DNA from: an uncultured Lachnospiraceae bacterium
Lineage (GTDB): Bacteria > Bacillota > Clostridia > Lachnospirales > Lachnospiraceae
Length of the DNA: 64,000 nt
Direction: 5' to 3'
Assembly: GCA_944381575.1 (NCBI GenBank)
Contig: CALWLS010000003.1
Location: 1 to 64,000, forward strand
The position numbers and the translations under genes are program-made. Every line of letters starts with the position of its first letter. Positions within the stretch are counted from its first letter, which is position 1. This document shows positions 1-64,000 of the stretch, piece after piece. The notes beneath the pieces were generated by a model. It did not search any database, had not been told where the DNA came from, and saw only the letters and a program-made list of their open reading frames with translations.

Positions 1-2064
1 CACCAAATTGAGGTCACAGAACGCTCCTATGGAACTGACGAGTTTATCATTCAGATGGCTGGCCGGTATTTGAACGCAATTTACTGTGACCCCGCAGCAC
101 TCCATAATTGGATTGACTCTGGCGCAGATTTGAGTGAATTGCCAATCAGTGATTTCACACCTCCTTGTGAATGGGATACCACAACCATCGGCAATAAGGA
201 GGTAACACTATATCCCTTTAACCGGCATGCACTACTGACTCTGTACGAATCTCTTGCGACGAAAAGCCCGAGAATGTTCTTAAAGAATGTTATTCGCGCT
301 CAGTTAAAAGAATATTTTGATGGCAAGCAGTATGGGGATGGTTGGTATTTCCCGCTTAACCCCAGTAACGCTCAGATGTCCAATGACCCACACAGTTCTT
401 CAATTGACCGTTTGGAAAGTATAGGTTCTGACGATAAGAACCGTCTGAAAGCGTTGTTTGCTATTTGGGGTGACGGCTCTGCATCCGGTGTGAAAGAAAC
501 CGATGGGACACTGCGTTTTGGTGGCCTTAATCAAGCTTTCCTTGCAGATATAGGATTGACTACCTTTACTGGTATAGGCGAAATCGTGGACAAATCCACG
601 GGGAAAACTGTATCTCCGGCTACTGCATCCGAACCAGTAAAACACAGCGAAGGCACTCCTGTTCATCAAACTACTACTCCGGAGCCTCCCAAGGCCAAGC
701 CTCCTGTCGATGGTGCCACAAAGAATTATCGTAAGTTTAAGGATGATATCACGGCCTGGTTTACCAAGGGTGAAACATTGAAATATGATCCCGACTATCG
801 TGGTTGGCTTCGTACTCTTGTTCGTGGAGATTCCAAACAATGTGGTGCAATCAACTGGCAGGATATTGGTATCCCGGCCTATATTGCAGAAGAGCGCCTT
901 TCTGACCTGGGTTGCTACTATATTGACGATCAAAGTTCTCCCACAAATATTGATAGAGCCATCGTTTACATGGACAGAAGTTCCGAAAGCCGCGATGCTC
1001 TGATGGCCTTGAATGAACTGAACTACGCAAAAGGTTGGGATTTCGAGGGCGCAGCTTATTACCAGCAGAGGTTGATTACTTGGTTGGAACGCAGAAAAGC
1101 TGAAATCATCGAAAAAGTTACCGCTACTAAGCAGGGGGAAGATCCTCTCCCGGTATTGGAGTGGTGCCTTGCAATCCAATATCTTAAAGCGTGTATCTTG
1201 GGTCAAAAGGTTGATACCAGTTCTCCCTATTCAACAATCAAATCTTTGTTCAAAGATTTCAAGAAGGACGATAGCATCAAGAGAGACACCCGTGAGTGGA
1301 ACGACATGATTCAGTTCGTCCTTAACCGTAAAGCTGACTTTGATAGTGCCTTGACCTTCTTAAAACAAGCTTCGGCAACCACAATGGGCGCAATCCATTT
1401 TTCAGTCGATCCCAACGCGAAATCCTGTTATAGAACAGACGAGCTGGTACTGGCCGCTGAAAAGCTTATGGCTGCCGACTGGGATATTGAAGCAATATTG
1501 CCTAGTAACATCCCGCAGAAGCACCTCCTGTATAATCCTGCTACGTTGTTGAAAGCACTCTATCCAAGCGTTAGAAAGGCTATGGACGCGGATACTCAAG
1601 AAGCGGCAAAGGTAGTAGGAAAACTCAAAGATTACATTGGTGAACTCACACAGACCAACCTCATTGGGGCTCTGGCTGCTATTCAAGAACTGTTTTCTGT
1701 ATTTTCTGCGAATGGAATCATAGGAAGTACAGAGCTTAGAGTCAAGTATGAACGGCCTCCTATTGAAACAGCCAAAACTGTAATGGGGCATATTAAGCTG
1801 ATTAAGGATGCGGCCTCTGTGCAAGCAGTAAGGCAGCTGACAGCATACTCTGGTAACTCCCTGCATGTGCTGTACGATTTCCTCCGGGACATCCAGACGA
1901 TTGCCCAAAAGGCTGACCAGGAAGGTGCGAAGGCCCAAAAAGACATAGCTGCTACTGGCGGTTTTGCTGGTACAGAAGCATTGTCTGAAGCTGCCTTGTC
2001 CTCTATGGAGGAACTCTACGCTCAGCTCGAGAATATGGAGGTGTACGAAAATGCTGCTAACTGA
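1..2064 (+). CDS. C-terminal part of a large unrecognised protein of a defence module (5' end outside window)
   Basis: The frame is open from base 1, so the ATG at 55 is internal: it lacks a ribosome binding site and the 18 codons before it read through. The visible 687 residues contain, counting from that ATG, an N-terminal part with a YPFNRHALLTLY segment followed by SPRMFLKNVI, a style that reminds me of the post-ATPase region of large AAA-type defence proteins. A Pro/Thr-rich linker follows at about 195-230, then a mostly helical C-terminal domain. No Walker A motif lies in the visible part. It overlaps the next gene by 14 bp, so it belongs with the helical protein and Mrr nuclease behind it. 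I cannot name the family; a BrxC-like or Dpt-like ATPase is a guess from context only. Confidence 0.6.
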   Translation, partial: HQIEVTERSYGTDEFIIQMAGRYLNAIYCDPAALHNWIDSGADLSELPISDFTPPCEWDTTTIGNKEVTLYPFNRHALLTLYESLATKSPRMFLKNVIRAQLKEYFDGKQYGDGWYFPLNPSNAQMSNDPHSSSIDRLESIGSDDKNRLKALFAIWGDGSASGVKETDGTLRFGGLNQAFLADIGLTTFTGIGEIVDKSTGKTVSPATASEPVKHSEGTPVHQTTTPEPPKAKPPVDGATKNYRKFKDDITAWFTKGETLKYDPDYRGWLRTLVRGDSKQCGAINWQDIGIPAYIAEERLSDLGCYYIDDQSSPTNIDRAIVYMDRSSESRDALMALNELNYAKGWDFEGAAYYQQRLITWLERRKAEIIEKVTATKQGEDPLPVLEWCLAIQYLKACILGQKVDTSSPYSTIKSLFKDFKKDDSIKRDTREWNDMIQFVLNRKADFDSALTFLKQASATTMGAIHFSVDPNAKSCYRTDELVLAAEKLMAADWDIEAILPSNIPQKHLLYNPATLLKALYPSVRKAMDADTQEAAKVVGKLKDYIGELTQTNLIGALAAIQELFSVFSANGIIGSTELRVKYERPPIETAKTVMGHIKLIKDAASVQAVRQLTAYSGNSLHVLYDFLRDIQTIAQKADQEGAKAQKDIAATGGFAGTEALSEAALSSMEELYAQLENMEVYENAAN

Positions 2065-2716
2065 GACAATCAAAAACTGCACCTCCGCTATCAAAAAACG
2101 CCGAGTAACAATCGAAAGCAAGCAGCATGCTGAAACTTACGCAAAAGCGTTGGCACAGCTTGCCCAGGCCACCGCGAGTATTAAAGAGACCATTGATTGT
2201 GCTGCTGCCATGAAAGAAAAAGGAATTGTCAGCACTTCACTTATGGATGAACCTACTCGCAACGAACTGCTGGCTTGCATTGACGATTGCGGCAACGGCG
2301 TCTCTGAAATGCGGTTGACCTTGGAAACGGTCAGGTTGCTGAAATCCAAGGGAGATGCTGTTGCAGCACAAATTAGAATCGTATGGCGCGATGCTGCCCA
2401 GAAATATTCTGATGGCCCAAAGGGATATTTGTCTATGATAGGAGGTCTATCAAATGACCCCAAACGGGCAAAGGATTTGACAGACGGCATCACTCAAACG
2501 GTTGCTGGAAATCCATCCATCAAAGCTGTAAACAGCCTGGTTTCCTATGTGGCGGAAGCAAAGCAAATTACCGATCAATTTTCTTTGAACCCCGAAATCG
2601 AAAACTTCTTAAAGAAAGTCTCTTCTCAGCGAGCTACGGTATTGGATTTGACCCCCAATATCATGACATGGCTCAAGGAAAAAAATCTCACAGGTAAGCT
2701 GAAGATTAGATTTTAG
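2051..2716 (+). CDS. Helical protein of unknown function, middle gene of the Mrr module
   Basis: A 221-residue, largely alpha-helical and charged protein that I do not recognise. The start at ATG 2051 is chosen because GGAGGT at 2037-2042 sits 8 nt upstream and because it overlaps the 3' end of the preceding gene by 14 bp, typical of translational coupling. An upstream in-frame start at 1964 lies deep in the preceding gene and has no such site. Long stretches without Pro or Gly (about residues 15-50 and 85-110) suggest coiled coil. No catalytic motif is visible. The overlap with the upstream large protein and the 14-bp gap to the Mrr nuclease imply a three-gene unit; a structural or adaptor role would fit but is inference. 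Confidence 0.7.
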   Translation: MLLTETIKNCTSAIKKRRVTIESKQHAETYAKALAQLAQATASIKETIDCAAAMKEKGIVSTSLMDEPTRNELLACIDDCGNGVSEMRLTLETVRLLKSKGDAVAAQIRIVWRDAAQKYSDGPKGYLSMIGGLSNDPKRAKDLTDGITQTVAGNPSIKAVNSLVSYVAEAKQITDQFSLNPEIENFLKKVSSQRATVLDLTPNIMTWLKEKNLTGKLKIRF

Positions 2717-2730
2717 AAAGGAGGGTGACA

Positions 2731-3558
2731 ATGACTATTCTTGAAGCGATTAAAGCTGTGCTTAGTAAGGAAAAAGATGGATTGACCTGTAAAGAAATAA
2801 CAAATCGCATACTTTCCGAAAAATTATATGCTTTTAATACAGCAGATCCAAACTCAATTGTTGGGCATAGCCTCCGTAGACATTGCCAGGGACTCGACTT
2901 TCCATCAGCACATCCGGTTAAATATTTCTACATTGTTTCTGGCAAACGCGGGACAGCCGTTTACTCACTTATAGAATCAACATTTACTGCTTCAGGTGAT
3001 GATATTTCAAAAAAGCCTCCTATATCCTCAGCATCAGACCTGTTACCAGAGGAGAAAATACAAAAGTATTACAATGAACATAAAGAAAGTATAAAAAGTC
3101 AACTTCTTGATATGATTCTTAATAACGATCCAAGTTTTTTTGAGCACCTTGTAGTTAAGCTTCTTCTTGCTCTAGGATATGGTTACGGAACAGATGCAGG
3201 ACAAGTTGTAGGCAAATCTCACGATGGTGGAATTGACGGAATTATCAATGAAGATAAACTTGGCTTGGATAAAATTTATATCCAAGCCAAGCGTTATGCG
3301 TCAAGTCACAATGTTGGATGCAAAGAAATACAGGCTTTTTCTGGAGCAATGAAAAAAGTTACCAAGGGAGTGTTTATTACAACTTCCAGCTTCACAAAAG
3401 AGGCGAGAAAAGAAGTCTTAGAGCAAGTTGGAAAGCAAATTGTACTAATTGATGGTGCACTGCTTACTGATTTAATGTTACGTAGCGGTGTAGGCGTTCG
3501 ATGTGTGCAAACATTTGGCACTTACGAAATTGACACGGACTTTTTCGGTAATGCTTGA
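2731..3558 (+). CDS. HARE-HTH / Mrr-type restriction endonuclease
   Basis: The 275-residue protein has two readable domains. Residues 1-80 resemble the HARE-HTH winged helix found at the N-terminus of restriction enzymes. Residues 130-270 are an Mrr_cat nuclease: E138, then HDGGIDGII with D165 and D169, then IYIQAKRY with the Q185-x-K187 signature, and a late GVFITTSSFTKEA segment. These are the PD-(D/E)xK residues of the family, which cuts modified DNA in type IV systems. ATG 2731 is preferred over GTG 2725 because AAAGGAGGG ends 5 nt upstream. It is the third gene of the left-edge trio and lies near a phosphorothioation operon, so a role against modified or non-self DNA is likely. Its specificity cannot be read from sequence. 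Confidence 0.88.
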   Translation: MTILEAIKAVLSKEKDGLTCKEITNRILSEKLYAFNTADPNSIVGHSLRRHCQGLDFPSAHPVKYFYIVSGKRGTAVYSLIESTFTASGDDISKKPPISSASDLLPEEKIQKYYNEHKESIKSQLLDMILNNDPSFFEHLVVKLLLALGYGYGTDAGQVVGKSHDGGIDGIINEDKLGLDKIYIQAKRYASSHNVGCKEIQAFSGAMKKVTKGVFITTSSFTKEARKEVLEQVGKQIVLIDGALLTDLMLRSGVGVRCVQTFGTYEIDTDFFGNA

Positions 3559-3611
3559 ACAAGAGATAAGGTGCTGTCGCTAAATGTCCCCTTGAAAAAT
3601 CATATAAAAGA

Positions 3612-3652
3612 CCCTCCCCAAAAGACAGAGCAGCTTGCGGGGAGGGCACTTT
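3612..3652. terminator. Hairpin between convergent mrr-like and DUF262 genes
   Basis: CCCTCCCC (3612-3619) pairs perfectly with GGGGAGGG (3639-3646), followed by CACTTTTCC on plus and by TCTTTTAT on minus. The position between two convergent stop codons (3558 and 3685) suits a bidirectional terminator. The 19-nt loop is rather long. Confidence 0.6.
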
Positions 3653-3684
3653 TCCTATTGCGCTTGATTTATTTTACGATGTTT

Positions 3685-5517
3685 TCATTCATAAAATCGT
3701 AGAAGTAATCTTGAAAGCTTATTACAGACATTATTGTGACGATTTTGGAATTCCGTTATTGTCCAGTGCTCGTTTGTTAATGCAACATCGTTTGCGGATA
3801 CAAATCTAGATGTTCGGTAAACCTCTCTTTTTTGCTCATATGGACTGTTTTCGAGTCCACTATTATCACCATTACCGAAAACAAAAATATTACCCAATTT
3901 ATTCTTATGCGGTTCTAGATTAGCATCGATATCAGTGGTTTTAGCTGTTTTGGGATAAATATGCTCTAACGATAACTCAGTATAAATCAGACTTGTACCA
4001 TTCGGAACGCGGCTAACGACTATTCGTCCATTCGAATCAAAACATCTCCAGTAGGTTTCGAGAAGAATACACAAGTATTTCATTGCTGGGTTATCGCTCT
4101 TGGTATTGTATGTAATATCTTTTAGTTTTTGCTCACATTCCCTACGAATTAATACGGGTTCAATTTGAACAAGCTCGTTTTTGAAATCACGGCTCCGGTA
4201 AGTGTCTGCGTGTTCTCGCATACTAACGGCTGCGGAGTAATATCTTTTTTTCAGTTTATCCTCTCGCATCTTAAATAAGCCTTTGACGAGGATAAAGAAG
4301 TCTTCACATAATTCGAGGCACTTATAAAAGTTTTCTTCCGAACTTACACCATGAATTGCTGGTTGACGGTATGCACTAATTAACAAAGGAATACATAAAG
4401 TGTGACGCATTCCAACAACTAAATTTTTAAGAACATTACGTTGCCATTCCTGCAAGATTGAGTTTTGATATGGCCAAATTCCCGACGCAATTTTTCTACA
4501 AACAATTATATCTGCATGAAGATCCTGCAAAGATGTCAAAAACGCATTTTTTTGTTCTTCGGTTAAAATTGCATTATCTGGTGTCGCAAAATACTCTTCA
4601 ACATATGCACGATACAAACGATCTTGTTTCCATTCTTGTCCCATTTTGGAAAGATAGCACCATTTAAGATAGTTATCTGTGTCCTTTCCTGAGTCACTGA
4701 GAATATCATCCCATATGCGCTGTGCTTCCGATAAAAAGTCTGGAGAAGAATCCAAAATTTCAATAGATTTAGCTTTTAGTAATTCGCTGTCTTTTAGTGG
4801 TTCACCACGATCATTTACAACTTGATATAAGCGATATGTGAATTTGGGACTAGTAGGTTTAAGAACCACAATTTGAAAAGCTTCAGAAGCTGCATTGCGA
4901 AGGCGGATGAGGAAATTCACTTGACTTTCGGGTGTTTCATGTTCTAAAAGTAGAGTCGCTAACCAATTACTTATTCGTGATTGCGCTCGAAAAAGGTGAA
5001 CATGTGAAATGTATTGATTCCTTTCAACTACTGTTCTATTTGAACTCAAGTAATTGATAATCTCAGTAAAGTACTCATTATCCCTAACAGAAAGTGTAAA
5101 TTTGCTTTTTCGTGGGGCACCTTCTTTTTCTGAAAATAAGTAATAATCACATTCTTGTATAATTGTATCTGCCGAGGGTTTCACCTCTGAATGCTCTATA
5201 GAAAGCTTTTTGGCTTGTCCTTTAATAGAGGCTATTAACAAGAGAAATGTCGTTAATCGTTGCTGTCCATCGATTACTTCAAATGTTTCACGTCCTCTGT
5301 CATCTTCTTCAATTTGCAATACGATAAACTGTCCAAAAAAGTGTTTTGGAATAACTGGTGTGGATTGGGCCTGACCAATTACTTTCAAGATGTCGCTAAG
5401 GTATGTATTAACTTTGTTATCATCCCAAACATAAAAACGTTGGTAATTATTAACACAATAAAGGCAGTCCCTGTTACGGACTATTTCCTTCATTGTCCGA
5501 ATTCTGCTTGTTAGCAC
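3685..5517 (-). CDS. DUF262-DUF1524 protein (GmrSD/SspE-like modification-dependent nuclease)
   Basis: A 610-residue single-chain protein. The N-terminal DUF262 domain shows NYQRFYVW at 24-31 and IDGQQRLTT at 82-90, the ParB-like nucleotide-handling motif. The C-terminal DUF1524 domain shows LEHIYP at 517-522, KLGN near 540-543 and an ENSPYEQKR segment near 556-564, the HNH-like layout of this family. Fused proteins of this build include the type IV GmrSD enzymes and SspE, which senses phosphorothioate DNA. The start is GTG 5517 behind GGAGGG with 6 nt spacing. It has its own promoter and points away from the dnd operon terminator. Its location beside dndBCDE-A suggests a phosphorothioate-linked effector. 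That link is inference; action on glucosylated or methylated DNA is the alternative. Confidence 0.88.
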   Translation of the reverse strand: MLTSRIRTMKEIVRNRDCLYCVNNYQRFYVWDDNKVNTYLSDILKVIGQAQSTPVIPKHFFGQFIVLQIEEDDRGRETFEVIDGQQRLTTFLLLIASIKGQAKKLSIEHSEVKPSADTIIQECDYYLFSEKEGAPRKSKFTLSVRDNEYFTEIINYLSSNRTVVERNQYISHVHLFRAQSRISNWLATLLLEHETPESQVNFLIRLRNAASEAFQIVVLKPTSPKFTYRLYQVVNDRGEPLKDSELLKAKSIEILDSSPDFLSEAQRIWDDILSDSGKDTDNYLKWCYLSKMGQEWKQDRLYRAYVEEYFATPDNAILTEEQKNAFLTSLQDLHADIIVCRKIASGIWPYQNSILQEWQRNVLKNLVVGMRHTLCIPLLISAYRQPAIHGVSSEENFYKCLELCEDFFILVKGLFKMREDKLKKRYYSAAVSMREHADTYRSRDFKNELVQIEPVLIRRECEQKLKDITYNTKSDNPAMKYLCILLETYWRCFDSNGRIVVSRVPNGTSLIYTELSLEHIYPKTAKTTDIDANLEPHKNKLGNIFVFGNGDNSGLENSPYEQKREVYRTSRFVSANDVALTNEHWTITEFQNRHNNVCNKLSRLLLRFYE

Positions 5518-5553
5518 ATCTATCCCTCCAGGATTAAGCTCCTCTTATATATT

Positions 5554-5582
5554 ATTATATGTCAAAATTTGTCGACAAGCAA
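5554..5582 (-). promoter_or_regulatory. Promoter of the DUF262-DUF1524 gene with palindromic operator candidate
   Basis: On the minus strand TTGCTT (5582-5577), 17 nt, TATAAT (5559-5554), about 37 nt before the GTG start. A perfect palindrome TTGTCGACAA (5569-5578) overlaps the -35 end and the spacer and could be an operator. The regulator is unknown. Confidence 0.65.
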
Positions 5583-5660
5583 CACGATATTGGAGATGTG
5601 CCATTCCAGCTACACAAACAAGAACTGTGCAAAATATAAATATGGCGGCAACAGATAAAA

Positions 5661-5706
5661 AACGGCCCCCAGAAAGTTATTTCAACTTTCTTTGGGACCG
5701 TTTTTT
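5661..5706 (-). terminator. Terminator of the dnd operon
   Basis: ACGGCCCCCAGAAAGTT and AACTTTCTTTGGGACCGT form a long stem with an ATTTC loop at 5662-5701, flanked by A/T runs on both sides (TTTTTT at 5701-5706 on plus, and A runs at 5657-5662 that read as U on minus). It lies 42 bp past the dndA stop, so its main job is probably to end the dnd transcript. Confidence 0.85.
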
Positions 5707-5747
5707 GTGTTGTTTTTCAAAAGTCTATTTTGCAATAGCCTCTTAAA

Positions 5748-6884
5748 CTATAAATCAGTCATGGACTTCACATATTCCGTAAGGGCGGAGAAATCAACCT
5801 TCGTATCATGGCTCCAAGAAAGACGGATAGCCTCACTCACTCGTGCTTCATCCAGCCCCATAGCTGTTAATACATAACTTGGGGCGTGGCTGCCAGAGTT
5901 ACAGGCTGAACCATTGGAGAACGCATAATCCTCCTTTACAGCAAGGAAGATACCCTCTGCATCAACACCGTGGAAACTAATGTTTACAGTGGACGGCAGG
6001 CAGTGTTCTTGGTCTCCATTCAAAGTATAGTTCAGACCTTCCACAGCCTCCAGGAATCTTCGCTTGATCGATTTACAGCTTTCCATGTGGACAGCGGATT
6101 CCTTGTCGCTTAGCTGAGCTGCGAGAGCGAAGCCTGCAACCAAAGCCACCGGTGTAGTTCCCGGACGGTATCCGCGTTCCTGCTGACCGCCATACATGAG
6201 CGGTTTGACGGGAGGCCGTCTATATGTACGGTCGCGCCGCATAATAAATGCGCCAATCCCCTGGGGGCCGCTGATCTTATGAGCGGTGATACTAAGCATA
6301 TTGTATTTGGTATTTCGTAAGCTATCATTCAGCTTACCAAAACCTTGTGTGGCATCAACGTGAAAATATGTCTTGGTTCCTGCTAATGCTGCACCGACCT
6401 CTTCGATAGGCTGTATCACGCCGGTTTCGCTGTTGACCTGCATCATAGAAACAAGCAGAGTTTTGTCCGTGACGAGGCTGAGAATCTGCTCCGGTTTGAT
6501 TCGGCCAGACTCATCGGGAGAAACAAAATCCACGACACAACCTTTTTCTTGCAGGTGTTTCATTGCTTCCAAAACAGACTTGTGCTCGATGGATGTGGTA
6601 ATGAAGTGATTGCGGCCACTCTCAAGAGCATAGTCGAGCAGTCCGAGAATCGCCATGTTATTACTCTCGGTGGAACCGCTGGTAAAGAAAACGTCCGTAC
6701 TGTCCACAGACAGGATCTCCGCAATGGATTTTCTTGCAGAGGAAACAATTTCTTTGGCGTCAGTGCCAAAAATATGAGTTCTACTGTCTGCGTTGCCATA
6801 ATGACAGCGATACACATCAATCATCTTCTCCAGAACTCTTTTGTCTATTGGAGCAGAAGCGTTGTAGTCAAGATAAACAGCCAT
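5748..6884 (-). CDS. dndA: DndA/IscS-type cysteine desulfurase
   Basis: A 378-residue class V PLP enzyme that takes sulfur from cysteine and, in Dnd systems, loads it onto DndC. It starts YLDYNASAP, has HVDATQG with D177 for the cofactor ring, the Schiff-base lysine K203 in AHKISG, and the catalytic cysteine C328 in GSACNSG, where the persulfide forms. ATG 6884 is chosen over upstream in-frame codons because it has AAGGAGG 7-8 nt before it and matches the family start; it overlaps the dndE stop as TAATG. Placing the desulfurase last in the same operon rather than divergent is a notable arrangement. A housekeeping IscS is conceivable from sequence alone, but the operon position argues for a dedicated DndA. 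Confidence 0.93.
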   Translation of the reverse strand: MAVYLDYNASAPIDKRVLEKMIDVYRCHYGNADSRTHIFGTDAKEIVSSARKSIAEILSVDSTDVFFTSGSTESNNMAILGLLDYALESGRNHFITTSIEHKSVLEAMKHLQEKGCVVDFVSPDESGRIKPEQILSLVTDKTLLVSMMQVNSETGVIQPIEEVGAALAGTKTYFHVDATQGFGKLNDSLRNTKYNMLSITAHKISGPQGIGAFIMRRDRTYRRPPVKPLMYGGQQERGYRPGTTPVALVAGFALAAQLSDKESAVHMESCKSIKRRFLEAVEGLNYTLNGDQEHCLPSTVNISFHGVDAEGIFLAVKEDYAFSNGSACNSGSHAPSYVLTAMGLDEARVSEAIRLSWSHDTKVDFSALTEYVKSMTDL

Positions 6885-7273
6885 TATGCTTCCTCCTTCG
6901 GAAGAGCTGATTTGAGTAGATCGGAGCAATTTTTCAGAACATCTCTTGTGCTGTAATGGTTGATACCTCTGTTCAAATGCAGCCTAAAATACTTTGCGAG
7001 AGTTTTTTCATCATCACCAAGCCCATCGTTAATGCAACGTTGGCGGATAACGGCTTCGTAGATTTCGGAATACTCACCAGCGAAGGTAGACCAATCCATT
7101 TCTACATTACTGTCGGATAACGGATCGACACCACCAGGGACAGACGGTTCAGCCAATGACCAGCAAAGCGCCCACCGGCAAAGAACATTCCAGTTCTGAA
7201 CTCCAGTTTTGGCTTTTATGCGAATAAGCCTGTCCTTTTCGGGCTGTGATAATTTAAAATGCTTTACAATCAT
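6884..7273 (-). CDS. dndE: DndE phosphorothioation protein
   Basis: A 129-residue small helical protein of the DndE family, part of the DndCDE complex that inserts sulfur into the DNA backbone; known DndE binds nicked DNA. The N-terminal FKLSQPEKDRLIRIKAKTG and the following NVLCRWALCWSL segment match the family pattern (K-LS-x-E-x-L-x-LK-x-x-TG, then a conserved CR). ATG 7273 lies 3 nt after the dndD stop with GGGGAGGTG inside the end of dndD. The stop codon shares a base with the dndA start. Length is close to the usual 110-130 aa. Confidence 0.9.
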   Translation of the reverse strand: MIVKHFKLSQPEKDRLIRIKAKTGVQNWNVLCRWALCWSLAEPSVPGGVDPLSDSNVEMDWSTFAGEYSEIYEAVIRQRCINDGLGDDEKTLAKYFRLHLNRGINHYSTRDVLKNCSDLLKSALPKEEA

Positions 7274-7276
7274 AAA

Positions 7277-9262
7277 TTACACCTCCCCAAAATAGCCGTG
7301 AACAATCGAGGTACACTGTTCCTCTTCACGGTAGAGGAGCGTATAATAATCGACCACGTTATCTCGGACGAGATCGAGGTAGCGACCATAAACTTCTTCA
7401 TCCGTAGACAAAACCATTACCTGAGAGCTTGCTGCTGGCAGGTATTTGGTTACAAAGTTGGCTCTGTGAGAAGAGTCCAAACGGGCCATAGGGGTGTCAA
7501 TGATAACCGGGGCTTTGTAGCCGGAGGTTAGAGCCAATGCCCAGACAATAGCAACTGCGAACATCTGCTGTTCTCCGGCAGAGAGCTGGCTCTTTAGAAG
7601 CTCATTACCATCCAAATCAAGAATGGTGACATCCAAGGTGCTGGGGTCAATCTTGATCTCACTTACCAAAGAATCCTTTTCGACAAGTTCAAGGAAACAT
7701 CTTGTTGCTGTGCTGGACAACTTTTCGACTTTCTCGCGTTGCAAACGCACCTTAAACTCACGAAGAACCTCGATGGACATTGCTGCATACTTTACAATAC
7801 GGGCGTTGTCATCATTTGCGTGTTCCTTTTCAGCAATAGCTTTGATTAGCTGAATACGCTTCGATACGAGTAGTTCTCTCTGGCGTTTTAAGCTCTCAAT
7901 AGTCTCTAGTTGGCGTTTATACTCAGTATCTGCAAGATTTTTTTCTGCTTCGATAGATTTCAGGGCGTCATAAAGCTGCATAGCCAAGGTTTTTTCATCC
8001 GCAGCCCCCAGGTGTGCATCAAGACTCATTAGTTCGCTCTCTTGAGCGTCCACACGATTTACGAGCGTATCAATCCGCTGTGTGATATTTTGAAACACTT
8101 CTGTGATTAGTCTCTTATAGAGCATCATGCTGGTGGCGGACATGTTTTTTACAGTTTCCTCTGTCGCACTCTTGGGAACATGCCCAACTAGAACTTCATT
8201 AACGATATTTTGAACCGTTCTGAGATCTGACGGATTGAGGCCACAGGCAGCAAGCCTTTCAAGAATTTTCTGATGCAGATCCACAATAATTCTATCTGAA
8301 TAGAGTTTCGCTTCAGTTTGCTGGGATGAAAGCTCGTTTTCATAAGACTGCGTAACTAAGCTGCGGCACATAAAAAGAGGTGTAGACGCATCCACAGTTA
8401 GTTGCATAATTTCTTCTTGAACTCTCTCAACTTCAGAAGAAATTTTTTGCATCTCAGCCTTAATTGAATCACGGTTCCGGCTTAGATCTCCACCGGAAGA
8501 CCAGAACTCCTTTTCTTTAGCTTCATACGCAGCGGCCAGAGTTTCGCACCTGCGTTCTAGCGCATTTGCTTGTTTGGTGGATTCCGCGAGACGGAGATCA
8601 ATATCGGTAATTTGGCGTTCGACATCTTGATAGCCTACGTTCTCTTCGCTGCTCTCAAAAGCAGCAAGAGCCTTTTTTTTGCGGCGAATTACCTCGTCCG
8701 TATGGTCGATAGCTTTTTCAATAGAAGAGACACCAATTGCAGATTTTATAGAACTTTTGATCTGTTCAAAAGATGTATCATCAGCAAGCTGCGTAATTTT
8801 CTCGTTGTTAAAAAAGAAGAAGCGAGCAATACCAAAAGGCAAGATTTCTTCAATGTAATAACTCCAACTCTCACCCAGGTATTTGTCCACCACACCATCT
8901 TTTTCAACGATAATCTGCTGATCCGCTTTTTTGCCTTTCGCAGTCCATGACCGTTTAACCCGTAGGGATGTTCCGTCATCTAAGCACAAAGAGACTGCAA
9001 CATAAGTTTCGTCATCGGTGGCGTGTTTATTGATATGGTCAATTAGCATTTTGTCATATGACCTGGCTTTTTCCTGAATGTATTTCAATGCCTGTTTGCC
9101 ATAAAGAGCAATCAAAATGCTGTCATGAAATGTGGTTTTGCCTCTACCATTCAGACCACCAACCAAAGTAATATTGCGATCACCGATTTGATCTGTAAGA
9201 CACATCTCGTGAGTGCCTTTGTATATACCGAAATTATGAAGCTCCACTTTAGTAAAATACAT
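7277..9262 (-). CDS. dndD: DndD SMC/Rad50-like ATPase of DNA phosphorothioation
   Basis: A 661-residue ABC-type ATPase. It opens with the family-typical VELHNFGIYKG, followed by Walker A GGLNGRGKTT near residue 37. A long charged coiled coil spans about 190-480, and the ABC signature LSAGEQQ and Walker B region VIIDTPMARLD lie near the C-terminus. The layout is that of SMC/Rad50 proteins and of DndD, which powers or guides DNA opening during sulfur insertion. ATG 9262 is preferred over GTG 9268 because GAGGTGA lies 6-7 nt before it. The gene starts 11 nt after the dndC stop and ends 3 nt before dndE. Confidence 0.93.
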   Translation of the reverse strand: MYFTKVELHNFGIYKGTHEMCLTDQIGDRNITLVGGLNGRGKTTFHDSILIALYGKQALKYIQEKARSYDKMLIDHINKHATDDETYVAVSLCLDDGTSLRVKRSWTAKGKKADQQIIVEKDGVVDKYLGESWSYYIEEILPFGIARFFFFNNEKITQLADDTSFEQIKSSIKSAIGVSSIEKAIDHTDEVIRRKKKALAAFESSEENVGYQDVERQITDIDLRLAESTKQANALERRCETLAAAYEAKEKEFWSSGGDLSRNRDSIKAEMQKISSEVERVQEEIMQLTVDASTPLFMCRSLVTQSYENELSSQQTEAKLYSDRIIVDLHQKILERLAACGLNPSDLRTVQNIVNEVLVGHVPKSATEETVKNMSATSMMLYKRLITEVFQNITQRIDTLVNRVDAQESELMSLDAHLGAADEKTLAMQLYDALKSIEAEKNLADTEYKRQLETIESLKRQRELLVSKRIQLIKAIAEKEHANDDNARIVKYAAMSIEVLREFKVRLQREKVEKLSSTATRCFLELVEKDSLVSEIKIDPSTLDVTILDLDGNELLKSQLSAGEQQMFAVAIVWALALTSGYKAPVIIDTPMARLDSSHRANFVTKYLPAASSQVMVLSTDEEVYGRYLDLVRDNVVDYYTLLYREEEQCTSIVHGYFGEV

Positions 9263-9273
9263 GCTCACTCACC

Positions 9274-10746
9274 TCAATCCACGAAATCTTCCGGGCTTGC
9301 CTCATCCGTAATGCCAGAGATTCTATGAGCACGCGCAGCTGCGATAGCTTCGGCGTCAGCCTCGTTACGATAGAATGCCTTTTTGATTTCTTTTTCAAAA
9401 TTTAGAATAACATTGCGCTTGTTTGATATAGCAGCAGCCTTGGCCTCTGTGTCCAGCAGTGCCCGCTGCATTTCAGCTAATAGCTGTTCTTCTGGATACA
9501 TTTCAGCGCACACTTTTTTGAGTAGTTCGGCTTCCGGCGCACCAAAGTATTTGTTCTTACTAATGACACCATCAGAGTATTTCTTTCCAGTGACTTCTTC
9601 GTAAATCCTGGGCAGAGAATCGTCAAATTCATGAAACTCATCAAGCCAAATCTGCCGAATGAACTTGAGTTCTTCCATCGTAATCAATGGAACATTCTTA
9701 ATTTCATCTGGTCCGATCTCATGTACAAGAAGTTCAACTTCCAGCAATCTGCGCAGAAAATACTCTCGGGTTTCTTTTGTATAAGGGCCGTGAACAAGAC
9801 GATTGTTATGCCATTGTAAGTGACCATCCCGCTTGCGAAAATCGCGACGATCACGGTCTGTCTGCCAATCACCGTGTCCAGCAATATCGTTCCGGAACTC
9901 AAGCATAGGAAGCATCCACGCTTTTTCTTCGTCGTTCTGAATCATCGCAGCCATTGACTTGTCTTCAGTGACCATCGTGCATACCCAACACCCGAAACGA
10001 CTATTGCCGCAACTGGGAGTAGAGGAGTCAATTACAAGAGGACATTCTCCGTCTGCGGAAGCGCCGCTATACATGGCCAGAAGGTCTTTATTGGAGTGTC
10101 CCCAAGGATTCGGGACCTGGACGAGATATTGCCAGACATTGTCGTTCAGCCAATTTTCAATAGGTGTGAAAACATAGGAGTTTGGGAAAGAACCATTTGG
10201 ACTGAGATGTGCTCTATAGCGTTTTTTCTCGTATCCTTCCAGAACAGCTTTGCGGACAGCACTCTCTGCTTTGCGAGAGCCAAGAACCATTATGGCCTCG
10301 CTTTCAGCATCAAGTATGCTCTTTATAAAACGGTTCGAGGCGTCAATCTTCATTCTATCAGTACACCAACGAAAGTCTCGACGAGGGTAGGGGTATCCGC
10401 GTCCAATCAAATTAACCCAAAATGTATTTGTAGTTGCTGGAGTCAGTCTGTGGGGAACAATGGGCAGTCCCTGTTCTTTTGCAGTTTTCTCCATCTTTTT
10501 GAGCGATTCCGTTGCCCAAATCGCCACTACAGGAGATTCAACTAAAGTATCTGTGCTAATAACATGTACAGTTTTTCTGAGCTTCTCTTTGGGTAGTTCC
10601 TGGAGCGCATACCAAACAAGCTGAACAACGGCAGTAGAATCTTTACCACCACTGTAACCACAAATCCAAGGAATCATATCTTCAAGATACAGCTCCTTAA
10701 TGATCTCTATCACTGACCTTATATCTTCTTTTGTCAGATTAGCCAT
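9274..10746 (-). CDS. dndC: DndC PAPS-reductase-like sulfurtransferase
   Basis: A 490-residue ATP pyrophosphatase of the PAPS reductase family. The PP-loop SGGKDST is at residues 32-38 and is used to adenylate its substrate. Four cysteines in the ECPL...SCGNSRFGCWVC region (about 230-260) fit the 4Fe-4S site reported for DndC. A helical C-terminal tail is rich in charged residues. It accepts sulfur from DndA and acts with DndD and DndE. ATG 10746 follows the dndB stop by one base (TAAAATG), indicating coupled translation. Confidence 0.94.
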   Translation of the reverse strand: MANLTKEDIRSVIEIIKELYLEDMIPWICGYSGGKDSTAVVQLVWYALQELPKEKLRKTVHVISTDTLVESPVVAIWATESLKKMEKTAKEQGLPIVPHRLTPATTNTFWVNLIGRGYPYPRRDFRWCTDRMKIDASNRFIKSILDAESEAIMVLGSRKAESAVRKAVLEGYEKKRYRAHLSPNGSFPNSYVFTPIENWLNDNVWQYLVQVPNPWGHSNKDLLAMYSGASADGECPLVIDSSTPSCGNSRFGCWVCTMVTEDKSMAAMIQNDEEKAWMLPMLEFRNDIAGHGDWQTDRDRRDFRKRDGHLQWHNNRLVHGPYTKETREYFLRRLLEVELLVHEIGPDEIKNVPLITMEELKFIRQIWLDEFHEFDDSLPRIYEEVTGKKYSDGVISKNKYFGAPEAELLKKVCAEMYPEEQLLAEMQRALLDTEAKAAAISNKRNVILNFEKEIKKAFYRNEADAEAIAAARAHRISGITDEASPEDFVD

Positions 10747-10747
10747 T

Positions 10748-11782
10748 TTACATACCTACCGTTTCGAGTAATACATTTTTCATATAACAGGACATTGCTC
10801 GTTGCGTTGATCTGTTGGCAGCTACTTTGCCATTGACAAACACAAGATTTTCCCATGCAGGATTTGTTTTTCTCCAATCTATGGAATCGAGATTTTTCAG
10901 ATGATTTTCCCATTTGCCCGGGTCCATTTGAACAAGCGCATTTCCTGCAAAACCCAATGCAACGAGCGTAAGACTAAGTGAACAAATATAATCTTTACGA
11001 ACATCGGAGGACTTTAATTCACCTGATCGGACCTTCAACCACTCGGGAATATGTTCTCCAACGGAGTTCCAATATCTTTCCGCAAGAGTAATTTTCTCTT
11101 GCAGAGGGAGGTCAATCCCGTTGAGCAATTCATTGGTTGCCGTACAGATAGCACTCAGAGTGAATAGGGCCTTGGAGCGATTCGAGATTGCAGTTCGTTC
11201 CTTTTCAACAAGCCCTTTGAATACGCCAACCTCCTCAATTACTTTCTTGGCAACTATGGATGATTCTTCCCGTGAATTGAAGAGAATGTTGATTGATCTT
11301 GTAGGCTTAATTGCATACCTGTTCAAATCCGAAAACATTTGTTGAGAACGAGCCAAACCTTCATCACGATAGAACACAACAGAGATATGTTCATTCTTCA
11401 ACGAGGGGTTCATTTTAAGTGCTTCCGCTATGGCTGCACGCCGGTGTTGACCATCGTTTATCAAAAATCTAGACGTCATAGAAATGCTAATTGTGCCTAC
11501 CTGCGGTGTGACATCAGATACCGATTGAAAATCCATGCTTCCGTCTACTGAAACAGTTAATGCAGAGAACACATAGCTGTCTGGGTTGGATAAAATATAA
11601 TCTCTAATTTCTGGAATCCGAGTCTTATTCAATATACGCTGCGATCTGACCTCGGGGGGAAGTTCCTCGTCTGCAAATTGAAAGATTCTTGCAATCACTT
11701 CTAAGGGCACCATTGAGACATAGTATTCCCTCTGCGCTTGAATCCCTCGTACAGCTGGAAAGACAAAAGCGGCACTACGCAT
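10748..11782 (-). CDS. dndB: DndB, DGQHR-domain regulator of DNA phosphorothioation
   Basis: A 344-residue protein with the DGQHR motif at 110-114 (NDGQHRRAAI), the hallmark of DndB/DptB. Family members modulate how many sites are modified and repress the dnd operon; they are not needed for sulfur insertion itself. ATG 11782 has AAGGAA 8-9 nt upstream. It is the first gene of the five-gene operon and lies directly behind a consensus promoter overlapped by an inverted repeat, as expected if it controls its own operon. Autoregulation here is inference. Confidence 0.92.
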   Translation of the reverse strand: MRSAAFVFPAVRGIQAQREYYVSMVPLEVIARIFQFADEELPPEVRSQRILNKTRIPEIRDYILSNPDSYVFSALTVSVDGSMDFQSVSDVTPQVGTISISMTSRFLINDGQHRRAAIAEALKMNPSLKNEHISVVFYRDEGLARSQQMFSDLNRYAIKPTRSINILFNSREESSIVAKKVIEEVGVFKGLVEKERTAISNRSKALFTLSAICTATNELLNGIDLPLQEKITLAERYWNSVGEHIPEWLKVRSGELKSSDVRKDYICSLSLTLVALGFAGNALVQMDPGKWENHLKNLDSIDWRKTNPAWENLVFVNGKVAANRSTQRAMSCYMKNVLLETVGM

Positions 11783-11831
11783 ACCGATGGTTCCTTTCTA
11801 TTTTGGTGTCTGTCTAAAGCACGATGTTCTT

Positions 11832-11865
11832 ATTATACACTGTGGCGGAAGTCTTGTAAACAGTG
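11832..11865 (-). promoter_or_regulatory. dnd operon promoter with overlapping inverted repeat
   Basis: On the minus strand: TTTACA (11860-11855), 17-nt spacer, TATAAT (11837-11832), giving a leader of about 40 nt before dndB. CACTGT (11838-11843) and ACAGTG (11860-11865) form an inverted repeat whose centres are 22 bp apart, two helical turns, spanning the whole space from -10 to -35. This is a plausible repressor site. Confidence 0.75.
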
Positions 11866-11941
11866 ATTGGATATCTTTTGTTTGTCTTATTAGAATAAAC
11901 AATCACAAACAAAATGTTATTGCATTTGGGGCAACAAAAAA

Positions 11942-12051
11942 GCGTTCAAAGAACGCGTAGCCGCAGAATAGAATTCTGCGTTCAAGGGGGATTGGGGGCA
12001 TAGTCCCCAACAAGCAGCATGTGGCATTTGGATAGCCACATGCATTGCTTG
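11942..12051. other. Cluster of four consecutive stem-loops (origin-of-transfer or structured RNA candidate)
   Basis: This lies in the gene-free stretch 11866-12451. Stems: GCGTTC/GAACGC (11942-11956, 3-nt loop); CGCAGAAT/ATTCTGCG (11962-11980, 3-nt loop); TTGGGG/CCCCAA (11992-12010); and GCATGTGGC/GCCACATGC (12017-12043), extended outward by CAAGCA/TGCTTG (12011-12016 and 12046-12051). All are perfect apart from a 2-nt bulge. There is no convincing ORF across them. Similar hairpin rows occur near relaxase genes of clostridial mobilisable elements, so a relic transfer origin is one reading; a transcribed RNA is another. Confidence 0.5.
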
Positions 12052-12301
12052 CCTCTTTTCCCGCAGGAAATAACGAACTTGACTGGTTGCACAAACCGAC
12101 AATAATTGTGCGAGAACTTTGATAATATGTAATTAGTACAATTGTTTTGGAATGTTCAAGACAATATTCGGGAATTCTGCTTGTTATTAGAGGGGGATGT
12201 TTAAGATACTGGATAAATTGATTCAAACATCAAAAAAAGTCGAATAAAATCCCCTATACCGTTTTCAAATTGTTGCGAAAAATGTTGCAATTTAGATGAT
12301 T

Positions 12302-12342
12302 GCGCCTGTATGACTTCATGTCATACAGGCGCTTTTCTGTTT
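12302..12342 (+). terminator. Perfect 13-bp hairpin followed by T-rich tail
   Basis: GCGCCTGTATGAC (12302-12314), loop TTCAT, GTCATACAGGCGC (12320-12332), then TTTTCTGTTT. It is a strong plus-strand terminator by appearance, with no obvious gene ending just before it, so it may terminate a transcript running through the stem-loop cluster upstream. It could also insulate the sigma-like gene that follows. Confidence 0.75.
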
Positions 12343-12451
12343 CTACGGAGGAACGAGAAGCTATCTGGTTCTGAAATTGTTCCCCGATGCCGCTCGCCCC
12401 CGTTTCGGTTCACTCGCCAACTGGACCTGTGAATCGAAATGGAGGTACATA

Positions 12452-12865
12452 ATGCCGAAAATCAATCTTCGGGAACTGTATCCCGATCTTTATAAAGCAG
12501 ACACTTTCCTGGATGTGACCGATGAAGTACAAGCCGTCTTTCAGGAGGATAAGCGTGCTGAAGCCGCCCACGAGCGCAAGATATACCGCTATAAGGCACA
12601 CTACTCTCTTGATTTTGGCAACGGAATCGAAAAGGCAGTGGCAAAGCGCCCTCTGACACCGGAGGAAATACTGGAGGACAGGCAGTGCCGGGAACAGCTC
12701 TATGCTGCGGTGATGTCGCTGCCAGACAAGCAGGCAAAGCGAATCTACGCCCGGTACTATTTGGGCATGACAGCAAAGGAAATCGCTCAAGCAGAAGGAG
12801 TCGATCCGCGCCGGGTGCGTGACAGTATTTGTCTTGGCATAAAAAAGTTGGCCAAATTATTGTAA
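12452..12865 (+). CDS. Sigma-70 region 4-like protein of the mobile element
   Basis: A 137-residue protein. The second half reads as a sigma region 4 helix-turn-helix: LYAAVMSLPDKQAKRIYARYY followed by LGMTAKEIAQAEGVDPRRVRDSI, the usual scanning and recognition helices. Small proteins of this type are common next to recombinases in clostridial integrative elements, where they are thought to act as transcription regulators. ATG 12452 is chosen because GGAGGT lies 6 nt upstream; the region before it from 12377 has no ribosome site. It probably controls element genes, but a target is not visible. Confidence 0.8.
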   Translation: MPKINLRELYPDLYKADTFLDVTDEVQAVFQEDKRAEAAHERKIYRYKAHYSLDFGNGIEKAVAKRPLTPEEILEDRQCREQLYAAVMSLPDKQAKRIYARYYLGMTAKEIAQAEGVDPRRVRDSICLGIKKLAKLL

Positions 12866-12912
12866 TGGGCGTCCGCATCTCTTTGTTTTTGTCAGTACCT
12901 GTAAGAAGGTAA

Positions 12913-13041
12913 ATGTTTTGCCTTCCATGGTACTTTGACAAAAAGAATAGACGGCATTTCTGGTACAAGAACCATGCACGAGCGAATCAGGCGCGCCGCC
13001 AAGAAGGACAAGCCGAGGAGGTGATGAACCGACTGTCCTGA
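12913..13041 (+). CDS. Possible small basic protein (42 aa)
   Basis: ATG 12913 follows AGAAGGT by a few bases and opens a 42-codon frame rich in Trp, Phe, Arg and Lys in its first half (PWYFDKKNRRHFWYKNHARAN), with an acidic, more helical end. It sits between the sigma-like gene and the recombinase. I recognise no family. The short spacing of the ribosome site and lack of homology evidence make it tentative. Confidence 0.35.
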   Translation: MFCLPWYFDKKNRRHFWYKNHARANQARRQEGQAEEVMNRLS

Positions 13042-13329
13042 GCGATCAACGCAAGCCTGAAACCCGAAGTCGGCACTTCGAGGCGCGGTGACTGCATGGG
13101 GAATTAAAGATACTTCCTCACGGCCTCCTAAAGACTTGGGGGGAACCCTGCGGCGCACGAGTAAAACGACGCTGCGGAGTTATGACATCCGCGCCAGCGG
13201 AGACCAGGAATGTTCCCATCGTCAGGGGTGCGTGGCAAATGTGACGAAATATCTATTGCGTGATAATCTGTGGGCGCACTGGAGAGCTTTCCAGTGCGCC
13301 CATTGGTTTATACAAGAGGAGCTAACATT
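13042..13329. other. Non-coding stretch with hairpins between sigma-like gene and recombinase
   Basis: It contains CGAAGT-CGGC-ACTTCG (13065-13080) and a perfect 12-bp stem GGGCGCACTGGA/TCCAGTGCGCCC with a 6-nt loop (13272-13301), followed by ATTGGTTT, a weak terminator at best. A frame from GTG 13088 crosses the stretch but looks spurious. The sequence is GC-rich compared with its surroundings and may be a structured leader for the recombinase mRNA. Confidence 0.4.
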
Positions 13330-13437
13330 ATGAAACATAACACAGACACAATCGCACTGAAACTGGTTCATATGATGTTTTGCAAGGGCCTGATCAACAG
13401 TGTCATATATTATCAGGTCTTGAACCGATACGCATAA
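13330..13437 (+). CDS. Small SHOCT-like protein (35 aa) upstream of the recombinase
   Basis: ATG 13330 has GAGGAG 8 nt upstream and encodes 35 residues ending LNRYA. The core, with the pattern LKLVHMMFCKGLINSVIYYQ, resembles the helix-turn-helix hairpin of SHOCT-type mini-domains (L-x-x-L-x-x-x-G-L-I-x-x-x-x-Y). Such mini-genes are often found just before serine recombinases in Clostridia. It lies 85 bp before the recombinase start. Function is unknown. Confidence 0.55.
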   Translation: MKHNTDTIALKLVHMMFCKGLINSVIYYQVLNRYA

Positions 13438-13522
13438 AATGTCAAGCATATCAATAGGCGTATCCGTATCCTAAACAAATGTAGCCTTCCTCTTTATACT
13501 CAAAGCGGAAGGAGGAAATGGT

Positions 13523-15301
13523 ATGGACGGTATGCAACAACTATACTTCGGGAATCTGGCCCTAGACCCCAACCGGCAGCGCCAGATCGTTTATTATGGT
13601 CGTGTTTCAACAGAGCATGAGGCGCAGTTAGAGGCGCTGGAAAAGCAAATGCAGTGGTATGAGGATCAGACCAGGTACCACCCGAACTGGACCGTTGTAG
13701 GTCGATACATAGATGAAGGTATTACGGGAACGCTGGCTAAAAAGCGCCCGGCTTTCATGCGGATGATTGAGGATGCAAAGCAGCGGAAATTTGATCTTAT
13801 TGTTACCCGTGAGGTGTGCCGCTTTGCCCGCAATACTGTGGATACCTTGGTATTGACCCGAGAACTAAAAAACTATGGGGTTGAGGTTTACTTTGTGTCG
13901 GACAATATCTGGACATTGGACGGCGACGGTGAGCTTCGGCTCACAATCATGGCTACACTGGCCCAGGAGGAAAGCCGCAAAATATCAGAACGGGTCCGAG
14001 CTGGACAAGCTGTTAGTCGTGAGAATGGCGTCTTATATGGGAACGGCAATATCATCGGCTATGACCGCGTAGACGGGACCTATGTTATCAACCCCGAACA
14101 AGCCGCAACCATCCGAACAGTCTTTGAATTGTACGCCCAAGGTTTTGGTCAGAAGGAAATCGTGAATGAGCTGACGCGACGCGGCTGCAAGGACGGCAAT
14201 GGTAATGTGAAATGGTCTTGTGTCAAAATCAGCCGGATACTTCGCAATGCCACCTATATGGGGTATGTTTGCTACAACAAGTCCAAGGTCAACAACTTTC
14301 TGGAAAAGAAGCGTATTAAAAATCTGGATGAAGATACCTTTGTTCTCAAGAAAGGTGATTTTGAGCCGATTGTTTCAGAAGCTCTTTGGAGGCGATGTGA
14401 GTGTATCCGAAAAAGCCGAATCCAGAAATATCAAATGCCTTCCGGTGAGGAACGGCGGCGAGGCACGAGGATTCCACAACACCTGTGGGTTAAAAAGCTC
14501 CGGTGCCGCTGCGGTTCGGGATATAACCGCTTCAAATGGAGAGTTCTTCAAGATGGTACGCCAATCTATGGATACCAATGTAATTACCGCACACAAAGTC
14601 CCGCCAAGAGCTTTGTGGAGAAAAACCATCTCACCGGTCAAAAGAGTTGCGATGCCATTTCCATTTGCGAGTGGAAGTTGGACCTGATGGCCAAGCGAAT
14701 TTTTGAGCAACTCTGGGGAGATCAGAGAGAGGCAGTTCTGAAAGCCTGTCAGATGGTCGAATCCTGCATGGCAGCTGTGGCTATGCAATCTGATGCTGGC
14801 AATGCAGAACTTCAGCGAAAAGCTAACAAGTTGGAGCAGCGGATTTTGAACCTGGGGCAGATGCGCGCAGACGGTGAACTGACAAAAGAGCAGTTTCACA
14901 AGCTGTATAGTCAAGCTACAAAAGAGCTGGAGGCGCTCCAAAGTAAAATGGGCGGCCAGTCAAATGAGCCGGAAAGTGCAAGCAGGTTTGACCTGGATAA
15001 AATCAAGAAGGGTCTGTCCCAAATGGTAGACATCTCCACACCGAGAATTTCAGAAGCGCTGATCGAGGAATTTGTGGAAGTGATTACTCCCGTTAAAAAC
15101 CATCATTACCGTTGGAAGCTGAACTTTGGTGAATCCAAAACGCCTCAGGAGCGGAGTAATCTTCTGGAACCCGAAAATCCTCCGGTGCTGGCCTTCACGA
15201 TAGACTTTGAGACTGCCCGCAAATTCCGATACGCAAACGGCCTGCCGACTCAGTTCCGCAAGCGAGATTGGAATGACTTAACCGTTGAAGTGTATCTGTA
15301 A
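13523..15301 (+). CDS. Large serine recombinase (integrase of the island)
   Basis: A 592-residue site-specific recombinase. The resolvase-type N-terminal domain has the nucleophile S29 in YYGRVST and the EESRKISERVRAG segment. The recombinase domain covers about 170-290. A zinc ribbon follows with RCRCGSGYNRF and later cysteines (YQCNY and KSCDAIS). A coiled coil near 430-480 and a C-terminal tail complete the usual large serine integrase layout. ATG 13523 has GGAGGAAA 6-8 nt upstream. It sits at the end of the island next to ppdK, as expected for the enzyme that integrates and excises the element. Confidence 0.93.
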   Translation: MDGMQQLYFGNLALDPNRQRQIVYYGRVSTEHEAQLEALEKQMQWYEDQTRYHPNWTVVGRYIDEGITGTLAKKRPAFMRMIEDAKQRKFDLIVTREVCRFARNTVDTLVLTRELKNYGVEVYFVSDNIWTLDGDGELRLTIMATLAQEESRKISERVRAGQAVSRENGVLYGNGNIIGYDRVDGTYVINPEQAATIRTVFELYAQGFGQKEIVNELTRRGCKDGNGNVKWSCVKISRILRNATYMGYVCYNKSKVNNFLEKKRIKNLDEDTFVLKKGDFEPIVSEALWRRCECIRKSRIQKYQMPSGEERRRGTRIPQHLWVKKLRCRCGSGYNRFKWRVLQDGTPIYGYQCNYRTQSPAKSFVEKNHLTGQKSCDAISICEWKLDLMAKRIFEQLWGDQREAVLKACQMVESCMAAVAMQSDAGNAELQRKANKLEQRILNLGQMRADGELTKEQFHKLYSQATKELEALQSKMGGQSNEPESASRFDLDKIKKGLSQMVDISTPRISEALIEEFVEVITPVKNHHYRWKLNFGESKTPQERSNLLEPENPPVLAFTIDFETARKFRYANGLPTQFRKRDWNDLTVEVYL

Positions 15302-15327
15302 TTCAAATAAATGGGTATAAAACAAAA

Positions 15328-15375
15328 ACAAGCGCACCGCCATAGACGGTGCGCTTGTTGATTCAAATGTGGTTT
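15328..15375 (+). terminator. Terminator of the recombinase gene
   Basis: ACAAGCGCACCG (15328-15339) pairs perfectly with CGGTGCGCTTGT (15347-15358) across a 7-nt loop; a T run follows at 15372-15377. The preceding A-rich stretch (15319-15328) would serve as U tract in the other direction, so it may also end the ppdK transcript coming from the right. Confidence 0.75.
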
Positions 15376-15393
15376 TTCGTTGCTGTTATGCGA

Positions 15394-18069
15394 TTACTTC
15401 TCCATCGCACGGGGTGCTTTAATAGCAGCCTGGGCTGCAGCAAGCCTTGCAATAGGCACCCTGTAAGGGGAGCAGCTTACATAGTCAAGCCCTGCGCGAT
15501 GGAAGAATTCAACTGAGCTTGGGTCTCCTCCATGCTCTCCGCAGATGCCGAGCTCAAGCTTAGGATTTGCCTTACGGCCTTCGGTGCAGGAGAGCTCCAC
15601 GAGCCTTCCTACGCCGGTCTGATCCAGGTGCTGGAACGGATCCTGCTCAAGTATCCTGGTGCTGTAATAGGAACCAAGGAACTTGGAGGCGTCGTCACGG
15701 CTGAAGCCAAAGGTCATCTGGGTAAGGTCGTTGGTACCGAAGCTGAAGAAATCCGCCTCCTTTGCTATGTCACCGGAGGTGAGGGCTGCTCTCGGGATCT
15801 CTATCATGGTGCCGACATGGTATTTCATATCGATGCCGGCGTCGCTGATAAGCTTATCTGCTGTTTTTACAACTATATCCTTTACGAACTTGAATTCCCT
15901 GACCTCAGAGGTAAGAGGGATCATGATGTAAGGCGTGATCATTTTTCCGGTCTCCCTGGATACCGTTATTGCTGCCCTGATGACCGCCGTGGTCTGCATT
16001 TCCGCGATCTCAGGATAGGTAATGCAGAGCCTTAAGCCTCTGTGTCCCATCATAGGGTTGACCTCGTGCAGGTTGGTTATTATCTTATTAAGCTCCTCCA
16101 CGGAGATATTCATCTCCCCGGCGAGAGCCTTAATATCCTCCGGATCGGATGGAAGGAACTCGTGCAGAGGCGGGTCAAGGAAACGTATGGTAAGCGGGTT
16201 AACCCCGATTATACGGTACATGGCGGTGAAGTCTGCCTCCTGATAAGGCTCTATCTTGGCGAGGGCTGCCTTTCTTGCCTGGACAGTGCGGGAGCATATC
16301 ATTTCGCGCATGGCCATAATACGGTCCTCGGCGAAGAACATATGCTCGGTACGGCATAATCCGACGCCCTCGGCGCCCATGTCCACGGCGTTCTGGAGAT
16401 CAGAAGGGTTGTCGGCGTTAGTATATACGCCAAGTCTTCTGGCGCTGTCGGCCCATTTCATGAGACGCTTGAAATCAGGGTTATCATTTGAAGAGGACAG
16501 TTCTATGCTGCCTTCGTATATATTTCCCGTGGAGCCGTCTATTGAGATCCAGTCGCCGGCTTTGAATACTTTTCCGTTGATGGTAAAGGTCTCGTTTGCG
16601 TAATCTATGGAAACGTCGTTATTATCTCCGCATCCGCTGACACAGCAGGTACCCATGCCTCTTGCTACGACTGCGGCGTGGCTGGTCATGCCTCCCCTTA
16701 CCGTAAGCACGCCCTGGGCCACCTGCATTCCGATGATATCCTCAGGAGAGGTCTCAAGGCGCACGAGTACGACCTTTTTCCAGTCCTTATCCTTTACCTT
16801 TTCGGCAGCTTCCTCTGCGGAAAATACTACCCTTCCGGAAGCGGATCCCGGAGATGCGGCAAGGCCTGAACCAAGAGGCACGGCTGCCTTTAAGGCCTCA
16901 GGGTCGAACTGCGGATGGAGCAGGGTGTCAAGCTGCTTAGGGTCTATCCTTAAAACTGCTTCTTCCTCGGTTATCATGCCCTCATCCACCATGTCGCAGG
17001 CTATCTTAAGGGCCGCCTGGGCAGTACGCTTTCCATTCCTTGTCTGCAGCATGTAGAGCTTTCCGTCCTCTATGGTAAACTCCATGTCCTGCATATCGCG
17101 GTAATGGTTTTCGAGATTGGAGGACAGATGTACGAATTCATCGTACACCTCAGGCATCTGATCCTTGAGATGGCTTATAGGCGAAGGCGTCCTTACTCCG
17201 GCAACAACATCCTCGCCCTGGGCGTTAATGAGATATTCTCCCATTAGCTCGCGTTTTCCGGTGGCAGGGTTCCTTGTAAATGCTACGCCGGTACCGGACC
17301 TGTCGCCTGAATTTCCAAAGGCCATGGCCTGAACATTTACCGCAGTACCCCATTCATAAGGGATCTCATTCATACGGCGGTATACGTTGGCGCGCTCATT
17401 ATCCCAGCTGCGGAATACGGCCTTGACGGCTTCTATGAGCTGCTCCTTCGGGTCCTGAGGGAAAGGCCTGTTTTCATTTTTCTCATATATGGCCTTAAAT
17501 GTGGAGGTGAGCTCCTTTAGATCATCGGCGGTAAGATCGGTGTCGTTGACCACGCCCTTCTGTTCCTTGAGCTTGTCTATCTCCTCTTCGAAGAGGCTCT
17601 TAGGGACCATCATTACGACGTCAGAAAACATCTGCACGAATCTTCTGTAGCAGTCATAGGCAAAGCGCGGATTACCGGTCTTGGCTGCAAGGCCCTCAAC
17701 GGAGATATCATTAAGGCCAAGGTTCAATATCGTATCCATCATGCCCGGCATCGACTGCCTGGCGCCGGATCTTACTGATACTAAAAGCGGGTCAGAGTCA
17801 TCTCCGAACTTTTTTCCGGTCTCAGCCTCCAAAAGCTCCATGTGTCTGAATATATCTTCCTTTATGGCTTCGTTTATCTCACGGCCGTCGGCATAGTACT
17901 GAGTGCATGCCTCAGTGGTTATGGTGAAGCCCTGAGGTACCGGCATGCCGGCGTGGGTCATGTCCGCAAGACCGGCTCCCTTGCCGCCGAGAATATTTTT
18001 CATCTCGGTCTGGTTTCCATTAAAGGCGTCGTAGCCTTCTTTAAACATATAGGTGAATTTTTTTTCCAT
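15394..18069 (-). CDS. ppdK: Pyruvate, phosphate dikinase
   Basis: An 891-residue PPDK that interconverts pyruvate, ATP and Pi with PEP, AMP and PPi in the cytoplasm; in anaerobic Clostridia it serves glycolysis as well as gluconeogenesis. Visible: the N-terminal GGKGAGLADM nucleotide-binding start, the phosphohistidine motif GGMTSHAAVVARGMG in the middle domain, and the C-terminal PEP-binding barrel with the FGTNDLTQMTFGFSRDD and CGEHGGDP motifs. Length is typical, with a few extra residues (APRAMEK) after the usual RLAAAQAAI end. It is the first core gene right of the island and is read toward it. Confidence 0.96.
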   Translation of the reverse strand: MEKKFTYMFKEGYDAFNGNQTEMKNILGGKGAGLADMTHAGMPVPQGFTITTEACTQYYADGREINEAIKEDIFRHMELLEAETGKKFGDDSDPLLVSVRSGARQSMPGMMDTILNLGLNDISVEGLAAKTGNPRFAYDCYRRFVQMFSDVVMMVPKSLFEEEIDKLKEQKGVVNDTDLTADDLKELTSTFKAIYEKNENRPFPQDPKEQLIEAVKAVFRSWDNERANVYRRMNEIPYEWGTAVNVQAMAFGNSGDRSGTGVAFTRNPATGKRELMGEYLINAQGEDVVAGVRTPSPISHLKDQMPEVYDEFVHLSSNLENHYRDMQDMEFTIEDGKLYMLQTRNGKRTAQAALKIACDMVDEGMITEEEAVLRIDPKQLDTLLHPQFDPEALKAAVPLGSGLAASPGSASGRVVFSAEEAAEKVKDKDWKKVVLVRLETSPEDIIGMQVAQGVLTVRGGMTSHAAVVARGMGTCCVSGCGDNNDVSIDYANETFTINGKVFKAGDWISIDGSTGNIYEGSIELSSSNDNPDFKRLMKWADSARRLGVYTNADNPSDLQNAVDMGAEGVGLCRTEHMFFAEDRIMAMREMICSRTVQARKAALAKIEPYQEADFTAMYRIIGVNPLTIRFLDPPLHEFLPSDPEDIKALAGEMNISVEELNKIITNLHEVNPMMGHRGLRLCITYPEIAEMQTTAVIRAAITVSRETGKMITPYIMIPLTSEVREFKFVKDIVVKTADKLISDAGIDMKYHVGTMIEIPRAALTSGDIAKEADFFSFGTNDLTQMTFGFSRDDASKFLGSYYSTRILEQDPFQHLDQTGVGRLVELSCTEGRKANPKLELGICGEHGGDPSSVEFFHRAGLDYVSCSPYRVPIARLAAAQAAIKAPRAMEK

Positions 18070-18411
18070 ATATATCCCTTTATTTCCTTTCTGAAAGAAT
18101 GCGGGCTTTAAAAACAGCGCATAGCTTTCCTTTTATGCATATTTGTGAAATTGCGTGAGAAAGCAATTTACAGATAATTAAACTGATAATTAATCTGTCA
18201 AAAATTAACCTTGAGATTAATTTATTTACATAAATTATAACGCAAAATTAGTATAAATGCTACAAAAATACAGACGATAAAAGTGAAATTTTTGTAAAAT
18301 ATACTGAAAGCCCAAAGGCCGCGTCAATATAGTAATAATGATATGATATGCAACAAAATATCTGTCATGCTATAATTAACTCCGGATCAGGTTTGGTTTT
18401 GGAGGAGAGCA
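18070..18411. promoter_or_regulatory. Divergent AT-rich intergenic region with promoter for the lipoprotein gene
   Basis: These 342 bp separate ppdK (minus) from the DUF3089 gene (plus). An extended -10, TGCTATAAT (18368-18376), lies about 35 bp before the plus-strand start; no good -35 hexamer is visible, as is usual for extended -10 promoters. The rest is very AT-rich with scattered TTAAT repeats. I could not settle on a ppdK promoter. Confidence 0.5.
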
Positions 18412-19491
18412 ATGAAGAATATAAGAGCAGCATTGATTTTGGCAGCGGCGGCAGTGATCGCGGCCGGAGGGTGTGCATCCAAAGAAAGTGCGGATGCAGC
18501 TGAAAAGGAAAACTCAGAGGTGACGGAGACCTCAGCCGGAGATGCTGCGGCAGAAGAAGCCTCCTGGGCATCGGATACAGGCTCCACCGCCGAGGTGGAT
18601 TACTCCGATGAGGAAAACTGGGCGTATTTGGGCGGTGACGAGGAAACAAGGGCTGATGTGTTCTTTATCTGCCCTACCGTATATATGGGAGAGGAAGACA
18701 GCTACAATATGCCTCTCGATGATGAGGACATAAAGTATTCTTTTACCGGGGCCATCAATATGGAGAAGGGCATATACGATGATGAGTGCAGCTTTTACGC
18801 TCCGTATTACAGGCAGGCTGCTTTAAGCGTATATGAGCTTCCGGAAGAGGAGGGGGAGCGGTATTTTGACCTTGCCTACGATGACCTTTCGGATGCGTTT
18901 TCATATTATCTTGAGGAATATAATGATGGCAGGCCTATAATCCTTGCGGGATTTTCTCAGGGCGCGGATATGTGCATAAGGCTCATGAAGGAGTATTTTG
19001 ACGATGAGGAGCTTAAGGATCAGCTCGTTGCCTGCTATGCCATAGGCTGGAGGCTTACCGAGGACGAGGTAAATGAGTATCCTCAGCTTATACCGGCTTC
19101 GGGCGAGGAGGATACGGGAGTTATAGTGGCATTCAACAGTGAGGCTGAGGACATAACGGATTCCCTGATGATACCTGAGGGAATGAAGACATACGCCATC
19201 AATCCGCTTAACTGGATGACTGACGGGACGCCGGCGGACAAGTCCCTTAATAAGGGAGCATGCTTTACCGATTACAGCGGAGAGATAGTGACGGAGATAC
19301 CGGAGCTTACCGGCGCGTATATTGACGATGTAAGAGGTGCGCTGAAGGTCACGGACGTAACGCCTGAGGAATATCCAGCGGGACTTAATATATTTGTGGA
19401 TGGAATATACCATCTTTACGACTATCAGTTCTTTTACCGCAATCTTGAGGAAAATGTAGCGGCAAGGCTCAGCGCCTATGCAGGCGGTTGA
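18412..19491 (+). CDS. DUF3089 alpha/beta-hydrolase-like lipoprotein
   Basis: A 359-residue exported protein. The first 21 residues are a lipoprotein signal with lipobox AAGGC (C21), followed by an acidic low-complexity linker to about residue 60. The rest matches DUF3089: FFICPTVYMG, a Phe-Tyr-Ala-Pro-Tyr-Tyr-Arg-Gln segment, and the nucleophile elbow GFSQGA with a serine near residue 182. A serine hydrolase on the outer face of the membrane is likely; the substrate is unknown. ATG 18412 has GGAGGAGAG 2-6 nt upstream. It is probably monocistronic or leads into mtaB 32 bp downstream. Confidence 0.85.
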   Translation: MKNIRAALILAAAAVIAAGGCASKESADAAEKENSEVTETSAGDAAAEEASWASDTGSTAEVDYSDEENWAYLGGDEETRADVFFICPTVYMGEEDSYNMPLDDEDIKYSFTGAINMEKGIYDDECSFYAPYYRQAALSVYELPEEEGERYFDLAYDDLSDAFSYYLEEYNDGRPIILAGFSQGADMCIRLMKEYFDDEELKDQLVACYAIGWRLTEDEVNEYPQLIPASGEEDTGVIVAFNSEAEDITDSLMIPEGMKTYAINPLNWMTDGTPADKSLNKGACFTDYSGEIVTEIPELTGAYIDDVRGALKVTDVTPEEYPAGLNIFVDGIYHLYDYQFFYRNLEENVAARLSAYAGG

Positions 19492-19523
19492 TCCGCCTCA
19501 GGTAAAATGTTTAGCAGGAGGAT

Positions 19524-20945
19524 ATGGAAATACTGATGGGGAAATCATTTGCCATACATACCCTTGGCTGTAAGGTCAATACATATGAATCCGACGCCAT
19601 GGCGGAGGCCTTAAAAAATGCAGGCTTTACGGAAAAAAGCTTTGGGGAGCCGGCAGACGTATATCTGATAAACACATGTACGGTGACCAATATTGCCGAC
19701 AGGAAGTCTAGACAGATGCTGAGGCGTTCAAGGAAAATGAATCCTGAAGCTCTGATAGTCGCTGCGGGCTGCTATGTGGACGACGCCATTAAAAATGACG
19801 CGCTGAGTAAGCTTATATCCGAGGGAGTCATAGATCTTGCCATATCCAACAGGGAAAAATCAAAGGCAGCAGGCATGATCCTTAAAAAACTGTCGTACAG
19901 GGATGAAGGTTTAAGCGGCTCACGGCAGAATAAGCAGGATGGACGTTCAAGCTTTACCGGGCGGGACGGAGAAGGGTTTCCTGCTGAGCCTGATGAGCAG
20001 AGAGGAGAGCTGTTCCCTGCTGAACCTGATGGGCAGGACAGCGGACTCTTCCTTACGGAGCTTGACGGACACACGAGGGCCTTTATCAAGGTACAGGACG
20101 GCTGCAACATGTTCTGCACCTATTGTATAATCCCTTACGTAAGGGGCAGGCTCAACTCAAGGCCGAATGAGGAATCCGTAAGGGAGATAAAAAGACTTGC
20201 GGAAAACGGTACGGCGGAGGTGGTGCTCACCGGCATACACCTAAGCTCTATGGGGGACGATCTTTTAAGGCTTATCGACGCCGTACAGGAGATAGGGGGC
20301 ATAAAGAGGATAAGGCTTGGGTCTCTTGAACCTACGCTTATAGATGAGCATACGGTCCGCGCGTTTAAGGCGGCGGATAAGCTGTGCCCGCATTTCCATC
20401 TTTCCCTGCAGTCCGGAAGCAACGCCGTATTAAAGAGGATGAACCGCCACTATACAAGGGAGAGGTATCTTGAGAGCTGTGATGTGTTACGGGACTTTTA
20501 TGAGCATCCGGCCATAACCACGGATATAATAGTTGGCTTTCCGGGGGAGACTGAAAAGGAGTTCGAGGACACCTGCGACCTTGCGGAAAGGGCGGGATTT
20601 TATGAGGCTCATATATTCAAATATTCGAGAAGGAAGGGGACTCCGGCGGACAGGATGCCGGAGCAGATAACGGAGGCTGTAAAGGCGGAAAGGAGCGATG
20701 CATTAAGCCGCATCACCAGCAGGCTGTCGGGAGAGTTCAGGCGACATTACCTTGAAAAAGAGGTGGAATTCCTCTCCGAGGAGCTCATAAACATAGGCGG
20801 TAAGACCTATGAAACGGGCTTTACTAAAGAGTATGTAAGATGCCTTAAGGAATCCGGGAAACTTCATCAGAATGAACTTATCAGCGGAAAAGCGTCACAA
20901 ATTTTTTATGAAAATTTCATAGACGAAAGTATTATAATAGGGTAA
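19524..20945 (+). CDS. mtaB: tRNA (N6-threonylcarbamoyladenosine(37)-C2)-methylthiotransferase MtaB
   Basis: A radical SAM methylthiotransferase that converts t6A37 to ms2t6A37 in tRNA. The N-terminal MTTase domain has the three cluster cysteines C16 (TLGCKVN), C52 (INTCTVTN) and C83 (AAGCY). The radical SAM cysteines C194, C198 and C201 lie in DGCNMFCTYC. A TRAM-like tail closes the protein. The IHTLGCKVNTYES start is characteristic of MtaB rather than MiaB. Residues 130-184 form an extra low-complexity insert with three imperfect repeats. The start is ATG 19524 (AGGAGG only 2 nt away) or ATG 19536 (14 nt away); neither spacing is ideal. Confidence 0.92.
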   Translation: MEILMGKSFAIHTLGCKVNTYESDAMAEALKNAGFTEKSFGEPADVYLINTCTVTNIADRKSRQMLRRSRKMNPEALIVAAGCYVDDAIKNDALSKLISEGVIDLAISNREKSKAAGMILKKLSYRDEGLSGSRQNKQDGRSSFTGRDGEGFPAEPDEQRGELFPAEPDGQDSGLFLTELDGHTRAFIKVQDGCNMFCTYCIIPYVRGRLNSRPNEESVREIKRLAENGTAEVVLTGIHLSSMGDDLLRLIDAVQEIGGIKRIRLGSLEPTLIDEHTVRAFKAADKLCPHFHLSLQSGSNAVLKRMNRHYTRERYLESCDVLRDFYEHPAITTDIIVGFPGETEKEFEDTCDLAERAGFYEAHIFKYSRRKGTPADRMPEQITEAVKAERSDALSRITSRLSGEFRRHYLEKEVEFLSEELINIGGKTYETGFTKEYVRCLKESGKLHQNELISGKASQIFYENFIDESIIIG

Positions 20946-20979
20946 AATGCTAAATAGCATGAAAAGGACGTGACATGAC

Positions 20980-21243
20980 ATGAGCAATATAGAAAACACA
21001 CAGATCATAGACCATATCAACGAAGGAGAGCAGCTCAATGTGGCAGAGGTGCTTAAAGAGGTATACGGTGCTCTGACTGAAAAGGGCTATGATCCCATCA
21101 ATCAGATGGTTGGATATATCATGTCAGGCGACCCTACCTATATCACCAGCTATAAGAACGCGAGGAGCCTCATTATGAAGGTTGAGCGGGACGAGATCCT
21201 CGAGGAGCTGATGGCAGCCTATGTCGACACGAGGCTGAGCTAA
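20980..21243 (+). CDS. ireB: IreB family regulatory phosphoprotein (DUF965)
   Basis: An 87-residue cytoplasmic protein with the highly conserved [20 protein letters not shown] and [19 protein letters not shown] blocks of the IreB/YrzL family. In Enterococcus it is phosphorylated by the PASTA kinase IreK and acts in cephalosporin tolerance. The gene starts the widely conserved trio ireB-ruvX-DUF1292 found in Firmicutes. The N-terminal NTQ threonine (residue 7) lies where family phosphosites occur; the exact site is not established here. It is followed by a hairpin terminator. Confidence 0.95.
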
Positions 21244-21273
21244 GGAAGGCCGCTACAATTTATAACACACATA

Positions 21274-21308
21274 AAATGCCGCAGATATATTGATCACGGC
21301 ATTTTTTT
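21274..21308 (+). terminator. Terminator after ireB
   Basis: AAATGCCG (21274-21281) pairs with CGGCATTT (21297-21304) and runs into seven Ts (21302-21308). It separates ireB from ruvX although the three-gene order is conserved, so partial read-through is likely unless ruvX has its own promoter. Confidence 0.8.
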
Positions 21309-21332
21309 GGGCGTTCTGAAAGGAGAGCTTCG

Positions 21333-21773
21333 GTGGGAAGACTTTTAGGGCTTGATTTCGGATCAAAGACCACGGGCGTTGCAATGAGCGATCCGCTTAA
21401 AGAGATCGCCTCTCCGCTGGAGACCATTTTCAGGGAAAAGGAAGGGAAGCTGAGGCCGACTTTCCGCAGGATCACTGAGCTTGTGCGGGATAATGAGATA
21501 GAGCTTATAGTGATAGGACTTCCTCTGAACATGGATGATTCCAAAGGAGAAAGAGCGTTAAAGTCTGAGGAGTTTGCCGCAGGGCTTAAACAGAGGCTGG
21601 CAGCTGAGGGGCTTACGGCAGACATAATCATGTGGGACGAGAGGCTTTCGACCATGGAGGCTGACGAGATACTCGAGGAATCGGGGATAGGTACGGGAGA
21701 CAGGAAGCAATACATCGATAAGATCGCGGCAGCGCTTATCCTTGAAGATTATATGAAAAACGGAATGAAGTAA
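21333..21773 (+). CDS. ruvX: RuvX/YqgF RNase H-fold nuclease (putative Holliday junction resolvase)
   Basis: A 146-residue protein of the YqgF family. It opens LLGLDFGSKTTGVA with the first catalytic Asp, has the VIGLPLNMDD segment, and ends with WDERLSTMEAD and a YIDKIAAALILEDY tail containing the last acidic residue. The family has been linked to Holliday junction resolution and pre-16S rRNA processing. The start is GTG 21333 with AGGAG 8 nt upstream. It is the middle gene of the ireB-ruvX-DUF1292 trio. Confidence 0.94.
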   Translation: MGRLLGLDFGSKTTGVAMSDPLKEIASPLETIFREKEGKLRPTFRRITELVRDNEIELIVIGLPLNMDDSKGERALKSEEFAAGLKQRLAAEGLTADIIMWDERLSTMEADEILEESGIGTGDRKQYIDKIAAALILEDYMKNGMK

Positions 21774-21795
21774 GCAACAGGAGATCAGAAGGCAT

Positions 21796-22065
21796 ATGGA
21801 CGATAACATGATCACAATGATAATGGACGACGGGAGCGAGGTTGAATTTACTATCCTGGAGTCTACCGTGTTTGGCGGCAGCAATTACATATTAGTCACG
21901 GACGCCGCCGACGGGGAGGACGGGGAATGCTATATCATGAAGGATGTTTCAGGCCCTGAGGACGAGGAGTCCATATATGAGTCGGTGACTGACGACAGCG
22001 AATATGACGCCTTGATCTCCATATTCCGCAGCATGCTGGAAGGAGAGATAGACATAGAGGAATGA
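21796..22065 (+). CDS. DUF1292 protein (YrzB family)
   Basis: An 89-residue, strongly acidic protein matching DUF1292: MITMIMDDGSEVEFTILE, then a GSNYILVTD strand and a D/E-rich tail. Function is unknown; the gene is nearly always beside ruvX in Firmicutes. Its stop codon overlaps the RNase J start (ATGA), so the two are probably coupled. Confidence 0.9.
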   Translation: MDDNMITMIMDDGSEVEFTILESTVFGGSNYILVTDAADGEDGECYIMKDVSGPEDEESIYESVTDDSEYDALISIFRSMLEGEIDIEE

Positions 22066-24329
22066 CAAAGAAAGAGACAGATAACAATAACAGCGTAAGG
22101 GCGCAGGGCGCCGGAACGGGAGAGAAGAAACAGCTCCTTAAGAAAAAAAAGACAGAAAGCACAAAAACAAAGTCCCAGACAGCAAAGCAGGGGACGAAGG
22201 GAGCAAAGACCAGCCAGGAGCTCAAGGAGGAAAAGCCTAAAAAAGGCGGAAGAAGGAGCGGAGGAGCCAACCGCGGAGCGGGAAGGCGGACCGGAAGCAA
22301 AAAGCCTGCGGCCAAAATCGCAGAGCTTCAGAGAGCAGAGCTTTTAAAGGCCGGCTACGAAGAGATGATGGAGCCGGAGTCCCTTAAGGATTACGAAAAC
22401 GAGGGCTCAGGATTTACGGTCACGGAAAAGGCAAGGGAGTTTTTGAAACTCAGGCAGGCTCAGATCAATGAGCTTTCAGAACCGGTCCTGAGACAGAAAA
22501 GGCTTAACCACGAGAGGACAGTTGAGGCCGTAGAACGCTACAGGGAAAAGACGGCTGCCATGGCTGTTCCTGAGGCAAAGGAAGCAAAAAGAGGTCTTTT
22601 CGGGAGAAAAAGGGCCGGCAAAAAGACTCAGGATATAAAAGAAAGAGATGCCCTGTATGAGCTTAAACGGGGCATAGGCCAGGGAAAGATCAAGATCATA
22701 TTTTTAGGGGGTCTTGAGCAGATCGGCATGAATATCACGGCCTTTGAGTCTGAGACGAGCATAGTGGTGGTGGACTGCGGAATGGCCTTCCCGGACACGA
22801 GCATGCCGGGCATAGACCTTGTGATACCTGATATAACCTATCTTGAGGAGCATCAGGATAAGCTTAAAGGATTTTTTATAACCCACGGACATGAGGACCA
22901 TATAGGAGCTCTCCCTTATGTCTTAAGGAAGCTCAACCTTCCGGTCTACTGCACGAGGCTTACAAGGGCTCTTATAGAGCTTAAGTTAAAGGAAGCCGGA
23001 CTGCTTGAGAGTTCAAAGCTTGAGACCGTACAGTTCGGAGACGTGGTGGAGGCCGGGGATTTTGCCGTTGAATTCATAAAGACCAACCATTCCATACAGG
23101 ATGCGGCGGCTCTTGCGCTGCATACGCCGGCAGGCACCATACTCCATACGGGAGATTTTAAGGTGGATTATACCCCTGTATACGGAGATCCGATAGATCT
23201 GCAGAGATTTGCGGAGCTCGGAAAACAGGGAGTGCTTGCCCTGCTTTGCGATTCGACAAATGCCGTAAGGCCGGGCTTTACAATGTCGGAGCGTACGGTG
23301 GGATGTACATTCGAAAATATTTTTTCCGAATACCGCACAAGCCGCATAGTCGTGGCCACCTTCGCATCCAATGTCGACAGGGTGCAGCAGATCATCAATG
23401 TATCTGAAAAATACGGCAGGAAGGTCGTCATAGACGGGCGCAGTATGGTCAATATAATAGGCGCCGCCAATGAGCTCGGATATATCAAGATGAATAAGGG
23501 CACCCTGATAGATATTTCGGAGATGAAAAACTACCCTGACGATAAGACGGTGCTCATAGTCACCGGCAGCCAGGGAGAGCCGATGGCCGCCCTTTCAAGG
23601 ATGGCCCAGGGCCTGCATAAAAAGGTATATCTTGGGGAAAACGACGTCATCGTTTTAAGCTCAACGCCGATCCCGGGCAATGAAAAGGCAGTCTCAAAGA
23701 TAATAAATGAACTGTCCATGAGGCATACAAAGGTCATCTATCAGGATACACATGTTTCTGGACATGCCTGCGCTGAGGACATTAAGCTGATCTATTCCCT
23801 TGTGCATCCAAAATATGCCATACCGGTACACGGTGAGTACAGGCACAGGCTGGCCCAGAGGGAGCTTGCCATTCAGGTGGGCATGCCTAAGGAAGATGTG
23901 CTGATGGCTGATACCGGCGATGTAATCGAGATATGTAAGGATTACTGCGTGATACAGGATCACGTCCAGGCAGGGCCTGTGTTAGTGGACGGCCTTGGCA
24001 TAGGAGACGTCGGAAACATAGTTTTAAGAGACAGGCAGACCCTTGCGCAGAACGGCATAATCATAGCCGCCATAGCCCTTGAAAGATCTACGGGTCAGGT
24101 GGTGGCAGGCCCTGACATAGTTACCAGAGGCTTCGTTTACGTAAGAGAAAACGAGGATCTTATCAAGGAGGCGAGAGACGTGGTGCTCGACGCCCTGGAC
24201 GACTGCGCCTTAAGCGGAAACGACGACTGGGCCCATATCAAAAATGTCATCAGGGATGAGCTTAATGAATTCATATGGCGCAGGATGAAGCGTACGCCTA
24301 TGATACTGCCGATAATCTCTGAAGTATAA
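22062..24329 (+). CDS. rnj: Ribonuclease J with long basic N-terminal extension
   Basis: A 755-residue metallo-beta-lactamase/beta-CASP ribonuclease with endo- and 5'-3' exonuclease activity in mRNA decay and rRNA maturation. The enzyme proper starts near residue 209 (KIKIIFLGGLEQIGMN). THGHEDHIGALPY (274-286) supplies the zinc ligands H275, H277, D279 and H280, and the later HTGDFK and SGHA motifs are present. The core of about 545 residues is normal length. The first 208 residues are extra: Lys/Arg/Gly-rich and disordered to about 85, then helical. Such a tail may bind RNA or ribosomes. The start ATG 22062 overlaps the DUF1292 stop by 4 bp. Confidence 0.94.
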   Translation: MTKKETDNNNSVRAQGAGTGEKKQLLKKKKTESTKTKSQTAKQGTKGAKTSQELKEEKPKKGGRRSGGANRGAGRRTGSKKPAAKIAELQRAELLKAGYEEMMEPESLKDYENEGSGFTVTEKAREFLKLRQAQINELSEPVLRQKRLNHERTVEAVERYREKTAAMAVPEAKEAKRGLFGRKRAGKKTQDIKERDALYELKRGIGQGKIKIIFLGGLEQIGMNITAFESETSIVVVDCGMAFPDTSMPGIDLVIPDITYLEEHQDKLKGFFITHGHEDHIGALPYVLRKLNLPVYCTRLTRALIELKLKEAGLLESSKLETVQFGDVVEAGDFAVEFIKTNHSIQDAAALALHTPAGTILHTGDFKVDYTPVYGDPIDLQRFAELGKQGVLALLCDSTNAVRPGFTMSERTVGCTFENIFSEYRTSRIVVATFASNVDRVQQIINVSEKYGRKVVIDGRSMVNIIGAANELGYIKMNKGTLIDISEMKNYPDDKTVLIVTGSQGEPMAALSRMAQGLHKKVYLGENDVIVLSSTPIPGNEKAVSKIINELSMRHTKVIYQDTHVSGHACAEDIKLIYSLVHPKYAIPVHGEYRHRLAQRELAIQVGMPKEDVLMADTGDVIEICKDYCVIQDHVQAGPVLVDGLGIGDVGNIVLRDRQTLAQNGIIIAAIALERSTGQVVAGPDIVTRGFVYVRENEDLIKEARDVVLDALDDCALSGNDDWAHIKNVIRDELNEFIWRRMKRTPMILPIISEV

Positions 24330-24344
24330 AACGGGGTAAAAAGC

Positions 24345-24908
24345 ATGGAAGAGAGAAATTCCACGGTAGGCTCGGCGGCAAATGCGGTAAGCAGCCTTTC
24401 AAGAAAGGTCATAGCTGCCGCCGTGCTGGTATTACTCGCATACATACTCATAAGACTCTGCTTCAACTTTGGCAGATCCCTTTTTTATGTGGATCCGGCC
24501 GAAGCGGCGCCGGGTACCGATGTGGAGATAACGGTGGAGGCCAATGACGATATAAATACCCTCGCGGACAGGCTCTATGAGGACGGCGTCATAACGAACG
24601 CCCTTTCCTTCAAGGTGCAGGGGACTCTGTATGAAACTGAGCTTTACCCGGGTACATATACTGTAAATACTTCCATGACCATTAAGGAGATGCTTTCCTC
24701 CATGGCCGAAAGAGCAGAGGAGTTGGAGGAAACGGCAGTGCCGGAAACAGCGGCCTTTGACGGCGGAAGCGAGATCGTCGGAGGCTATGAGGGAGACCCG
24801 GAGGCTCAGACATCCGAAAATGCAGACGCTGGATCCACGGTCCAGGAAGAGTCTGAAAGCAACGTATCTGAGACCGAGATCATTGGCGGAGGATACGAGG
24901 GTGAATGA
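24345..24908 (+). CDS. MltG-like membrane protein without a visible lytic domain
   Basis: A 187-residue protein with one membrane helix at 21-38. The following extracytoplasmic segment reads like the N-terminal LysM-like part of MltG/YceG: an IEV-type strand, DDINTLADRLYEDGVITNALSFK, then ELYPGTYTVNTSMTIKEML. The catalytic transglycosylase domain of MltG is absent. Instead there is an acidic tail with two GGYEG-type repeats (145-150 and 180-186). In Bacillus mltG occupies this same slot before yrrM-yrrN-yrrO, supporting the relationship. The enzyme activity is probably lost; a regulatory or anchoring role is inference. Confidence 0.7.
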   Translation: MEERNSTVGSAANAVSSLSRKVIAAAVLVLLAYILIRLCFNFGRSLFYVDPAEAAPGTDVEITVEANDDINTLADRLYEDGVITNALSFKVQGTLYETELYPGTYTVNTSMTIKEMLSSMAERAEELEETAVPETAAFDGGSEIVGGYEGDPEAQTSENADAGSTVQEESESNVSETEIIGGGYEGE

Positions 24909-25563
24909 ATTTACCGGTAAAACCGATAAGGGCAGGATATCCGCATACCTTCATTCTCTTGAGCCCTGTGGGGACAGCTTCCTTAATGAGCTCAGGGACA
25001 GGGCCGTAAGAGACGATGTACCCATAATCCGCAGGGAGACGGAGAGCTTTTTAAGGACCATGATAAATATCATCCGTCCGGAAAGCATACTTGAGATCGG
25101 AACCGCCGTCGGGTTTTCGGCCATAGTCATGGCGAAGGCGTCGGAGGCAAAGATCACTACCCTCGAGAGCTTTGACAGGCGGATAAAAATGGCAAAAGAA
25201 AATTTTGACAGCTCAGGACTCGGCGAGCGGATGGAGCTTATTGAAGGCGACGCGAAGGACAGCCTGAAGGCCCTTAAGAAAGAGGGACGAAAGTTTGATC
25301 TTATATTCCTTGATGCCGCCAAGGCCCAGTATCCCGTATGGCTTGAGGACATCAGCTGCCTTATGGAAAAGGGCTCGGTGCTGATCGCCGACAACGTCCT
25401 TCAGGATGAGACGGTTACGGAGTCAAGATTCTCAGTGCCGAGGAGAGAACGGACCACTCATGAGCGCATGAGAGAGTTTTTGTATATGATAAAGCATGAT
25501 GAAAGGCTTGGCTCATGCGTGCTTCCGGTGGGAGACGGAGTTTCGGTGAGCGTTATGCTTTAG
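24901..25563 (+). CDS. trmR: tRNA 5-hydroxyuridine methyltransferase, TrmR/YrrM-like O-methyltransferase
   Basis: A 220-residue SAM-dependent methyltransferase of the O-methyltransferase 3 family. The glycine motif is ILEIGTAVGFSAI, the acidic ribose-binding residue is in TTLESFD, and the metal-binding block DLIFLDAAKAQY is followed by IADNVL. The Bacillus counterpart YrrM/TrmR makes 5-methoxyuridine at tRNA position 34 from ho5U. GTG 24901 is chosen: it overlaps the previous stop and has GGAGG 8 nt upstream. The adjacent U32 gene supplies the hydroxylation step, which supports the TrmR assignment over a generic catechol methyltransferase. Confidence 0.85.
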   Translation: MNEFTGKTDKGRISAYLHSLEPCGDSFLNELRDRAVRDDVPIIRRETESFLRTMINIIRPESILEIGTAVGFSAIVMAKASEAKITTLESFDRRIKMAKENFDSSGLGERMELIEGDAKDSLKALKKEGRKFDLIFLDAAKAQYPVWLEDISCLMEKGSVLIADNVLQDETVTESRFSVPRRERTTHERMREFLYMIKHDERLGSCVLPVGDGVSVSVML

Positions 25564-25574
25564 GGAGCTTTGGA

Positions 25575-26807
25575 ATGAAAAGACCTGAATTACTTATACC
25601 TGCCGGTAATCTTGAAACGCTCAAGACCGCGGTGATATACGGGGCGGACGCCGTCTATATAGGCGGCGAGGCCTTTTCGCTGCGCGCCAAGGCGGATAAT
25701 TTCGGCAGGGAGGATATGACGGAAGCAATAGCCTTTGCCCATGAACACGGGGTAAAGGTATATGTGACCGTCAATATTTTTGCCCATAACAGGGATATCG
25801 GGGAAGTAGAAAAATACTTAAGCGAGCTCAGGGACATAAGACCGGACGCGCTTATCATAGCGGATCCCGGAATATTCATGCTGGCGAAAAAGATCTGTCC
25901 TGATATAGACATTCATATCTCTACCCAGATCAATTCCACAAATTATCTTGACTTTAAGTTCTGGTATGATCTTGGGGCAAAGAGAGTGGTCAACGCCAGG
26001 GAGCTTTCCATCGGCGAGCTTTCAGAGATCAGAAAAAAGATCGATGCGGAATGTCCCGGACTTGAAATAGAGTCATTTGTTCACGGCGCAATGTGCATAT
26101 CATATTCCGGAAGGTGTCTTTTGTCGAGCTTTATGACAGGACGTTCGGCCAATATGGGGGCCTGTACTCATCCCTGCAGATGGAAGTATGCGCTGATGGA
26201 GGAAAAAAGACCGGGAGAATATTATCCCGTAGCGGAAAACGACAGGGGTACATATATCTTTAATTCAAAGGACCTGTGCATGATAGAGCATATCCCGGAG
26301 CTTATTAAAGCCGGGATAGACAGCTTCAAGATCGAAGGGCGGATGAAGACCCAGCTGTATACGGCGGTCACTGCAAGAGCCTACAGGAAGGCCATAGACG
26401 ATTATCTTACCGATCCAAAGCTCTATGAGAGTAATAAAGGCCTGTATATGGAGGAGATATCAAAATGCACCTACAGGGAATTCACCACGGGATTTTATTT
26501 CGGCAAGCCTGATGAAAACGCCCAGATATACGACAGCAATACCTATGTCAGGAATTATGTATTCCTGGGCTATGTGCATGAGATGAGAGAAAATGAGGCC
26601 CTGATAGAACAGAAAAACAAGTTCTCGGTTGGGGATCATATAGAGATACTGAAGCCCGGAATCAGGGATGAAAGGGCTGAGGTCATAAGCATAAGGGATG
26701 CGGAAACCGGGGAGATGATGGATTCCTGCCCGCATCCAAAAGAGATGCTTCTGATAGGGCTTGATAAAAAACCGGAAGTGTATGATATACTTGCGGTAAA
26801 GGCTTAA
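25575..26807 (+). CDS. trhP: Peptidase U32 family tRNA hydroxylation protein, TrhP-like
   Basis: A 410-residue U32-family protein. It starts ELLIPAGNLETLKTA and has the family signature FVHGAMCISYSGRC followed by GACTHPCRWKY; these conserved cysteines fit an iron-sulfur site. Members TrhP/RlhA make 5-hydroxyuridine or 5-hydroxycytidine in RNA rather than acting as proteases. ATG 25575 has GGGAG 7 nt upstream; upstream in-frame codons lie within trmR. Lying directly behind trmR, it most likely supplies ho5U34 to that methyltransferase. One U32 gene is present where Bacillus has two (yrrN, yrrO); its length fits the longer YrrO. Confidence 0.88.
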   Translation: MKRPELLIPAGNLETLKTAVIYGADAVYIGGEAFSLRAKADNFGREDMTEAIAFAHEHGVKVYVTVNIFAHNRDIGEVEKYLSELRDIRPDALIIADPGIFMLAKKICPDIDIHISTQINSTNYLDFKFWYDLGAKRVVNARELSIGELSEIRKKIDAECPGLEIESFVHGAMCISYSGRCLLSSFMTGRSANMGACTHPCRWKYALMEEKRPGEYYPVAENDRGTYIFNSKDLCMIEHIPELIKAGIDSFKIEGRMKTQLYTAVTARAYRKAIDDYLTDPKLYESNKGLYMEEISKCTYREFTTGFYFGKPDENAQIYDSNTYVRNYVFLGYVHEMRENEALIEQKNKFSVGDHIEILKPGIRDERAEVISIRDAETGEMMDSCPHPKEMLLIGLDKKPEVYDILAVKA

Positions 26808-26834
26808 AGCCGTTCTTATAAAGGAAAGTTCGTA

Positions 26835-27737
26835 TTGGAGATAAACAGACCGAGAAAAAAACTGCCGGGCATAATGAAAAAGGCCGCCGGGATATGCCTT
26901 ATCCTGGCTGTTTTTTGTGCCGTTTATTTCCTTGTAATAGTCATATACTCAGGGTTAATGACGGCATACTGCATAGTCTGGCTGTTTATGGCAGCGGTAT
27001 TCCTTATGATGAGGAGATTCATCAGGAGGGCGCTGAGGCAGGAAAGCGGGATGCCGAGGTTCATACCTACCTTTGTATTTACCTCTTTTGGGCTTTTCTC
27101 GCTTATATTCATCCTTATAATGTCAATGGTATTAAAGGATTCGAGAGCTGAGGGAGAGTATGAAAACGCCGACTATACGATAGTCTTAGGGGCGAGGGTC
27201 TATCCAGACGGAGTATCCAGGACGCTGATGTACAGGCTGGAGGAAGCCATGGAATACTATGACAGCCATCCGGGAACTACCCTTGTGCTGTCCGGAGGGC
27301 AGGAGCCCGGGGACGCTATACCGGAGGCCCTCGCCATGTTCAATTATTTCAGCCTTAAGGGAGTCCCTACCGCCAAGATGATCATAAACACCAACGGAAG
27401 CTCCACGGCGGAGATCATTGAAAGCTCGCTGGAAAAGATAAGCTTAAACGCTGAGATAAGAAAGATACCAAAGGGGCCGGGGGACAGGGTCTGGAGCGAT
27501 GATTATGTTCCAAGCATAGCCATTATAACCAGCGACTATCATGTGATGAGATCCGCCAAGGTGTTAAAGACCTTAGGGGTCGAAGACCCGATAGAGATAC
27601 CGGCAAGATCAGACAGCCTGCTGTTCCTGCACCAGTGCGTGAGGGAGAGCGCGGCAATTGTAAAAGATTTTTTGATGGGGAATTTTACGTTAAATGAGAG
27701 AGACATACCGTTTATTACAGGAATGCGCCGTAGATGA
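26835..27737 (+). CDS. YdcF/SanA-like DUF218 membrane protein
   Basis: A 300-residue protein with three predicted membrane helices (about 13-36, 38-58 and 80-104) and a C-terminal DUF218 domain: DYTIVLGARVYPDGVSRTLMYRLEEA, VLSGGQ, then a STAEIIES segment and TSDYHVMRS near the end. The family is linked to envelope integrity and vancomycin sensitivity (SanA); the reaction is unknown. The proposed start is TTG 26835, with AAAGGAAAG 6-7 nt upstream; ATG 26874 is an alternative that would shorten the first helix lead. Its 3' end overlaps the next gene by 44 bp. Confidence 0.85.
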   Translation: MEINRPRKKLPGIMKKAAGICLILAVFCAVYFLVIVIYSGLMTAYCIVWLFMAAVFLMMRRFIRRALRQESGMPRFIPTFVFTSFGLFSLIFILIMSMVLKDSRAEGEYENADYTIVLGARVYPDGVSRTLMYRLEEAMEYYDSHPGTTLVLSGGQEPGDAIPEALAMFNYFSLKGVPTAKMIINTNGSSTAEIIESSLEKISLNAEIRKIPKGPGDRVWSDDYVPSIAIITSDYHVMRSAKVLKTLGVEDPIEIPARSDSLLFLHQCVRESAAIVKDFLMGNFTLNERDIPFITGMRRR

Positions 27738-30621
27738 GCTGCACGGCACGGTAAGGGTGCTTATGCATGAGAGGACGGGCGCCAGGATCCTTACCATAAA
27801 AAACAATGATAAAAATAAGGTATTTATGATAGGCTTCAGGACTACGCCGGAAGATTCCACCGGGGTAGCCCACATAATGGAGCACTCAGTGCTCTGTGGA
27901 TCTGAAAAGTATCCTATCAAGGATCCCTTTGTGGAGCTTGCCAAGGGCTCCCTCAATACATTTTTAAACGCCATGACCTATCCGGATAAGACAGTATATC
28001 CGGTGGCTTCCGTGAATGATAAGGATTTCATGAACCTTATGGACGTCTATCTGGACAGCGTATTCCATCCGAACGCCATGAAGGAAAGAAAGATATTCAT
28101 GCAGGAGGGCTGGCATTATGAGCTTTCGGAATCCGGAGAGCTTACTGTAAACGGTGTCGTATATAATGAGATGAAGGGGGCCTTCTCAAATCCCGATTCC
28201 GTACTGGAGAGATTTACCTTAAGGTCCCTGTTCCCGGACACTACCTACGCCAATGAGTCGGGAGGAACTCCGGAAAACATTCCTGAGCTTAAATATGAGG
28301 ATTTTACGGCCTTCCATGAGAGATACTATCATCCGTCAAACTCCACCATATACCTGTATGGGGATATGGATATGGATGAAAAGCTTGACTGGATCGATGA
28401 GCATTATCTCAGGTACTTTGAAAAAGAGGACATCGATTCTCTGGTAGCGGTACAAAAGGCCTATGACAGCCCGAGATGCGATACGGAATATTATGCCGTC
28501 GGTGAAAATGAAGGCACAAAAAATAAGGCCTATCTTTCGGAGAATTTCGTCATACTGGATGAGCCTACCCAGGAAAGCTGCATAGCATGGCAGGTACTGG
28601 ATTTCATTTTACTAAGCTCGCCGGGCGCTGTGCTTAAGGAAGCCCTTATAAAGGCCGGAATAGGAGAGGATATAGAGGGCGGCTATAACGGCGAGATATG
28701 CCAGCCTTATTATTCCGTCATCGCGAAAAACACTGATGAGTCAAAGGCCGACATGTTTAAGGCCGTCATCCGGGATACGCTCACAAAGCTCTGCGATGAG
28801 GGGATAAGCAAAAAGAGCCTTAAGGCAGCCCTTAATTTTATTGAATTTAAATATCGCGAGGAGGATTACGGTACGTTTCCGGCTGGGCTTTCCATCGGCC
28901 TGAACGTGCTTGCCAGCTGGAACTACGACAGGGACCCGCTGGAATACGTACGCTATAACGACGCCACCCAATTCCTTAAGGACAGGATAGATAATACGGA
29001 TTATTTTGAGGAGCTTATACGCCGCAATATACTTTCAAACGGCTTTACTGCCATGGTAAATATACTTCCTGAAAAGGGGCTTACGGAAAAACGCGATCTC
29101 CTGCAGGCGGATAAGATGAAAAAGCTTTTATCGGAGCTGTCGGGATCAGAGAGGGAGGCGCTGAAAAAAGAGGCGGCAGAGCTCAAAAAGTACCAGAGCG
29201 AGCCTGACAGCCCAGAGGACATCAGGAAGCTTCCGGTGTTAAAAATCAGCGACATTGAGAAGGAAGCGGAAAAGGTAAACGCGAAGCTTACCGACGGCAT
29301 AGTATTCTCCGAGGCGGATACCAACGGCATTGCCTATATGAGGGTGATGTTTGATACCGAGGGATTTACCGAAGAGGAGGTGCAGTTCGCATCGCTGCTG
29401 AAGGACATGCTGGGTGAGCTGAATACCGAGTATCACGGCTACAGCGATCTTTTTGACGAGATACTGTTAAATACCGGCGGCATATCCTTTAAGCTGGATT
29501 CCTTCCCTTACCGTGAGGCTCCGGGAGAAAAACCGGGATATAAGGGCTTATGCGTTGCGGAGATAAGGACTCTTGAAGCTGATATCGCAAAAGGCCTTGA
29601 GCTTACGGGAGAGATGATAAACGCCTCGGTGATCAATGATCCTGAACGCATAGCCGAGCTTTTAAATGAGATAAAGAGCCAGCAGAGGGCCCTGATGGAA
29701 TCCATGATGCACAGGGTGGCGGTATCCAGGGCCTCCTCGTATTTCAGCGAGTCCCAGAGATACCACGATATAGCGACAGGAATAGGCTACTATGATTTTG
29801 TAAACGCCGCTGTCAATATCACAAAGCAGCCGGTACATATGAAAAGGTTCATAAAGATCCTTGAGAACGTGGCGGCAAAGCTGTTTACGGCAGAGAGGGC
29901 AGGCTTTGCGCTGTACGGAAGCAGAGCAGCCTTAAAGAAGATGTCGGATGAGCTTGATGAATTCAGGGCTTCGTTGAGGAAAGAGGAAGTAAAAGAGGAT
30001 GCAGTTTCCTTAAGTCCGGAAGGCGGCGTAAAAAGCTTAAGCCAGATGAACGAGGGCTTTAAAACCAGCGCCCAGATAAATTACGACGCCTGCTGCGGAA
30101 ACTTTGCGGAGCATGGACTTTGTTACAGCGGGGGACTCCAGGTACTCAGGATGATGCTCAGCTATGAATATCTCTGGCAGAAGCTGAGGGTGCTCGGAGG
30201 CGCCTATGGATGCATGGCGGCATTTACCAACAGCGGAGCCTCCTATCTCGTTTCATACAGGGATCCGGAGGTGGCAAAGACCTATAAGATATATGAGGAG
30301 CTTCCGGAGTATCTCGATAACTGGGATGCCGACGAGGATACTGTGAGAAAATATATAATAGGAGCCATAGCGGTACAGGATATGCCGGTCACAGCCTCCA
30401 TGCAGGCGGCAAACCAGGCTGTTTATTACCTGTACAAGCTGACCGATGAGGAAAGGCAGCGGGAGAGAGATGAGATCCTGAGCTGTACTGCCGGGGATAT
30501 CAGGGGCTTTGCAGCCCATATCAGGGCAATACTTTCCGACGGGGCGATATGCACCATAGGAAGCGCGTCAAAGATAGACAAGGACAAGGAACTGTTTAAA
30601 TCAGTAAGGGAGTTATTTTGA
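27694..30621 (+). CDS. M16C insulinase-family metalloprotease (PreP-like)
   Basis: A 975-residue protein of the clam-shaped M16C family that degrades peptides. The inverted zinc motif HIMEH is in GVAHIMEHSVLCGS (about residues 66-78), followed by the conserved KDPFVELAKGSLNTFLNAMTYPDKT block and a downstream ENG-like acidic region. The four-domain length is right for this class. No signal peptide is seen, so it is probably cytosolic. The start ATG 27694 lies inside the preceding gene and has only a weak ribosome site, suggesting coupling. It ends overlapping era by 4 bp. Confidence 0.92.
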   Translation: MRETYRLLQECAVDELHGTVRVLMHERTGARILTIKNNDKNKVFMIGFRTTPEDSTGVAHIMEHSVLCGSEKYPIKDPFVELAKGSLNTFLNAMTYPDKTVYPVASVNDKDFMNLMDVYLDSVFHPNAMKERKIFMQEGWHYELSESGELTVNGVVYNEMKGAFSNPDSVLERFTLRSLFPDTTYANESGGTPENIPELKYEDFTAFHERYYHPSNSTIYLYGDMDMDEKLDWIDEHYLRYFEKEDIDSLVAVQKAYDSPRCDTEYYAVGENEGTKNKAYLSENFVILDEPTQESCIAWQVLDFILLSSPGAVLKEALIKAGIGEDIEGGYNGEICQPYYSVIAKNTDESKADMFKAVIRDTLTKLCDEGISKKSLKAALNFIEFKYREEDYGTFPAGLSIGLNVLASWNYDRDPLEYVRYNDATQFLKDRIDNTDYFEELIRRNILSNGFTAMVNILPEKGLTEKRDLLQADKMKKLLSELSGSEREALKKEAAELKKYQSEPDSPEDIRKLPVLKISDIEKEAEKVNAKLTDGIVFSEADTNGIAYMRVMFDTEGFTEEEVQFASLLKDMLGELNTEYHGYSDLFDEILLNTGGISFKLDSFPYREAPGEKPGYKGLCVAEIRTLEADIAKGLELTGEMINASVINDPERIAELLNEIKSQQRALMESMMHRVAVSRASSYFSESQRYHDIATGIGYYDFVNAAVNITKQPVHMKRFIKILENVAAKLFTAERAGFALYGSRAALKKMSDELDEFRASLRKEEVKEDAVSLSPEGGVKSLSQMNEGFKTSAQINYDACCGNFAEHGLCYSGGLQVLRMMLSYEYLWQKLRVLGGAYGCMAAFTNSGASYLVSYRDPEVAKTYKIYEELPEYLDNWDADEDTVRKYIIGAIAVQDMPVTASMQAANQAVYYLYKLTDEERQRERDEILSCTAGDIRGFAAHIRAILSDGAICTIGSASKIDKDKELFKSVRELF

Positions 30622-31520
30622 AATCGGGATATGCTGCACTGGTGGGACGTCCCAATGTGGGAAAATCCACACTCATGAACAGGCTTATAGGCCAGAAGAT
30701 AGCCATTACCTCGGACAGGCCCCAGACCACAAGGAATAAAATAGAGACCGTATATACGGATGAGCGGGGACAGATCATATTTATGGATACCCCGGGCATA
30801 CATAAGGCGAAAAACAAGCTTGGGGAATACATGGATACCGTCGCCGAAAGAGCCTTCGCGGATGCGGACGTAATAGTCTGGATAGTGGAGCCGGTAACGT
30901 ATATAGGGGCCGGTGAGGAGCGTATAGCGGAGCTCATAAACAAACGCAATAAAAAAGAGCGTCCGGTGATCCTTGTAATTAACAAGGCGGATACACTTAA
31001 AAGAGCCTCGGACATAAGCGCGGTCATGGAGGCCTACGGCAGCAAATGCAGCTTTGACGATATCATAGCCGTATCGGCCCTCACAGGCAAAAATGAAGAC
31101 ATACTCATGGATACCCTTTTCAAGTACATGCCTGAGGGACCTCTGTATTACGATGAGGAGACTGTGACGGAGATACCCATGAGATCCATTGCAGAGGAGC
31201 TTATCCGGGAGCAGATGTTAAGGTTCATAAGCGATGAGATCCCTCATGGGGCAGCTGTCATGGTGGAGAGGTTCAGTGAGAGAAAGAACGGCCTCTATGA
31301 CATCGAAGCTGATATCATATGCGAAAAGGATTCCCATAAGGGCATAATAATCGGAAAGGGCGGAGCCATGCTGAAGCGCATAGGGACTGCCGCCAGGGCC
31401 GAGATAGAGGAGCAGATGGGAGCCAGGGTGAATCTGAAGCTCTTTGTCAAGGTCAGGAAAAACTGGCGGGACAACGAAATGTTCATAAAGAGCTTCGGCT
31501 ACGATCTTAAGAAGATGTGA
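30618..31520 (+). CDS. era: GTPase Era
   Basis: A 300-residue GTPase needed for 30S ribosome assembly. G1 is GRPNVGKST, G2 lies in TSDRPQTTRNK, G3 is DTPGIH, G4 is NKAD, and the C-terminal KH domain contains IIIGKGGAMLKRIGTAAR. Length and spacing are standard. The start is TTG 30618, overlapping the stop of the M16C gene, with AAGGGAG about 6 nt upstream. recO follows with overlap, a widely conserved pair. Confidence 0.97.
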   Translation: MKSGYAALVGRPNVGKSTLMNRLIGQKIAITSDRPQTTRNKIETVYTDERGQIIFMDTPGIHKAKNKLGEYMDTVAERAFADADVIVWIVEPVTYIGAGEERIAELINKRNKKERPVILVINKADTLKRASDISAVMEAYGSKCSFDDIIAVSALTGKNEDILMDTLFKYMPEGPLYYDEETVTEIPMRSIAEELIREQMLRFISDEIPHGAAVMVERFSERKNGLYDIEADIICEKDSHKGIIIGKGGAMLKRIGTAARAEIEEQMGARVNLKLFVKVRKNWRDNEMFIKSFGYDLKKM

Positions 31521-32275
31521 TGGAGGAGATAAGGCTTAAGGGAATAGTGGTGGGCTCAGCCTATCAGGGCGAGTACGGCAGGCGGTTAAAGCTTATAACG
31601 GACGGACTCGGCAGGATAACCGTATTTGCCCAGGGAGCGGCTAAGGCAGGGTCTAAGCTCATAGGGGCGGTAAGGCCCTTTACCTGTGCTGAGTTTGAGC
31701 TTGCAAAGGGAAAAAACGCCTATAATTTAAGGGGCGTAAAGGTGATAGAGTCCTTTGACGGCATTGCTCTCGATCCGGATGTTTATGCTTACGCATCGTA
31801 TGTCCTTGAAACTGCGGAATATTTCAGCACTGAAGGAATGGACGTTAAAGAGGCGAAAAACCTGCTGAATCTTGTTTATGTGACGCTTAAGGCGCTGTCA
31901 GGCATGCTTATGGACGGCTCTTCATCATGTCCGGCAGGCGCGGCAGTTTCTGAGGGCGGGGAAAATACTGCCGGGACAGATTTAAGCTGCGCGCTCATAA
32001 CTTCCATATACGAATTAAGGCTGTTAAAGCTTGAGGGAGAATATACGACGGATATGGCATTTAACGATGGTAGCGGAAGCTATAACGCTGCCTGCGCGCT
32101 GTGGAAGCATTCCCTGCTCTCTAAGCTGACAAAACTTTATGATATACCGGAGGGACTTGATAAGGCCGCGGAGGACCTTTTTACGGAAAATGTCAAACGG
32201 CTTTTTGAAAGACAGGTAAGGCACGATTTTAAATCGGTAAGTGCCATGAGCCTCATGAACGGGCTGAAGTTCTGA
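31520..32275 (+). CDS. recO: DNA repair protein RecO
   Basis: A 251-residue RecO that loads RecA with RecR. The N-terminal OB fold reads RLKGIVVGSAYQGEYGRRLKLITDGLGRITVFAQGAAKAGSK, typical of the family, and the helical C-terminal half follows. The zinc-binding CxxC pairs seen in many RecO proteins are not recognisable; the region instead has a Gly/Ser/Ala-rich stretch at about 130-155. ATG 31520 overlaps the era stop by one base (TGATG); GTG 31517 is an alternative start. It is the last gene of the mtaB-to-recO run. Confidence 0.92.
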   Translation: MEEIRLKGIVVGSAYQGEYGRRLKLITDGLGRITVFAQGAAKAGSKLIGAVRPFTCAEFELAKGKNAYNLRGVKVIESFDGIALDPDVYAYASYVLETAEYFSTEGMDVKEAKNLLNLVYVTLKALSGMLMDGSSSCPAGAAVSEGGENTAGTDLSCALITSIYELRLLKLEGEYTTDMAFNDGSGSYNAACALWKHSLLSKLTKLYDIPEGLDKAAEDLFTENVKRLFERQVRHDFKSVSAMSLMNGLKF

Positions 32276-32364
32276 CGGGGATCAATATAAAGGCCCTGGA
32301 CATAGAGGCCTGCTGTGAAAGGCATTTATGCTCCCCAGTAAAAGTACTGCAGATCTGCGGCAGG

Positions 32365-32393
32365 TTGAACCGCGGATAAAATTATCGTATAAT
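32365..32393 (+). promoter_or_regulatory. Promoter of glyQS
   Basis: TTGAAC (32365-32370), 17-nt spacer, TATAAT (32388-32393), followed by a leader of about 75 nt that contains the palindrome GGGCTTAAGCCC (32416-32427). No T-box elements lie downstream of this promoter. Confidence 0.75.
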
Positions 32394-32476
32394 GTCAGTC
32401 AGCGCATAAAGCGGAGGGCTTAAGCCCGAAGCATTAACATAAATACGCAATTTTTATTTTTAAGAGGGATCACAGG

Positions 32477-33877
32477 ATGGACAGATCAAAAATCAGGATG
32501 GATGATATCATTGCTCTATGTAAGACAAGAGGCTTCGTATACCCGGGTTCGGAGATATACGGAGGACTTGCCAATACCTGGGATTACGGCAATCTCGGAG
32601 TAGAGCTTAAAAATAATGTAAAAAAGGCATGGTGGAAGAAATTCATCGAGGGATCAAAGCTGAATGTCGGAGTCGATTGTGCCATACTCATGAATCCTCA
32701 GACCTGGGTGGCTTCAGGACATCTTGCGGGATTTTCAGATCCTCTTATGGACTGCAAGCAGTGTAAGGAGCGTTTCAGGGCGGACAAGATCATAGAGGAA
32801 TTCTGTTCCGAAAATGACATAGAACTCCCTAATAATACGGCTGACGGAATGAGCCAGCAGGAGATGAAGGCGTTTATCGATGAGCATAAGATACCTTGCC
32901 CTACCTGCGGAGCTCACGATTTTACCGATATCAGGAGCTTCAACCTTATGTTCAAGACCTTCCAGGGTGTTACTGAGGATGCCAAGAATACGGTATATTT
33001 AAGGCCTGAGACGGCGCAGGGAATATTTGTCAACTTCAAGAATGTTCAGCGTACCTCAAGGAAAAAGCTGCCTTTCGGCATAGGCCAGATCGGAAAATCC
33101 TTCAGAAATGAGATCACCCCTGGCAACTTCACCTTCCGTACAAGGGAGTTCGAGCAGATGGAGCTGGAGTTCTTCTGTAAGCCGGATACGGATCTTGAGT
33201 GGTTTAAGTACTGGAAGGATTTCTGCATCAAGTGGCTTCATGATCTCGGCTTAAAGGATGAGGAGCTCAGGATGCGTGACCACAGCAAGGAGGAGCTTTC
33301 CTTCTATTCCAGAGCTACCACGGATATAGAGTTCCTGTTCCCGTTCGGCTGGGGAGAGCTCTGGGGCATTGCTGACAGGACGGATTATGACCTGACACAG
33401 CATATGAATACCTCAGGACAGGATCTTACATATCTGGATGACGAGACCAACGAAAAATACGTACCTTATGTCATTGAGCCTTCATTGGGCGCGGACAGAG
33501 TTACCCTTGCGTTCCTCTGCGCTGCATACGACGTGGAGGAGCTGGAGGGAGGAGATACCCGTACGGTGATGCATTTCCATCCGGCTCTGGCCCCTGTCAA
33601 GATCGCTGTGCTCCCGCTTTCAAAGAAGTTAAACGAGGGCGCGGAAAAGGTCTACGACATGCTGCTTAACAAGTATTACTGTGAGTTCGACGACCGCGGA
33701 AGCATAGGAAAGAGATACAGGAGAGAGGACGAGATAGGAACTCCTTACTGCATCACCTATGATTTTGATTCAGAGACTGACGCCTCCGTTACCATACGCC
33801 ACCGCGATACCATGGAGCAGGAAAGAGTAAAGATAGACGATCTCTTAAGCTATTTTGACGGAAAGTTTGATTTCTGA
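32477..33877 (+). CDS. glyQS: Glycine--tRNA ligase, single-chain class II
   Basis: A 466-residue dimeric-type glycyl-tRNA synthetase. Visible: the N-terminal [23 protein letters not shown] block, the zinc-type CPTCG near residue 140, class II motif 2 within [25 protein letters not shown], and motif 3 near [14 protein letters not shown], followed by the anticodon-binding domain. Length is standard. It has its own promoter. No glycine-sensing leader is apparent. Confidence 0.97.
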
Positions 33878-33891
33878 TCAGGGGACAGGAT

Positions 33892-34404
33892 ATGCCTTTG
33901 ACACACCCCTTTCCGCCGCTTTTTGACAGTGAGGCGAAGGTACTTATACTGGGCTCATTTCCTTCGGTAAAATCCAGGGAAACGAATTTCTTTTACGGCC
34001 ATCCCCAGAACCGGTTCTGGAAGGTCATGGCGGAGGTGCTTGGGTTTACTGACGGCGGAGATAGTATATACGTCCCCCAGACCGTGGAGGAAAAGACCCG
34101 GATGCTTAAAGCCGGCGGCATAGCTCTTTGGGATACCATAAGGTCCTGTGATATCACCGGCTCCTCGGATGCAAGCATAACGAATGTGGTCCCGAATGAC
34201 TTAAGCGTGATACTTGATAACGCCCGCATAGAAAAGATATGCTGTAACGGCGCAAGATCGTATGAGATATTTATGAAATACACGGAGCCGTCTGTAAGAA
34301 AATACGGAGTCAGATATATAAAGCTCCCTTCGACCAGCCCGGCAAACGCGGCCTGGAGCCTGAAGCGGCTTACGGATGAATGGAAAAGACTGCTGGAGAT
34401 ATGA
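33892..34404 (+). CDS. DNA-deoxyinosine glycosylase (uracil-DNA glycosylase superfamily)
   Basis: A 170-residue member of the UDG superfamily. LILGSFPSVKSRE is the N-terminal active-site loop, NFFYGHPQNRFWKVM is the signature of the deoxyinosine glycosylase group, and KLPSTSPANA near the end is the DNA-intercalation-type motif. It should remove deaminated bases from DNA. It starts 14 bp after glyQS and is probably co-transcribed with it. A terminator overlaps its stop codon. Confidence 0.88.
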   Translation: MPLTHPFPPLFDSEAKVLILGSFPSVKSRETNFFYGHPQNRFWKVMAEVLGFTDGGDSIYVPQTVEEKTRMLKAGGIALWDTIRSCDITGSSDASITNVVPNDLSVILDNARIEKICCNGARSYEIFMKYTEPSVRKYGVRYIKLPSTSPANAAWSLKRLTDEWKRLLEI

Positions 34405-34419
34405 TCTCCGGCAGTTTTT
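34390..34419 (+). terminator. Terminator overlapping the glycosylase stop codon
   Basis: CTGCTGGAGAT (34390-34400) pairs with ATCTCCGGCAG (34404-34414), with one G-T pair and a 3-nt loop, followed by TTTTT. The stop codon TGA at 34402-34404 sits in the loop and the first stem base. Confidence 0.8.
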
Positions 34420-34536
34420 AGCTTGGGCTGTATTTTTGGGCCGTATCATGGGCTGTATATAAATTCGGACATTTACATGCTTCAAAAATACGGTGTCCTT
34501 GTGCTAAAATTATCTCTCGCACGGTATTTAAATATA

Positions 34537-34600
34537 ATGGCCGGAGATGTAAAACCGGCCATATCAAGACTCCCCGGCCGTGGGCGCCCATTTGGGCTTA
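34537..34600 (+). promoter_or_regulatory. Structured leader before azlC
   Basis: ATGGCCGG (34537-34544) pairs with CCGGCCAT (34555-34562). A self-complementary GGGCGCCC lies just downstream near 34583-34590. An extended -10-like TGCTAAAAT (34502-34510) and a TATAAT (34533-34538) precede or overlap the hairpin. This could be an operator or leader regulating azlCD; no known riboswitch consensus was recognised. Confidence 0.35.
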
Positions 34601-34625
34601 AAGGAAGGGGAAAGGCTGGTGTAAA

Positions 34626-35402
34626 GTGGATAAAAATACAAATAAACAGATAGTTCAGGATAAAAATGTAAAGGCGAAAAATTCCTTCTGGAGGGGCGTA
34701 AGGGACGCCATTCCGGTAGGCCTTGGTTACCTTGCGGTTTCCTTTTCCCTCGGCATAGCCGCCGGGAACGCGGATTTCAGCGTGGCCCAGGGCTTCTGGC
34801 TGAGCGTGCTCAATGTTTCATCTTCGGGAGAATACGCCGGAATAGTGCTGGCCGCTGAAAAATCAGGGCTTATAGAGCTCATACTCATGATATTCATAGC
34901 CAACGCCAGATATATGCTGATGAGCTGCGCCTTAAGCCAGAAGCTTGATCCGGATATGCCGTTTTTCCACAGGCTTACCATAGGCTACGGCATAACTGAC
35001 GAGATATTCGGGCTGGAGATATCCTCTCCGGGCTACGTGAGGCCGAGATATGTTTACGGCCTGTTCCTTGCGGCCATCCCCGGCTGGGCCATAGGCACCT
35101 GCCTCGGAGTGTTCATGGGAAACGTGATGCCGCCGGTATTTGCGGAGGCGATGAACGTGGCCATATTCGGCATGTTCCTTGCCATAATAATACCGCCTTC
35201 AAGGACTGACCATAAGGCGCTTGTGTTTGTCACCATCGCATTTATAGCGAGTCTTTTAGCTTCCGTGGCTCCGCTAATCTCTGAGCTTGCATCGGGCACG
35301 AGGACGCTGATACTCACCGTCATCATATCTACCGCGGCGGCGCTGCTATTTCCGGTGGGAGACGGTGAGGAAGAAGAGACTGATGTCAGGGAGGTAGAAT
35401 GA
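34626..35402 (+). CDS. azlC: AzlC family branched-chain amino acid exporter subunit
   Basis: A 258-residue membrane protein with several hydrophobic helices. It has the AzlC hallmark FWRGVRDAIPVGLGYLAVSFSLGI near the start and the ANARYMLMSCALSQKL block. With AzlD it forms an exporter of branched-chain amino acids. The start is GTG 34626 behind a purine-rich AAGGAAGGGGAAAGG. The 3' end overlaps azlD by 4 bp. The nearby ilvD makes a branched-chain theme in this stretch. Confidence 0.92.
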   Translation: MDKNTNKQIVQDKNVKAKNSFWRGVRDAIPVGLGYLAVSFSLGIAAGNADFSVAQGFWLSVLNVSSSGEYAGIVLAAEKSGLIELILMIFIANARYMLMSCALSQKLDPDMPFFHRLTIGYGITDEIFGLEISSPGYVRPRYVYGLFLAAIPGWAIGTCLGVFMGNVMPPVFAEAMNVAIFGMFLAIIIPPSRTDHKALVFVTIAFIASLLASVAPLISELASGTRTLILTVIISTAAALLFPVGDGEEEETDVREVE

Positions 35403-35704
35403 GCATGTCTGTTTACGGATATATAATAATCATGGCGCTGGTGACCTACGCCATAAGAGTTATACCGCTTACGGTACTTAGAAAACCCATAACAAACAGA
35501 TTTTTAAGGTCGTTTCTGTACTATGTGCCCTATGTTACCCTTGCGGTAATGACATTTCCCGCAATACTTGAAGCAACCTCAGAGCCGGTCTACGGACTGC
35601 TGGCTTTTATAGTGGGAGTGCTTCTTGCCTGGTTTAACGGCAATCTGTTCGTGGTCGAGATAGGCTGCGTGTTAGTGGTCCTGTTCTGTCATTTTATTGC
35701 ATAA
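35399..35704 (+). CDS. azlD: AzlD family branched-chain amino acid exporter subunit
   Basis: A 101-residue protein with three to four membrane helices and the AzlD pattern TYAIRVIPLTVLRK, then FLYYVPYVTLAVMTFPA and a final hydrophobic helix. It is the small partner of AzlC, with an ATGA overlap between the genes. Length is standard for the family. Confidence 0.92.
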   Translation: MSMSVYGYIIIMALVTYAIRVIPLTVLRKPITNRFLRSFLYYVPYVTLAVMTFPAILEATSEPVYGLLAFIVGVLLAWFNGNLFVVEIGCVLVVLFCHFIA

Positions 35705-35734
35705 TGGTATACAATATAACAAACCGTTATACCA
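35705..35734. promoter_or_regulatory. Inverted repeat upstream of ilvD
   Basis: TGGTATA (35705-35711) and TATACCA (35728-35734) are perfect inverted repeats with a 16-bp gap, directly after the azlD stop. No T run follows, so an operator is more likely than a terminator. The 165-bp gap to ilvD also holds AT-rich promoter-like sequence that I could not resolve. Confidence 0.4.
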
Positions 35735-35869
35735 GTATAAATTAAAAGCATAAAGTATAGTACGTTTCCGGTGAAAGTGCTAAAAGTATATCCGTAACAA
35801 ATCATTTCGGAGAATAAGGCACTGTAACTTACACTGCCGCTATCTTTTATTTTCAGGAGGATTAGGATA

Positions 35870-37567
35870 ATGAGTTGTGAATGTGAGACCGGAACGAGGA
35901 AGCTTAATCAGCTTCATCCATGCAGGGCGTTATTTGGAGCAGGACTTGATAACGATGATCTTAACCGTCCTGCCATAGGCATAGCCAACGCCTTCAGCGA
36001 GACGGTCCCTGGACATTTTCATTTCAAGCAGCTGGCAGAGTATGTTAAAAAGGGAATATTCCGCGCAGGAGGAAACGCCCTTGAGTTTGGAGTTATAAGC
36101 TGCTGCGACAGCCTTGGCAACGGTACCATAGGCGGACACTATATACTTCCTTCAAGGGAGACCATAGCCGACAGCATAGAGATAATGATAAAGGCCCAGC
36201 ATCTGGACGGCATAGTGCTCATGTGTTCCTGCGACAAGATAGTGCCTGGTATGATCATGGGCGCCGTAAGGGCAAACATCCCTGCCATAGTGCTTCCGGG
36301 AGGGCCGATGCTCGGAGGGCCGGCCTATGGAGAAAAGGTTAAGGCGGACAGCACGATAGTTGCAGAGACCTACGGCCAGTATCAGAAGGGCGAGGCTACC
36401 TGGGAGGAGATAGAAAATCTCTTAAAGATCACAAACCCTACCTGCGGCTCCTGTAATTTCTACGGTACTGCCAATACCATGAGCTGTACTGCCGAGGCCA
36501 TAGGACTTGCCCTGCCGGACGCCGGAGCGATCCCTGCAGTATATAACGAGCGCTTAAGATGCGCAAAGAGGACCGGAGAGAAGATAGTAGAGCTGGTAAA
36601 GAAGGGCATAAAGGCAAGGGATATCGTAACTAAGGAGTCCATGCAGAACGCCATATCCTATGTAATGGCTACGGGAGGCTCCACGAATGCAGTCATCCAC
36701 CTTTCAGCTATAGGCTATGAGGCCGGCATAGATCCTGAATGGACCATGAGTGAGTTTGACAGGATCAGCGGGCTTATACCTCATATGGCGCGCATCAACC
36801 CTGCATCAAATGTTTATGACATGGAGGATTTCTACAGGGCTGGCGGAGTCCCGAGGGTGATGGAATACCTTAAGGACCATATCAATATAGACGTGCTTAC
36901 GGACAGCGGAAAGACCCTAAGGGAAAATATCGAGGAGCACAGCTACATGTACGGTTCCTGCAATGATGAGGTCATAAGTCCTTTCGACAGGCCGTTCAGC
37001 ACTCTTGGCGGAGTTGCCATCATGAGAGGAAACGTATGCCCTGATACCGGAGTTGCAAAGCCGGCGGCCATAGATGAATCTGTAAGGTGCTTTACGGGCG
37101 AGGCCATCTGCTTTGACAGCGAGGAGGAGTGCTCAAAGGCTCTTGAGGAGCTTAGGGTTAAGCCGGGACATGTAGTGGTCATAAGATACGAGGGACCTAA
37201 GGGAGGTCCGGGAATGAGGGAAATGTACCGCCCTATGAAGATCATGCACGGCCAGGGGCTTGCTACAAGCACTGCACTTATTACCGACGGAAGATTTTCA
37301 GGAACCAACAACGGCTGTTTTGTGGGACATATATCTCCTGAGGCGGCTGAAGGAGGAACCATTGCTCTCATTAAAGACGGTGATAAGATAACCATCGACG
37401 TATATAAAAAGGAGGTCACTCTTCATGTAAGCGAGGAGGAGCTGGCAAAGAGAAGGGCAGAGTGGCATTATACTCCTAAGTTTACCGAAGGGTATCTGGC
37501 AAGATACTCGGCACTTGCAAGCTCAGCTGCTACCGGCGGAGTGATGTGTTATAAAAAGAGAGGCTAA
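35870..37567 (+). CDS. ilvD: Dihydroxy-acid dehydratase
   Basis: A 565-residue iron-sulfur dehydratase that converts 2,3-dihydroxy-isovalerate and -methylvalerate to the 2-keto acids of valine, leucine and isoleucine. Visible: an early CD pattern CSCDKIVPGM, the NPTCGSCNFYGTANTM cluster block, and the C-terminal DGRFSGTNNGCFVGHISPEA motif. Length is standard. ATG 35870 has AGGAGG 7-8 nt upstream. It is followed 14 bp on by a ketopantoate-reductase-like gene; 2-ketoisovalerate is also the starting point for pantothenate. Confidence 0.97.
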   Translation: MSCECETGTRKLNQLHPCRALFGAGLDNDDLNRPAIGIANAFSETVPGHFHFKQLAEYVKKGIFRAGGNALEFGVISCCDSLGNGTIGGHYILPSRETIADSIEIMIKAQHLDGIVLMCSCDKIVPGMIMGAVRANIPAIVLPGGPMLGGPAYGEKVKADSTIVAETYGQYQKGEATWEEIENLLKITNPTCGSCNFYGTANTMSCTAEAIGLALPDAGAIPAVYNERLRCAKRTGEKIVELVKKGIKARDIVTKESMQNAISYVMATGGSTNAVIHLSAIGYEAGIDPEWTMSEFDRISGLIPHMARINPASNVYDMEDFYRAGGVPRVMEYLKDHINIDVLTDSGKTLRENIEEHSYMYGSCNDEVISPFDRPFSTLGGVAIMRGNVCPDTGVAKPAAIDESVRCFTGEAICFDSEEECSKALEELRVKPGHVVVIRYEGPKGGPGMREMYRPMKIMHGQGLATSTALITDGRFSGTNNGCFVGHISPEAAEGGTIALIKDGDKITIDVYKKEVTLHVSEEELAKRRAEWHYTPKFTEGYLARYSALASSAATGGVMCYKKRG

Positions 37568-37581
37568 AGAGGTAAGATATC

Positions 37582-38499
37582 ATGATAAAAACAGCTGCTA
37601 TCGTAGGACTTGGCGCCATCGGATGCATATATGCCCGCAGGCTTTTACACTATATGGGCGATGACTTTGCGGTGATCGCCGGGGGTAAAAGGGCTGAAAG
37701 GATAAGGCAGAACGGAGAAACAATAAACGGGGAAAAGATCATGCCGAAGGTGGTTGAGCCGGGGACCGGCAGCTGGAAGGCAGACCTTGTGATAGTTTCG
37801 GTAAAGAATTATCAGCTTGACGGAGCAATAGAGGACATAAGGGACGTTATCACTCCGGATACAGTCATACTTACCATTATAAACGGAGTTTCGGCAAGGG
37901 ATAAGATCAGCGCCGCATACCCGGATAATACAGTGCTCTACGGCTTAAGCAGATCCGATGCCAGCCGCACGGCTGAGGGAGTTATATGCACCTGGGAGGG
38001 AGCCATAGACTTTGGAGAGGCCGATAACACGGTTATGAGCGAGAAGGTAAAGGCTGTAAAGGAACTGTTCGATAATTCCGGCATCAAGAGCGAGGTCTGC
38101 CCGGATATGCTGAGGGCAAGCTGGCTCAAATTCATGAGAAATGTCAGCATGAACCAGCTTTCAGCACTGCTCAGCTCCCCTTACGGCGGATTTTTCAGTA
38201 TACCTGAGCTTAATCAGGCTCTTATAGAGGTGATGCAGGAGGTCGTAAATGTAGCTGAGGCAAAGGGTATAGACTTAAGGGATTCGGATATTGACGACGC
38301 CCTTAAGGCAATATCAGGCTCTGCTCCAGAGGCGAAAACTTCAATGCTTCAGGATATGGAGGCAGGAAGAAGGACAGAGGTGGACAGCTTTGCCGGAGTT
38401 ATTATTGAAGAAGGCAAAAAGGCCGGGGTGCCTACTCCATGGAACCATGCTCTCTACCTCCTTATCAAGGCAAGGGAACAGCTTATACAGGGAAAATAA
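37582..38499 (+). CDS. Ketopantoate reductase family protein (ApbA/PanE)
   Basis: A 305-residue NAD(P)-dependent reductase. The Rossmann motif VGLGAIGCIYARRL is at the N-terminus, VIVSVKNYQLDGA is the family's conserved Lys-Asn site, and the C-terminal domain carries the Lys-Phe-x-x-Asn type segment KFMRNVSMNQ and a TSMLQDMEAGRRTEVDSFAG block. PanE itself makes pantoate; broader 2-keto acid reductases share the fold. Co-transcription with ilvD (14-bp gap) fits use of a valine-pathway keto acid, so PanE is the leading guess. A terminator follows. Confidence 0.88.
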   Translation: MIKTAAIVGLGAIGCIYARRLLHYMGDDFAVIAGGKRAERIRQNGETINGEKIMPKVVEPGTGSWKADLVIVSVKNYQLDGAIEDIRDVITPDTVILTIINGVSARDKISAAYPDNTVLYGLSRSDASRTAEGVICTWEGAIDFGEADNTVMSEKVKAVKELFDNSGIKSEVCPDMLRASWLKFMRNVSMNQLSALLSSPYGGFFSIPELNQALIEVMQEVVNVAEAKGIDLRDSDIDDALKAISGSAPEAKTSMLQDMEAGRRTEVDSFAGVIIEEGKKAGVPTPWNHALYLLIKAREQLIQGK

Positions 38500-38523
38500 A
38501 GCCTATCTGTAAATGATTTATTA

Positions 38524-38576
38524 ATACCGCATCTGAAACCGGTCTTAATGACAGAGGAAGGATGCGGTATTTTTGT
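38524..38576 (+). terminator. Terminator after the ilvD operon
   Basis: ATACCGCATC (38524-38533) pairs perfectly with GATGCGGTAT (38561-38570), with TTTTT across the 3' end (38570-38574). It separates the ilvD operon from the histidine operon. Confidence 0.85.
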
Positions 38577-38605
38577 GCTTTTTTCAGTACGAAAAAGGGA
38601 GTATA

Positions 38606-38687
38606 TTGACCGCGATACTTTACCATGCTAATATGATAACACGATATCAAGATGTGAAATGCCGTTTTTATGAAACGGATATGGCAT
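38606..38687 (+). promoter_or_regulatory. Histidine operon promoter and leader hairpin
   Basis: TTGACC (38606-38611), 17 nt, TAATAT (38629-38634), with TG one base before the -10. The leader of about 110 nt carries CCGTTT/AAACGG (38662-38667 and 38673-38678) inside an ATGCC/GGCAT pairing (38659-38663 and 38683-38687). No histidine-rich leader peptide or T-box was found. A second TATAAT at 38707-38712 may be an alternative -10. Confidence 0.6.
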
Positions 38688-38748
38688 AAGCATGATATTT
38701 TGCTGATATAATACATTTATATTTTATTTATAAAAGTGGTGAGATGGA

Positions 38749-39882
38749 ATGAATTTTAATAATACTGTCTTAAAGGATGAGGAAAGGATAGCTTTTACCT
38801 TAAGGGAGCTGTATACGCGCTACGGCTTCCTGCAGTATAAGATGAGCAAGTTCGAGGAGTACGATCTGTACGCTAAAAACAGGGATTTTCTTGTTTCGGA
38901 CAATATAATAACATTTACGGACACAAACGGAAGGCTTATGGCGCTGAAGCCGGACGTTACCCTTTCCATAGTACGGAATACAAAGGATATAGACGGTTAT
39001 GTAAATAAGGTTTTTTACAACGAGAATGTCTACCGCGTTTCAAAGGGCTCCCACGCCTTTAAGGAGATAATGCAGACGGGCCTCGAGTGTATAGGAGACA
39101 TAGACGATTACAATATTTTTGAAACGGTGCTGCTTGCAATAAAAAGCCTTGCGGCGATCTCCGGTGATTTTATTCTGAATATCTCCCATCTGGATCTGAT
39201 ATCATCGGTGCTTGAGGAAGCAGGCCTCGACGAAGCCGGAAAAAGACAGGCCTTAAGGCTCATAGCCAATAAGAACATGCATGAGCTAAGAGCCCTCCTT
39301 GAAAAATATAAGGAGAGCTCAAAGCGCAGCGCCGAAAGCGTAACAAGGATATTCATGCTTAACGGAAGGCCCGGAGAGGTGATATCCGTGCTGGAGGAGG
39401 AGGGCTGCGCAGGACAGGCCCTGGAAGAGCTTAAAGTGCTTACGGGAATGCTGAACGCCGCCGGAGAGGGCAGCCGGGTGATCATAGATTTTTCCGTTGT
39501 AAATAACATGAATTATTATAACGGCATAGTCTTTAAGGGATATATCAACAGGGTGCCGGAGGCGGTCTTAAGCGGCGGAAGGTACGACAGGCTTTTAGAA
39601 AAGATGGATAAAAGGTCAAGAGCAGTAGGCTTTGCCGTATACCTGGATTTTCTTGAGAGATTTTTTGAAAATGATTTAAAGTACGATGTGGATGCGGTGA
39701 TCAGGTACGATGACACTACTGACAGGAGAATGCTGTTTAACGCCGTACAGATCCTTATGAACAAGGGCATGACGGTGACGGCGGAAAAGTCCATACCGGA
39801 AAAACTGAGATTCAAGGAGGCCTTTGAGATGGATGATCTTGGGGCGCTCAGGGAGATACGGACAGACATTAAAAAGGCTTGA
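38749..39882 (+). CDS. hisZ: ATP phosphoribosyltransferase regulatory subunit
   Basis: A 377-residue class II synthetase-like protein without aminoacylation function. It shows the motif 2 region YNENVYRVSKGSHAFKEIMQTGLECIG and the motif 3 region SGGRYDRLLEKM. HisZ pairs with the short HisG that follows to form the active, histidine-sensitive first enzyme of the pathway. It heads the operon and ends 17 bp before hisG. Confidence 0.95.
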   Translation: MNFNNTVLKDEERIAFTLRELYTRYGFLQYKMSKFEEYDLYAKNRDFLVSDNIITFTDTNGRLMALKPDVTLSIVRNTKDIDGYVNKVFYNENVYRVSKGSHAFKEIMQTGLECIGDIDDYNIFETVLLAIKSLAAISGDFILNISHLDLISSVLEEAGLDEAGKRQALRLIANKNMHELRALLEKYKESSKRSAESVTRIFMLNGRPGEVISVLEEEGCAGQALEELKVLTGMLNAAGEGSRVIIDFSVVNNMNYYNGIVFKGYINRVPEAVLSGGRYDRLLEKMDKRSRAVGFAVYLDFLERFFENDLKYDVDAVIRYDDTTDRRMLFNAVQILMNKGMTVTAEKSIPEKLRFKEAFEMDDLGALREIRTDIKKA

Positions 39883-39899
39883 GGAGGCCTGAGAAGGAT

Positions 39900-40523
39900 A
39901 TGTTAAATATAGCGCTTCCAAAGGGAAGACTTGGAGAAACGGTCTATGATATGTTTGAAAAGGCCGGATATGACTGCAGCCAGATACACGAGAAAAACCG
40001 CAGGCTGATATTTGAAAATACTGAAAAAGATATCTGCTTTTTCTGGGTCAAGCCATCAGATGTCAATATATATGTGGAACGGGGAGCTGCGGATATAGGA
40101 GTGGCAGGTAAGGACATACTGTTGGAGTATGAGCCGGACGTATACGAGCTTTTGGATCTTGGCGTAGGAAAATGCATTATGGCGGAGGCTGCAAGGACGG
40201 GATACGTGGATCAGCCCCAAAGGACTAAAAGAGTCGCAACCAAGTTTGAGAATATAGCAAGAGAATATTATGCATCCATCGGCAGGGATATTGATATAAT
40301 ACATCTGAACGGATCCATAGAGCTGGCGCCGATACTCGGGCTTTCGGACGTGATAGTCGACATAGTCGAGACGGGAACCACCCTTAAGGAAAACAACTTA
40401 AGCGTAGTTGAGAAGATAGTGGATATAAGCGCCAGGCTCATAGCCAACAAAGCGGCCTATGAATTTAAAAAAGACAGGATAACAGCCATAGTTAACGCTC
40501 TTAAGGGGGAGGCGGCAGTATGA
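39900..40523 (+). CDS. hisG: ATP phosphoribosyltransferase, short form
   Basis: A 207-residue HisG_S: ALPKGRLGE at the start, the GAADIGVAGKDILLE substrate block and the PRPP loop IVDIVETGTTLKEN. The short form lacks the regulatory C-terminal domain and needs HisZ. ATG 39900 is chosen (AGAAGG 3-4 nt upstream, GAGGAGG 12 nt upstream) over TTG 39879, because it gives the family N-terminus. It overlaps hisD by 4 bp. Confidence 0.96.
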   Translation: MLNIALPKGRLGETVYDMFEKAGYDCSQIHEKNRRLIFENTEKDICFFWVKPSDVNIYVERGAADIGVAGKDILLEYEPDVYELLDLGVGKCIMAEAARTGYVDQPQRTKRVATKFENIAREYYASIGRDIDIIHLNGSIELAPILGLSDVIVDIVETGTTLKENNLSVVEKIVDISARLIANKAAYEFKKDRITAIVNALKGEAAV

Positions 40524-41812
40524 TAAAGATATTAAAGTATGGAGATGTGCCAAACAGTGAGCTCTTTATCCGTAAGGATGTACTGTCCGATGTGTCCGGC
40601 ACGGTGGCCGGGATACTTGACAGGGTGAAAAATGAGGGCGATAAGGCTCTTAAGGACTATACCCTTAAGTTTGACAAGGTGGAGCTCGACTCACTGGAGG
40701 TAAGCACTGAAGAGCTGAATGACCGGATAAAAGAGGTGGAGCCGGAATTTATTGAGGTGCTTGAGCGGTCCGCGGCAAATATAAGGGATTTTCATAAAAG
40801 CCAGCTGAGGAACGGCTTTATGCTAAACAAAGATGGAGGCATAGTAGTCGGCCAAAGGATAACCCCAATAGAGAAGGTCGGGGTATATGTGCCGGATGGC
40901 ACGGCTCCGCTGTCATCCACAGTGCTTATGGATGTGATACCGGCAAAGATAGCCGGCTGCCGTGAGGTCATAATGGTATCCTCGCCAAATGCCGACGGAT
41001 ATATCAACCCTTATATACTGGCGGCAGCAAAGGTCGCAGGAGTGGACAGGATATTTAAGATCGGAGGAGCTCAGGCCATAGCGGCTTTAGCCTATGGCAC
41101 GGAAAGCGTTCCAAAGGTGGACAAGATAGTGGGACCTGGAAGCGCTTATGTTGCCGAAGCCAAGAAACAGGTATACGGCACAGTATCCATTGATATGATA
41201 GCGGGGCCGAGCGAGATCCTCGCGGTGGCTGACGCAAAGACAGAGCCGAGATATATAGCGGCCGACATGCTTTCGCAGGCGGAACACGACCGTAATGCAA
41301 CCGCCGTACTTGTTACTGACAGCATGGAGCTGGCGGAAAAGGTCAGGGAGGAGATAGAAAAGCAGATAAAGCTGCTGCCGAGGGAGGAGATAGCCAGGGC
41401 CTCCATCGATAATAACGGCAAGATAATAGTGGCTGACAGCCTGCTTAGGGCAATAGACATAGCAAATGAGATAGCTCCGGAGCATCTGGAACTCTGTGTG
41501 GATGACCCATTTGACTATCTTGATAAGATAAAGAACGCCGGATCGATATTTATGGGAAGGAATTGTCCGGAGGCCTTAGGAGATTATTATGCAGGGCCGA
41601 ACCACACGCTTCCTACCAGCGGGACGGCGAGATTCTTCAGCCCGCTCTCCGTGGATGACTTTGTCAAGAAGTCCCAGTATATTTATTATTCTGCAGAGGC
41701 ACTGGACAAAGCAGCTCCGGATATAGCGATGTTTGCCGAAAAGGAATGCTTAAGGGGACACGCAAGGAGCGTCATGATAAGGTCAGAGGACAGGAAAAAC
41801 ACCGGGGCATAA
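40520..41812 (+). CDS. hisD: Histidinol dehydrogenase
   Basis: A 430-residue zinc enzyme that performs the last two oxidations from histidinol to histidine. Visible: the GVYVPDGTAPLSSTVLMD signature, the GPGSAYVAEAKKQVYG block, AGPSEILAVAD, and SQAEHDRNA with zinc-site residues. It ends with the TSGTARFFSPLSVDDFVK block. Length is standard. ATGA overlap with hisG. Confidence 0.97.
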   Translation: MIKILKYGDVPNSELFIRKDVLSDVSGTVAGILDRVKNEGDKALKDYTLKFDKVELDSLEVSTEELNDRIKEVEPEFIEVLERSAANIRDFHKSQLRNGFMLNKDGGIVVGQRITPIEKVGVYVPDGTAPLSSTVLMDVIPAKIAGCREVIMVSSPNADGYINPYILAAAKVAGVDRIFKIGGAQAIAALAYGTESVPKVDKIVGPGSAYVAEAKKQVYGTVSIDMIAGPSEILAVADAKTEPRYIAADMLSQAEHDRNATAVLVTDSMELAEKVREEIEKQIKLLPREEIARASIDNNGKIIVADSLLRAIDIANEIAPEHLELCVDDPFDYLDKIKNAGSIFMGRNCPEALGDYYAGPNHTLPTSGTARFFSPLSVDDFVKKSQYIYYSAEALDKAAPDIAMFAEKECLRGHARSVMIRSEDRKNTGA

Positions 41813-41827
41813 GAAGGGAAGATAAAA

Positions 41828-42880
41828 ATGAGCAGATTTTTCACAGGGACACTGAGCGCCTTGAAGCCCTATACGCCGGGCGAGCAGCCTCAGGATATGA
41901 AATATGTTAAGCTTAATACCAACGAATCACCTTATGCGCCGTCGGATAAGGCGAAGGAAATTGCAAAGGAGCATTTAAGGGAGCTCAATCTTTACTCGGA
42001 TCCTGAGGGAAGGCTGGTAAGGGATAAGCTTTCTGAAATGTACGGGGTAAGCGCTGACAACATAGTTCTCGGAAACGGATCGGATGAACTTTTATTTTTT
42101 TCCTTCAGAGCCTTCTGTGACGAAGGGATGCCGGCCTTATTTCCAGACATAACCTACGGGTTTTATCCGGTATTTGCGGAAATAAACAGAGTCCCGTATG
42201 AGGAGATCCCTTTAAGGGAGGACCTTTCCATTGATATTTCCGACTATGCGGATAAAAAGGGTACGGTATTCATCGCGAATCCAAACGCTCCGACGGGAAG
42301 GACCCTCAGCATAGGAGAAATTGAAAAGCTCGCCGCATCAAGGCCGGACAGTGTTGTGGTTATAGACGAGGCCTATGTGGATTTTGGAGCTGAGAGCGCG
42401 GTAAGGCTTACTGAAAAATATGAGAATATCCTTGTGATACAGACATTTTCCAAATCCAGATCCCTTGCAGGGGCCAGGATCGGCTTTGCCATTGGAAGCA
42501 GGGAGCTGATAGCGGATCTTAATACCATAAGATATTCCTTTAATCCTTATAACATCAATTCCATGACGCTGGCCATGGCTTACGGCGTGCTCTGCGATGA
42601 GGAAAGGGTAAGGGATAACTGTAAAAGGATCGCGGAAAACCGGGATTATACGGCTTCAAGGCTTAAGGAGCTGGGCTTTGAGGTGATAGACTCCAAGGCT
42701 AATTTTGTTTTTGTAAGGTCGGAAGCTATAGACGGTGAAAGGCTGTATACCGGGCTTAAGGAAAAAGGAGTCCTGGTAAGGCATTTCACGAAGGAGCGCA
42801 TAAAGGACTATAACCGCATCACCATAGGAACAAGGGAAGAAACGGATATACTTATAGACAGGATCAGGGAGCTTATGTAA
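41828..42880 (+). CDS. hisC: Histidinol-phosphate aminotransferase
   Basis: A 350-residue fold-type I aminotransferase. KLNTNESPYAPS is the N-terminal substrate block, NPNAPTGR and VIDEAYVDF are cofactor-site motifs, and the PLP lysine is in TFSKSRSLAGARIGFA. It converts imidazole acetol phosphate to histidinol phosphate. It lies 15 bp after hisD in the same operon. Confidence 0.96.
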   Translation: MSRFFTGTLSALKPYTPGEQPQDMKYVKLNTNESPYAPSDKAKEIAKEHLRELNLYSDPEGRLVRDKLSEMYGVSADNIVLGNGSDELLFFSFRAFCDEGMPALFPDITYGFYPVFAEINRVPYEEIPLREDLSIDISDYADKKGTVFIANPNAPTGRTLSIGEIEKLAASRPDSVVVIDEAYVDFGAESAVRLTEKYENILVIQTFSKSRSLAGARIGFAIGSRELIADLNTIRYSFNPYNINSMTLAMAYGVLCDEERVRDNCKRIAENRDYTASRLKELGFEVIDSKANFVFVRSEAIDGERLYTGLKEKGVLVRHFTKERIKDYNRITIGTREETDILIDRIRELM

Positions 42881-42937
42881 GTCTGACTGTTTTATGCTTA
42901 TGGCAGAAACGGACAGCTCTTATGAGAGGAAGTTTAA

Positions 42938-43525
42938 ATGAGGACATCTGAGATAAAAAGACGCACGGCGGAGACCGACATAGAATTAAGGCTTGACATA
43001 GACGGAAGCGGGATCTCCGATATCAGCACCGGAGTGGGATTTATGGATCACATGCTTACGCTGTTTTCAAGGCACGGAAGATTTGATCTTACGGTTCACT
43101 GTAAGGGTGATACCTTTGTGGACGACCATCACAGTGTTGAGGATATAGGGATATGTCTCGGGACGGCATTTAAGGAGGCTCTTTCGGATAAAAAGGGCAT
43201 ATACAGATACGGTGATATGCTGCTTCCCATGGACGAGGCTCTGATACTTGCGGCCGTGGATATTTCCGGAAGGCCCTATCTCGGATACGGGCTTGAGATC
43301 CCATCGGAAAAGGTCGGGGATTTTGATACGGAGCTTGTTGAGGAATTCTGGACGGCCTTCGTGAATAACGCCGGGCTGAGCCTGCATCTTAAGATGCTGT
43401 CAGGGAAAAATTCACATCACATAATCGAAGGGGCCTTTAAGGCTGCGGCGAGGGCTCTTGACAGGGCGGCGGCGATAGACGCTGAGCACAGCGGCGAGAT
43501 ACCTTCTACAAAGGGACTTTTATGA
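42938..43525 (+). CDS. hisB: Imidazoleglycerol-phosphate dehydratase
   Basis: A 195-residue single-function HisB without the phosphatase domain. GVGFMDHMLTLFSRHGRFDL and DDHHSVEDIGICLG carry the metal-binding histidines of the first half-site, and HLKMLSGKNSHHIIEGAFKAAARAL those of the second. The phosphatase step is supplied by the PHP protein at the operon's end. Confidence 0.97.
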   Translation: MRTSEIKRRTAETDIELRLDIDGSGISDISTGVGFMDHMLTLFSRHGRFDLTVHCKGDTFVDDHHSVEDIGICLGTAFKEALSDKKGIYRYGDMLLPMDEALILAAVDISGRPYLGYGLEIPSEKVGDFDTELVEEFWTAFVNNAGLSLHLKMLSGKNSHHIIEGAFKAAARALDRAAAIDAEHSGEIPSTKGLL

Positions 43526-43589
43526 TGCGTAAGCAGACCGGGATACTAAACGGGAGAACATATATAAGTTTGCTGAGCCGGAGGATATA

Positions 43590-44210
43590 ATGATAGCTAT
43601 AATCGATTACGGAGTCGGAAACCTGTTTTCACTTAAGAGCTCGGTGGCTGCCGTGGGCATGGAAGCCTGCGTTACAAATGACACGAGAGTGATAAGCGAA
43701 GCTGACCATATAATACTTCCGGGGGTGGGAGCCTTCGGGGACGCCATGCATAAGCTTAAGGAAGCCGGGATGGATGAAGTGGTCAAAAATGAAGCTTTTA
43801 AGGGAAAACCGCTTCTGGGGATCTGCGTGGGTATGCAGATGCTGTTTGACAGAGACCTTGAGTATGGAGAGCATGACGGCCTCGGACTTATAAGGGGAGA
43901 GGTCAGATATATAGGAGAGGTTGTGCCTGAGGAACTAAAGATACCTGAGATAGGATGGAACAGCTTAAGGATATTGAAGCCGTACAGCAGGCTGTTTAGA
44001 GGTATAGATAACGGAGCATACGTTTATTTCGTACACTCCTATGCCGCCTTTGACTGCGGAGGTTCATTGAGCGCAGTCACGGATTACGGCGCAGACCTTA
44101 CCGCTGCAGTGGAGGATGGTAATATTTATGGGACCCAGTTCCATCCGGAAAAAAGCGGGGCCATAGGGTTAAGGATACTTAAGAATTTTTGTGAGATCGG
44201 GGTGGATTAA
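43590..44210 (+). CDS. hisH: Imidazole glycerol phosphate synthase, glutaminase subunit
   Basis: A 206-residue class I glutamine amidotransferase. GVGAFGDAM is the oxyanion region, GICVGMQMLFD holds the nucleophilic cysteine, and GTQFHPEKSG supplies the catalytic His and Glu. It feeds ammonia to HisF. The stop is directly followed by the hisA ATG. Confidence 0.97.
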   Translation: MIAIIDYGVGNLFSLKSSVAAVGMEACVTNDTRVISEADHIILPGVGAFGDAMHKLKEAGMDEVVKNEAFKGKPLLGICVGMQMLFDRDLEYGEHDGLGLIRGEVRYIGEVVPEELKIPEIGWNSLRILKPYSRLFRGIDNGAYVYFVHSYAAFDCGGSLSAVTDYGADLTAAVEDGNIYGTQFHPEKSGAIGLRILKNFCEIGVD

Positions 44211-44939
44211 ATGCATATATTTCCGGCGATAGATCTTTATGATAAAAAGGCCGTACGTCTGTATAAGGGCAATTATGATCAAATGACAGTGTATAGTGAA
44301 AGGCCTGTCGAGGTCGCGAGGGATTTTGAGGCGGCCGGGGCTGGATACATACACGTGGTGGATCTTGAGGGAGCAAAAAACGGCACTACGCCAAATATAG
44401 ATATCGTTAAGGAGATAGTTTCCTCCACAGGTCTTTTTCTGGAGATAGGCGGCGGCATACGCAGCATGGAGGTCATAGAGGATTACCTTAAGGCCGGGGC
44501 AGGTCGGGTCATACTCGGAACGGCTGCCGTTACAGACAGGGATTTTCTTAAAAGGGCCTTAGCCGAGTTTGGCGGACGTATAGCCGTGGGAGTGGATATT
44601 AAGGACGGAAAGGCGGCCATAAAGGGCTGGACGGAGAGCTCTGAGCTTGACGCGTTTTCATTTATGCAGGAGCTTGACAGCCTTGGAGTAAAGACCGTCA
44701 TATGTACGGATATCTCAAGGGACGGAGCCATGCGGGGCACTAATCTTGAACTGTACGGGACGCTCTCCAAAAACCTTTCGCTTGACATAATAGCCTCGGG
44801 AGGAGTGAGCTCCATCAGTGACATAGAGGATCTTAAGAAAATGTCCCTGTACGGAGCGATAATCGGAAAGGCTTATTATACCGGGGCAATAGACCTTAAG
44901 GAAGCCATCAGCATAGCGGCAGAGGAAGATCGGATATGA
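44211..44939 (+). CDS. hisA: ProFAR isomerase
   Basis: A 242-residue beta/alpha barrel. FPAIDLYDKKAVRLYKG carries the first catalytic Asp, HVVDLEGAKNG follows, and CTDISRDGAMRGTNLELY holds the second Asp. The half-barrel repeat with HisF is apparent. It overlaps hisF by 4 bp (ATGA). Confidence 0.97.
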   Translation: MHIFPAIDLYDKKAVRLYKGNYDQMTVYSERPVEVARDFEAAGAGYIHVVDLEGAKNGTTPNIDIVKEIVSSTGLFLEIGGGIRSMEVIEDYLKAGAGRVILGTAAVTDRDFLKRALAEFGGRIAVGVDIKDGKAAIKGWTESSELDAFSFMQELDSLGVKTVICTDISRDGAMRGTNLELYGTLSKNLSLDIIASGGVSSISDIEDLKKMSLYGAIIGKAYYTGAIDLKEAISIAAEEDRI

Positions 44940-45697
44940 TTACAAAGAGGATAATACCCTGCCTCGACGTTAAGGACGGCAGAGTGGTCAAGGGAGTGAA
45001 TTTTAAGGGACTTAGCGATGTCTCATCGCCGGTGGAGCTTGCGGGACTGTACAGCGACAGCGGGGCGGACGAGCTTGTGTTTTATGACATAACGGCGTCT
45101 GTTGAAGGACGAAGGCTGTTTACCGACATTTTAAGACAGGTGGCGGAACGCATATTCATCCCGCTTACCGTGGGAGGCGGGATAAACAGCATTGAGGATT
45201 TCGACAGGGTCTTAAAATGCGGGGCCGACAAGGTGAGCGTTAATTCAGGAGCCATAAGGGATCCGGAGCTCATATTAAAGGCAGCCAAAAAATACGGCGA
45301 TCAGTGCGTGGTGATATCCGCGGACGTAAAGAGAGTGGACGGAGGCTTCAGGGTCTTTGCCAAGGGCGGAAGAGAGGATACCGGCCTTGAGGCGATAGGA
45401 TGGATCAGAAAATGTGTCGGGCTCGGGGCAGGAGAGGTGGTCCTTAATTCCATAGATACCGATGGGGTCAAAAGGGGCTTTGACCTTGAGATGCTTGAGG
45501 CTGTCTGCGACGCCGTAAATGTTCCGGTGATAGCATCGGGCGGAGCCGGCTGCATAGAGGATTTCGTAAAACTGTTTAAATCCATACCGAAGGTGGACGC
45601 AGGGCTTGCGGCCTCGATATTCCATTTTGGAGAGGTAAGCATAGGAGAGCTTAAGGAGAGGCTTAAGGAGGAAAACATACCTGTAAGACTGATCTGA
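44936..45697 (+). CDS. hisF: Imidazole glycerol phosphate synthase, cyclase subunit
   Basis: A 253-residue beta/alpha barrel with IIPCLDVKDGRVVKGVNF (first catalytic Asp), FYDITASVEGR, LTVGGGI, and NSIDTDGVKRGFD (second catalytic Asp). It makes imidazole glycerol phosphate and AICAR using ammonia from HisH. Confidence 0.97.
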   Translation: MITKRIIPCLDVKDGRVVKGVNFKGLSDVSSPVELAGLYSDSGADELVFYDITASVEGRRLFTDILRQVAERIFIPLTVGGGINSIEDFDRVLKCGADKVSVNSGAIRDPELILKAAKKYGDQCVVISADVKRVDGGFRVFAKGGREDTGLEAIGWIRKCVGLGAGEVVLNSIDTDGVKRGFDLEMLEAVCDAVNVPVIASGGAGCIEDFVKLFKSIPKVDAGLAASIFHFGEVSIGELKERLKEENIPVRLI

Positions 45698-45751
45698 CGG
45701 ATATGTTTCGGAATAGCCTTAAGTTTATATAAATGATCAGGAGAATATGCC

Positions 45752-46408
45752 ATGAATAACATGATAAACATAGATGAGCTTAAATTTGATGAGAGAGGCC
45801 TTATACCGGCAGTGGTGGTGGATGCCTACTCCAAAAAGGTGCTGACGGTGGCCTATATGAATAAGGAGAGCCTTAAGATATCCATGGAAAAGGAACTCAC
45901 CTGTTTCTACAGCCGTTCAAGGAAGGAGCTGTGGCTTAAGGGGGAGACCTCGGGAAATTATCAGCACATAGTTTCCATTACGGCGGACTGTGACAGGGAC
46001 GCTCTCACCGTGGTGGTGGAAAAGGATGGGCCTGCCTGCCATCTTGGAACGGATTCCTGCTTTGAATACCCGGTATTTGTAAGTGAGACAAGGAGTGAAT
46101 TCTCCATGGAAGGCCTGTATGAACTCCTTGAGGAAAGAAAAAGAGATCTTCCTGAGGGCTCATATACCTCGTATTTATTTGAAAAGGGACTGGATAAGAT
46201 CCTTAAAAAGATAGGAGAGGAGTCCACGGAGGTCATAATCGCCGGAAAGGCCGAGGATAAGCGGGAGACCGTATATGAGATAGCGGATCTTGCCTATCAT
46301 GTGCTGGTGCTTATGGTGGAGGCCGGCATCAGCGTTGAGGATGTGAAAAAGGAGCTCGCGTCGAGGCACATCATAGACCATAAGGTAAAGCAGGAGAAAA
46401 TGGTCTGA
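45752..46408 (+). CDS. hisIE: Bifunctional phosphoribosyl-AMP cyclohydrolase/phosphoribosyl-ATP pyrophosphatase
   Basis: A 218-residue HisI-HisE fusion. Residues 1-115 are the cyclohydrolase with [27 protein letters not shown] and the zinc-type residues in TADCDRD and GPACHLG. Residues 118-218 are the MazG-like pyrophosphatase with [15 protein letters not shown] and [10 protein letters not shown]. It catalyses steps two and three. Its stop overlaps the next start by one base (TGATG). Confidence 0.96.
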
Positions 46409-47211
46409 TGATAAAAAAAGACTATCACACTCATACAAAATACTGCGACGGCAGCAATACTCCTGAGGAGATGGTCCTTGCTGCCATTGATAAGGGCATG
46501 GAGGCCATAGGGCTGTCCGGACACGCGTATACTTCCTTCGATGACGGCTGGTGCATGTCAAGGGAGGATACGAAAAGATATATTTATGAGATCGGGGAGC
46601 TCAAGGCAAAGTATTCGGACAGGATAAGGATATACTGCGGGGCCGAATGGGACCTGTATTCTGACGGTGAAAGAGACGGCTTTGAATATTTCATAGGCTC
46701 AGTGCATTATGCCCTTAAGGATCCCATGCGGACCGTGGACGAAAGTCCTGAAGCCTTTGAGAGGCTTGTGAAGGAATGCTTTGACGGAGACAGCTATGCT
46801 CTGGCGGAAAAATACTTTAAGGACGTACAGGGAGTGGTGGCTGCCACCGGAGCCGACATTATAGGGCATTTTGACCTGATAACGAAGTTTAACGAAGATG
46901 GCAGGTTTTTTGATACCGGAAATGAGAGATATGTAAATGCCTGGAAGGAAGCCTGCGACGTTCTCATTAAGACCGGAAAGCCCTTTGAGATCAATACCGG
47001 GGCCATAACAAGAGGCTGGAGGAGCAGGCCCTATCCGGCGGAGGATATGGTGGATTACATAGGCTCTCACGGAGGCTGCTTCATACTTTCCAGCGACAGC
47101 CATGCCGTGTCATCGCTTCTCTACGGCTTCGATGAGATCGAAGACTGTCTTATATCCAGGGGGTACAGATACACGGATGAGATTGCCGGGCTTGATAAGA
47201 GCTCAAGGTGA
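46408..47211 (+). CDS. hisK: PHP-family histidinol-phosphatase
   Basis: A 267-residue PHP phosphoesterase. DYHTHTKYCDG provides the first metal ligands, GLSGHAY the next, GAEWDL and GSVHYAL follow, and the late SSDSHAVS holds final ligands. It dephosphorylates histidinol phosphate, completing the pathway because HisB lacks this domain. It is coupled to hisIE by a one-base overlap. Confidence 0.93.
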   Translation: MIKKDYHTHTKYCDGSNTPEEMVLAAIDKGMEAIGLSGHAYTSFDDGWCMSREDTKRYIYEIGELKAKYSDRIRIYCGAEWDLYSDGERDGFEYFIGSVHYALKDPMRTVDESPEAFERLVKECFDGDSYALAEKYFKDVQGVVAATGADIIGHFDLITKFNEDGRFFDTGNERYVNAWKEACDVLIKTGKPFEINTGAITRGWRSRPYPAEDMVDYIGSHGGCFILSSDSHAVSSLLYGFDEIEDCLISRGYRYTDEIAGLDKSSR

Positions 47212-47259
47212 TAACTCAGGTTATGCAAACTCCTTCTGTTAATCCGGAACATGATTTAG

Positions 47260-47265
47260 TATAAT
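47260..47265 (+). promoter_or_regulatory. Probable -10 element for gap
   Basis: TATAAT lies 78 bp before the gap start; the spot 17 nt upstream reads TGTTAA, a poor -35 match. It falls in the 131-bp gap between hisK and gap, where a separate promoter is expected. Confidence 0.4.
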
Positions 47266-47342
47266 AATATGTAAATAATAAATGCATAATGCCTGACGTC
47301 AGAGAGCCGGGCAAAACTTTTTATCAAAAGGTGGGACTTACG

Positions 47343-48368
47343 ATGGGTATTAAAGTAGGTATCAACGGATTCGGCCGTATAGGACGAGTAGCTTTAAGGA
47401 TCATGGCTGAAAGGCCTGAGGAGTTCGAGATCTGCGGTATCAACATAAGGAATACGGATCTTGATTTCATGGTTTATCAGTTAAAGTACGATACTGTATT
47501 CGGCAGATTTAACGGAACCGTTGATAAGTATGAAGACGGACTTGTGATAAACGGAAGGAAGGTAAGGGTGTTCGGAGAGTCCGACGCCGTAAATATCCCG
47601 TGGAGCGAGTGCGGTGCAGAGTATATCATAGAGTCTACGGGCGTTTATCTTACGGCTGAGCTTGCCGGTGCGCATCTTAACGGCGGAGCCAAAAAGGTCA
47701 TCATGTCAGCTCCTGCAAAGGACGACACGCCTATGTTCGTTGTGGGCGTGAACCACGACAAATATACGGCAGACATGAAGATAGTTTCAAATGCTTCCTG
47801 CACGACTAACTGCCTTGCGCCTATGGTAAAGGTCCTTAATGATACATTTGGTGTCGAGCAGGGACTTATGTCCACTATCCATTCCTCAACTTCCAAGCAG
47901 CATGCCGTAGATGCAAGGGACAAGAAGGACTGGAGGATCGGACGTTCCGTATACGGCAACATCATCCCTTCAACGACGGGAGCAGCCAAGGCTGTCGGCA
48001 AGGTCATACCTGAGCTTAATGGAAAGCTTACGGGAATGAGCTTCAGGATACCTGCAGCTGATGCATCCATAGTGGATCTTACCGTAAGGTTAAAGAAGCC
48101 TGCAAAGTATGATGAGATAGTGGCAGCCATGGAAAAGGCAGCGGCAGGGGAGCTTAAGGGCATCCTTGAGGTTACACATGATCCTATCGTTTCAGTGGAC
48201 GTGATAGGCAACAGCGCTCCTTGCGTATTCGACGTCAAGGGAGGCATCGCTCTCGATGATCAGTTCGTAAAGGTACTTGCATGGTATGATAACGAGTGGG
48301 GCTATACAGCAAACCTCATAAGGATGATCGAGCATATGTCAAAGGTGGATGCGGCAGCAGGCGTATGA
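47343..48368 (+). CDS. gap: Glyceraldehyde-3-phosphate dehydrogenase, type I
   Basis: A 341-residue glycolytic NAD-dependent enzyme. IKVGINGFGRIGR is the Rossmann start, SNASCTTNCLAP holds the catalytic Cys, HSSTS follows, and WYDNEWGYTANLIRM ends the catalytic domain. ATG 47343 matches the family start and has AAGGTGGGA upstream; an in-frame ATG at 47289 would add 18 unrelated residues. It is followed by a terminator. Confidence 0.97.
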   Translation: MGIKVGINGFGRIGRVALRIMAERPEEFEICGINIRNTDLDFMVYQLKYDTVFGRFNGTVDKYEDGLVINGRKVRVFGESDAVNIPWSECGAEYIIESTGVYLTAELAGAHLNGGAKKVIMSAPAKDDTPMFVVGVNHDKYTADMKIVSNASCTTNCLAPMVKVLNDTFGVEQGLMSTIHSSTSKQHAVDARDKKDWRIGRSVYGNIIPSTTGAAKAVGKVIPELNGKLTGMSFRIPAADASIVDLTVRLKKPAKYDEIVAAMEKAAAGELKGILEVTHDPIVSVDVIGNSAPCVFDVKGGIALDDQFVKVLAWYDNEWGYTANLIRMIEHMSKVDAAAGV

Positions 48369-48434
48369 TCGCCGGTCTGTCATTGAATAACGACAAATGC
48401 TGTAAATTTCAGTTTTAAAAGAAGGTTAAAGATC

Positions 48435-48489
48435 GACCGCAGTCATAAAGCCGTTTATTCAGGCTTAAGGGCTGCGGTCTCCTGTTTTT
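48435..48489 (+). terminator. Terminator after gap
   Basis: GACCGCAG (48435-48442) pairs with CTGCGGTC (48472-48479), an inner AAGCC/GGCTT stem sits within, and TTTTT follows at 48485-48489. Confidence 0.8.
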
Positions 48490-48533
48490 GCATATTGACT
48501 TTCTGCTATAAGTGGCAGGCTTTCAGCAGCTGA

Positions 48534-49094
48534 TCAGGAAATGGACCGGCCCAACTCCTCAGCCGCCTTAAGCTGTTCAGGTTTATTTAATATTGATCCG
48601 GCGTCCATATTGCCTCCGGCATATACTATGCCGAGATCATTCCATCCGAGGTTATGGATAAGTCCTTTATAAAATGCCTTGACCGGCGCAAAATTATCTT
48701 CGGTATCACCTTCAGCTGCCATTAAAAGTATGCAGTCTTTAACGGGATTTGCATATCCGGGGTCGAGTTCGGCTACGGCAAACAGCCTGTCAAAAGCACA
48801 TTTTAACTGTCCGCTTATGCCCCAGTAATACATTGGTGAAGCGAGGACGATAATGTCTGCTTTCATGTATGCGGGATATATTTTTTCCATGTCGTCCTTC
48901 TGCACGCACGGGCTTGAAATGTCCTTTCCGCCGCTGCAGCAGCCAAGACATCCATGGATATCCATTTTTTGGAGGTCGAAACATATGACTTCATTTCCAG
49001 CCTCCTCAGTTCCTTTGATAAAATTGTTTATAAGTGCTTTGGTATTGCCGTTTTGACGCGGGCTTCCGTTTAAAATACAGATTTTTTTGCTCAT
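48534..49094 (-). CDS. Flavodoxin-fold NAD(P)H-dependent oxidoreductase
   Basis: A 186-residue NADPH-dependent FMN reductase-like protein. KKICILNGSPRQNGNTKALI is the FMN phosphate loop, MDIHGCLGCCSGGKD is the Cys-rich segment common in this subgroup, and ASPMYYWGISGQLKCAFDR follows. ATG 49094 has CAGGAGGT 7-8 nt upstream; in-frame codons further out lack one. It is divergent from an HxlR regulator, a frequent pairing in which the regulator senses electrophiles and controls the reductase. Confidence 0.9.
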   Translation of the reverse strand: MSKKICILNGSPRQNGNTKALINNFIKGTEEAGNEVICFDLQKMDIHGCLGCCSGGKDISSPCVQKDDMEKIYPAYMKADIIVLASPMYYWGISGQLKCAFDRLFAVAELDPGYANPVKDCILLMAAEGDTEDNFAPVKAFYKGLIHNLGWNDLGIVYAGGNMDAGSILNKPEQLKAAEELGRSIS

Positions 49095-49190
49095 AAATAA
49101 TACCTCCTGTGTTATAATTATAGCTATATATATCAATGAAATGAAGTACGCACATTTATGATAGATACTATATGAAAGGAAAGCAATTCT

Positions 49191-49523
49191 TTGATAAGCA
49201 ATTATATTGAAAATGCAAATTTTGAGGATACCGGTTTCAGCTATACGCTTTCGATAATCAGTGGAAAGTACAAGATGATCATTCTTTACTGTCTTATGGA
49301 ATTCAGGGTCGTAAGATACAGTGAACTGAAGCGTTATATCAGATCCATATCCCACAAAACACTCAGCAATTCTCTGAAGGAGCTTGAAAGAGACGGGCTT
49401 ATACTGCGTCAGGAATATCCTCAGATCCCGCCAAAGGTAGAATACAGGCTTTCGGAAAAGGGAATGTCGTTAATGGTTATATTAGATCAGCTGTGCGTCT
49501 GGGGCGAGACACACAGGAATTGA
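49191..49523 (+). CDS. HxlR family transcriptional regulator
   Basis: A 110-residue winged helix protein: a SIISGKYKMIILYCL helix, then RYSELKRYIRSISHKTLSNSLKELERDGLILRQEY, and VEYRLSEKGMSL. The start is TTG 49191 with AAAGGA 10 nt upstream. The 96-bp space to the divergent oxidoreductase contains an AT-rich symmetrical stretch (ATTATAGCTATATATA) that could be its operator. It probably controls the oxidoreductase. Confidence 0.88.
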   Translation: MISNYIENANFEDTGFSYTLSIISGKYKMIILYCLMEFRVVRYSELKRYIRSISHKTLSNSLKELERDGLILRQEYPQIPPKVEYRLSEKGMSLMVILDQLCVWGETHRN

Positions 49524-49577
49524 AATTTTTGGTTAATGAGCACAAAGGAATTGTATAAATATCAGCACAATAGGATA

Positions 49578-49606
49578 TTGTATTTAAATAAAAACAATGG
49601 TATTAT
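49578..49606 (+). promoter_or_regulatory. Extended -10 promoter for a non-coding transcript
   Basis: TTGTAT (49578-49583), 17-nt spacer, TATTAT (49601-49606), with TGG immediately before the -10 (TGnTATTAT). It predicts a start near 49612, inside a gene-free region. Confidence 0.7.
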
Positions 49607-49611
49607 AAAGG

Positions 49612-49976
49612 CAACTTAAGAAAATAACTTATCCAAATAAAAATTACCGACAAGAGTCGAGGATGTATCATAAGAGATAAGTATTAAGTGAAAAAGTAGC
49701 AAGGGCATCGAGGATAACTTAAATACAAATCTTAGGTTATTAATAGATATCCGGAAGTACAAAAGCTTATAAAATATCACTTAATGATACATGTAAGAAA
49801 AGGGTAAAGCTTCAGAGAAGGATTTAAATGATCATAATAAAATGGATAGGCTAAATCTTAAGATCATATAAAACTTCATAGGAAAAGGACAACATTTTTA
49901 AGAAAGAATGAGGTAAATGTCCAATGGAAGTACAGAAGTAAAGACCACCGAGGTAATATCGGTGGTCTTATTCGTT
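49612..49976 (+). ncRNA. Structured non-coding RNA of unknown family, about 365 nt
   Basis: This occupies the 575-bp gene-free stretch between the HxlR gene and cvfB. It has an extended -10 promoter just upstream, no ORF of note, and ends with a 10-bp hairpin AAGACCACCG/CGGTGGTCTT (49941-49969) followed by ATTCGTT. Helices read by eye: CGAC/GTCG (49648-49659); ACTTATC/GATAAGT (49627-49633 with 49676-49682); ATGTATC/GATACAT (49663-49669 with 49786-49792); ATTAAGTG/CACTTAAT (49683-49690 with 49778-49785); a 9-bp stem with one G-U pair (49714-49722 with 49732-49740); GATTTA/TAAATC (49821-49826 with 49852-49857); ATGATC/GATCAT (49828-49833 with 49862-49867); ACATTT/AAATGT (49892-49897 with 49915-49920). 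Two pairs of helices cross, suggesting pseudoknots. No match to the RNase P, tmRNA, SRP or 6S landmarks I know. It may belong to a described large RNA class that I cannot recognise. Confidence 0.65.
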
Positions 49977-50098
49977 GCCTGAAAAAGAAAAATCTGATAA
50001 TATAGTCAGACAGCGTTTTGGTAAAATAACGCCGGCCGGCAGGCTGCCGGCTGATGGCAGAAGAACATATATTTAATTTAAGAACGGAGAGACTGGTC

Positions 50099-51358
50099 AT
50101 GAATAACGAGAACGATACCCCATCATATGACTTTGACGGCATGGATAGAAAGCCGTCCTATCCCTGCGACGCAGTAGAGGGAGCAGAGGAAAAAAGTGCT
50201 TATCCCTGCGACCTGCCGGAGGAAAAAGCATCCTATCCCTGCGATGACATTGGAGCTGCGGAAGGTGCAAGACCGTACCCCTGCGATACGGCGGATAAGC
50301 AGCCTGAAAAGCCCAAGGGTAAGGGAAGGCGCGGAGGAAACGCGGCGCTTTCAAGAGTTATACATTCAGGAGTTTTTGAAAGGACCGGAAAGAAACAGCC
50401 TGAGGCTAAAAGACCGGCATATGACAGAACAAAGGAAAGGCGCGGCGCCGACAGGGGCTTTAAGTCAAAGTCTCCTGAATCGATCTACGGAAGAGCCTAT
50501 ACGGTAAGGATAGAGGATACTTCCGATGTGGGAGCCTTTGTAAAGGCTCCGGATGAGGTGTTATTCAGCGAGCTGGGATCAAAGGTACAGAACTCGGGAG
50601 AGGTGCTGCTTCCTTTTTCTGAGCAGATAGGAAGGCCTAAGACCGGTGAAATGGTCACCGTGCATTTTTATGACGATAAGGGAGGCCGTCTTGCCTGCAC
50701 CATGCGTACTCCTTACCTGAAGGAGGGCGAGGTAGGCATACTTAAGGTAGCCCAGGTGACCAGGATAGGCGCGTTTTTGGATAACGGAGTGCCTAAGCAG
50801 GTACTGCTTCCGTTTAAGGAGCAGATAAAGACTCCGAGCGAGGGAGATGAAGTGCTGGTATGGCTCTATACGGACAAGTCAGGAAGACAGGCCGCCAGCA
50901 TGAGGGTCTACGGACATCTTTCAAAAAACAGCCCGTATAAGGAAGACGACAGGGTAAAGGGCTTTGTTTATGAGATAAATCCAAAGCTTGGGATATTTGT
51001 GGCCGTGGACAACAAATATTACGGACTGGTGCCTTTAAATGAGACCTTTAAGGAATATTCCTACGGGGATGAGCTGGAGGCAAGAGTGGCCAAGGTCCGT
51101 GAGGACGGCAAGCTTGATCTTTTAGTCAGGGATAAGCTGTATAAGACGGTAAATGAAGACGCCGATGTTATACTGTATGAATTAAAGAGAAATAATGGAT
51201 TCCTTCCTTACGGCGACAGGGCGGACGCAGAGTTCATTGAGGAAACCTACGCCATGAGCAAGAATCAGTTCAAGCGCGCCCTTGGCCATCTGTATAAAAA
51301 TCACATAGTGGATATAGATAGAAAAAATGACACTGTAAGGCTTATTCTTTCGGAATAA
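50099..51358 (+). CDS. cvfB: CvfB-like S1 RNA-binding protein with N-terminal YPCD repeats
   Basis: A 419-residue protein. From about residue 145 it follows CvfB/YitL: tandem S1-like OB folds (GEMVTVHFYDDKGGRLACTM, EVGILKVAQVTRIGAFLDNG, DRVKGFVYEINPKLGIFVAV) and a C-terminal winged helix (MSKNQFKRALGHLYKN). CvfB controls virulence and RNA metabolism in Staphylococcus. The first 140 residues are extra: YPCD occurs at 21-24, 35-38, 46-49 and 60-63, then a basic KGKGRRGG stretch. ATG 50099 has GGAGA about 9 nt upstream; an in-frame ATG at 50054 lacks one. A hairpin CCGGCA/TGCCGG (50035-50049) lies in its leader. Confidence 0.88.
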   Translation: MNNENDTPSYDFDGMDRKPSYPCDAVEGAEEKSAYPCDLPEEKASYPCDDIGAAEGARPYPCDTADKQPEKPKGKGRRGGNAALSRVIHSGVFERTGKKQPEAKRPAYDRTKERRGADRGFKSKSPESIYGRAYTVRIEDTSDVGAFVKAPDEVLFSELGSKVQNSGEVLLPFSEQIGRPKTGEMVTVHFYDDKGGRLACTMRTPYLKEGEVGILKVAQVTRIGAFLDNGVPKQVLLPFKEQIKTPSEGDEVLVWLYTDKSGRQAASMRVYGHLSKNSPYKEDDRVKGFVYEINPKLGIFVAVDNKYYGLVPLNETFKEYSYGDELEARVAKVREDGKLDLLVRDKLYKTVNEDADVILYELKRNNGFLPYGDRADAEFIEETYAMSKNQFKRALGHLYKNHIVDIDRKNDTVRLILSE

Positions 51359-51366
51359 AGCCTTAC
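51335..51366. terminator. Shared 3' hairpin covering both stop codons of convergent genes
   Basis: GTAAGGCTT (51335-51343) pairs perfectly with AAGCCTTAC (51358-51366), with ATTC/GAAT inside (51344-51347 and 51353-51356). The cvfB stop (51356-51358) and the CBS gene stop (51363-51365) both lie in the 3' arm. No T run follows, so termination strength is uncertain. Confidence 0.55.
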
Positions 51367-51848
51367 GTGCCTGAATTTTTAAGTTCTGACAGTTCCTTTT
51401 CGGCAGCCTCTGCCCGGGATATGGCCTCTGCAGCCTCTTCCTGGACCTTGGCTGTCTGTTTTTTCAGGTATTTTATGATCTCCTGTCTGGTAACTATTCC
51501 GATAAAGTTGCCGTCATCATCTGAAACGGGTACAAAATTCTGGTGGAGCGACAGCTCGCTCAGATCCTCCATATTGGCCCTTATGGATATGGGCATATAG
51601 TCCTTCCTGCGTTCCAGAGAGGTTATTCCTACTTTTTCAGCTTCATGAAGATCCAGATTGAATTTGTTTTTTATACCCCAAAGGAGGTCGCCCTCCGTTA
51701 TTGTGCCAAGATAATGTCCGTTTTTGGAAAGCAGCGGTATAACTGAATATCTCCTTGCTTCCATTTTTTCAAGAGCCTGACGAAGTGTGTCGCCCTCTTC
51801 TATATAGGCGCAGTCGCACTTTGGCGTCAGGTAAAAAAGTATGTTCAT
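51363..51848 (-). CDS. Tandem CBS domain protein with coiled-coil tail
   Basis: A 161-residue protein of two CBS domains: GDTLRQALEKMEARRYSVIPLLSKNGHYLGTITEGDLLW, then ANMEDLSELSLHQNFVPVSDDDGNFIGIVTRQEIIKYL. An Ala/Glu-rich helical tail of about 30 residues follows. CBS pairs usually bind adenine nucleotides and sense energy state; no effector domain is fused. ATG 51848 has AGGAGAT 5 nt upstream. It is convergent with cvfB, only 4 bp apart. Confidence 0.9.
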   Translation of the reverse strand: MNILFYLTPKCDCAYIEEGDTLRQALEKMEARRYSVIPLLSKNGHYLGTITEGDLLWGIKNKFNLDLHEAEKVGITSLERRKDYMPISIRANMEDLSELSLHQNFVPVSDDDGNFIGIVTRQEIIKYLKKQTAKVQEEAAEAISRAEAAEKELSELKNSGT

Positions 51849-52088
51849 GGTATCTCCTAAATCCATCGCTTTAGATGTGCGATATTTCTTACATTATCAT
51901 AGTACCATCTTTTGAAGAAAATATGAACTTGATAATAAATATTAATTAACGTTTAAAAACGATTGGGATAATGTATAAAAATCAGGTTTTTTTTTGTATA
52001 AAAATTTCTCTTATTATTGTAAATTACTGAATATTTGTTAAAATTAAAATAGTATTTGTGCAATTTTCTTTATTATGAGGAGTATACG

Positions 52089-53177
52089 ATGGTTTCTAAT
52101 CAGATAATACAAAAGGCGCTGGTTGAGATCGCGACTATCACGAATGTCAACGCCGCTATTTATGGAAATGACGGTAATCAGATAGCGGTAAAGGGGGACA
52201 TGAGCGGCATCGACGATAAGGATGTCGTATCATTTATCGTGAGCGGAGACGCTTCCTCCTCAGGCAGCAGATTCTATTTTAACAGGATATGTCAGGACGG
52301 GGAAACGGAATATGTATCCGCCGTCAAAAAGGATTCTGACAATGCCCTGATGGCGTCGGGGCTTTTAAAGGTGCAGTTCGAAGGCTTCCTGCAGGTATAC
52401 AGGGAGCGCATGGATAAGGACAGCTTTATCAAAAACCTGCTTTTGGATAACCTTCTCCAGATAGATATATTCAACAGGTCGCGCAAGCTCCATATAGAGT
52501 TTACGGAGCCGAGGACCGTATATATCATCAAGAGCGAGGGCAGGGTGCAGCAGCATGTGCATGAGGTCTTAAAGCAGGTGATAGCCGGCAACGAGTCTGA
52601 TTTCATCACCGGTACGGATGAAAACAATCAGATCGTGGTCCACTCCATCAGGAACAGGCAGGCGGCTGAAGCTGATCTCATGGGCTTTGCGGAGGAAATG
52701 CTTAAGGCCATAAGGGCTGCCGGCATGGAGGCGGATATAGCCTATGGCTCAGTGGTGAACGAGCTTAAGGATGTTTCCAAATCCTATAAGGAGGCAAGGC
52801 TTGCCCACGATGTCCGCAGCATATTCTATGAGGACAGGCATATAATATCCTACTCCAACCTCGGCATAGGACGTCTCATTTATCAGCTCCCTATCAATCT
52901 GTGCCGCATGTTCATATCCGAGATATTCGGCGGCAGGACGTTGGATGAGTTTGATGAGGAGACCCTTGCCACCATCAATAAGTTTTTTGAAAATAATCTG
53001 AATGTATCCGAGACTTCAAGGCAGCTTTTCATACACAGGAACACCCTTGTGTACAGGCTTGACAAGCTGCAGAAGCAGACGGGACTTGACCTGAGGGTAT
53101 TTGAGGACGCCATAACCTTTAAGATCGCGCTTATGGTGGTCAAGTACATAGATTACATGGACAGGATAGATTACTGA
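52089..53177 (+). CDS. CdaR/PucR-type transcriptional regulator
   Basis: A 362-residue regulator of the sugar-diacid (CdaR) type. An N-terminal ligand-binding domain (to about 135) precedes a GGDEF-like middle region and the C-terminal PucR helix-turn-helix [31 protein letters not shown]. Known members sense glycerate or similar acids. ATG 52089 has GAGGAG 7 nt upstream. No catabolic operon lies beside it, so the target is unknown. The 240 bp upstream are AT-rich with a run of nine Ts; no clear promoter pair stood out. Confidence 0.9.
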
Positions 53178-53276
53178 TAACCCCTTTCTGTACGGCGCTG
53201 CCGGGGGGGGAGATATAAAATCTTAAGGATATCGTAACATTAAAACGGATAAACGGATCCGGCAAATGTTTTAAAG

Positions 53277-53312
53277 TATATGCAGGCAGGTATATCCGCC
53301 TGCATATATAAT
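53277..53312 (+). promoter_or_regulatory. Hairpin overlapping a -10 element before ftsE
   Basis: TATATGCAGGC (53277-53287) pairs perfectly with GCCTGCATATA (53298-53308); TATAAT at 53307-53312 overlaps the 3' arm. Palindromic DNA on a -10 is a common operator arrangement; alternatively it ends the cdaR transcript, though no T run follows. A run of eight Gs lies upstream at 53203-53210. Confidence 0.45.
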
Positions 53313-53368
53313 GTCTGTATAAATTTAACGGGCGGTTTGCGCATGGGCGCAGGATCGGAAAGTGCAAG

Positions 53369-54157
53369 ATGATAGAGTTTAAAAATGTAAGCAAGCTGTA
53401 CAGAAAAGGCGTAAGAGCCGTAAGAAACATCAACCTGAAGGTGGATGATGGCGAGTTCGTGTTCCTTACGGGCAAATCCGGAGCAGGAAAATCCACGCTT
53501 TTAAAGCTTATAACGAGGGAGCTTACAGCCAGCGACGGCGAGGTTATAGTAAATGGCAGGGATTTAAAGCGTCTGAAGGACAGGGAGATACCCAAGTACC
53601 GGAGGGAGCTTGGCATAGTTTTCCAGGATTTCAGGCTGCTGAACGACAGGAACGTATATGAAAACATAGCCTTTGCCCAGAGGGTCATCGGCGCTCCCTT
53701 AAGCGAGATCAGGAAGAATGTCCCCATGATGATGCAGCTTACCGGCATATCGTCAAAATATAAGAGCATGCCTGACCAGCTCTCAGGAGGAGAACAGCAG
53801 AGGGTAGCCATTGCGAGGGCCCTTATCAACAGGCCGTCAGTAATACTTGCGGATGAGCCTACGGGAAATCTTGATGAAAAGAATTCCGAGGAGATAATGC
53901 GTCTTTTGACGGAGATCAATAACATGGGTACCACCGTGCTTATCATAACCCATTCGAGACAGCTGGTGGAATCCATGAAGAAGAGAGTCATAGTAATGGA
54001 CAAGGGGACCATAGTGGACGATTACATAGATCCATCGGCGAACAAGCCGGTCAGCGCCTTTTTTGAGAGCGAGACAAAAAAACGCGGAAGGTCCAGAAAA
54101 AATCCGGAGTTTAACGGGGCGGGACTTAAGATAGTGACGGATGAGGACGAGTGGTAA
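53369..54157 (+). CDS. ftsE: Cell division ATP-binding protein FtsE
   Basis: A 262-residue ABC ATPase. Walker [10 protein letters not shown], the Q-loop in [18 protein letters not shown] (characteristic of FtsE), signature LSGGEQQR, Walker [13 protein letters not shown] and the H-loop histidine in ITHSR are all present. The C-terminus is about 35 residues longer than usual and basic (KKRGRSRKN). With FtsX it controls a peptidoglycan hydrolase at the division site. ftsX starts 3 nt after its stop. Confidence 0.97.
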
Positions 54158-54160
54158 GGT

Positions 54161-55084
54161 ATGGGTACAGTAATATATTGTCTAAAGCAGGGGCTTTCAA
54201 ATCTGAAAAAAAATGTGCTTTTCTCGGCTGCTTCTGCCGTTACCATAGCTGCATGCATTTTTCTGTTTTCCCTGTGCTACTGCATCATAGTAAATGTGCA
54301 GCACATAACCTATAAGGCGGAAACGACCATCGGGATAACCGTGTTTTTTGATGAAGGCGCGACCATGGAGCAGAAGGAGGAGCTTAAAAACGCCATCCTT
54401 GAGCATGGAGGCGTAAAGGAGATAACATATATGTCCGCAGAGGAAGCCTGGGAGTCCTTTAAGGAGGATTATTTCGGAGACAGATCCGAGGAGCTTGCGG
54501 CAGCCTTTGCTGACGACAATCCTCTTGCCGACAGCGACAGCTATGAGATATTCCTGAACAATATCGAGGATCAGGAGGCCGAGGTGGAATTCATACGCGG
54601 CTTTGACATAGTAAGGGAAGTGAATTATGCGAACTCCATAGTATCGGCTCTGGAATCCTTAAACCGGGTGATCTATGTGGTATCCGGAGTAATAATAACC
54701 CTTCTGTTCTGCATATCCATATTTCTCATAAGTAATACCATCAACCTTACGGCGCATATGAGGAAGCATGAAAATGAGATAATGAAGATGATAGGCGCCA
54801 CAAACGGAATGATCAGGGCTCCCTTCGTGGTGGAAGGCACGCTGCTTGGACTTATCGGCGCCGCAGTTCCCTTTGCCCTCATGTGTTACATATATAAGAG
54901 AGCGGAGCTTAAGGTAGCAGAGTACGCCATGGGCAGCAGTACCCTTGGGGCCCTCAAGGATATAGCTGAGCTGGTGCCATTCAGTCTCGTGTATCCTAAG
55001 CTCATTACGGCAGGGCTGGTCCTTGGCGTAGGCATGGGATTTTTAGTCTCATTTTTTACCATAAGAAAGCATCTGAAAGTATGA
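54161..55084 (+). CDS. ftsX: Cell division protein FtsX
   Basis: A 307-residue permease-like protein: one N-terminal membrane helix (about 20-45), an extracellular domain with VKEITYMSAEEAWESFKEDY, and three C-terminal helices, as in FtsX. It has no transport role in known systems but passes the FtsE ATPase signal outward to a coiled-coil hydrolase, here the adjacent M23 protein 6 nt downstream. Confidence 0.96.
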   Translation: MGTVIYCLKQGLSNLKKNVLFSAASAVTIAACIFLFSLCYCIIVNVQHITYKAETTIGITVFFDEGATMEQKEELKNAILEHGGVKEITYMSAEEAWESFKEDYFGDRSEELAAAFADDNPLADSDSYEIFLNNIEDQEAEVEFIRGFDIVREVNYANSIVSALESLNRVIYVVSGVIITLLFCISIFLISNTINLTAHMRKHENEIMKMIGATNGMIRAPFVVEGTLLGLIGAAVPFALMCYIYKRAELKVAEYAMGSSTLGALKDIAELVPFSLVYPKLITAGLVLGVGMGFLVSFFTIRKHLKV

Positions 55085-55090
55085 TCTGAA

Positions 55091-56440
55091 ATGAAAAAAA
55101 ACCGTGAAAAACATATAATCGACACATATAAACAGCATTATAAAATGAGAAGAAGTCTGATCAAAGGCGCGGCCGCGTGGGCCGCGGCTTTACTGGCGGT
55201 GACTGCGGTTACCGGCGGAAGGCTTATGAATGGCGGTATGCCGGGCCGTATTATGGATGCATATGCCGCCACCTCCGAGGAAGAGATACAGAATTCCAGG
55301 GATAAGATAAATGAAAATAAAAAGAAGATAGAGGAGCTTAACAGCCAGAAAAGCACGGTGGATGAAAAGCTTGACGAGCTTAATCAGCTTAAGTCGGATG
55401 CTGCGGAATATATTGCTGAGCTGGACAGGGAGCTTGGCAGCATAAATACAAAAATGAAGGATCTTGAAGCTGAGATCAGCAATACCGAGGCTGCCATAGA
55501 AGAAACGGGCAGGGAGCTTGAGCTGGCTAAGGAAAATGAGGAGGAGCAGTACAGCTCCATGAAGCTCAGGATCAGGTTTATGTACGAGCGCGGCACCCAG
55601 AATCTGATAAATACCCTTTTTGAATCCGGAAGTCTTTCTGATATGTTAAACAAAGCGGAATACATATCAAATGTTTCAGATTATGATAGAAAAAAGCTCG
55701 ACGAATATGTTGGTATAAAGCATGAGATCGAAGCCAAGGAAGAAGAGCTCAAGTCGGAAAACGAGGTATTAAATCAAAGCAAAAATAAGCTTGAGGAACA
55801 GAAGGCGGATGTTGAAAAGCTGCAGAATGACAAGGCGGCGGAGATAGCCTCATATAATGCCCAGATATCCGAGGCGGAATCAGACATAGAAGCCATGTCG
55901 GCGGATATAGCCGGCATACAGAAGGCAATAGAGGCGGAGGAAAATAACATAGCCTCCATTGAGGCAAGGATAAGGGCGGAGGAAGAGGCCGCTAAAAAAA
56001 AGGCGGAGGAGAGCGGAGAGACCTATGTGACCAAGACCGTGGGTGATATATCCTTTACCTGGCCCTGCCCGGCGTCTTCAAGGATAACCTCTTCCTTTGG
56101 AGACAGGGAGTCGCCTACGGAAGGGGCTTCCTCAAATCATAAGGGCGTGGATATAGGTGCCTCGACCGGCTCAGCAGTATTGGCTGCAGCTGACGGTACC
56201 GTGGTGATAGCCACATACTCGGCCTCGGCCGGCAATTACGTAATGATAAATCACGGCGGAGGAGTGTATACGGTATATATGCACATGTCATCCATAGCCG
56301 TATCGGTAGGCCAGGAGGTCAGCCGCGGTGAGACCGTTGGAGCCGTCGGCTCCACGGGATATTCGACAGGCCCTCATCTGCATTTCGGACTGAGGATTAA
56401 CGGCACCTACGTCAATCCATTGTCGTATGTCTCGCCGTAA
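55091..56440 (+). CDS. PcsB/EnvC-like coiled-coil murein hydrolase with M23 domain
   Basis: A 449-residue exported protein. A hydrophobic signal segment lies at about 22-45 after a basic, rather long N-terminus, with cleavage likely near AYAAT. A long coiled coil spans about 55-305 (Glu/Lys/Leu heptads). The C-terminal LytM/M23 domain has HKGVDIG, HMSSIAV and the HLHFG zinc motif, so the peptidase site is intact. It is most likely the hydrolase controlled by FtsEX, as the three genes are adjacent. An alternative start at ATG 55145 would give a more usual signal peptide. Confidence 0.93.
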   Translation: MKKNREKHIIDTYKQHYKMRRSLIKGAAAWAAALLAVTAVTGGRLMNGGMPGRIMDAYAATSEEEIQNSRDKINENKKKIEELNSQKSTVDEKLDELNQLKSDAAEYIAELDRELGSINTKMKDLEAEISNTEAAIEETGRELELAKENEEEQYSSMKLRIRFMYERGTQNLINTLFESGSLSDMLNKAEYISNVSDYDRKKLDEYVGIKHEIEAKEEELKSENEVLNQSKNKLEEQKADVEKLQNDKAAEIASYNAQISEAESDIEAMSADIAGIQKAIEAEENNIASIEARIRAEEEAAKKKAEESGETYVTKTVGDISFTWPCPASSRITSSFGDRESPTEGASSNHKGVDIGASTGSAVLAAADGTVVIATYSASAGNYVMINHGGGVYTVYMHMSSIAVSVGQEVSRGETVGAVGSTGYSTGPHLHFGLRINGTYVNPLSYVSP

Positions 56441-56479
56441 GGATATCAGCAGTATTTAAGATACAGGAGTATTTAGGGT

Positions 56480-58018
56480 ATGGGAGAAAACGATATAAAA
56501 AAGCCAGAGGAGACGGAAGCTGCAGTGACTCTTAAGGAAGCTGCGGATGCCCTTGAGAAAGCCTTAGATAAAAACGGAGATGCTCCGGAAGCTGACTCTG
56601 AAGCCGATACAGGCGTGGAAAACGGTCCGGATGATGAAACTGAAGATCCTGAAGGCGGAAAGAAGAAAAAGGGCCGGACAGGGATGCTCATAGGCGGAAT
56701 AGCCCTCGGCATGGCTTTTGTGATTGCAGCGGAGGGCATACTGCTCACAGTGCTTTCCCACGGCGGGGTCGACTACCTTGGAGTTTTCCGTAAGATGGCT
56801 CTTATAGATACCTATATAGACAGATATTATCTGTATGATGTTCATCCGGATGCGGTGGCCGATGGGATATTTACAGGCATGATATACGGGCTCGATGAGG
56901 ATGATTATGCGGTGTATTACCCGGAGACGGCCTATGACGAGCTTAAAAAGCAGGAGAGCGGCAGCTATGTCGGCATAGGAGTGACGGTGTCAAAGGACCC
57001 TGAAACGGAGGGCATACTGGTGGCTGCGGTGAGTCCGGGAGGACCTGCAGAAAGCGCCGGCATACTTACGGGAGACATACTCATAAAAGCGGACGGGCAG
57101 GACCTTAAGGCCCTGGATCTTGACGCGGCGGTGGATCTCATAAGCGGAGAAAAGGGCACATCAGTAGACATCACTCTCTTAAGAAACGGCGAGGAGATGA
57201 ATGTCACCGTCGAAAGGAAGGATATAGTCACTTACACCGTCCATCACAAGGTACTGAGCGAGGACGAGTTCAAAAGCAGCCGCATGAACATGAAGATAGG
57301 CTATATAAGCATAAACCAGTTCATAAAAACGACGGAACAGGATTTCTACAAGGCCTATGACGAGCTTGCCGAGGACGAGGAGGTCGACGGCATAATAATA
57401 GACCTTAGGAATAACGGCGGCGGAGATATGAACATCTGCTTAAATATGCTGGATATGCTCATAGACGACGATGCAGAACCAGTAGTGGATGATACAGATA
57501 AGGAAGAGCCGGCCAGTGGAGATAACGCTCAGGATCCTGAAAATGAAAAGGAAGAAAACGGAGCGCTTTTACTGAGGGTTGAAAATAAATACGGAGGCTC
57601 AACGGATTATTACGCTGCGGACGGTCTCGGCGCAAAAGTTCCGATAGTGGTGCTGGTCAATAAAAACAGTGCTTCCGCCTCAGAGATATTTGCCGGAGCA
57701 CTGAAGGATTACGGCTTTGACGTGGTCGGAGAAAAGACCTTCGGCAAGGGCATAGTCCAGTCCGTCATAAACCTGAAGGACGGCTCCGCTGTGAAATTCA
57801 CGACTGAGCAGTACAGGCTTCCGGGAGGCGGTCTCGTTCAGGGCGTGGGCATAGAGCCGACAAAGGAAGTGGCCTTTGAACATAGCGGTGAGACAAAGGA
57901 AAATGAAGTGAATTATGTCTCGCCGGGCACTGAGCCCGAGCTTAAGGGAGACAGCCAGATAGCGGCGGCAGCAGAGATCCTTGAGGAAAAGATCTATAAC
58001 GCCTATCAGGAGCAGTAA
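56480..58018 (+). CDS. ctpA: C-terminal processing peptidase, S41 family
   Basis: A 512-residue membrane-anchored serine protease. An acidic cytosolic N-terminus precedes one membrane helix (67-92). The PDZ domain lies at about 155-230 with SYVGIGVTV and SAGILTGDILIKADG. The protease domain has DLRNNGGG, the catalytic serine in NKNSASASEIFAGAL near residue 398 and the lysine in GEKTFGKGIVQ near 422. A 45-residue acidic insert splits the domain near 335-380. It lies 39 bp after the M23 gene and may process envelope proteins with the ftsEX unit. Confidence 0.95.
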   Translation: MGENDIKKPEETEAAVTLKEAADALEKALDKNGDAPEADSEADTGVENGPDDETEDPEGGKKKKGRTGMLIGGIALGMAFVIAAEGILLTVLSHGGVDYLGVFRKMALIDTYIDRYYLYDVHPDAVADGIFTGMIYGLDEDDYAVYYPETAYDELKKQESGSYVGIGVTVSKDPETEGILVAAVSPGGPAESAGILTGDILIKADGQDLKALDLDAAVDLISGEKGTSVDITLLRNGEEMNVTVERKDIVTYTVHHKVLSEDEFKSSRMNMKIGYISINQFIKTTEQDFYKAYDELAEDEEVDGIIIDLRNNGGGDMNICLNMLDMLIDDDAEPVVDDTDKEEPASGDNAQDPENEKEENGALLLRVENKYGGSTDYYAADGLGAKVPIVVLVNKNSASASEIFAGALKDYGFDVVGEKTFGKGIVQSVINLKDGSAVKFTTEQYRLPGGGLVQGVGIEPTKEVAFEHSGETKENEVNYVSPGTEPELKGDSQIAAAAEILEEKIYNAYQEQ

Positions 58019-58058
58019 GTTTTTTTACCGATAAATATATAAAACACGCGGGGATTTT

Positions 58059-58066
58059 GCTATAAT
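58059..58066 (+). promoter_or_regulatory. Extended -10 promoter of hisS-aspS
   Basis: TGCTATAAT (TG at 58058-58059, TATAAT at 58061-58066) gives a start near 58073 and a leader of about 80 nt that carries a long hairpin. Confidence 0.6.
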
Positions 58067-58094
58067 GTAAAATCGATCAATTATTTAAGAAAAC

Positions 58095-58130
58095 GGTCAG
58101 TCCGTACCATACAGGTGCGGGCTGGCCTTT
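58095..58130 (+). promoter_or_regulatory. Leader hairpin of hisS
   Basis: The 14-nt arms 58095-58108 and 58114-58127 pair along their whole length with three G-U pairs and a 5-nt loop ATACA, followed by only three Ts. It could be a weak terminator or attenuator ahead of hisS. No T-box consensus is present. Confidence 0.5.
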
Positions 58131-58154
58131 GAAGCTTTAAAGTACGGAGGCAGG

Positions 58155-59465
58155 ATGGCATTTATCAAAAAGCCCGTGACGGGCATGAGGGACATACTTC
58201 CCGGAGAGATGGAATTAAGAGTCAGGCTCCAGGGCATCATAAGAGAGACTTATCTGAGGTATGGCTTTACCGAGATAGAAACGCCTCTTGTGGAGCATAT
58301 AGGGAACCTTACCGGAAAACAGGGCGGTGAGAACGAAAAACTCATATTTAAAATATTAAAGCGCGGCGAGAGCCTTAAGAGATCTCTGGAGACCTTTGGA
58401 GAAAGTCTTAAAGGTGATGATGCCGCAAACGCCCTGGACGGGGGAGCTCTTACGGAGGAGGGCTTAAGATATGATCTTACCCTTCCGCTGTCAAGATATT
58501 ATGCGGCAAACAGCGGCCAGCTGCCTCAGCCCTTCAAGGCCCTGCAGATGGGACCGGTATTCAGGGCTGACAGGCCTCAGAAGGGACGTTTCAGACAGTT
58601 TACCCAGTGTGACATAGATATACTGGGAGATCCTACGAATCTTGCGGAAAAGGAGCTGATACTCGCTACTACCGAGGCTCTTCATAACATAGGCTTTGAC
58701 AGATATGACTTTTATGTTGCCATAAATGACAGAAGGTTTCTGTTTGAACTGATAAGATACGCGGGATTTCCTGAAGATGACGCTGAGGAGATACTCATAA
58801 CTCTTGATAAGGCGGATAAGATCGGCGCTGAAGGAGTGGATAAGGAGCTTTCCGAAATGGGATATGCTGAGGAAAGCATCCTTAAGCTGAGGAAGCTGCT
58901 TGACGGCTGCGGCACCGACGCCGCAGGGGTAAAGGCCTTTGCCTCAGCCATAGGCACGGAAACGGCGATGAATGCAGGAGAAAACGTCTCCGATATAATG
59001 GACTCGGTGACGGGATTTAAGGGAAGGAAAATAAGGTTAAAGTTCGATCCGACCCTTGTAAGAGGCATGGGCTACTATACCGGTACCATATTTGAGATAA
59101 AGACGGACGCCTTCGGTTCCTCAGTCGGAGGAGGCGGAAGGTACGACCGCATGGTGGGAAGATTTATCGGTCAGGATACCCCGGCTGTGGGATTTTCAAT
59201 AGGCTTTGAACGCATAATGTCCATACTTATGGAGGACGGAAGCGGTCTTATAAAAAATGAGGACAAGAGCGCATGGCTCATTGAAAAGGGAATGCCTGAG
59301 GACAGGCTTAAGGAAATATTTAATGAGGCCGGAGAAAAGAGGTCTGAGGGCCACCGCATACTCATGGTGTGGATGGCAAAAAATAAGAAATTCCAGAAGG
59401 AAGGACTTACGGCCCAGGGATATACGGAAATCAGGGAATTTTACATAAACGAGCTCAAACATTGA
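58155..59465 (+). CDS. hisS: Histidine--tRNA ligase
   Basis: A 436-residue class II synthetase. GMRDILPGE is the N-terminal signature, motif 2 is QMGPVFRADRPQKGRFRQFTQCDID, the histidine-binding block is VRGMGYYTGTIFEI and motif 3 is GGGGRYDRM. An unusual LKRSLETFGESLKGDDAANALDGG spacer separates motif 1 from motif 2. It lies 18 bp before aspS, a common pairing. Confidence 0.96.
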   Translation: MAFIKKPVTGMRDILPGEMELRVRLQGIIRETYLRYGFTEIETPLVEHIGNLTGKQGGENEKLIFKILKRGESLKRSLETFGESLKGDDAANALDGGALTEEGLRYDLTLPLSRYYAANSGQLPQPFKALQMGPVFRADRPQKGRFRQFTQCDIDILGDPTNLAEKELILATTEALHNIGFDRYDFYVAINDRRFLFELIRYAGFPEDDAEEILITLDKADKIGAEGVDKELSEMGYAEESILKLRKLLDGCGTDAAGVKAFASAIGTETAMNAGENVSDIMDSVTGFKGRKIRLKFDPTLVRGMGYYTGTIFEIKTDAFGSSVGGGGRYDRMVGRFIGQDTPAVGFSIGFERIMSILMEDGSGLIKNEDKSAWLIEKGMPEDRLKEIFNEAGEKRSEGHRILMVWMAKNKKFQKEGLTAQGYTEIREFYINELKH

Positions 59466-59483
59466 TCAGGAGGGATTTAAATC

Positions 59484-61283
59484 ATGGCAGAGAGCATGCA
59501 GGGCCTTAAAAGGACTGCCAGATGCGCAGAGTTTTCGGCTGATGATATAGGAAAAAACGTGACGGTAATGGGATGGGTCCAGAAGACGAGGAATAAGGGC
59601 GGACTTATCTTTACCGATATCAGGGACAGGAGCGGCATAATACAGGCGGTATTTGAGGAGGAAACTTGCGGATCCTCAGTATTTGAAAAGGCGGCTTCAC
59701 TGCATAACGAGTATTGCCTTGCCGTTACCGGACTCATAAGGAGCCGCGGCGCCGACGCCAACGCCAATATATCCACAGGAGCCATTGAGATAGAGGCTAA
59801 GGATCTCCGTATATTGAGCGAGTCGGATACCCTTCCATTCCAGATAGAGGACGAGACCAATACCAGGGAGGAGCTCAGGTTAAAGTACAGATACCTGGAT
59901 TTAAGAAGGGCTCCGCTTCAGAGAAACATAGCCTTAAGGTCGAAGCTTGCCATGTCAGTCAGGAATTATATGGCTGAAAACGGCTTCCTTGAGATAGAAA
60001 CGCCTACGCTTGTAAAGTCCACGCCTGAGGGCGCCAGGGATTATCTTGTGCCGTCAAGGGTGCATCAGGGAGAATTTTACGCGCTTCCTCAGTCTCCTCA
60101 GCTTTTGAAGCAGCTTCTGATGGTATCGGGCTTTGACAGGTACTTCCAGCTGGCAAGATGCTACAGGGACGAGGACCTCAGGGCCGACAGGCAGCCTGAA
60201 TTTACGCAGATAGACATGGAGCTTTCATTTGCCGACGTGGACACCGTTATAGAGGTGAATGAGGGCCTTATAAAGAGGATGTTCAAGGAAGTCATAGGCG
60301 TGGACGTGGAGCTTCCGATAGAACGCATGACCTGGCAGACAGCCATGGATGTCTATGGATCGGATAAGCCTGACCTGAGGTTCGGGCTTCCAATAACGGA
60401 TATAACCGATATAGTCGGCAATTCCGGATTTTCTGTATTTAAGAATGCTTATGAGGCAGGAGGCGTCATAAGGGCCATAAGGGTTCCGGGAGAGGGACAT
60501 ATGCCGAGGAAAAAGATCGACGCCCTTGTGGAGGTTGCCAAGCTATTTGGCGGAAAGGGACTTGCTTACCTTTGCGTGAACTGCGCAGACGACGGCTCCC
60601 ATAAGAGCTCCTTTGCGAAATTCATGACTCCGGAGGAGATCGACGCACTTATAAAGGCCGTAGGAGCGGAAAAGGGAGATCTTATAGTCATAGCTGCCGA
60701 CAGCCTTCAGATAGTAAGGAATGTACTGGGGAACGTGCGTCTTGAGCTTGGAAGGAGCCTTGATCTCATTGATAAAACTGCCTGGAAGTTTTTGTGGGTT
60801 ACTGAATTCCCTCTTTTGGAGTGGAGCGAGGAGGAGAACCGTTTTACGGCTATGCACCATCCGTTTACGGCGCCTATGGATGAGGACTGGCAGTATATAG
60901 ACTCGGATCCTGGAAGAGTCAGGGCAAAGGCCTACGACATAGTGCTTAACGGCACTGAGATAGGGGGAGGATCAGTACGTATCCATCAGGCTGACATACA
61001 GGAAAAGATGTTTGAGGTGCTTGGATTTACCCCTGAAAGAGCTCATGAACAGTTCGGCTTCCTTTTAGAGGCGTTCAAGTACGGCGTACCTCCTCATGCA
61101 GGACTTGCCTATGGCCTCGACAGAGTGGCCATGTGGATGGCGGGAGCCGACAGCATCAGGGAGGTGATAGCCTTCCCTAAGCTTAAGGATGCTTCTGACG
61201 CCATGATGGGAGCGCCGTCCGAGGTGGATGACAAGCAGCTTAAGGAACTCGGGATTTGTGTTGACGAGAGTATTAAAGAGTAA
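59484..61283 (+). CDS. aspS: Aspartate--tRNA ligase
   Basis: A 599-residue bacterial-type AspRS. An OB-fold anticodon domain starts the protein (VMGWVQKTRNKGGLIFTDIRDRSG), the class II core has RYLDLRR, FLEIETPTL and RCYRDEDLRADRQPEFTQID (motif 2). The bacterial GAD insertion lies near 300-400, and motif 3 is GLAYGLDRVAMWM. Whether it is discriminating cannot be judged, since no gatCAB lies in the window. Confidence 0.97.
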   Translation: MAESMQGLKRTARCAEFSADDIGKNVTVMGWVQKTRNKGGLIFTDIRDRSGIIQAVFEEETCGSSVFEKAASLHNEYCLAVTGLIRSRGADANANISTGAIEIEAKDLRILSESDTLPFQIEDETNTREELRLKYRYLDLRRAPLQRNIALRSKLAMSVRNYMAENGFLEIETPTLVKSTPEGARDYLVPSRVHQGEFYALPQSPQLLKQLLMVSGFDRYFQLARCYRDEDLRADRQPEFTQIDMELSFADVDTVIEVNEGLIKRMFKEVIGVDVELPIERMTWQTAMDVYGSDKPDLRFGLPITDITDIVGNSGFSVFKNAYEAGGVIRAIRVPGEGHMPRKKIDALVEVAKLFGGKGLAYLCVNCADDGSHKSSFAKFMTPEEIDALIKAVGAEKGDLIVIAADSLQIVRNVLGNVRLELGRSLDLIDKTAWKFLWVTEFPLLEWSEEENRFTAMHHPFTAPMDEDWQYIDSDPGRVRAKAYDIVLNGTEIGGGSVRIHQADIQEKMFEVLGFTPERAHEQFGFLLEAFKYGVPPHAGLAYGLDRVAMWMAGADSIREVIAFPKLKDASDAMMGAPSEVDDKQLKELGICVDESIKE

Positions 61284-61289
61284 GCATAC

Positions 61290-61874
61290 ATGAATAAAAG
61301 GGAATTTCTTCAAAAGCTCAGGGAATATCTCTCATATGAGCTTCCGGAGAGATATGTTGATAAAAACATAGATTATTATTCTGATTATATAGATAATGAG
61401 GTCAGGAGCGGAAGGACCGTAAGGGAAGTGCTGGAGGATCTCGGCGATCCTCAGCTTATTGCGCGGACCATAACGGATGCGGCAAAGGCAGGCAGCGACG
61501 GCATACCGAATACGACGGACGACAGGGATTTTACGGAAGAAATATATAACGAAGAAATGCCCTTCAGAAGGAGCTATGTAAAGGACCGTGAGGATGAGGC
61601 TGAGGGCTCGTCAAGAGGCCGGGTCTTTGACGAGAACGGAGCTGATTCGGGTTATGATGACAGGACAGCCGGGACAGGCAGCGGAAATGAAGGAAATCAT
61701 TTCGGAGGCATCCACGTATATACAGGAAATGGCTGCCTTACGGGGATCCTGATAGTCTTAATAATATTTTTCCTGGTATCGCTTATCGGCTCAGTGATCG
61801 GATTATTAAGTCCTGTATTGGTGCCGGTGTGCGTTGTGCTGTTTATTTTATGGCTGCTCGGTAAAAGGAGATAG
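61290..61874 (+). CDS. DUF1700/HAAS-domain membrane protein
   Basis: A 194-residue protein. The N-terminal HAAS signature MNKREFLQKLREYLSYELP and the NIDYYSDYIDNEVRSGRTVREVLEDLGDPQLIARTI block match DUF1700. An acidic linker follows, then a hydrophobic C-terminus with one long or two close membrane helices (about 150-190) and a basic end. Family members often pair with a PadR regulator, but none is beside it here. It starts 6 bp after aspS and overlaps nothing downstream. Confidence 0.85.
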   Translation: MNKREFLQKLREYLSYELPERYVDKNIDYYSDYIDNEVRSGRTVREVLEDLGDPQLIARTITDAAKAGSDGIPNTTDDRDFTEEIYNEEMPFRRSYVKDREDEAEGSSRGRVFDENGADSGYDDRTAGTGSGNEGNHFGGIHVYTGNGCLTGILIVLIIFFLVSLIGSVIGLLSPVLVPVCVVLFILWLLGKRR

Positions 61875-61878
61875 TTTG

Positions 61879-62457
61879 ATGAGATATATAATAGCTTCAG
61901 ACATACACGGTTCTGAGCAGTGGTGCTCTAATCTGCTTAAGGCCTTTGATAAGGAAAAAGCCGACAAGCTCGTCCTGCTGGGGGACATACTTTACCATGG
62001 TCCGAGGAATGATCTTCCAGAGGTGTATCTCCCTAAAAAGGTCATAGCCGACCTAAACGCAGTAAAAGACAGCATATATATCTGCATGAAGGGCAACTGC
62101 GACGCCGAAGTGGATGAAATGGTGCTGGATTTTCCGCTGGTTCCGGGAGTGGAAAGGATAGAGCTTAATGGAGTAAAGCTCTATGCCACCCATGGCCACA
62201 GATTTAACGCAGAGGCTGGCGGAAGTAAGCTTCCCGAGGGCTTTGAGAGCGGAGACGTGCTTCTTCACGGACACACGCATATACCTGTCGCAGACAGAGT
62301 GAAGGCAGGAGATGTTGAACTTACGCTGCTTAATCCGGGTTCTACCAGCATCCCCAAGGGAGGCTTCCCGAACAGCTACGCCGTATTTGGGGACGATCTG
62401 ATATTTACGGTAAAGGATTTTAACGGAAACAGGCTTATGTCGGTAAGCCTTGGATGA
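61879..62457 (+). CDS. YfcE-type metallophosphoesterase
   Basis: A 192-residue phosphodiesterase of the YfcE/MJ0936 group. The metal ligands fall in ASDIHGS, LLGDILYHGPRND, KGNCDAEVD, THGHRF and HGHTHIP, all present. NPGSTSIPKGG near the end is typical of YfcE. ATG 61879 has AAAGGAG 8 nt upstream. The physiological substrate of the family is unclear. Confidence 0.92.
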   Translation: MRYIIASDIHGSEQWCSNLLKAFDKEKADKLVLLGDILYHGPRNDLPEVYLPKKVIADLNAVKDSIYICMKGNCDAEVDEMVLDFPLVPGVERIELNGVKLYATHGHRFNAEAGGSKLPEGFESGDVLLHGHTHIPVADRVKAGDVELTLLNPGSTSIPKGGFPNSYAVFGDDLIFTVKDFNGNRLMSVSLG

Positions 62458-62464
62458 GGGACGG

Positions 62465-63655
62465 ATGTCTGAAAATACTAATAGTTACGAATACACAGCG
62501 CCCTGCCATTTTGGACTCGAGGCATGCACGAAAAAGGAAATATCCCAGCTTGGATATGAGATAACGGAGGTCTCAGACGGCAGGGTCTCATTTGCGGGTG
62601 ATATAAGGGCCCTTGCAAGGACCAATATCTTTATCCGTACATCGGAAAGGATACTGCTTAAAGCCTGCGAGTTTACCGCCTGCACCTGGGAGGAGCTGTT
62701 TGAAAAGGTATACGCCGTAGAGTGGGAAAGGTATATACCCTGGAACGGCAGGGTCTGGGTGGCAAAGGCCTCATCGGTAAAATCGAAGCTGTTTTCACCG
62801 AGAGATTTTCAGACGATAATACAGAAGGCCGTCATAAAAAGGCTGCAGAAGGCCTACAAAAGAGATGGAGTAAGGCTTCCCATGGACGGCGCCGATTATG
62901 CCTTAAGAGTTACCGCTCTTAAGAACAGGATAGTGATCGGCATAGATTCCAGCGGCGACAGCCTTCATAAGCGGGGCTACAGAAAGCTTACGGCAAAGGC
63001 GCCTATAACGGAGACCCTTGCGGCGGCCCTCCTTATGCTTACGCCGTGGAAAAACGACAGGATATTAATCGATCCTTTCTGCGGCTCCGGGACATTCTGC
63101 ATAGAGGCAGCAATGATGGCGGCAGGTATAGCTCCGGGAATGGAGAGGAATTTTGCTGCTACCAAATGGCAGCAGCTTATGGACAAAAAGCTCTGGTACG
63201 ACGCCTATGACGAGGCAAGGGAGCTTAAATCGGAGGGACTTAAGGCCTATGGGCCGCACACAGATATACAGGGCTTTGACATAGATCCTGAGGTGCTGAA
63301 GGCAGCCAGGGAAAATGCTGCCCTGGCCGGAGTAAGGGAGCTCATACATTTTCAGAAAAGGGACGTTTCGGAGCTCAGCCATCCTAAGAAATACGGAATC
63401 ATAGTTACCAATCCCCCATACGGCGAAAGGCTTGAGGAGAAGGAAAACCTGCCTTATATATATGAAAGCCTCGGGGAAAGGTTCAGTATGCTGGACTCAT
63501 GGAGCATGTATGTGATAACCGCCTATGAGGATGCAGTGAAATACATGGGCAGGAAACCGGATAAAAACAGGAAGGTCTATAACGGCATGATGAAGACCTA
63601 TTTTTATTCCTTTATCGGTCCTAAGCCTGGAAAAAGGGAAACGGGCCTTACCTGA
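62465..63655 (+). CDS. THUMP-domain 23S rRNA guanine methyltransferase (RlmL N-terminal/YpsC-like)
   Basis: A 396-residue RNA methyltransferase. The N-terminal ferredoxin-like and THUMP region (YEYTAPCHFGLEACTKKEI...) is followed by HKRGYRKLTAKAPITETLAAALL, the SAM motif LIDPFCGSGTFCIEAAMMA, GFDIDPEVLKAARENA and the catalytic NPPYGERL. It corresponds to the m2G2445 methyltransferase half of RlmL, which stands alone in Firmicutes. ATG 62465 has GAGGGA 5 nt upstream; TTG 62450 is less likely. It overlaps nothing and starts 7 bp after the phosphodiesterase gene. Confidence 0.93.
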   Translation: MSENTNSYEYTAPCHFGLEACTKKEISQLGYEITEVSDGRVSFAGDIRALARTNIFIRTSERILLKACEFTACTWEELFEKVYAVEWERYIPWNGRVWVAKASSVKSKLFSPRDFQTIIQKAVIKRLQKAYKRDGVRLPMDGADYALRVTALKNRIVIGIDSSGDSLHKRGYRKLTAKAPITETLAAALLMLTPWKNDRILIDPFCGSGTFCIEAAMMAAGIAPGMERNFAATKWQQLMDKKLWYDAYDEARELKSEGLKAYGPHTDIQGFDIDPEVLKAARENAALAGVRELIHFQKRDVSELSHPKKYGIIVTNPPYGERLEEKENLPYIYESLGERFSMLDSWSMYVITAYEDAVKYMGRKPDKNRKVYNGMMKTYFYSFIGPKPGKRETGLT

Positions 63656-63714
63656 ATTTTACTTGGATTTTATAAAAAACGTAAAATAGCATTCTAATCA
63701 AGAGAGAACTATTG

Positions 63715-63720
63715 TATAAT
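63715..63720 (+). promoter_or_regulatory. -10 element before rdgB
   Basis: TATAAT in the context TTGTATAATATAAC, 118 bp before the rdgB start; the -35 position reads TTCTAA. The leader between them contains GGGAGGTGGAGAG at 63746-63758 without a frame that I trust. Confidence 0.45.
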
Positions 63721-63832
63721 ATAACTAAATATTTGACAGGATCCGGGAGGTGGAGAGCATAGAGCTGAATATGTCCATAGACTGAGGCTTTATGAAGGAC
63801 ACCTGAAAACCGGATTTATTTATTGTATGGGT

Positions 63833-64000
63833 ATGAGGATAATATTTGCTACCGGCAACGCCGGCAAAGTAAGGGAAATAAAACAGATACTTAAGGACGC
63901 CGAAGCAGAGGTTTACTCCCTTAAGGACGTGGGGCTTACGTCCGAGGCGGAGGAAAACGGAGAGACCTTCGGGGATAACGCATATATCAAGGTAAAGGAA
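63833..64000 (+). CDS. rdgB: XTP/dITP diphosphatase (5' part; continues beyond window)
   Basis: The frame is open to the window end and encodes 56 residues beginning MRIIFATGNAGKVREIKQIL, the nucleotide-binding signature of RdgB/HAM1, followed by SEAEENGETFGDNAYIK, where the acidic catalytic residues lie. The enzyme clears inosine and xanthosine triphosphates. ATG 63833 matches the family start; ATG 63827, two codons earlier, is equally possible, and neither has a clear ribosome site. Confidence 0.93.
   Translation, partial: MRIIFATGNAGKVREIKQILKDAEAEVYSLKDVGLTSEAEENGETFGDNAYIKVKE

Follow-up and report, generated by a model that had tools for sequence, protein, structure and literature searches.

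Does the spacer upstream of cvfB in the 64,000-nucleotide stretch of Lachnospiraceae DNA analysed here (the window) encode a large structured RNA of its own, and what might such an RNA do? Large structured bacterial RNAs without an assigned function are few and hard to approach. The original prediction had described a free-standing structured RNA with its own promoter in this region of ∼30% GC, and comparison among related genomes strongly supported it, as copies of the RNA covary in the tested helices except P4 (Table 1). The 363-nt stretch 49614-49976 folded at -87.2 kcal/mol (z = -8.07), and none of 100 shuffles was as good.

Table 1. Features of the RNA locus and its borders, in window coordinates
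Feature	Position	Strand	Sequence	Remarks
HxlR-type regulator gene	49191-49523			left border of the spacer holding the RNA
First operator-like palindrome	49550-49571		ATTGTATAAATATCAGCACAAT	one mismatch to ATTGTA-N10-TACAAT
Second operator-like palindrome	49577-49598		ATTGTATTTAAATAAAAACAAT	spans -35 and spacer; one mismatch
-35 hexamer	49578-49583	+	TTGTAT	direct sequence reading
Extended -10	49598-49606	+	TGGTATTAT	TG invariant in 22 aligned copies
RNA	49612-49969	+	5' end CAACTTAAGA	predicted ends, from conserved 5' end to end of final hairpin; one of 25 complete copies
P1a, 5' strand	49615-49621	+	CTTAAGA	pairs with 49856-49862; swap test
P1b, 5' strand	49628-49634	+	CTTATCC	pairs with 49844-49850, one G-U; swap test
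P2, 5' strand	49644-49648	+	UUACC	pairs with 49803-49807; comparative reading
P2, 3' strand	49803-49807	+	GGUAA	comparative reading
P1b, 3' strand	49844-49850	+	GGATAGG	swap test
P1a, 3' strand	49856-49862	+	TCTTAAG	swap test
Linker	49866-49881	+	AUAUAAAACUUCAUAG	AACUGAAUA in many copies; copy listings; conserved
P4, 5' strand	49887-49891	+	GGACA	pairs with UGUCC 49918-49922 just upstream of the AUG; identified visually in several copies
Shine-Dalgarno	49910-49914	+	GAGGT	9 nt before the AUG
Minigene	49924-49941	+	ATG GAA GTA CAG AAG TAA	MEVQK; in-frame stop
Final hairpin	49941-49969	+	U-tract TTATTCGTT	11 bp; starts at the stop codon's last base; terminator-like; poor U-tract
cvfB	about 50099-51358			right border of the spacer holding the RNA

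The RNA family is almost certainly real. The only genus in which we detected it is apparently GTDB Avilachnospira (family Lachnospiraceae), with 25 complete copies in 17 of 25 species and a partial copy in an eighteenth (G010; G, C and L numbers are our handles for genomes, contigs and loci). Each carrying genome holds one to three accepted copies, and that of the window has a second one on the minus strand at about 127378-127936 of G000:C4. Left out of these counts are L041, which ends at a contig edge and whose 3' part is probably L232, L054, which is the same copy as L186, and L217, the 3' part in G010. BLAST with a 431-base region returned a single long relative (G023, 71% over 183 nt), and within the genus the 5' end of the region drew many further short matches. 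A pattern joining the -10 to CAACTTAAGA matched 21 places in 15 of the 25 species and none in the reversed control. A sequence model, R1, was built from 22 copies and so matches those by construction; at E <= 1.0e-4 it found 26 matches, spread over 17 of the 25 species, four of these matches being outside the model's own set, and ten weaker matches (E 0.0076-0.088) were not accepted. Eight species, one of which holds the partial copy, had no R1 match at E <= 1e-4, so the RNA may be one that a species can do without, or may have diverged beyond recognition there. A model of the 3' end, R2, had just two base pairs and was not used.

Searches beyond the genus covered three wider collections. R1 matched none of 297 genomes of other Lachnospiraceae genera under stricter filters, which could miss diverged homologues. 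The 5' pattern, searched in 397 genomes of the family, matched five places outside the genus against seven in the reversed control; these five were rejected as chance matches, none showing the further motifs together. Among 84,980 species, 55 exact matches were found, of which 18 carried the further motifs, all 18 in this genus; the other 37 did not have these motifs together, and the single match in IMG/VR had none, with the limit that an exact pattern would miss variants such as CAGCTCAAGA. Upstream of the minigene AUG described below, copies range from 192 to 679 nt, indicating that the inner parts vary in size and the two ends are retained. The longest copies (L058 and L170) hold repeated inner segments, for example GATGTATAACATACATC in L058, and the inner part may grow by duplication.

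We compared the RNA with known families. A raiA- or ROOL-type identity had been suggested and found no backing, since cmscan with Rfam 15 over the whole window gave no match at the gathering score. When a 671-nt region was searched with E up to 10, six weak matches appeared (Tobamovirus IRES, ZNFX1-AS1, STnc430, potC, SR1 and SNORD44) with 14-21 bits against cut-offs of 40-60. In 21 related loci, 15 searched at E <= 1 and six at E <= 0.5, no cut-off was reached over the RNA: two tRNA genes of L002, outside the RNA, were the only cut-off matches among those 15 loci, and the sole weak overlap in the 21 came from a 5'UTR family of plant viruses, matching the other strand of L002 with 27.5 bits against a cut-off of 75. 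RF03072 (raiA/ModT) matched neither the 671-nt region (E up to 10) nor the 21 related loci; the raiA model also gave no match in 61 relatives, a search whose control genomes gave none either, that is, one with no working positive control. The models of ROOL, GOLLD and OLE, which belong to the Rfam library, had no match in the window or the 21 related loci. Of the housekeeping RNAs, neither tmRNA nor 6S had a match in the window, and elsewhere in the same genome there are a full-length tmRNA (RF00023) at G000:C1:289718-290060 with 137.4 bits and a 6S candidate (RF00013) at G000:C1:212488-212671 with 44.7 bits, just under the cut-off of 46.4. A literature search, limited in range and without supplements, returned no description of this RNA. 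It is a large structured RNA that reaches no Rfam cut-off and stands out by its minigene.

GOLLD, ROOL and OLE are mostly longer than the copies described here. All three are treated as large ornate bacterial RNAs in part of one account (PMC12286853). The RNA of the window shares with raiA RNA that it is large, stand-alone and structured; part of the raiA literature adds an intrinsic terminator and a published consensus of P1-P8 plus two pseudoknots (PMC11706538), and what sets the two apart is that the window RNA and its copies gave no Rfam match. Most similar in kind is the Soda Lake RNA (smtA motif), likewise genus-restricted and covarying, which has more than 350 nt, strong covariation and an unknown function, and lies upstream of smtA in Thioalkalivibrio; the section on it in that source mentions no minigene (PMC11109978), whereas the window RNA ends in one.

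The promoter of the original prediction, TTGTAT and a TG-extended TATTAT (TGG-TATTAT) separated by 17 nt, is present as described. Its TG is invariant across the aligned copies; invariance of the TA..ATA and CAACTTAAGA letters is partly by construction, as most of these copies came from a pattern demanding them. The promoter and terminator scan of the window did not list this promoter, TTGTAT agreeing with TTGACA at three of six positions, and the predicted promoter is a call that rests on conservation across copies.

Comparison of the copies also revealed an operator-like palindrome ahead of this promoter. Of the 25 copies, 23 had ATTGTA-N9/10-TACAAT with at most one mismatch in the 109 nt upstream of the -10, against 0.07 expected from mononucleotide shuffles, and the site lay mostly at -51, -24 or -85/-86 relative to the -10. 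Perfect palindromes were present in 15 of the 25 genus genomes and absent from the reversed control; none was found in the window's own genome. We read 20 stretches around palindrome sites for neighbours: three lay before a GntR/FCD regulator gene (L142, L146 and L149), two before an apparent pckA (L136 and L145) and three upstream of an apparent rpsJ (L147, L150 and L153), the rest being beside unrelated genes or the RNA itself. GntR/FCD identity comes from Pfam for one of the three genes, and pckA and rpsJ are readings only. This recurrence before growth and carbon genes and the RNA suggests a regulon, and the RNA promoter is probably regulated. The GntR/FCD regulator gene, found at G000:C3:115850-116545 in the window's genome, is present in 24 of 25 species and has the palindrome (at most one mismatch) before it in six of the 24, the window's genome not among them; that its product binds the palindrome is a guess.

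To assess the fold, we used an alignment-free swap test in which the 5' strand of each copy is paired with that copy's 3' strand and with the 3' strands of all the others over 20,000 permutations; because copies are taken to be interchangeable, their relatedness can favour a positive outcome. The long-range helix P1 reached -18.1 kcal/mol with its own partners compared with -12.3 for permuted ones, and P1b alone reached -11.5 compared with -7.6, in both cases with none of 20,000 permutations as good. Its partners change together, from CTTAAG/CTTAAG in most copies to CTCAAG/CTTGAG in L144 and GCTC/GAGC in L171. P2 reads as UACC/GGGUA, GCUGUC/GGACAGC or GCUAUC/GAUAGC in other copies and is absent from the window's own MFE fold; over 25 copies its region gave -13.2 compared with -9.8 (0 of 20,000), which is a region-level test only, with a very short 3' piece for L053, L170, L171 and L185. 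For P4, whose letters hardly vary, the swap test was not significant (p = 0.35 with 22 copies, 0.18 with 25). Even without the final hairpin, the 25 complete copies had a mean z of -4.5 (40 shuffles each), and 19 fell below -3. Chance complementarity in an AT-rich spacer that makes no RNA could invoke the low GC content and the fact that three of the four helices originally named compete with a conserved one, but it is already refuted by covariation and conservation and is scarcely credible.

Those four helices had been proposed to cross in two pairs, and the prediction was to fall if its listed helices did not covary. The RNA passed this check, but its crossing helices did not: all four are exact reverse complements at their places, yet the crossings are unsupported as native structure. 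In the first crossing (49627-33/49676-82 with 49663-69/49786-92), 49627-33 shares six bases with the conserved P1b (49628-34/49844-50), so that 49627-33/49676-82 clearly competes with a helix kept by evolution; 49663-69/49786-92 is the only named helix clear of P1 and is part of the window's minimum-energy fold. In the second (49821-26/49852-57 with 49828-33/49862-67), 49852-57 shares two bases and 49862-67 one base with the P1a 3' strand 49856-62, and we reject this crossing with less certainty because the overlap with P1 is at helix ends only. Between the two domains, the linker (AUAAAACUGAAUAG, about 49866-49881) shows little change in many copies, a conservation that might be expected of a protein or ribosome contact.

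The region had been described as 365 nt without a gene, which is not quite right: 49910-49941 hold a five-codon open reading frame with a Shine-Dalgarno sequence. As the minigene start we took the CC[A/G]AUG near the 3' end and, if there were several, the one with the best upstream Shine-Dalgarno. Every one of the 25 complete copies has this CC[A/G]AUG followed by an in-frame stop after 3-6 codons, the codon number including the AUG being three in 3 copies, five in 19 and six in 3. Early stops were also seen at 41 of 112 other upstream AUGs of the same RNAs, in frame +1 in 2 of 25 and in frame +2 in 10 of 25; such stops are nothing unusual in RNAs this rich in A, and relatedness among the copies means that they do not count as 25 independent events. 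A Shine-Dalgarno energy of -5 kcal/mol or lower was present at 24 of 25 minigenes (L039 has -4.8) compared with 20 of 111 other AUGs, and early stop and good Shine-Dalgarno came together at seven of those 111. All three stop codons (TGA, TAA and TAG) occur, and the stop is codon 4, 6 or 7. A pattern of Shine-Dalgarno spacing, TCCRATGGC and TGA matched 17 places in 25 genomes, all in this RNA, and the reversed control gave one match. Known copies account for 15 of the 17 places, and the remaining two, at G010:C88 and G001:C118, also carry the other parts of the 3' domain. As the pattern demands the stop, it tests specificity and not the stop. The minigene is probably translated.

The encoded peptides are diverse. 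Five-codon Met-Ala versions include MAHSR, MAHSN, MAECN, MAQCN, MAECK, MASSR, MASCK, MASCY, MAHQL and MADNQ; the others are MAECQR, MAGCKR, MAQIDR, MEISN, MEVQK (window), MDK and MYC. Across 14 distinct five-codon Met-Ala versions, codons 3-5 vary most at third positions (0.69 compared with 0.45 and 0.52). Among 18 close minigene pairs, 14 show an amino-acid change and the differences in the other four are all silent, so that the evidence for a kept peptide appears weak; for a kept start and stop it appears stronger. We rejected a longer coding frame (MKIIDLRGITKGV and related sequences in L057, L045 and L055), as its start codon is absent in some copies, for example L038 and L046, and the stretch can form a helix.

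Minigenes such as mg2 of axe-txe combine a Shine-Dalgarno with a very short open reading frame and have a regulatory effect, and are described as potentially toxic because peptidyl-tRNA is released, an effect that a strong Shine-Dalgarno increases and that is greatest with two codons (PMC8708949); the examples given in that context lie in or before mRNA genes, whereas here the minigene ends a free-standing structured RNA. It is very unlikely that the minigene drains tRNA or releases peptidyl-tRNA and makes the RNA a regulated brake on translation: this would accord with the toxicity raised by a strong Shine-Dalgarno and with the palindrome also standing before the apparent rpsJ and pckA in some species, but codons 3-5 vary widely, so no single tRNA is targeted, and the minigenes have 3-6 codons instead of the two that are most toxic.

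The stop codon lies next to the final hairpin in most copies. With their own partners, the hairpin strands of 22 copies reached -26.0 kcal/mol compared with -13.6 when permuted (0 of 20,000). The longest uninterrupted helix behind the open reading frame has 11-18 pairs and starts no more than 2 nt from where the stop codon begins in 22 of the 25 copies, which are all 22 outside the L048/L049/L052 clade; under a looser stem definition with outer pairs joined, the stem starts within 3 nt of the stop in 8 of 22. The clade has a three-codon frame with stops UAA, UAG and UAA, does not have the usual long hairpin, and continues with further sequence downstream. The terminator of the original prediction stands as a present and covarying hairpin, but its U-tract is atypical: at least five T in the next eight bases were counted in 7 of 22 copies, the window has four of eight, and the terminator scan of the window did not list the hairpin.

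An RNA without translation, acting in trans or as a scaffold, is possible but doubtful. Here GUCCAAUGGCA would be a structural or protein-binding motif, and the SD-like purines and the stop would be by-products of an A/G-rich RNA and of a UGA/UCA or UAA/UUA hairpin base. CCAATGG is indeed invariant in 17 sequences of alignment A2 and can pair upstream (duplex listing), and the stop letters take part in the hairpin base. However, P4 shows no detectable covariation, and the stops switch between UGA, UAA and UAG and between codons 4, 6 and 7. Early stops are common at other AUGs, as this reading would have it, but the Shine-Dalgarno strength is far above that of other AUGs; and although the peptide changes in most close pairs, the L048/L049/L052 clade keeps its stop without the long hairpin.

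The placement of a minigene's stop codon at a hairpin base resembles the geometry of attenuators. In a cis-acting leader (attenuator or riboswitch-like), translation of the minigene would open the hairpin and polymerase would read into the next gene, which in the window is cvfB. Such a leader could draw on the weak U-tract in 15 of 22 copies and on cvfB lying downstream and codirectional in the window and L087, but is distinctly improbable, as the next genes vary among copies and a homologous neighbour shares the strand of the RNA in L079 but not in L064. By crude ORF calling, the gene 3' of the RNA runs in the direction of the RNA in 10 of the 18 copies judged, which are 17 loci plus the window, and against it in the other 8; short reading frames overlapping the RNA were set aside in L079, L098 and L106, and 3 of 20 loci examined showed no downstream gene. 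Promoter, fold and minigene have stayed together although the sequence has changed strongly and the neighbourhoods differ, including the strand of the next gene; this fits an RNA acting on its own and not a leader. As to the neighbours themselves, CvfB of the genus has, ahead of its S1 domains, an N-terminal extension made up of ...YPCD... repeats (window 50099-50300; also L087, L104 and L106), and the upstream gene in L101 (the same copy as L052) reads as CTP synthase.

To a stand-alone regulatory RNA with its own promoter, whose 3' end would be engaged by ribosomes at the minigene, we give an even chance from the sequence comparisons. In this model, the RNA would be transcribed from its extended -10 promoter, probably under regulation, and would act in trans. 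Its 5' part would fold into a domain closed by P1, followed by the conserved linker, and the 3' domain would end in the ribosome-binding site, the 3-6-codon minigene and the final hairpin. Ribosomes would load on the minigene, be translating it, and terminate at its stop codon; a ribosome terminating there would, by the size of its footprint, reach into the hairpin. Because the stop lies at the hairpin foot in 22 of 25 copies, we infer that this ribosome could open the hairpin, and the opened hairpin would then control the RNA's end, its lifetime or its active fold. Such ribosome-dependent control of the 3' end or active fold is advanced tentatively.

A further-reaching version, which we consider rather unlikely, is an RNA device whose working part would be the ribosome on the obligatory 3-6-codon 3' minigene, with occupancy as input or effector, up to three differently sized versions per cell and an operator shared with growth genes. 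If ribosomes do sit at the minigene, a folded non-coding RNA would be joined to translation, an arrangement that we did not find described in the literature searched. For an RNA of this kind, the conserved 3' minigene, whose stop codon lies at the base of the last hairpin, offers a testable handle, and the palindrome before 23 of the 25 copies a lead to when the RNA is made.
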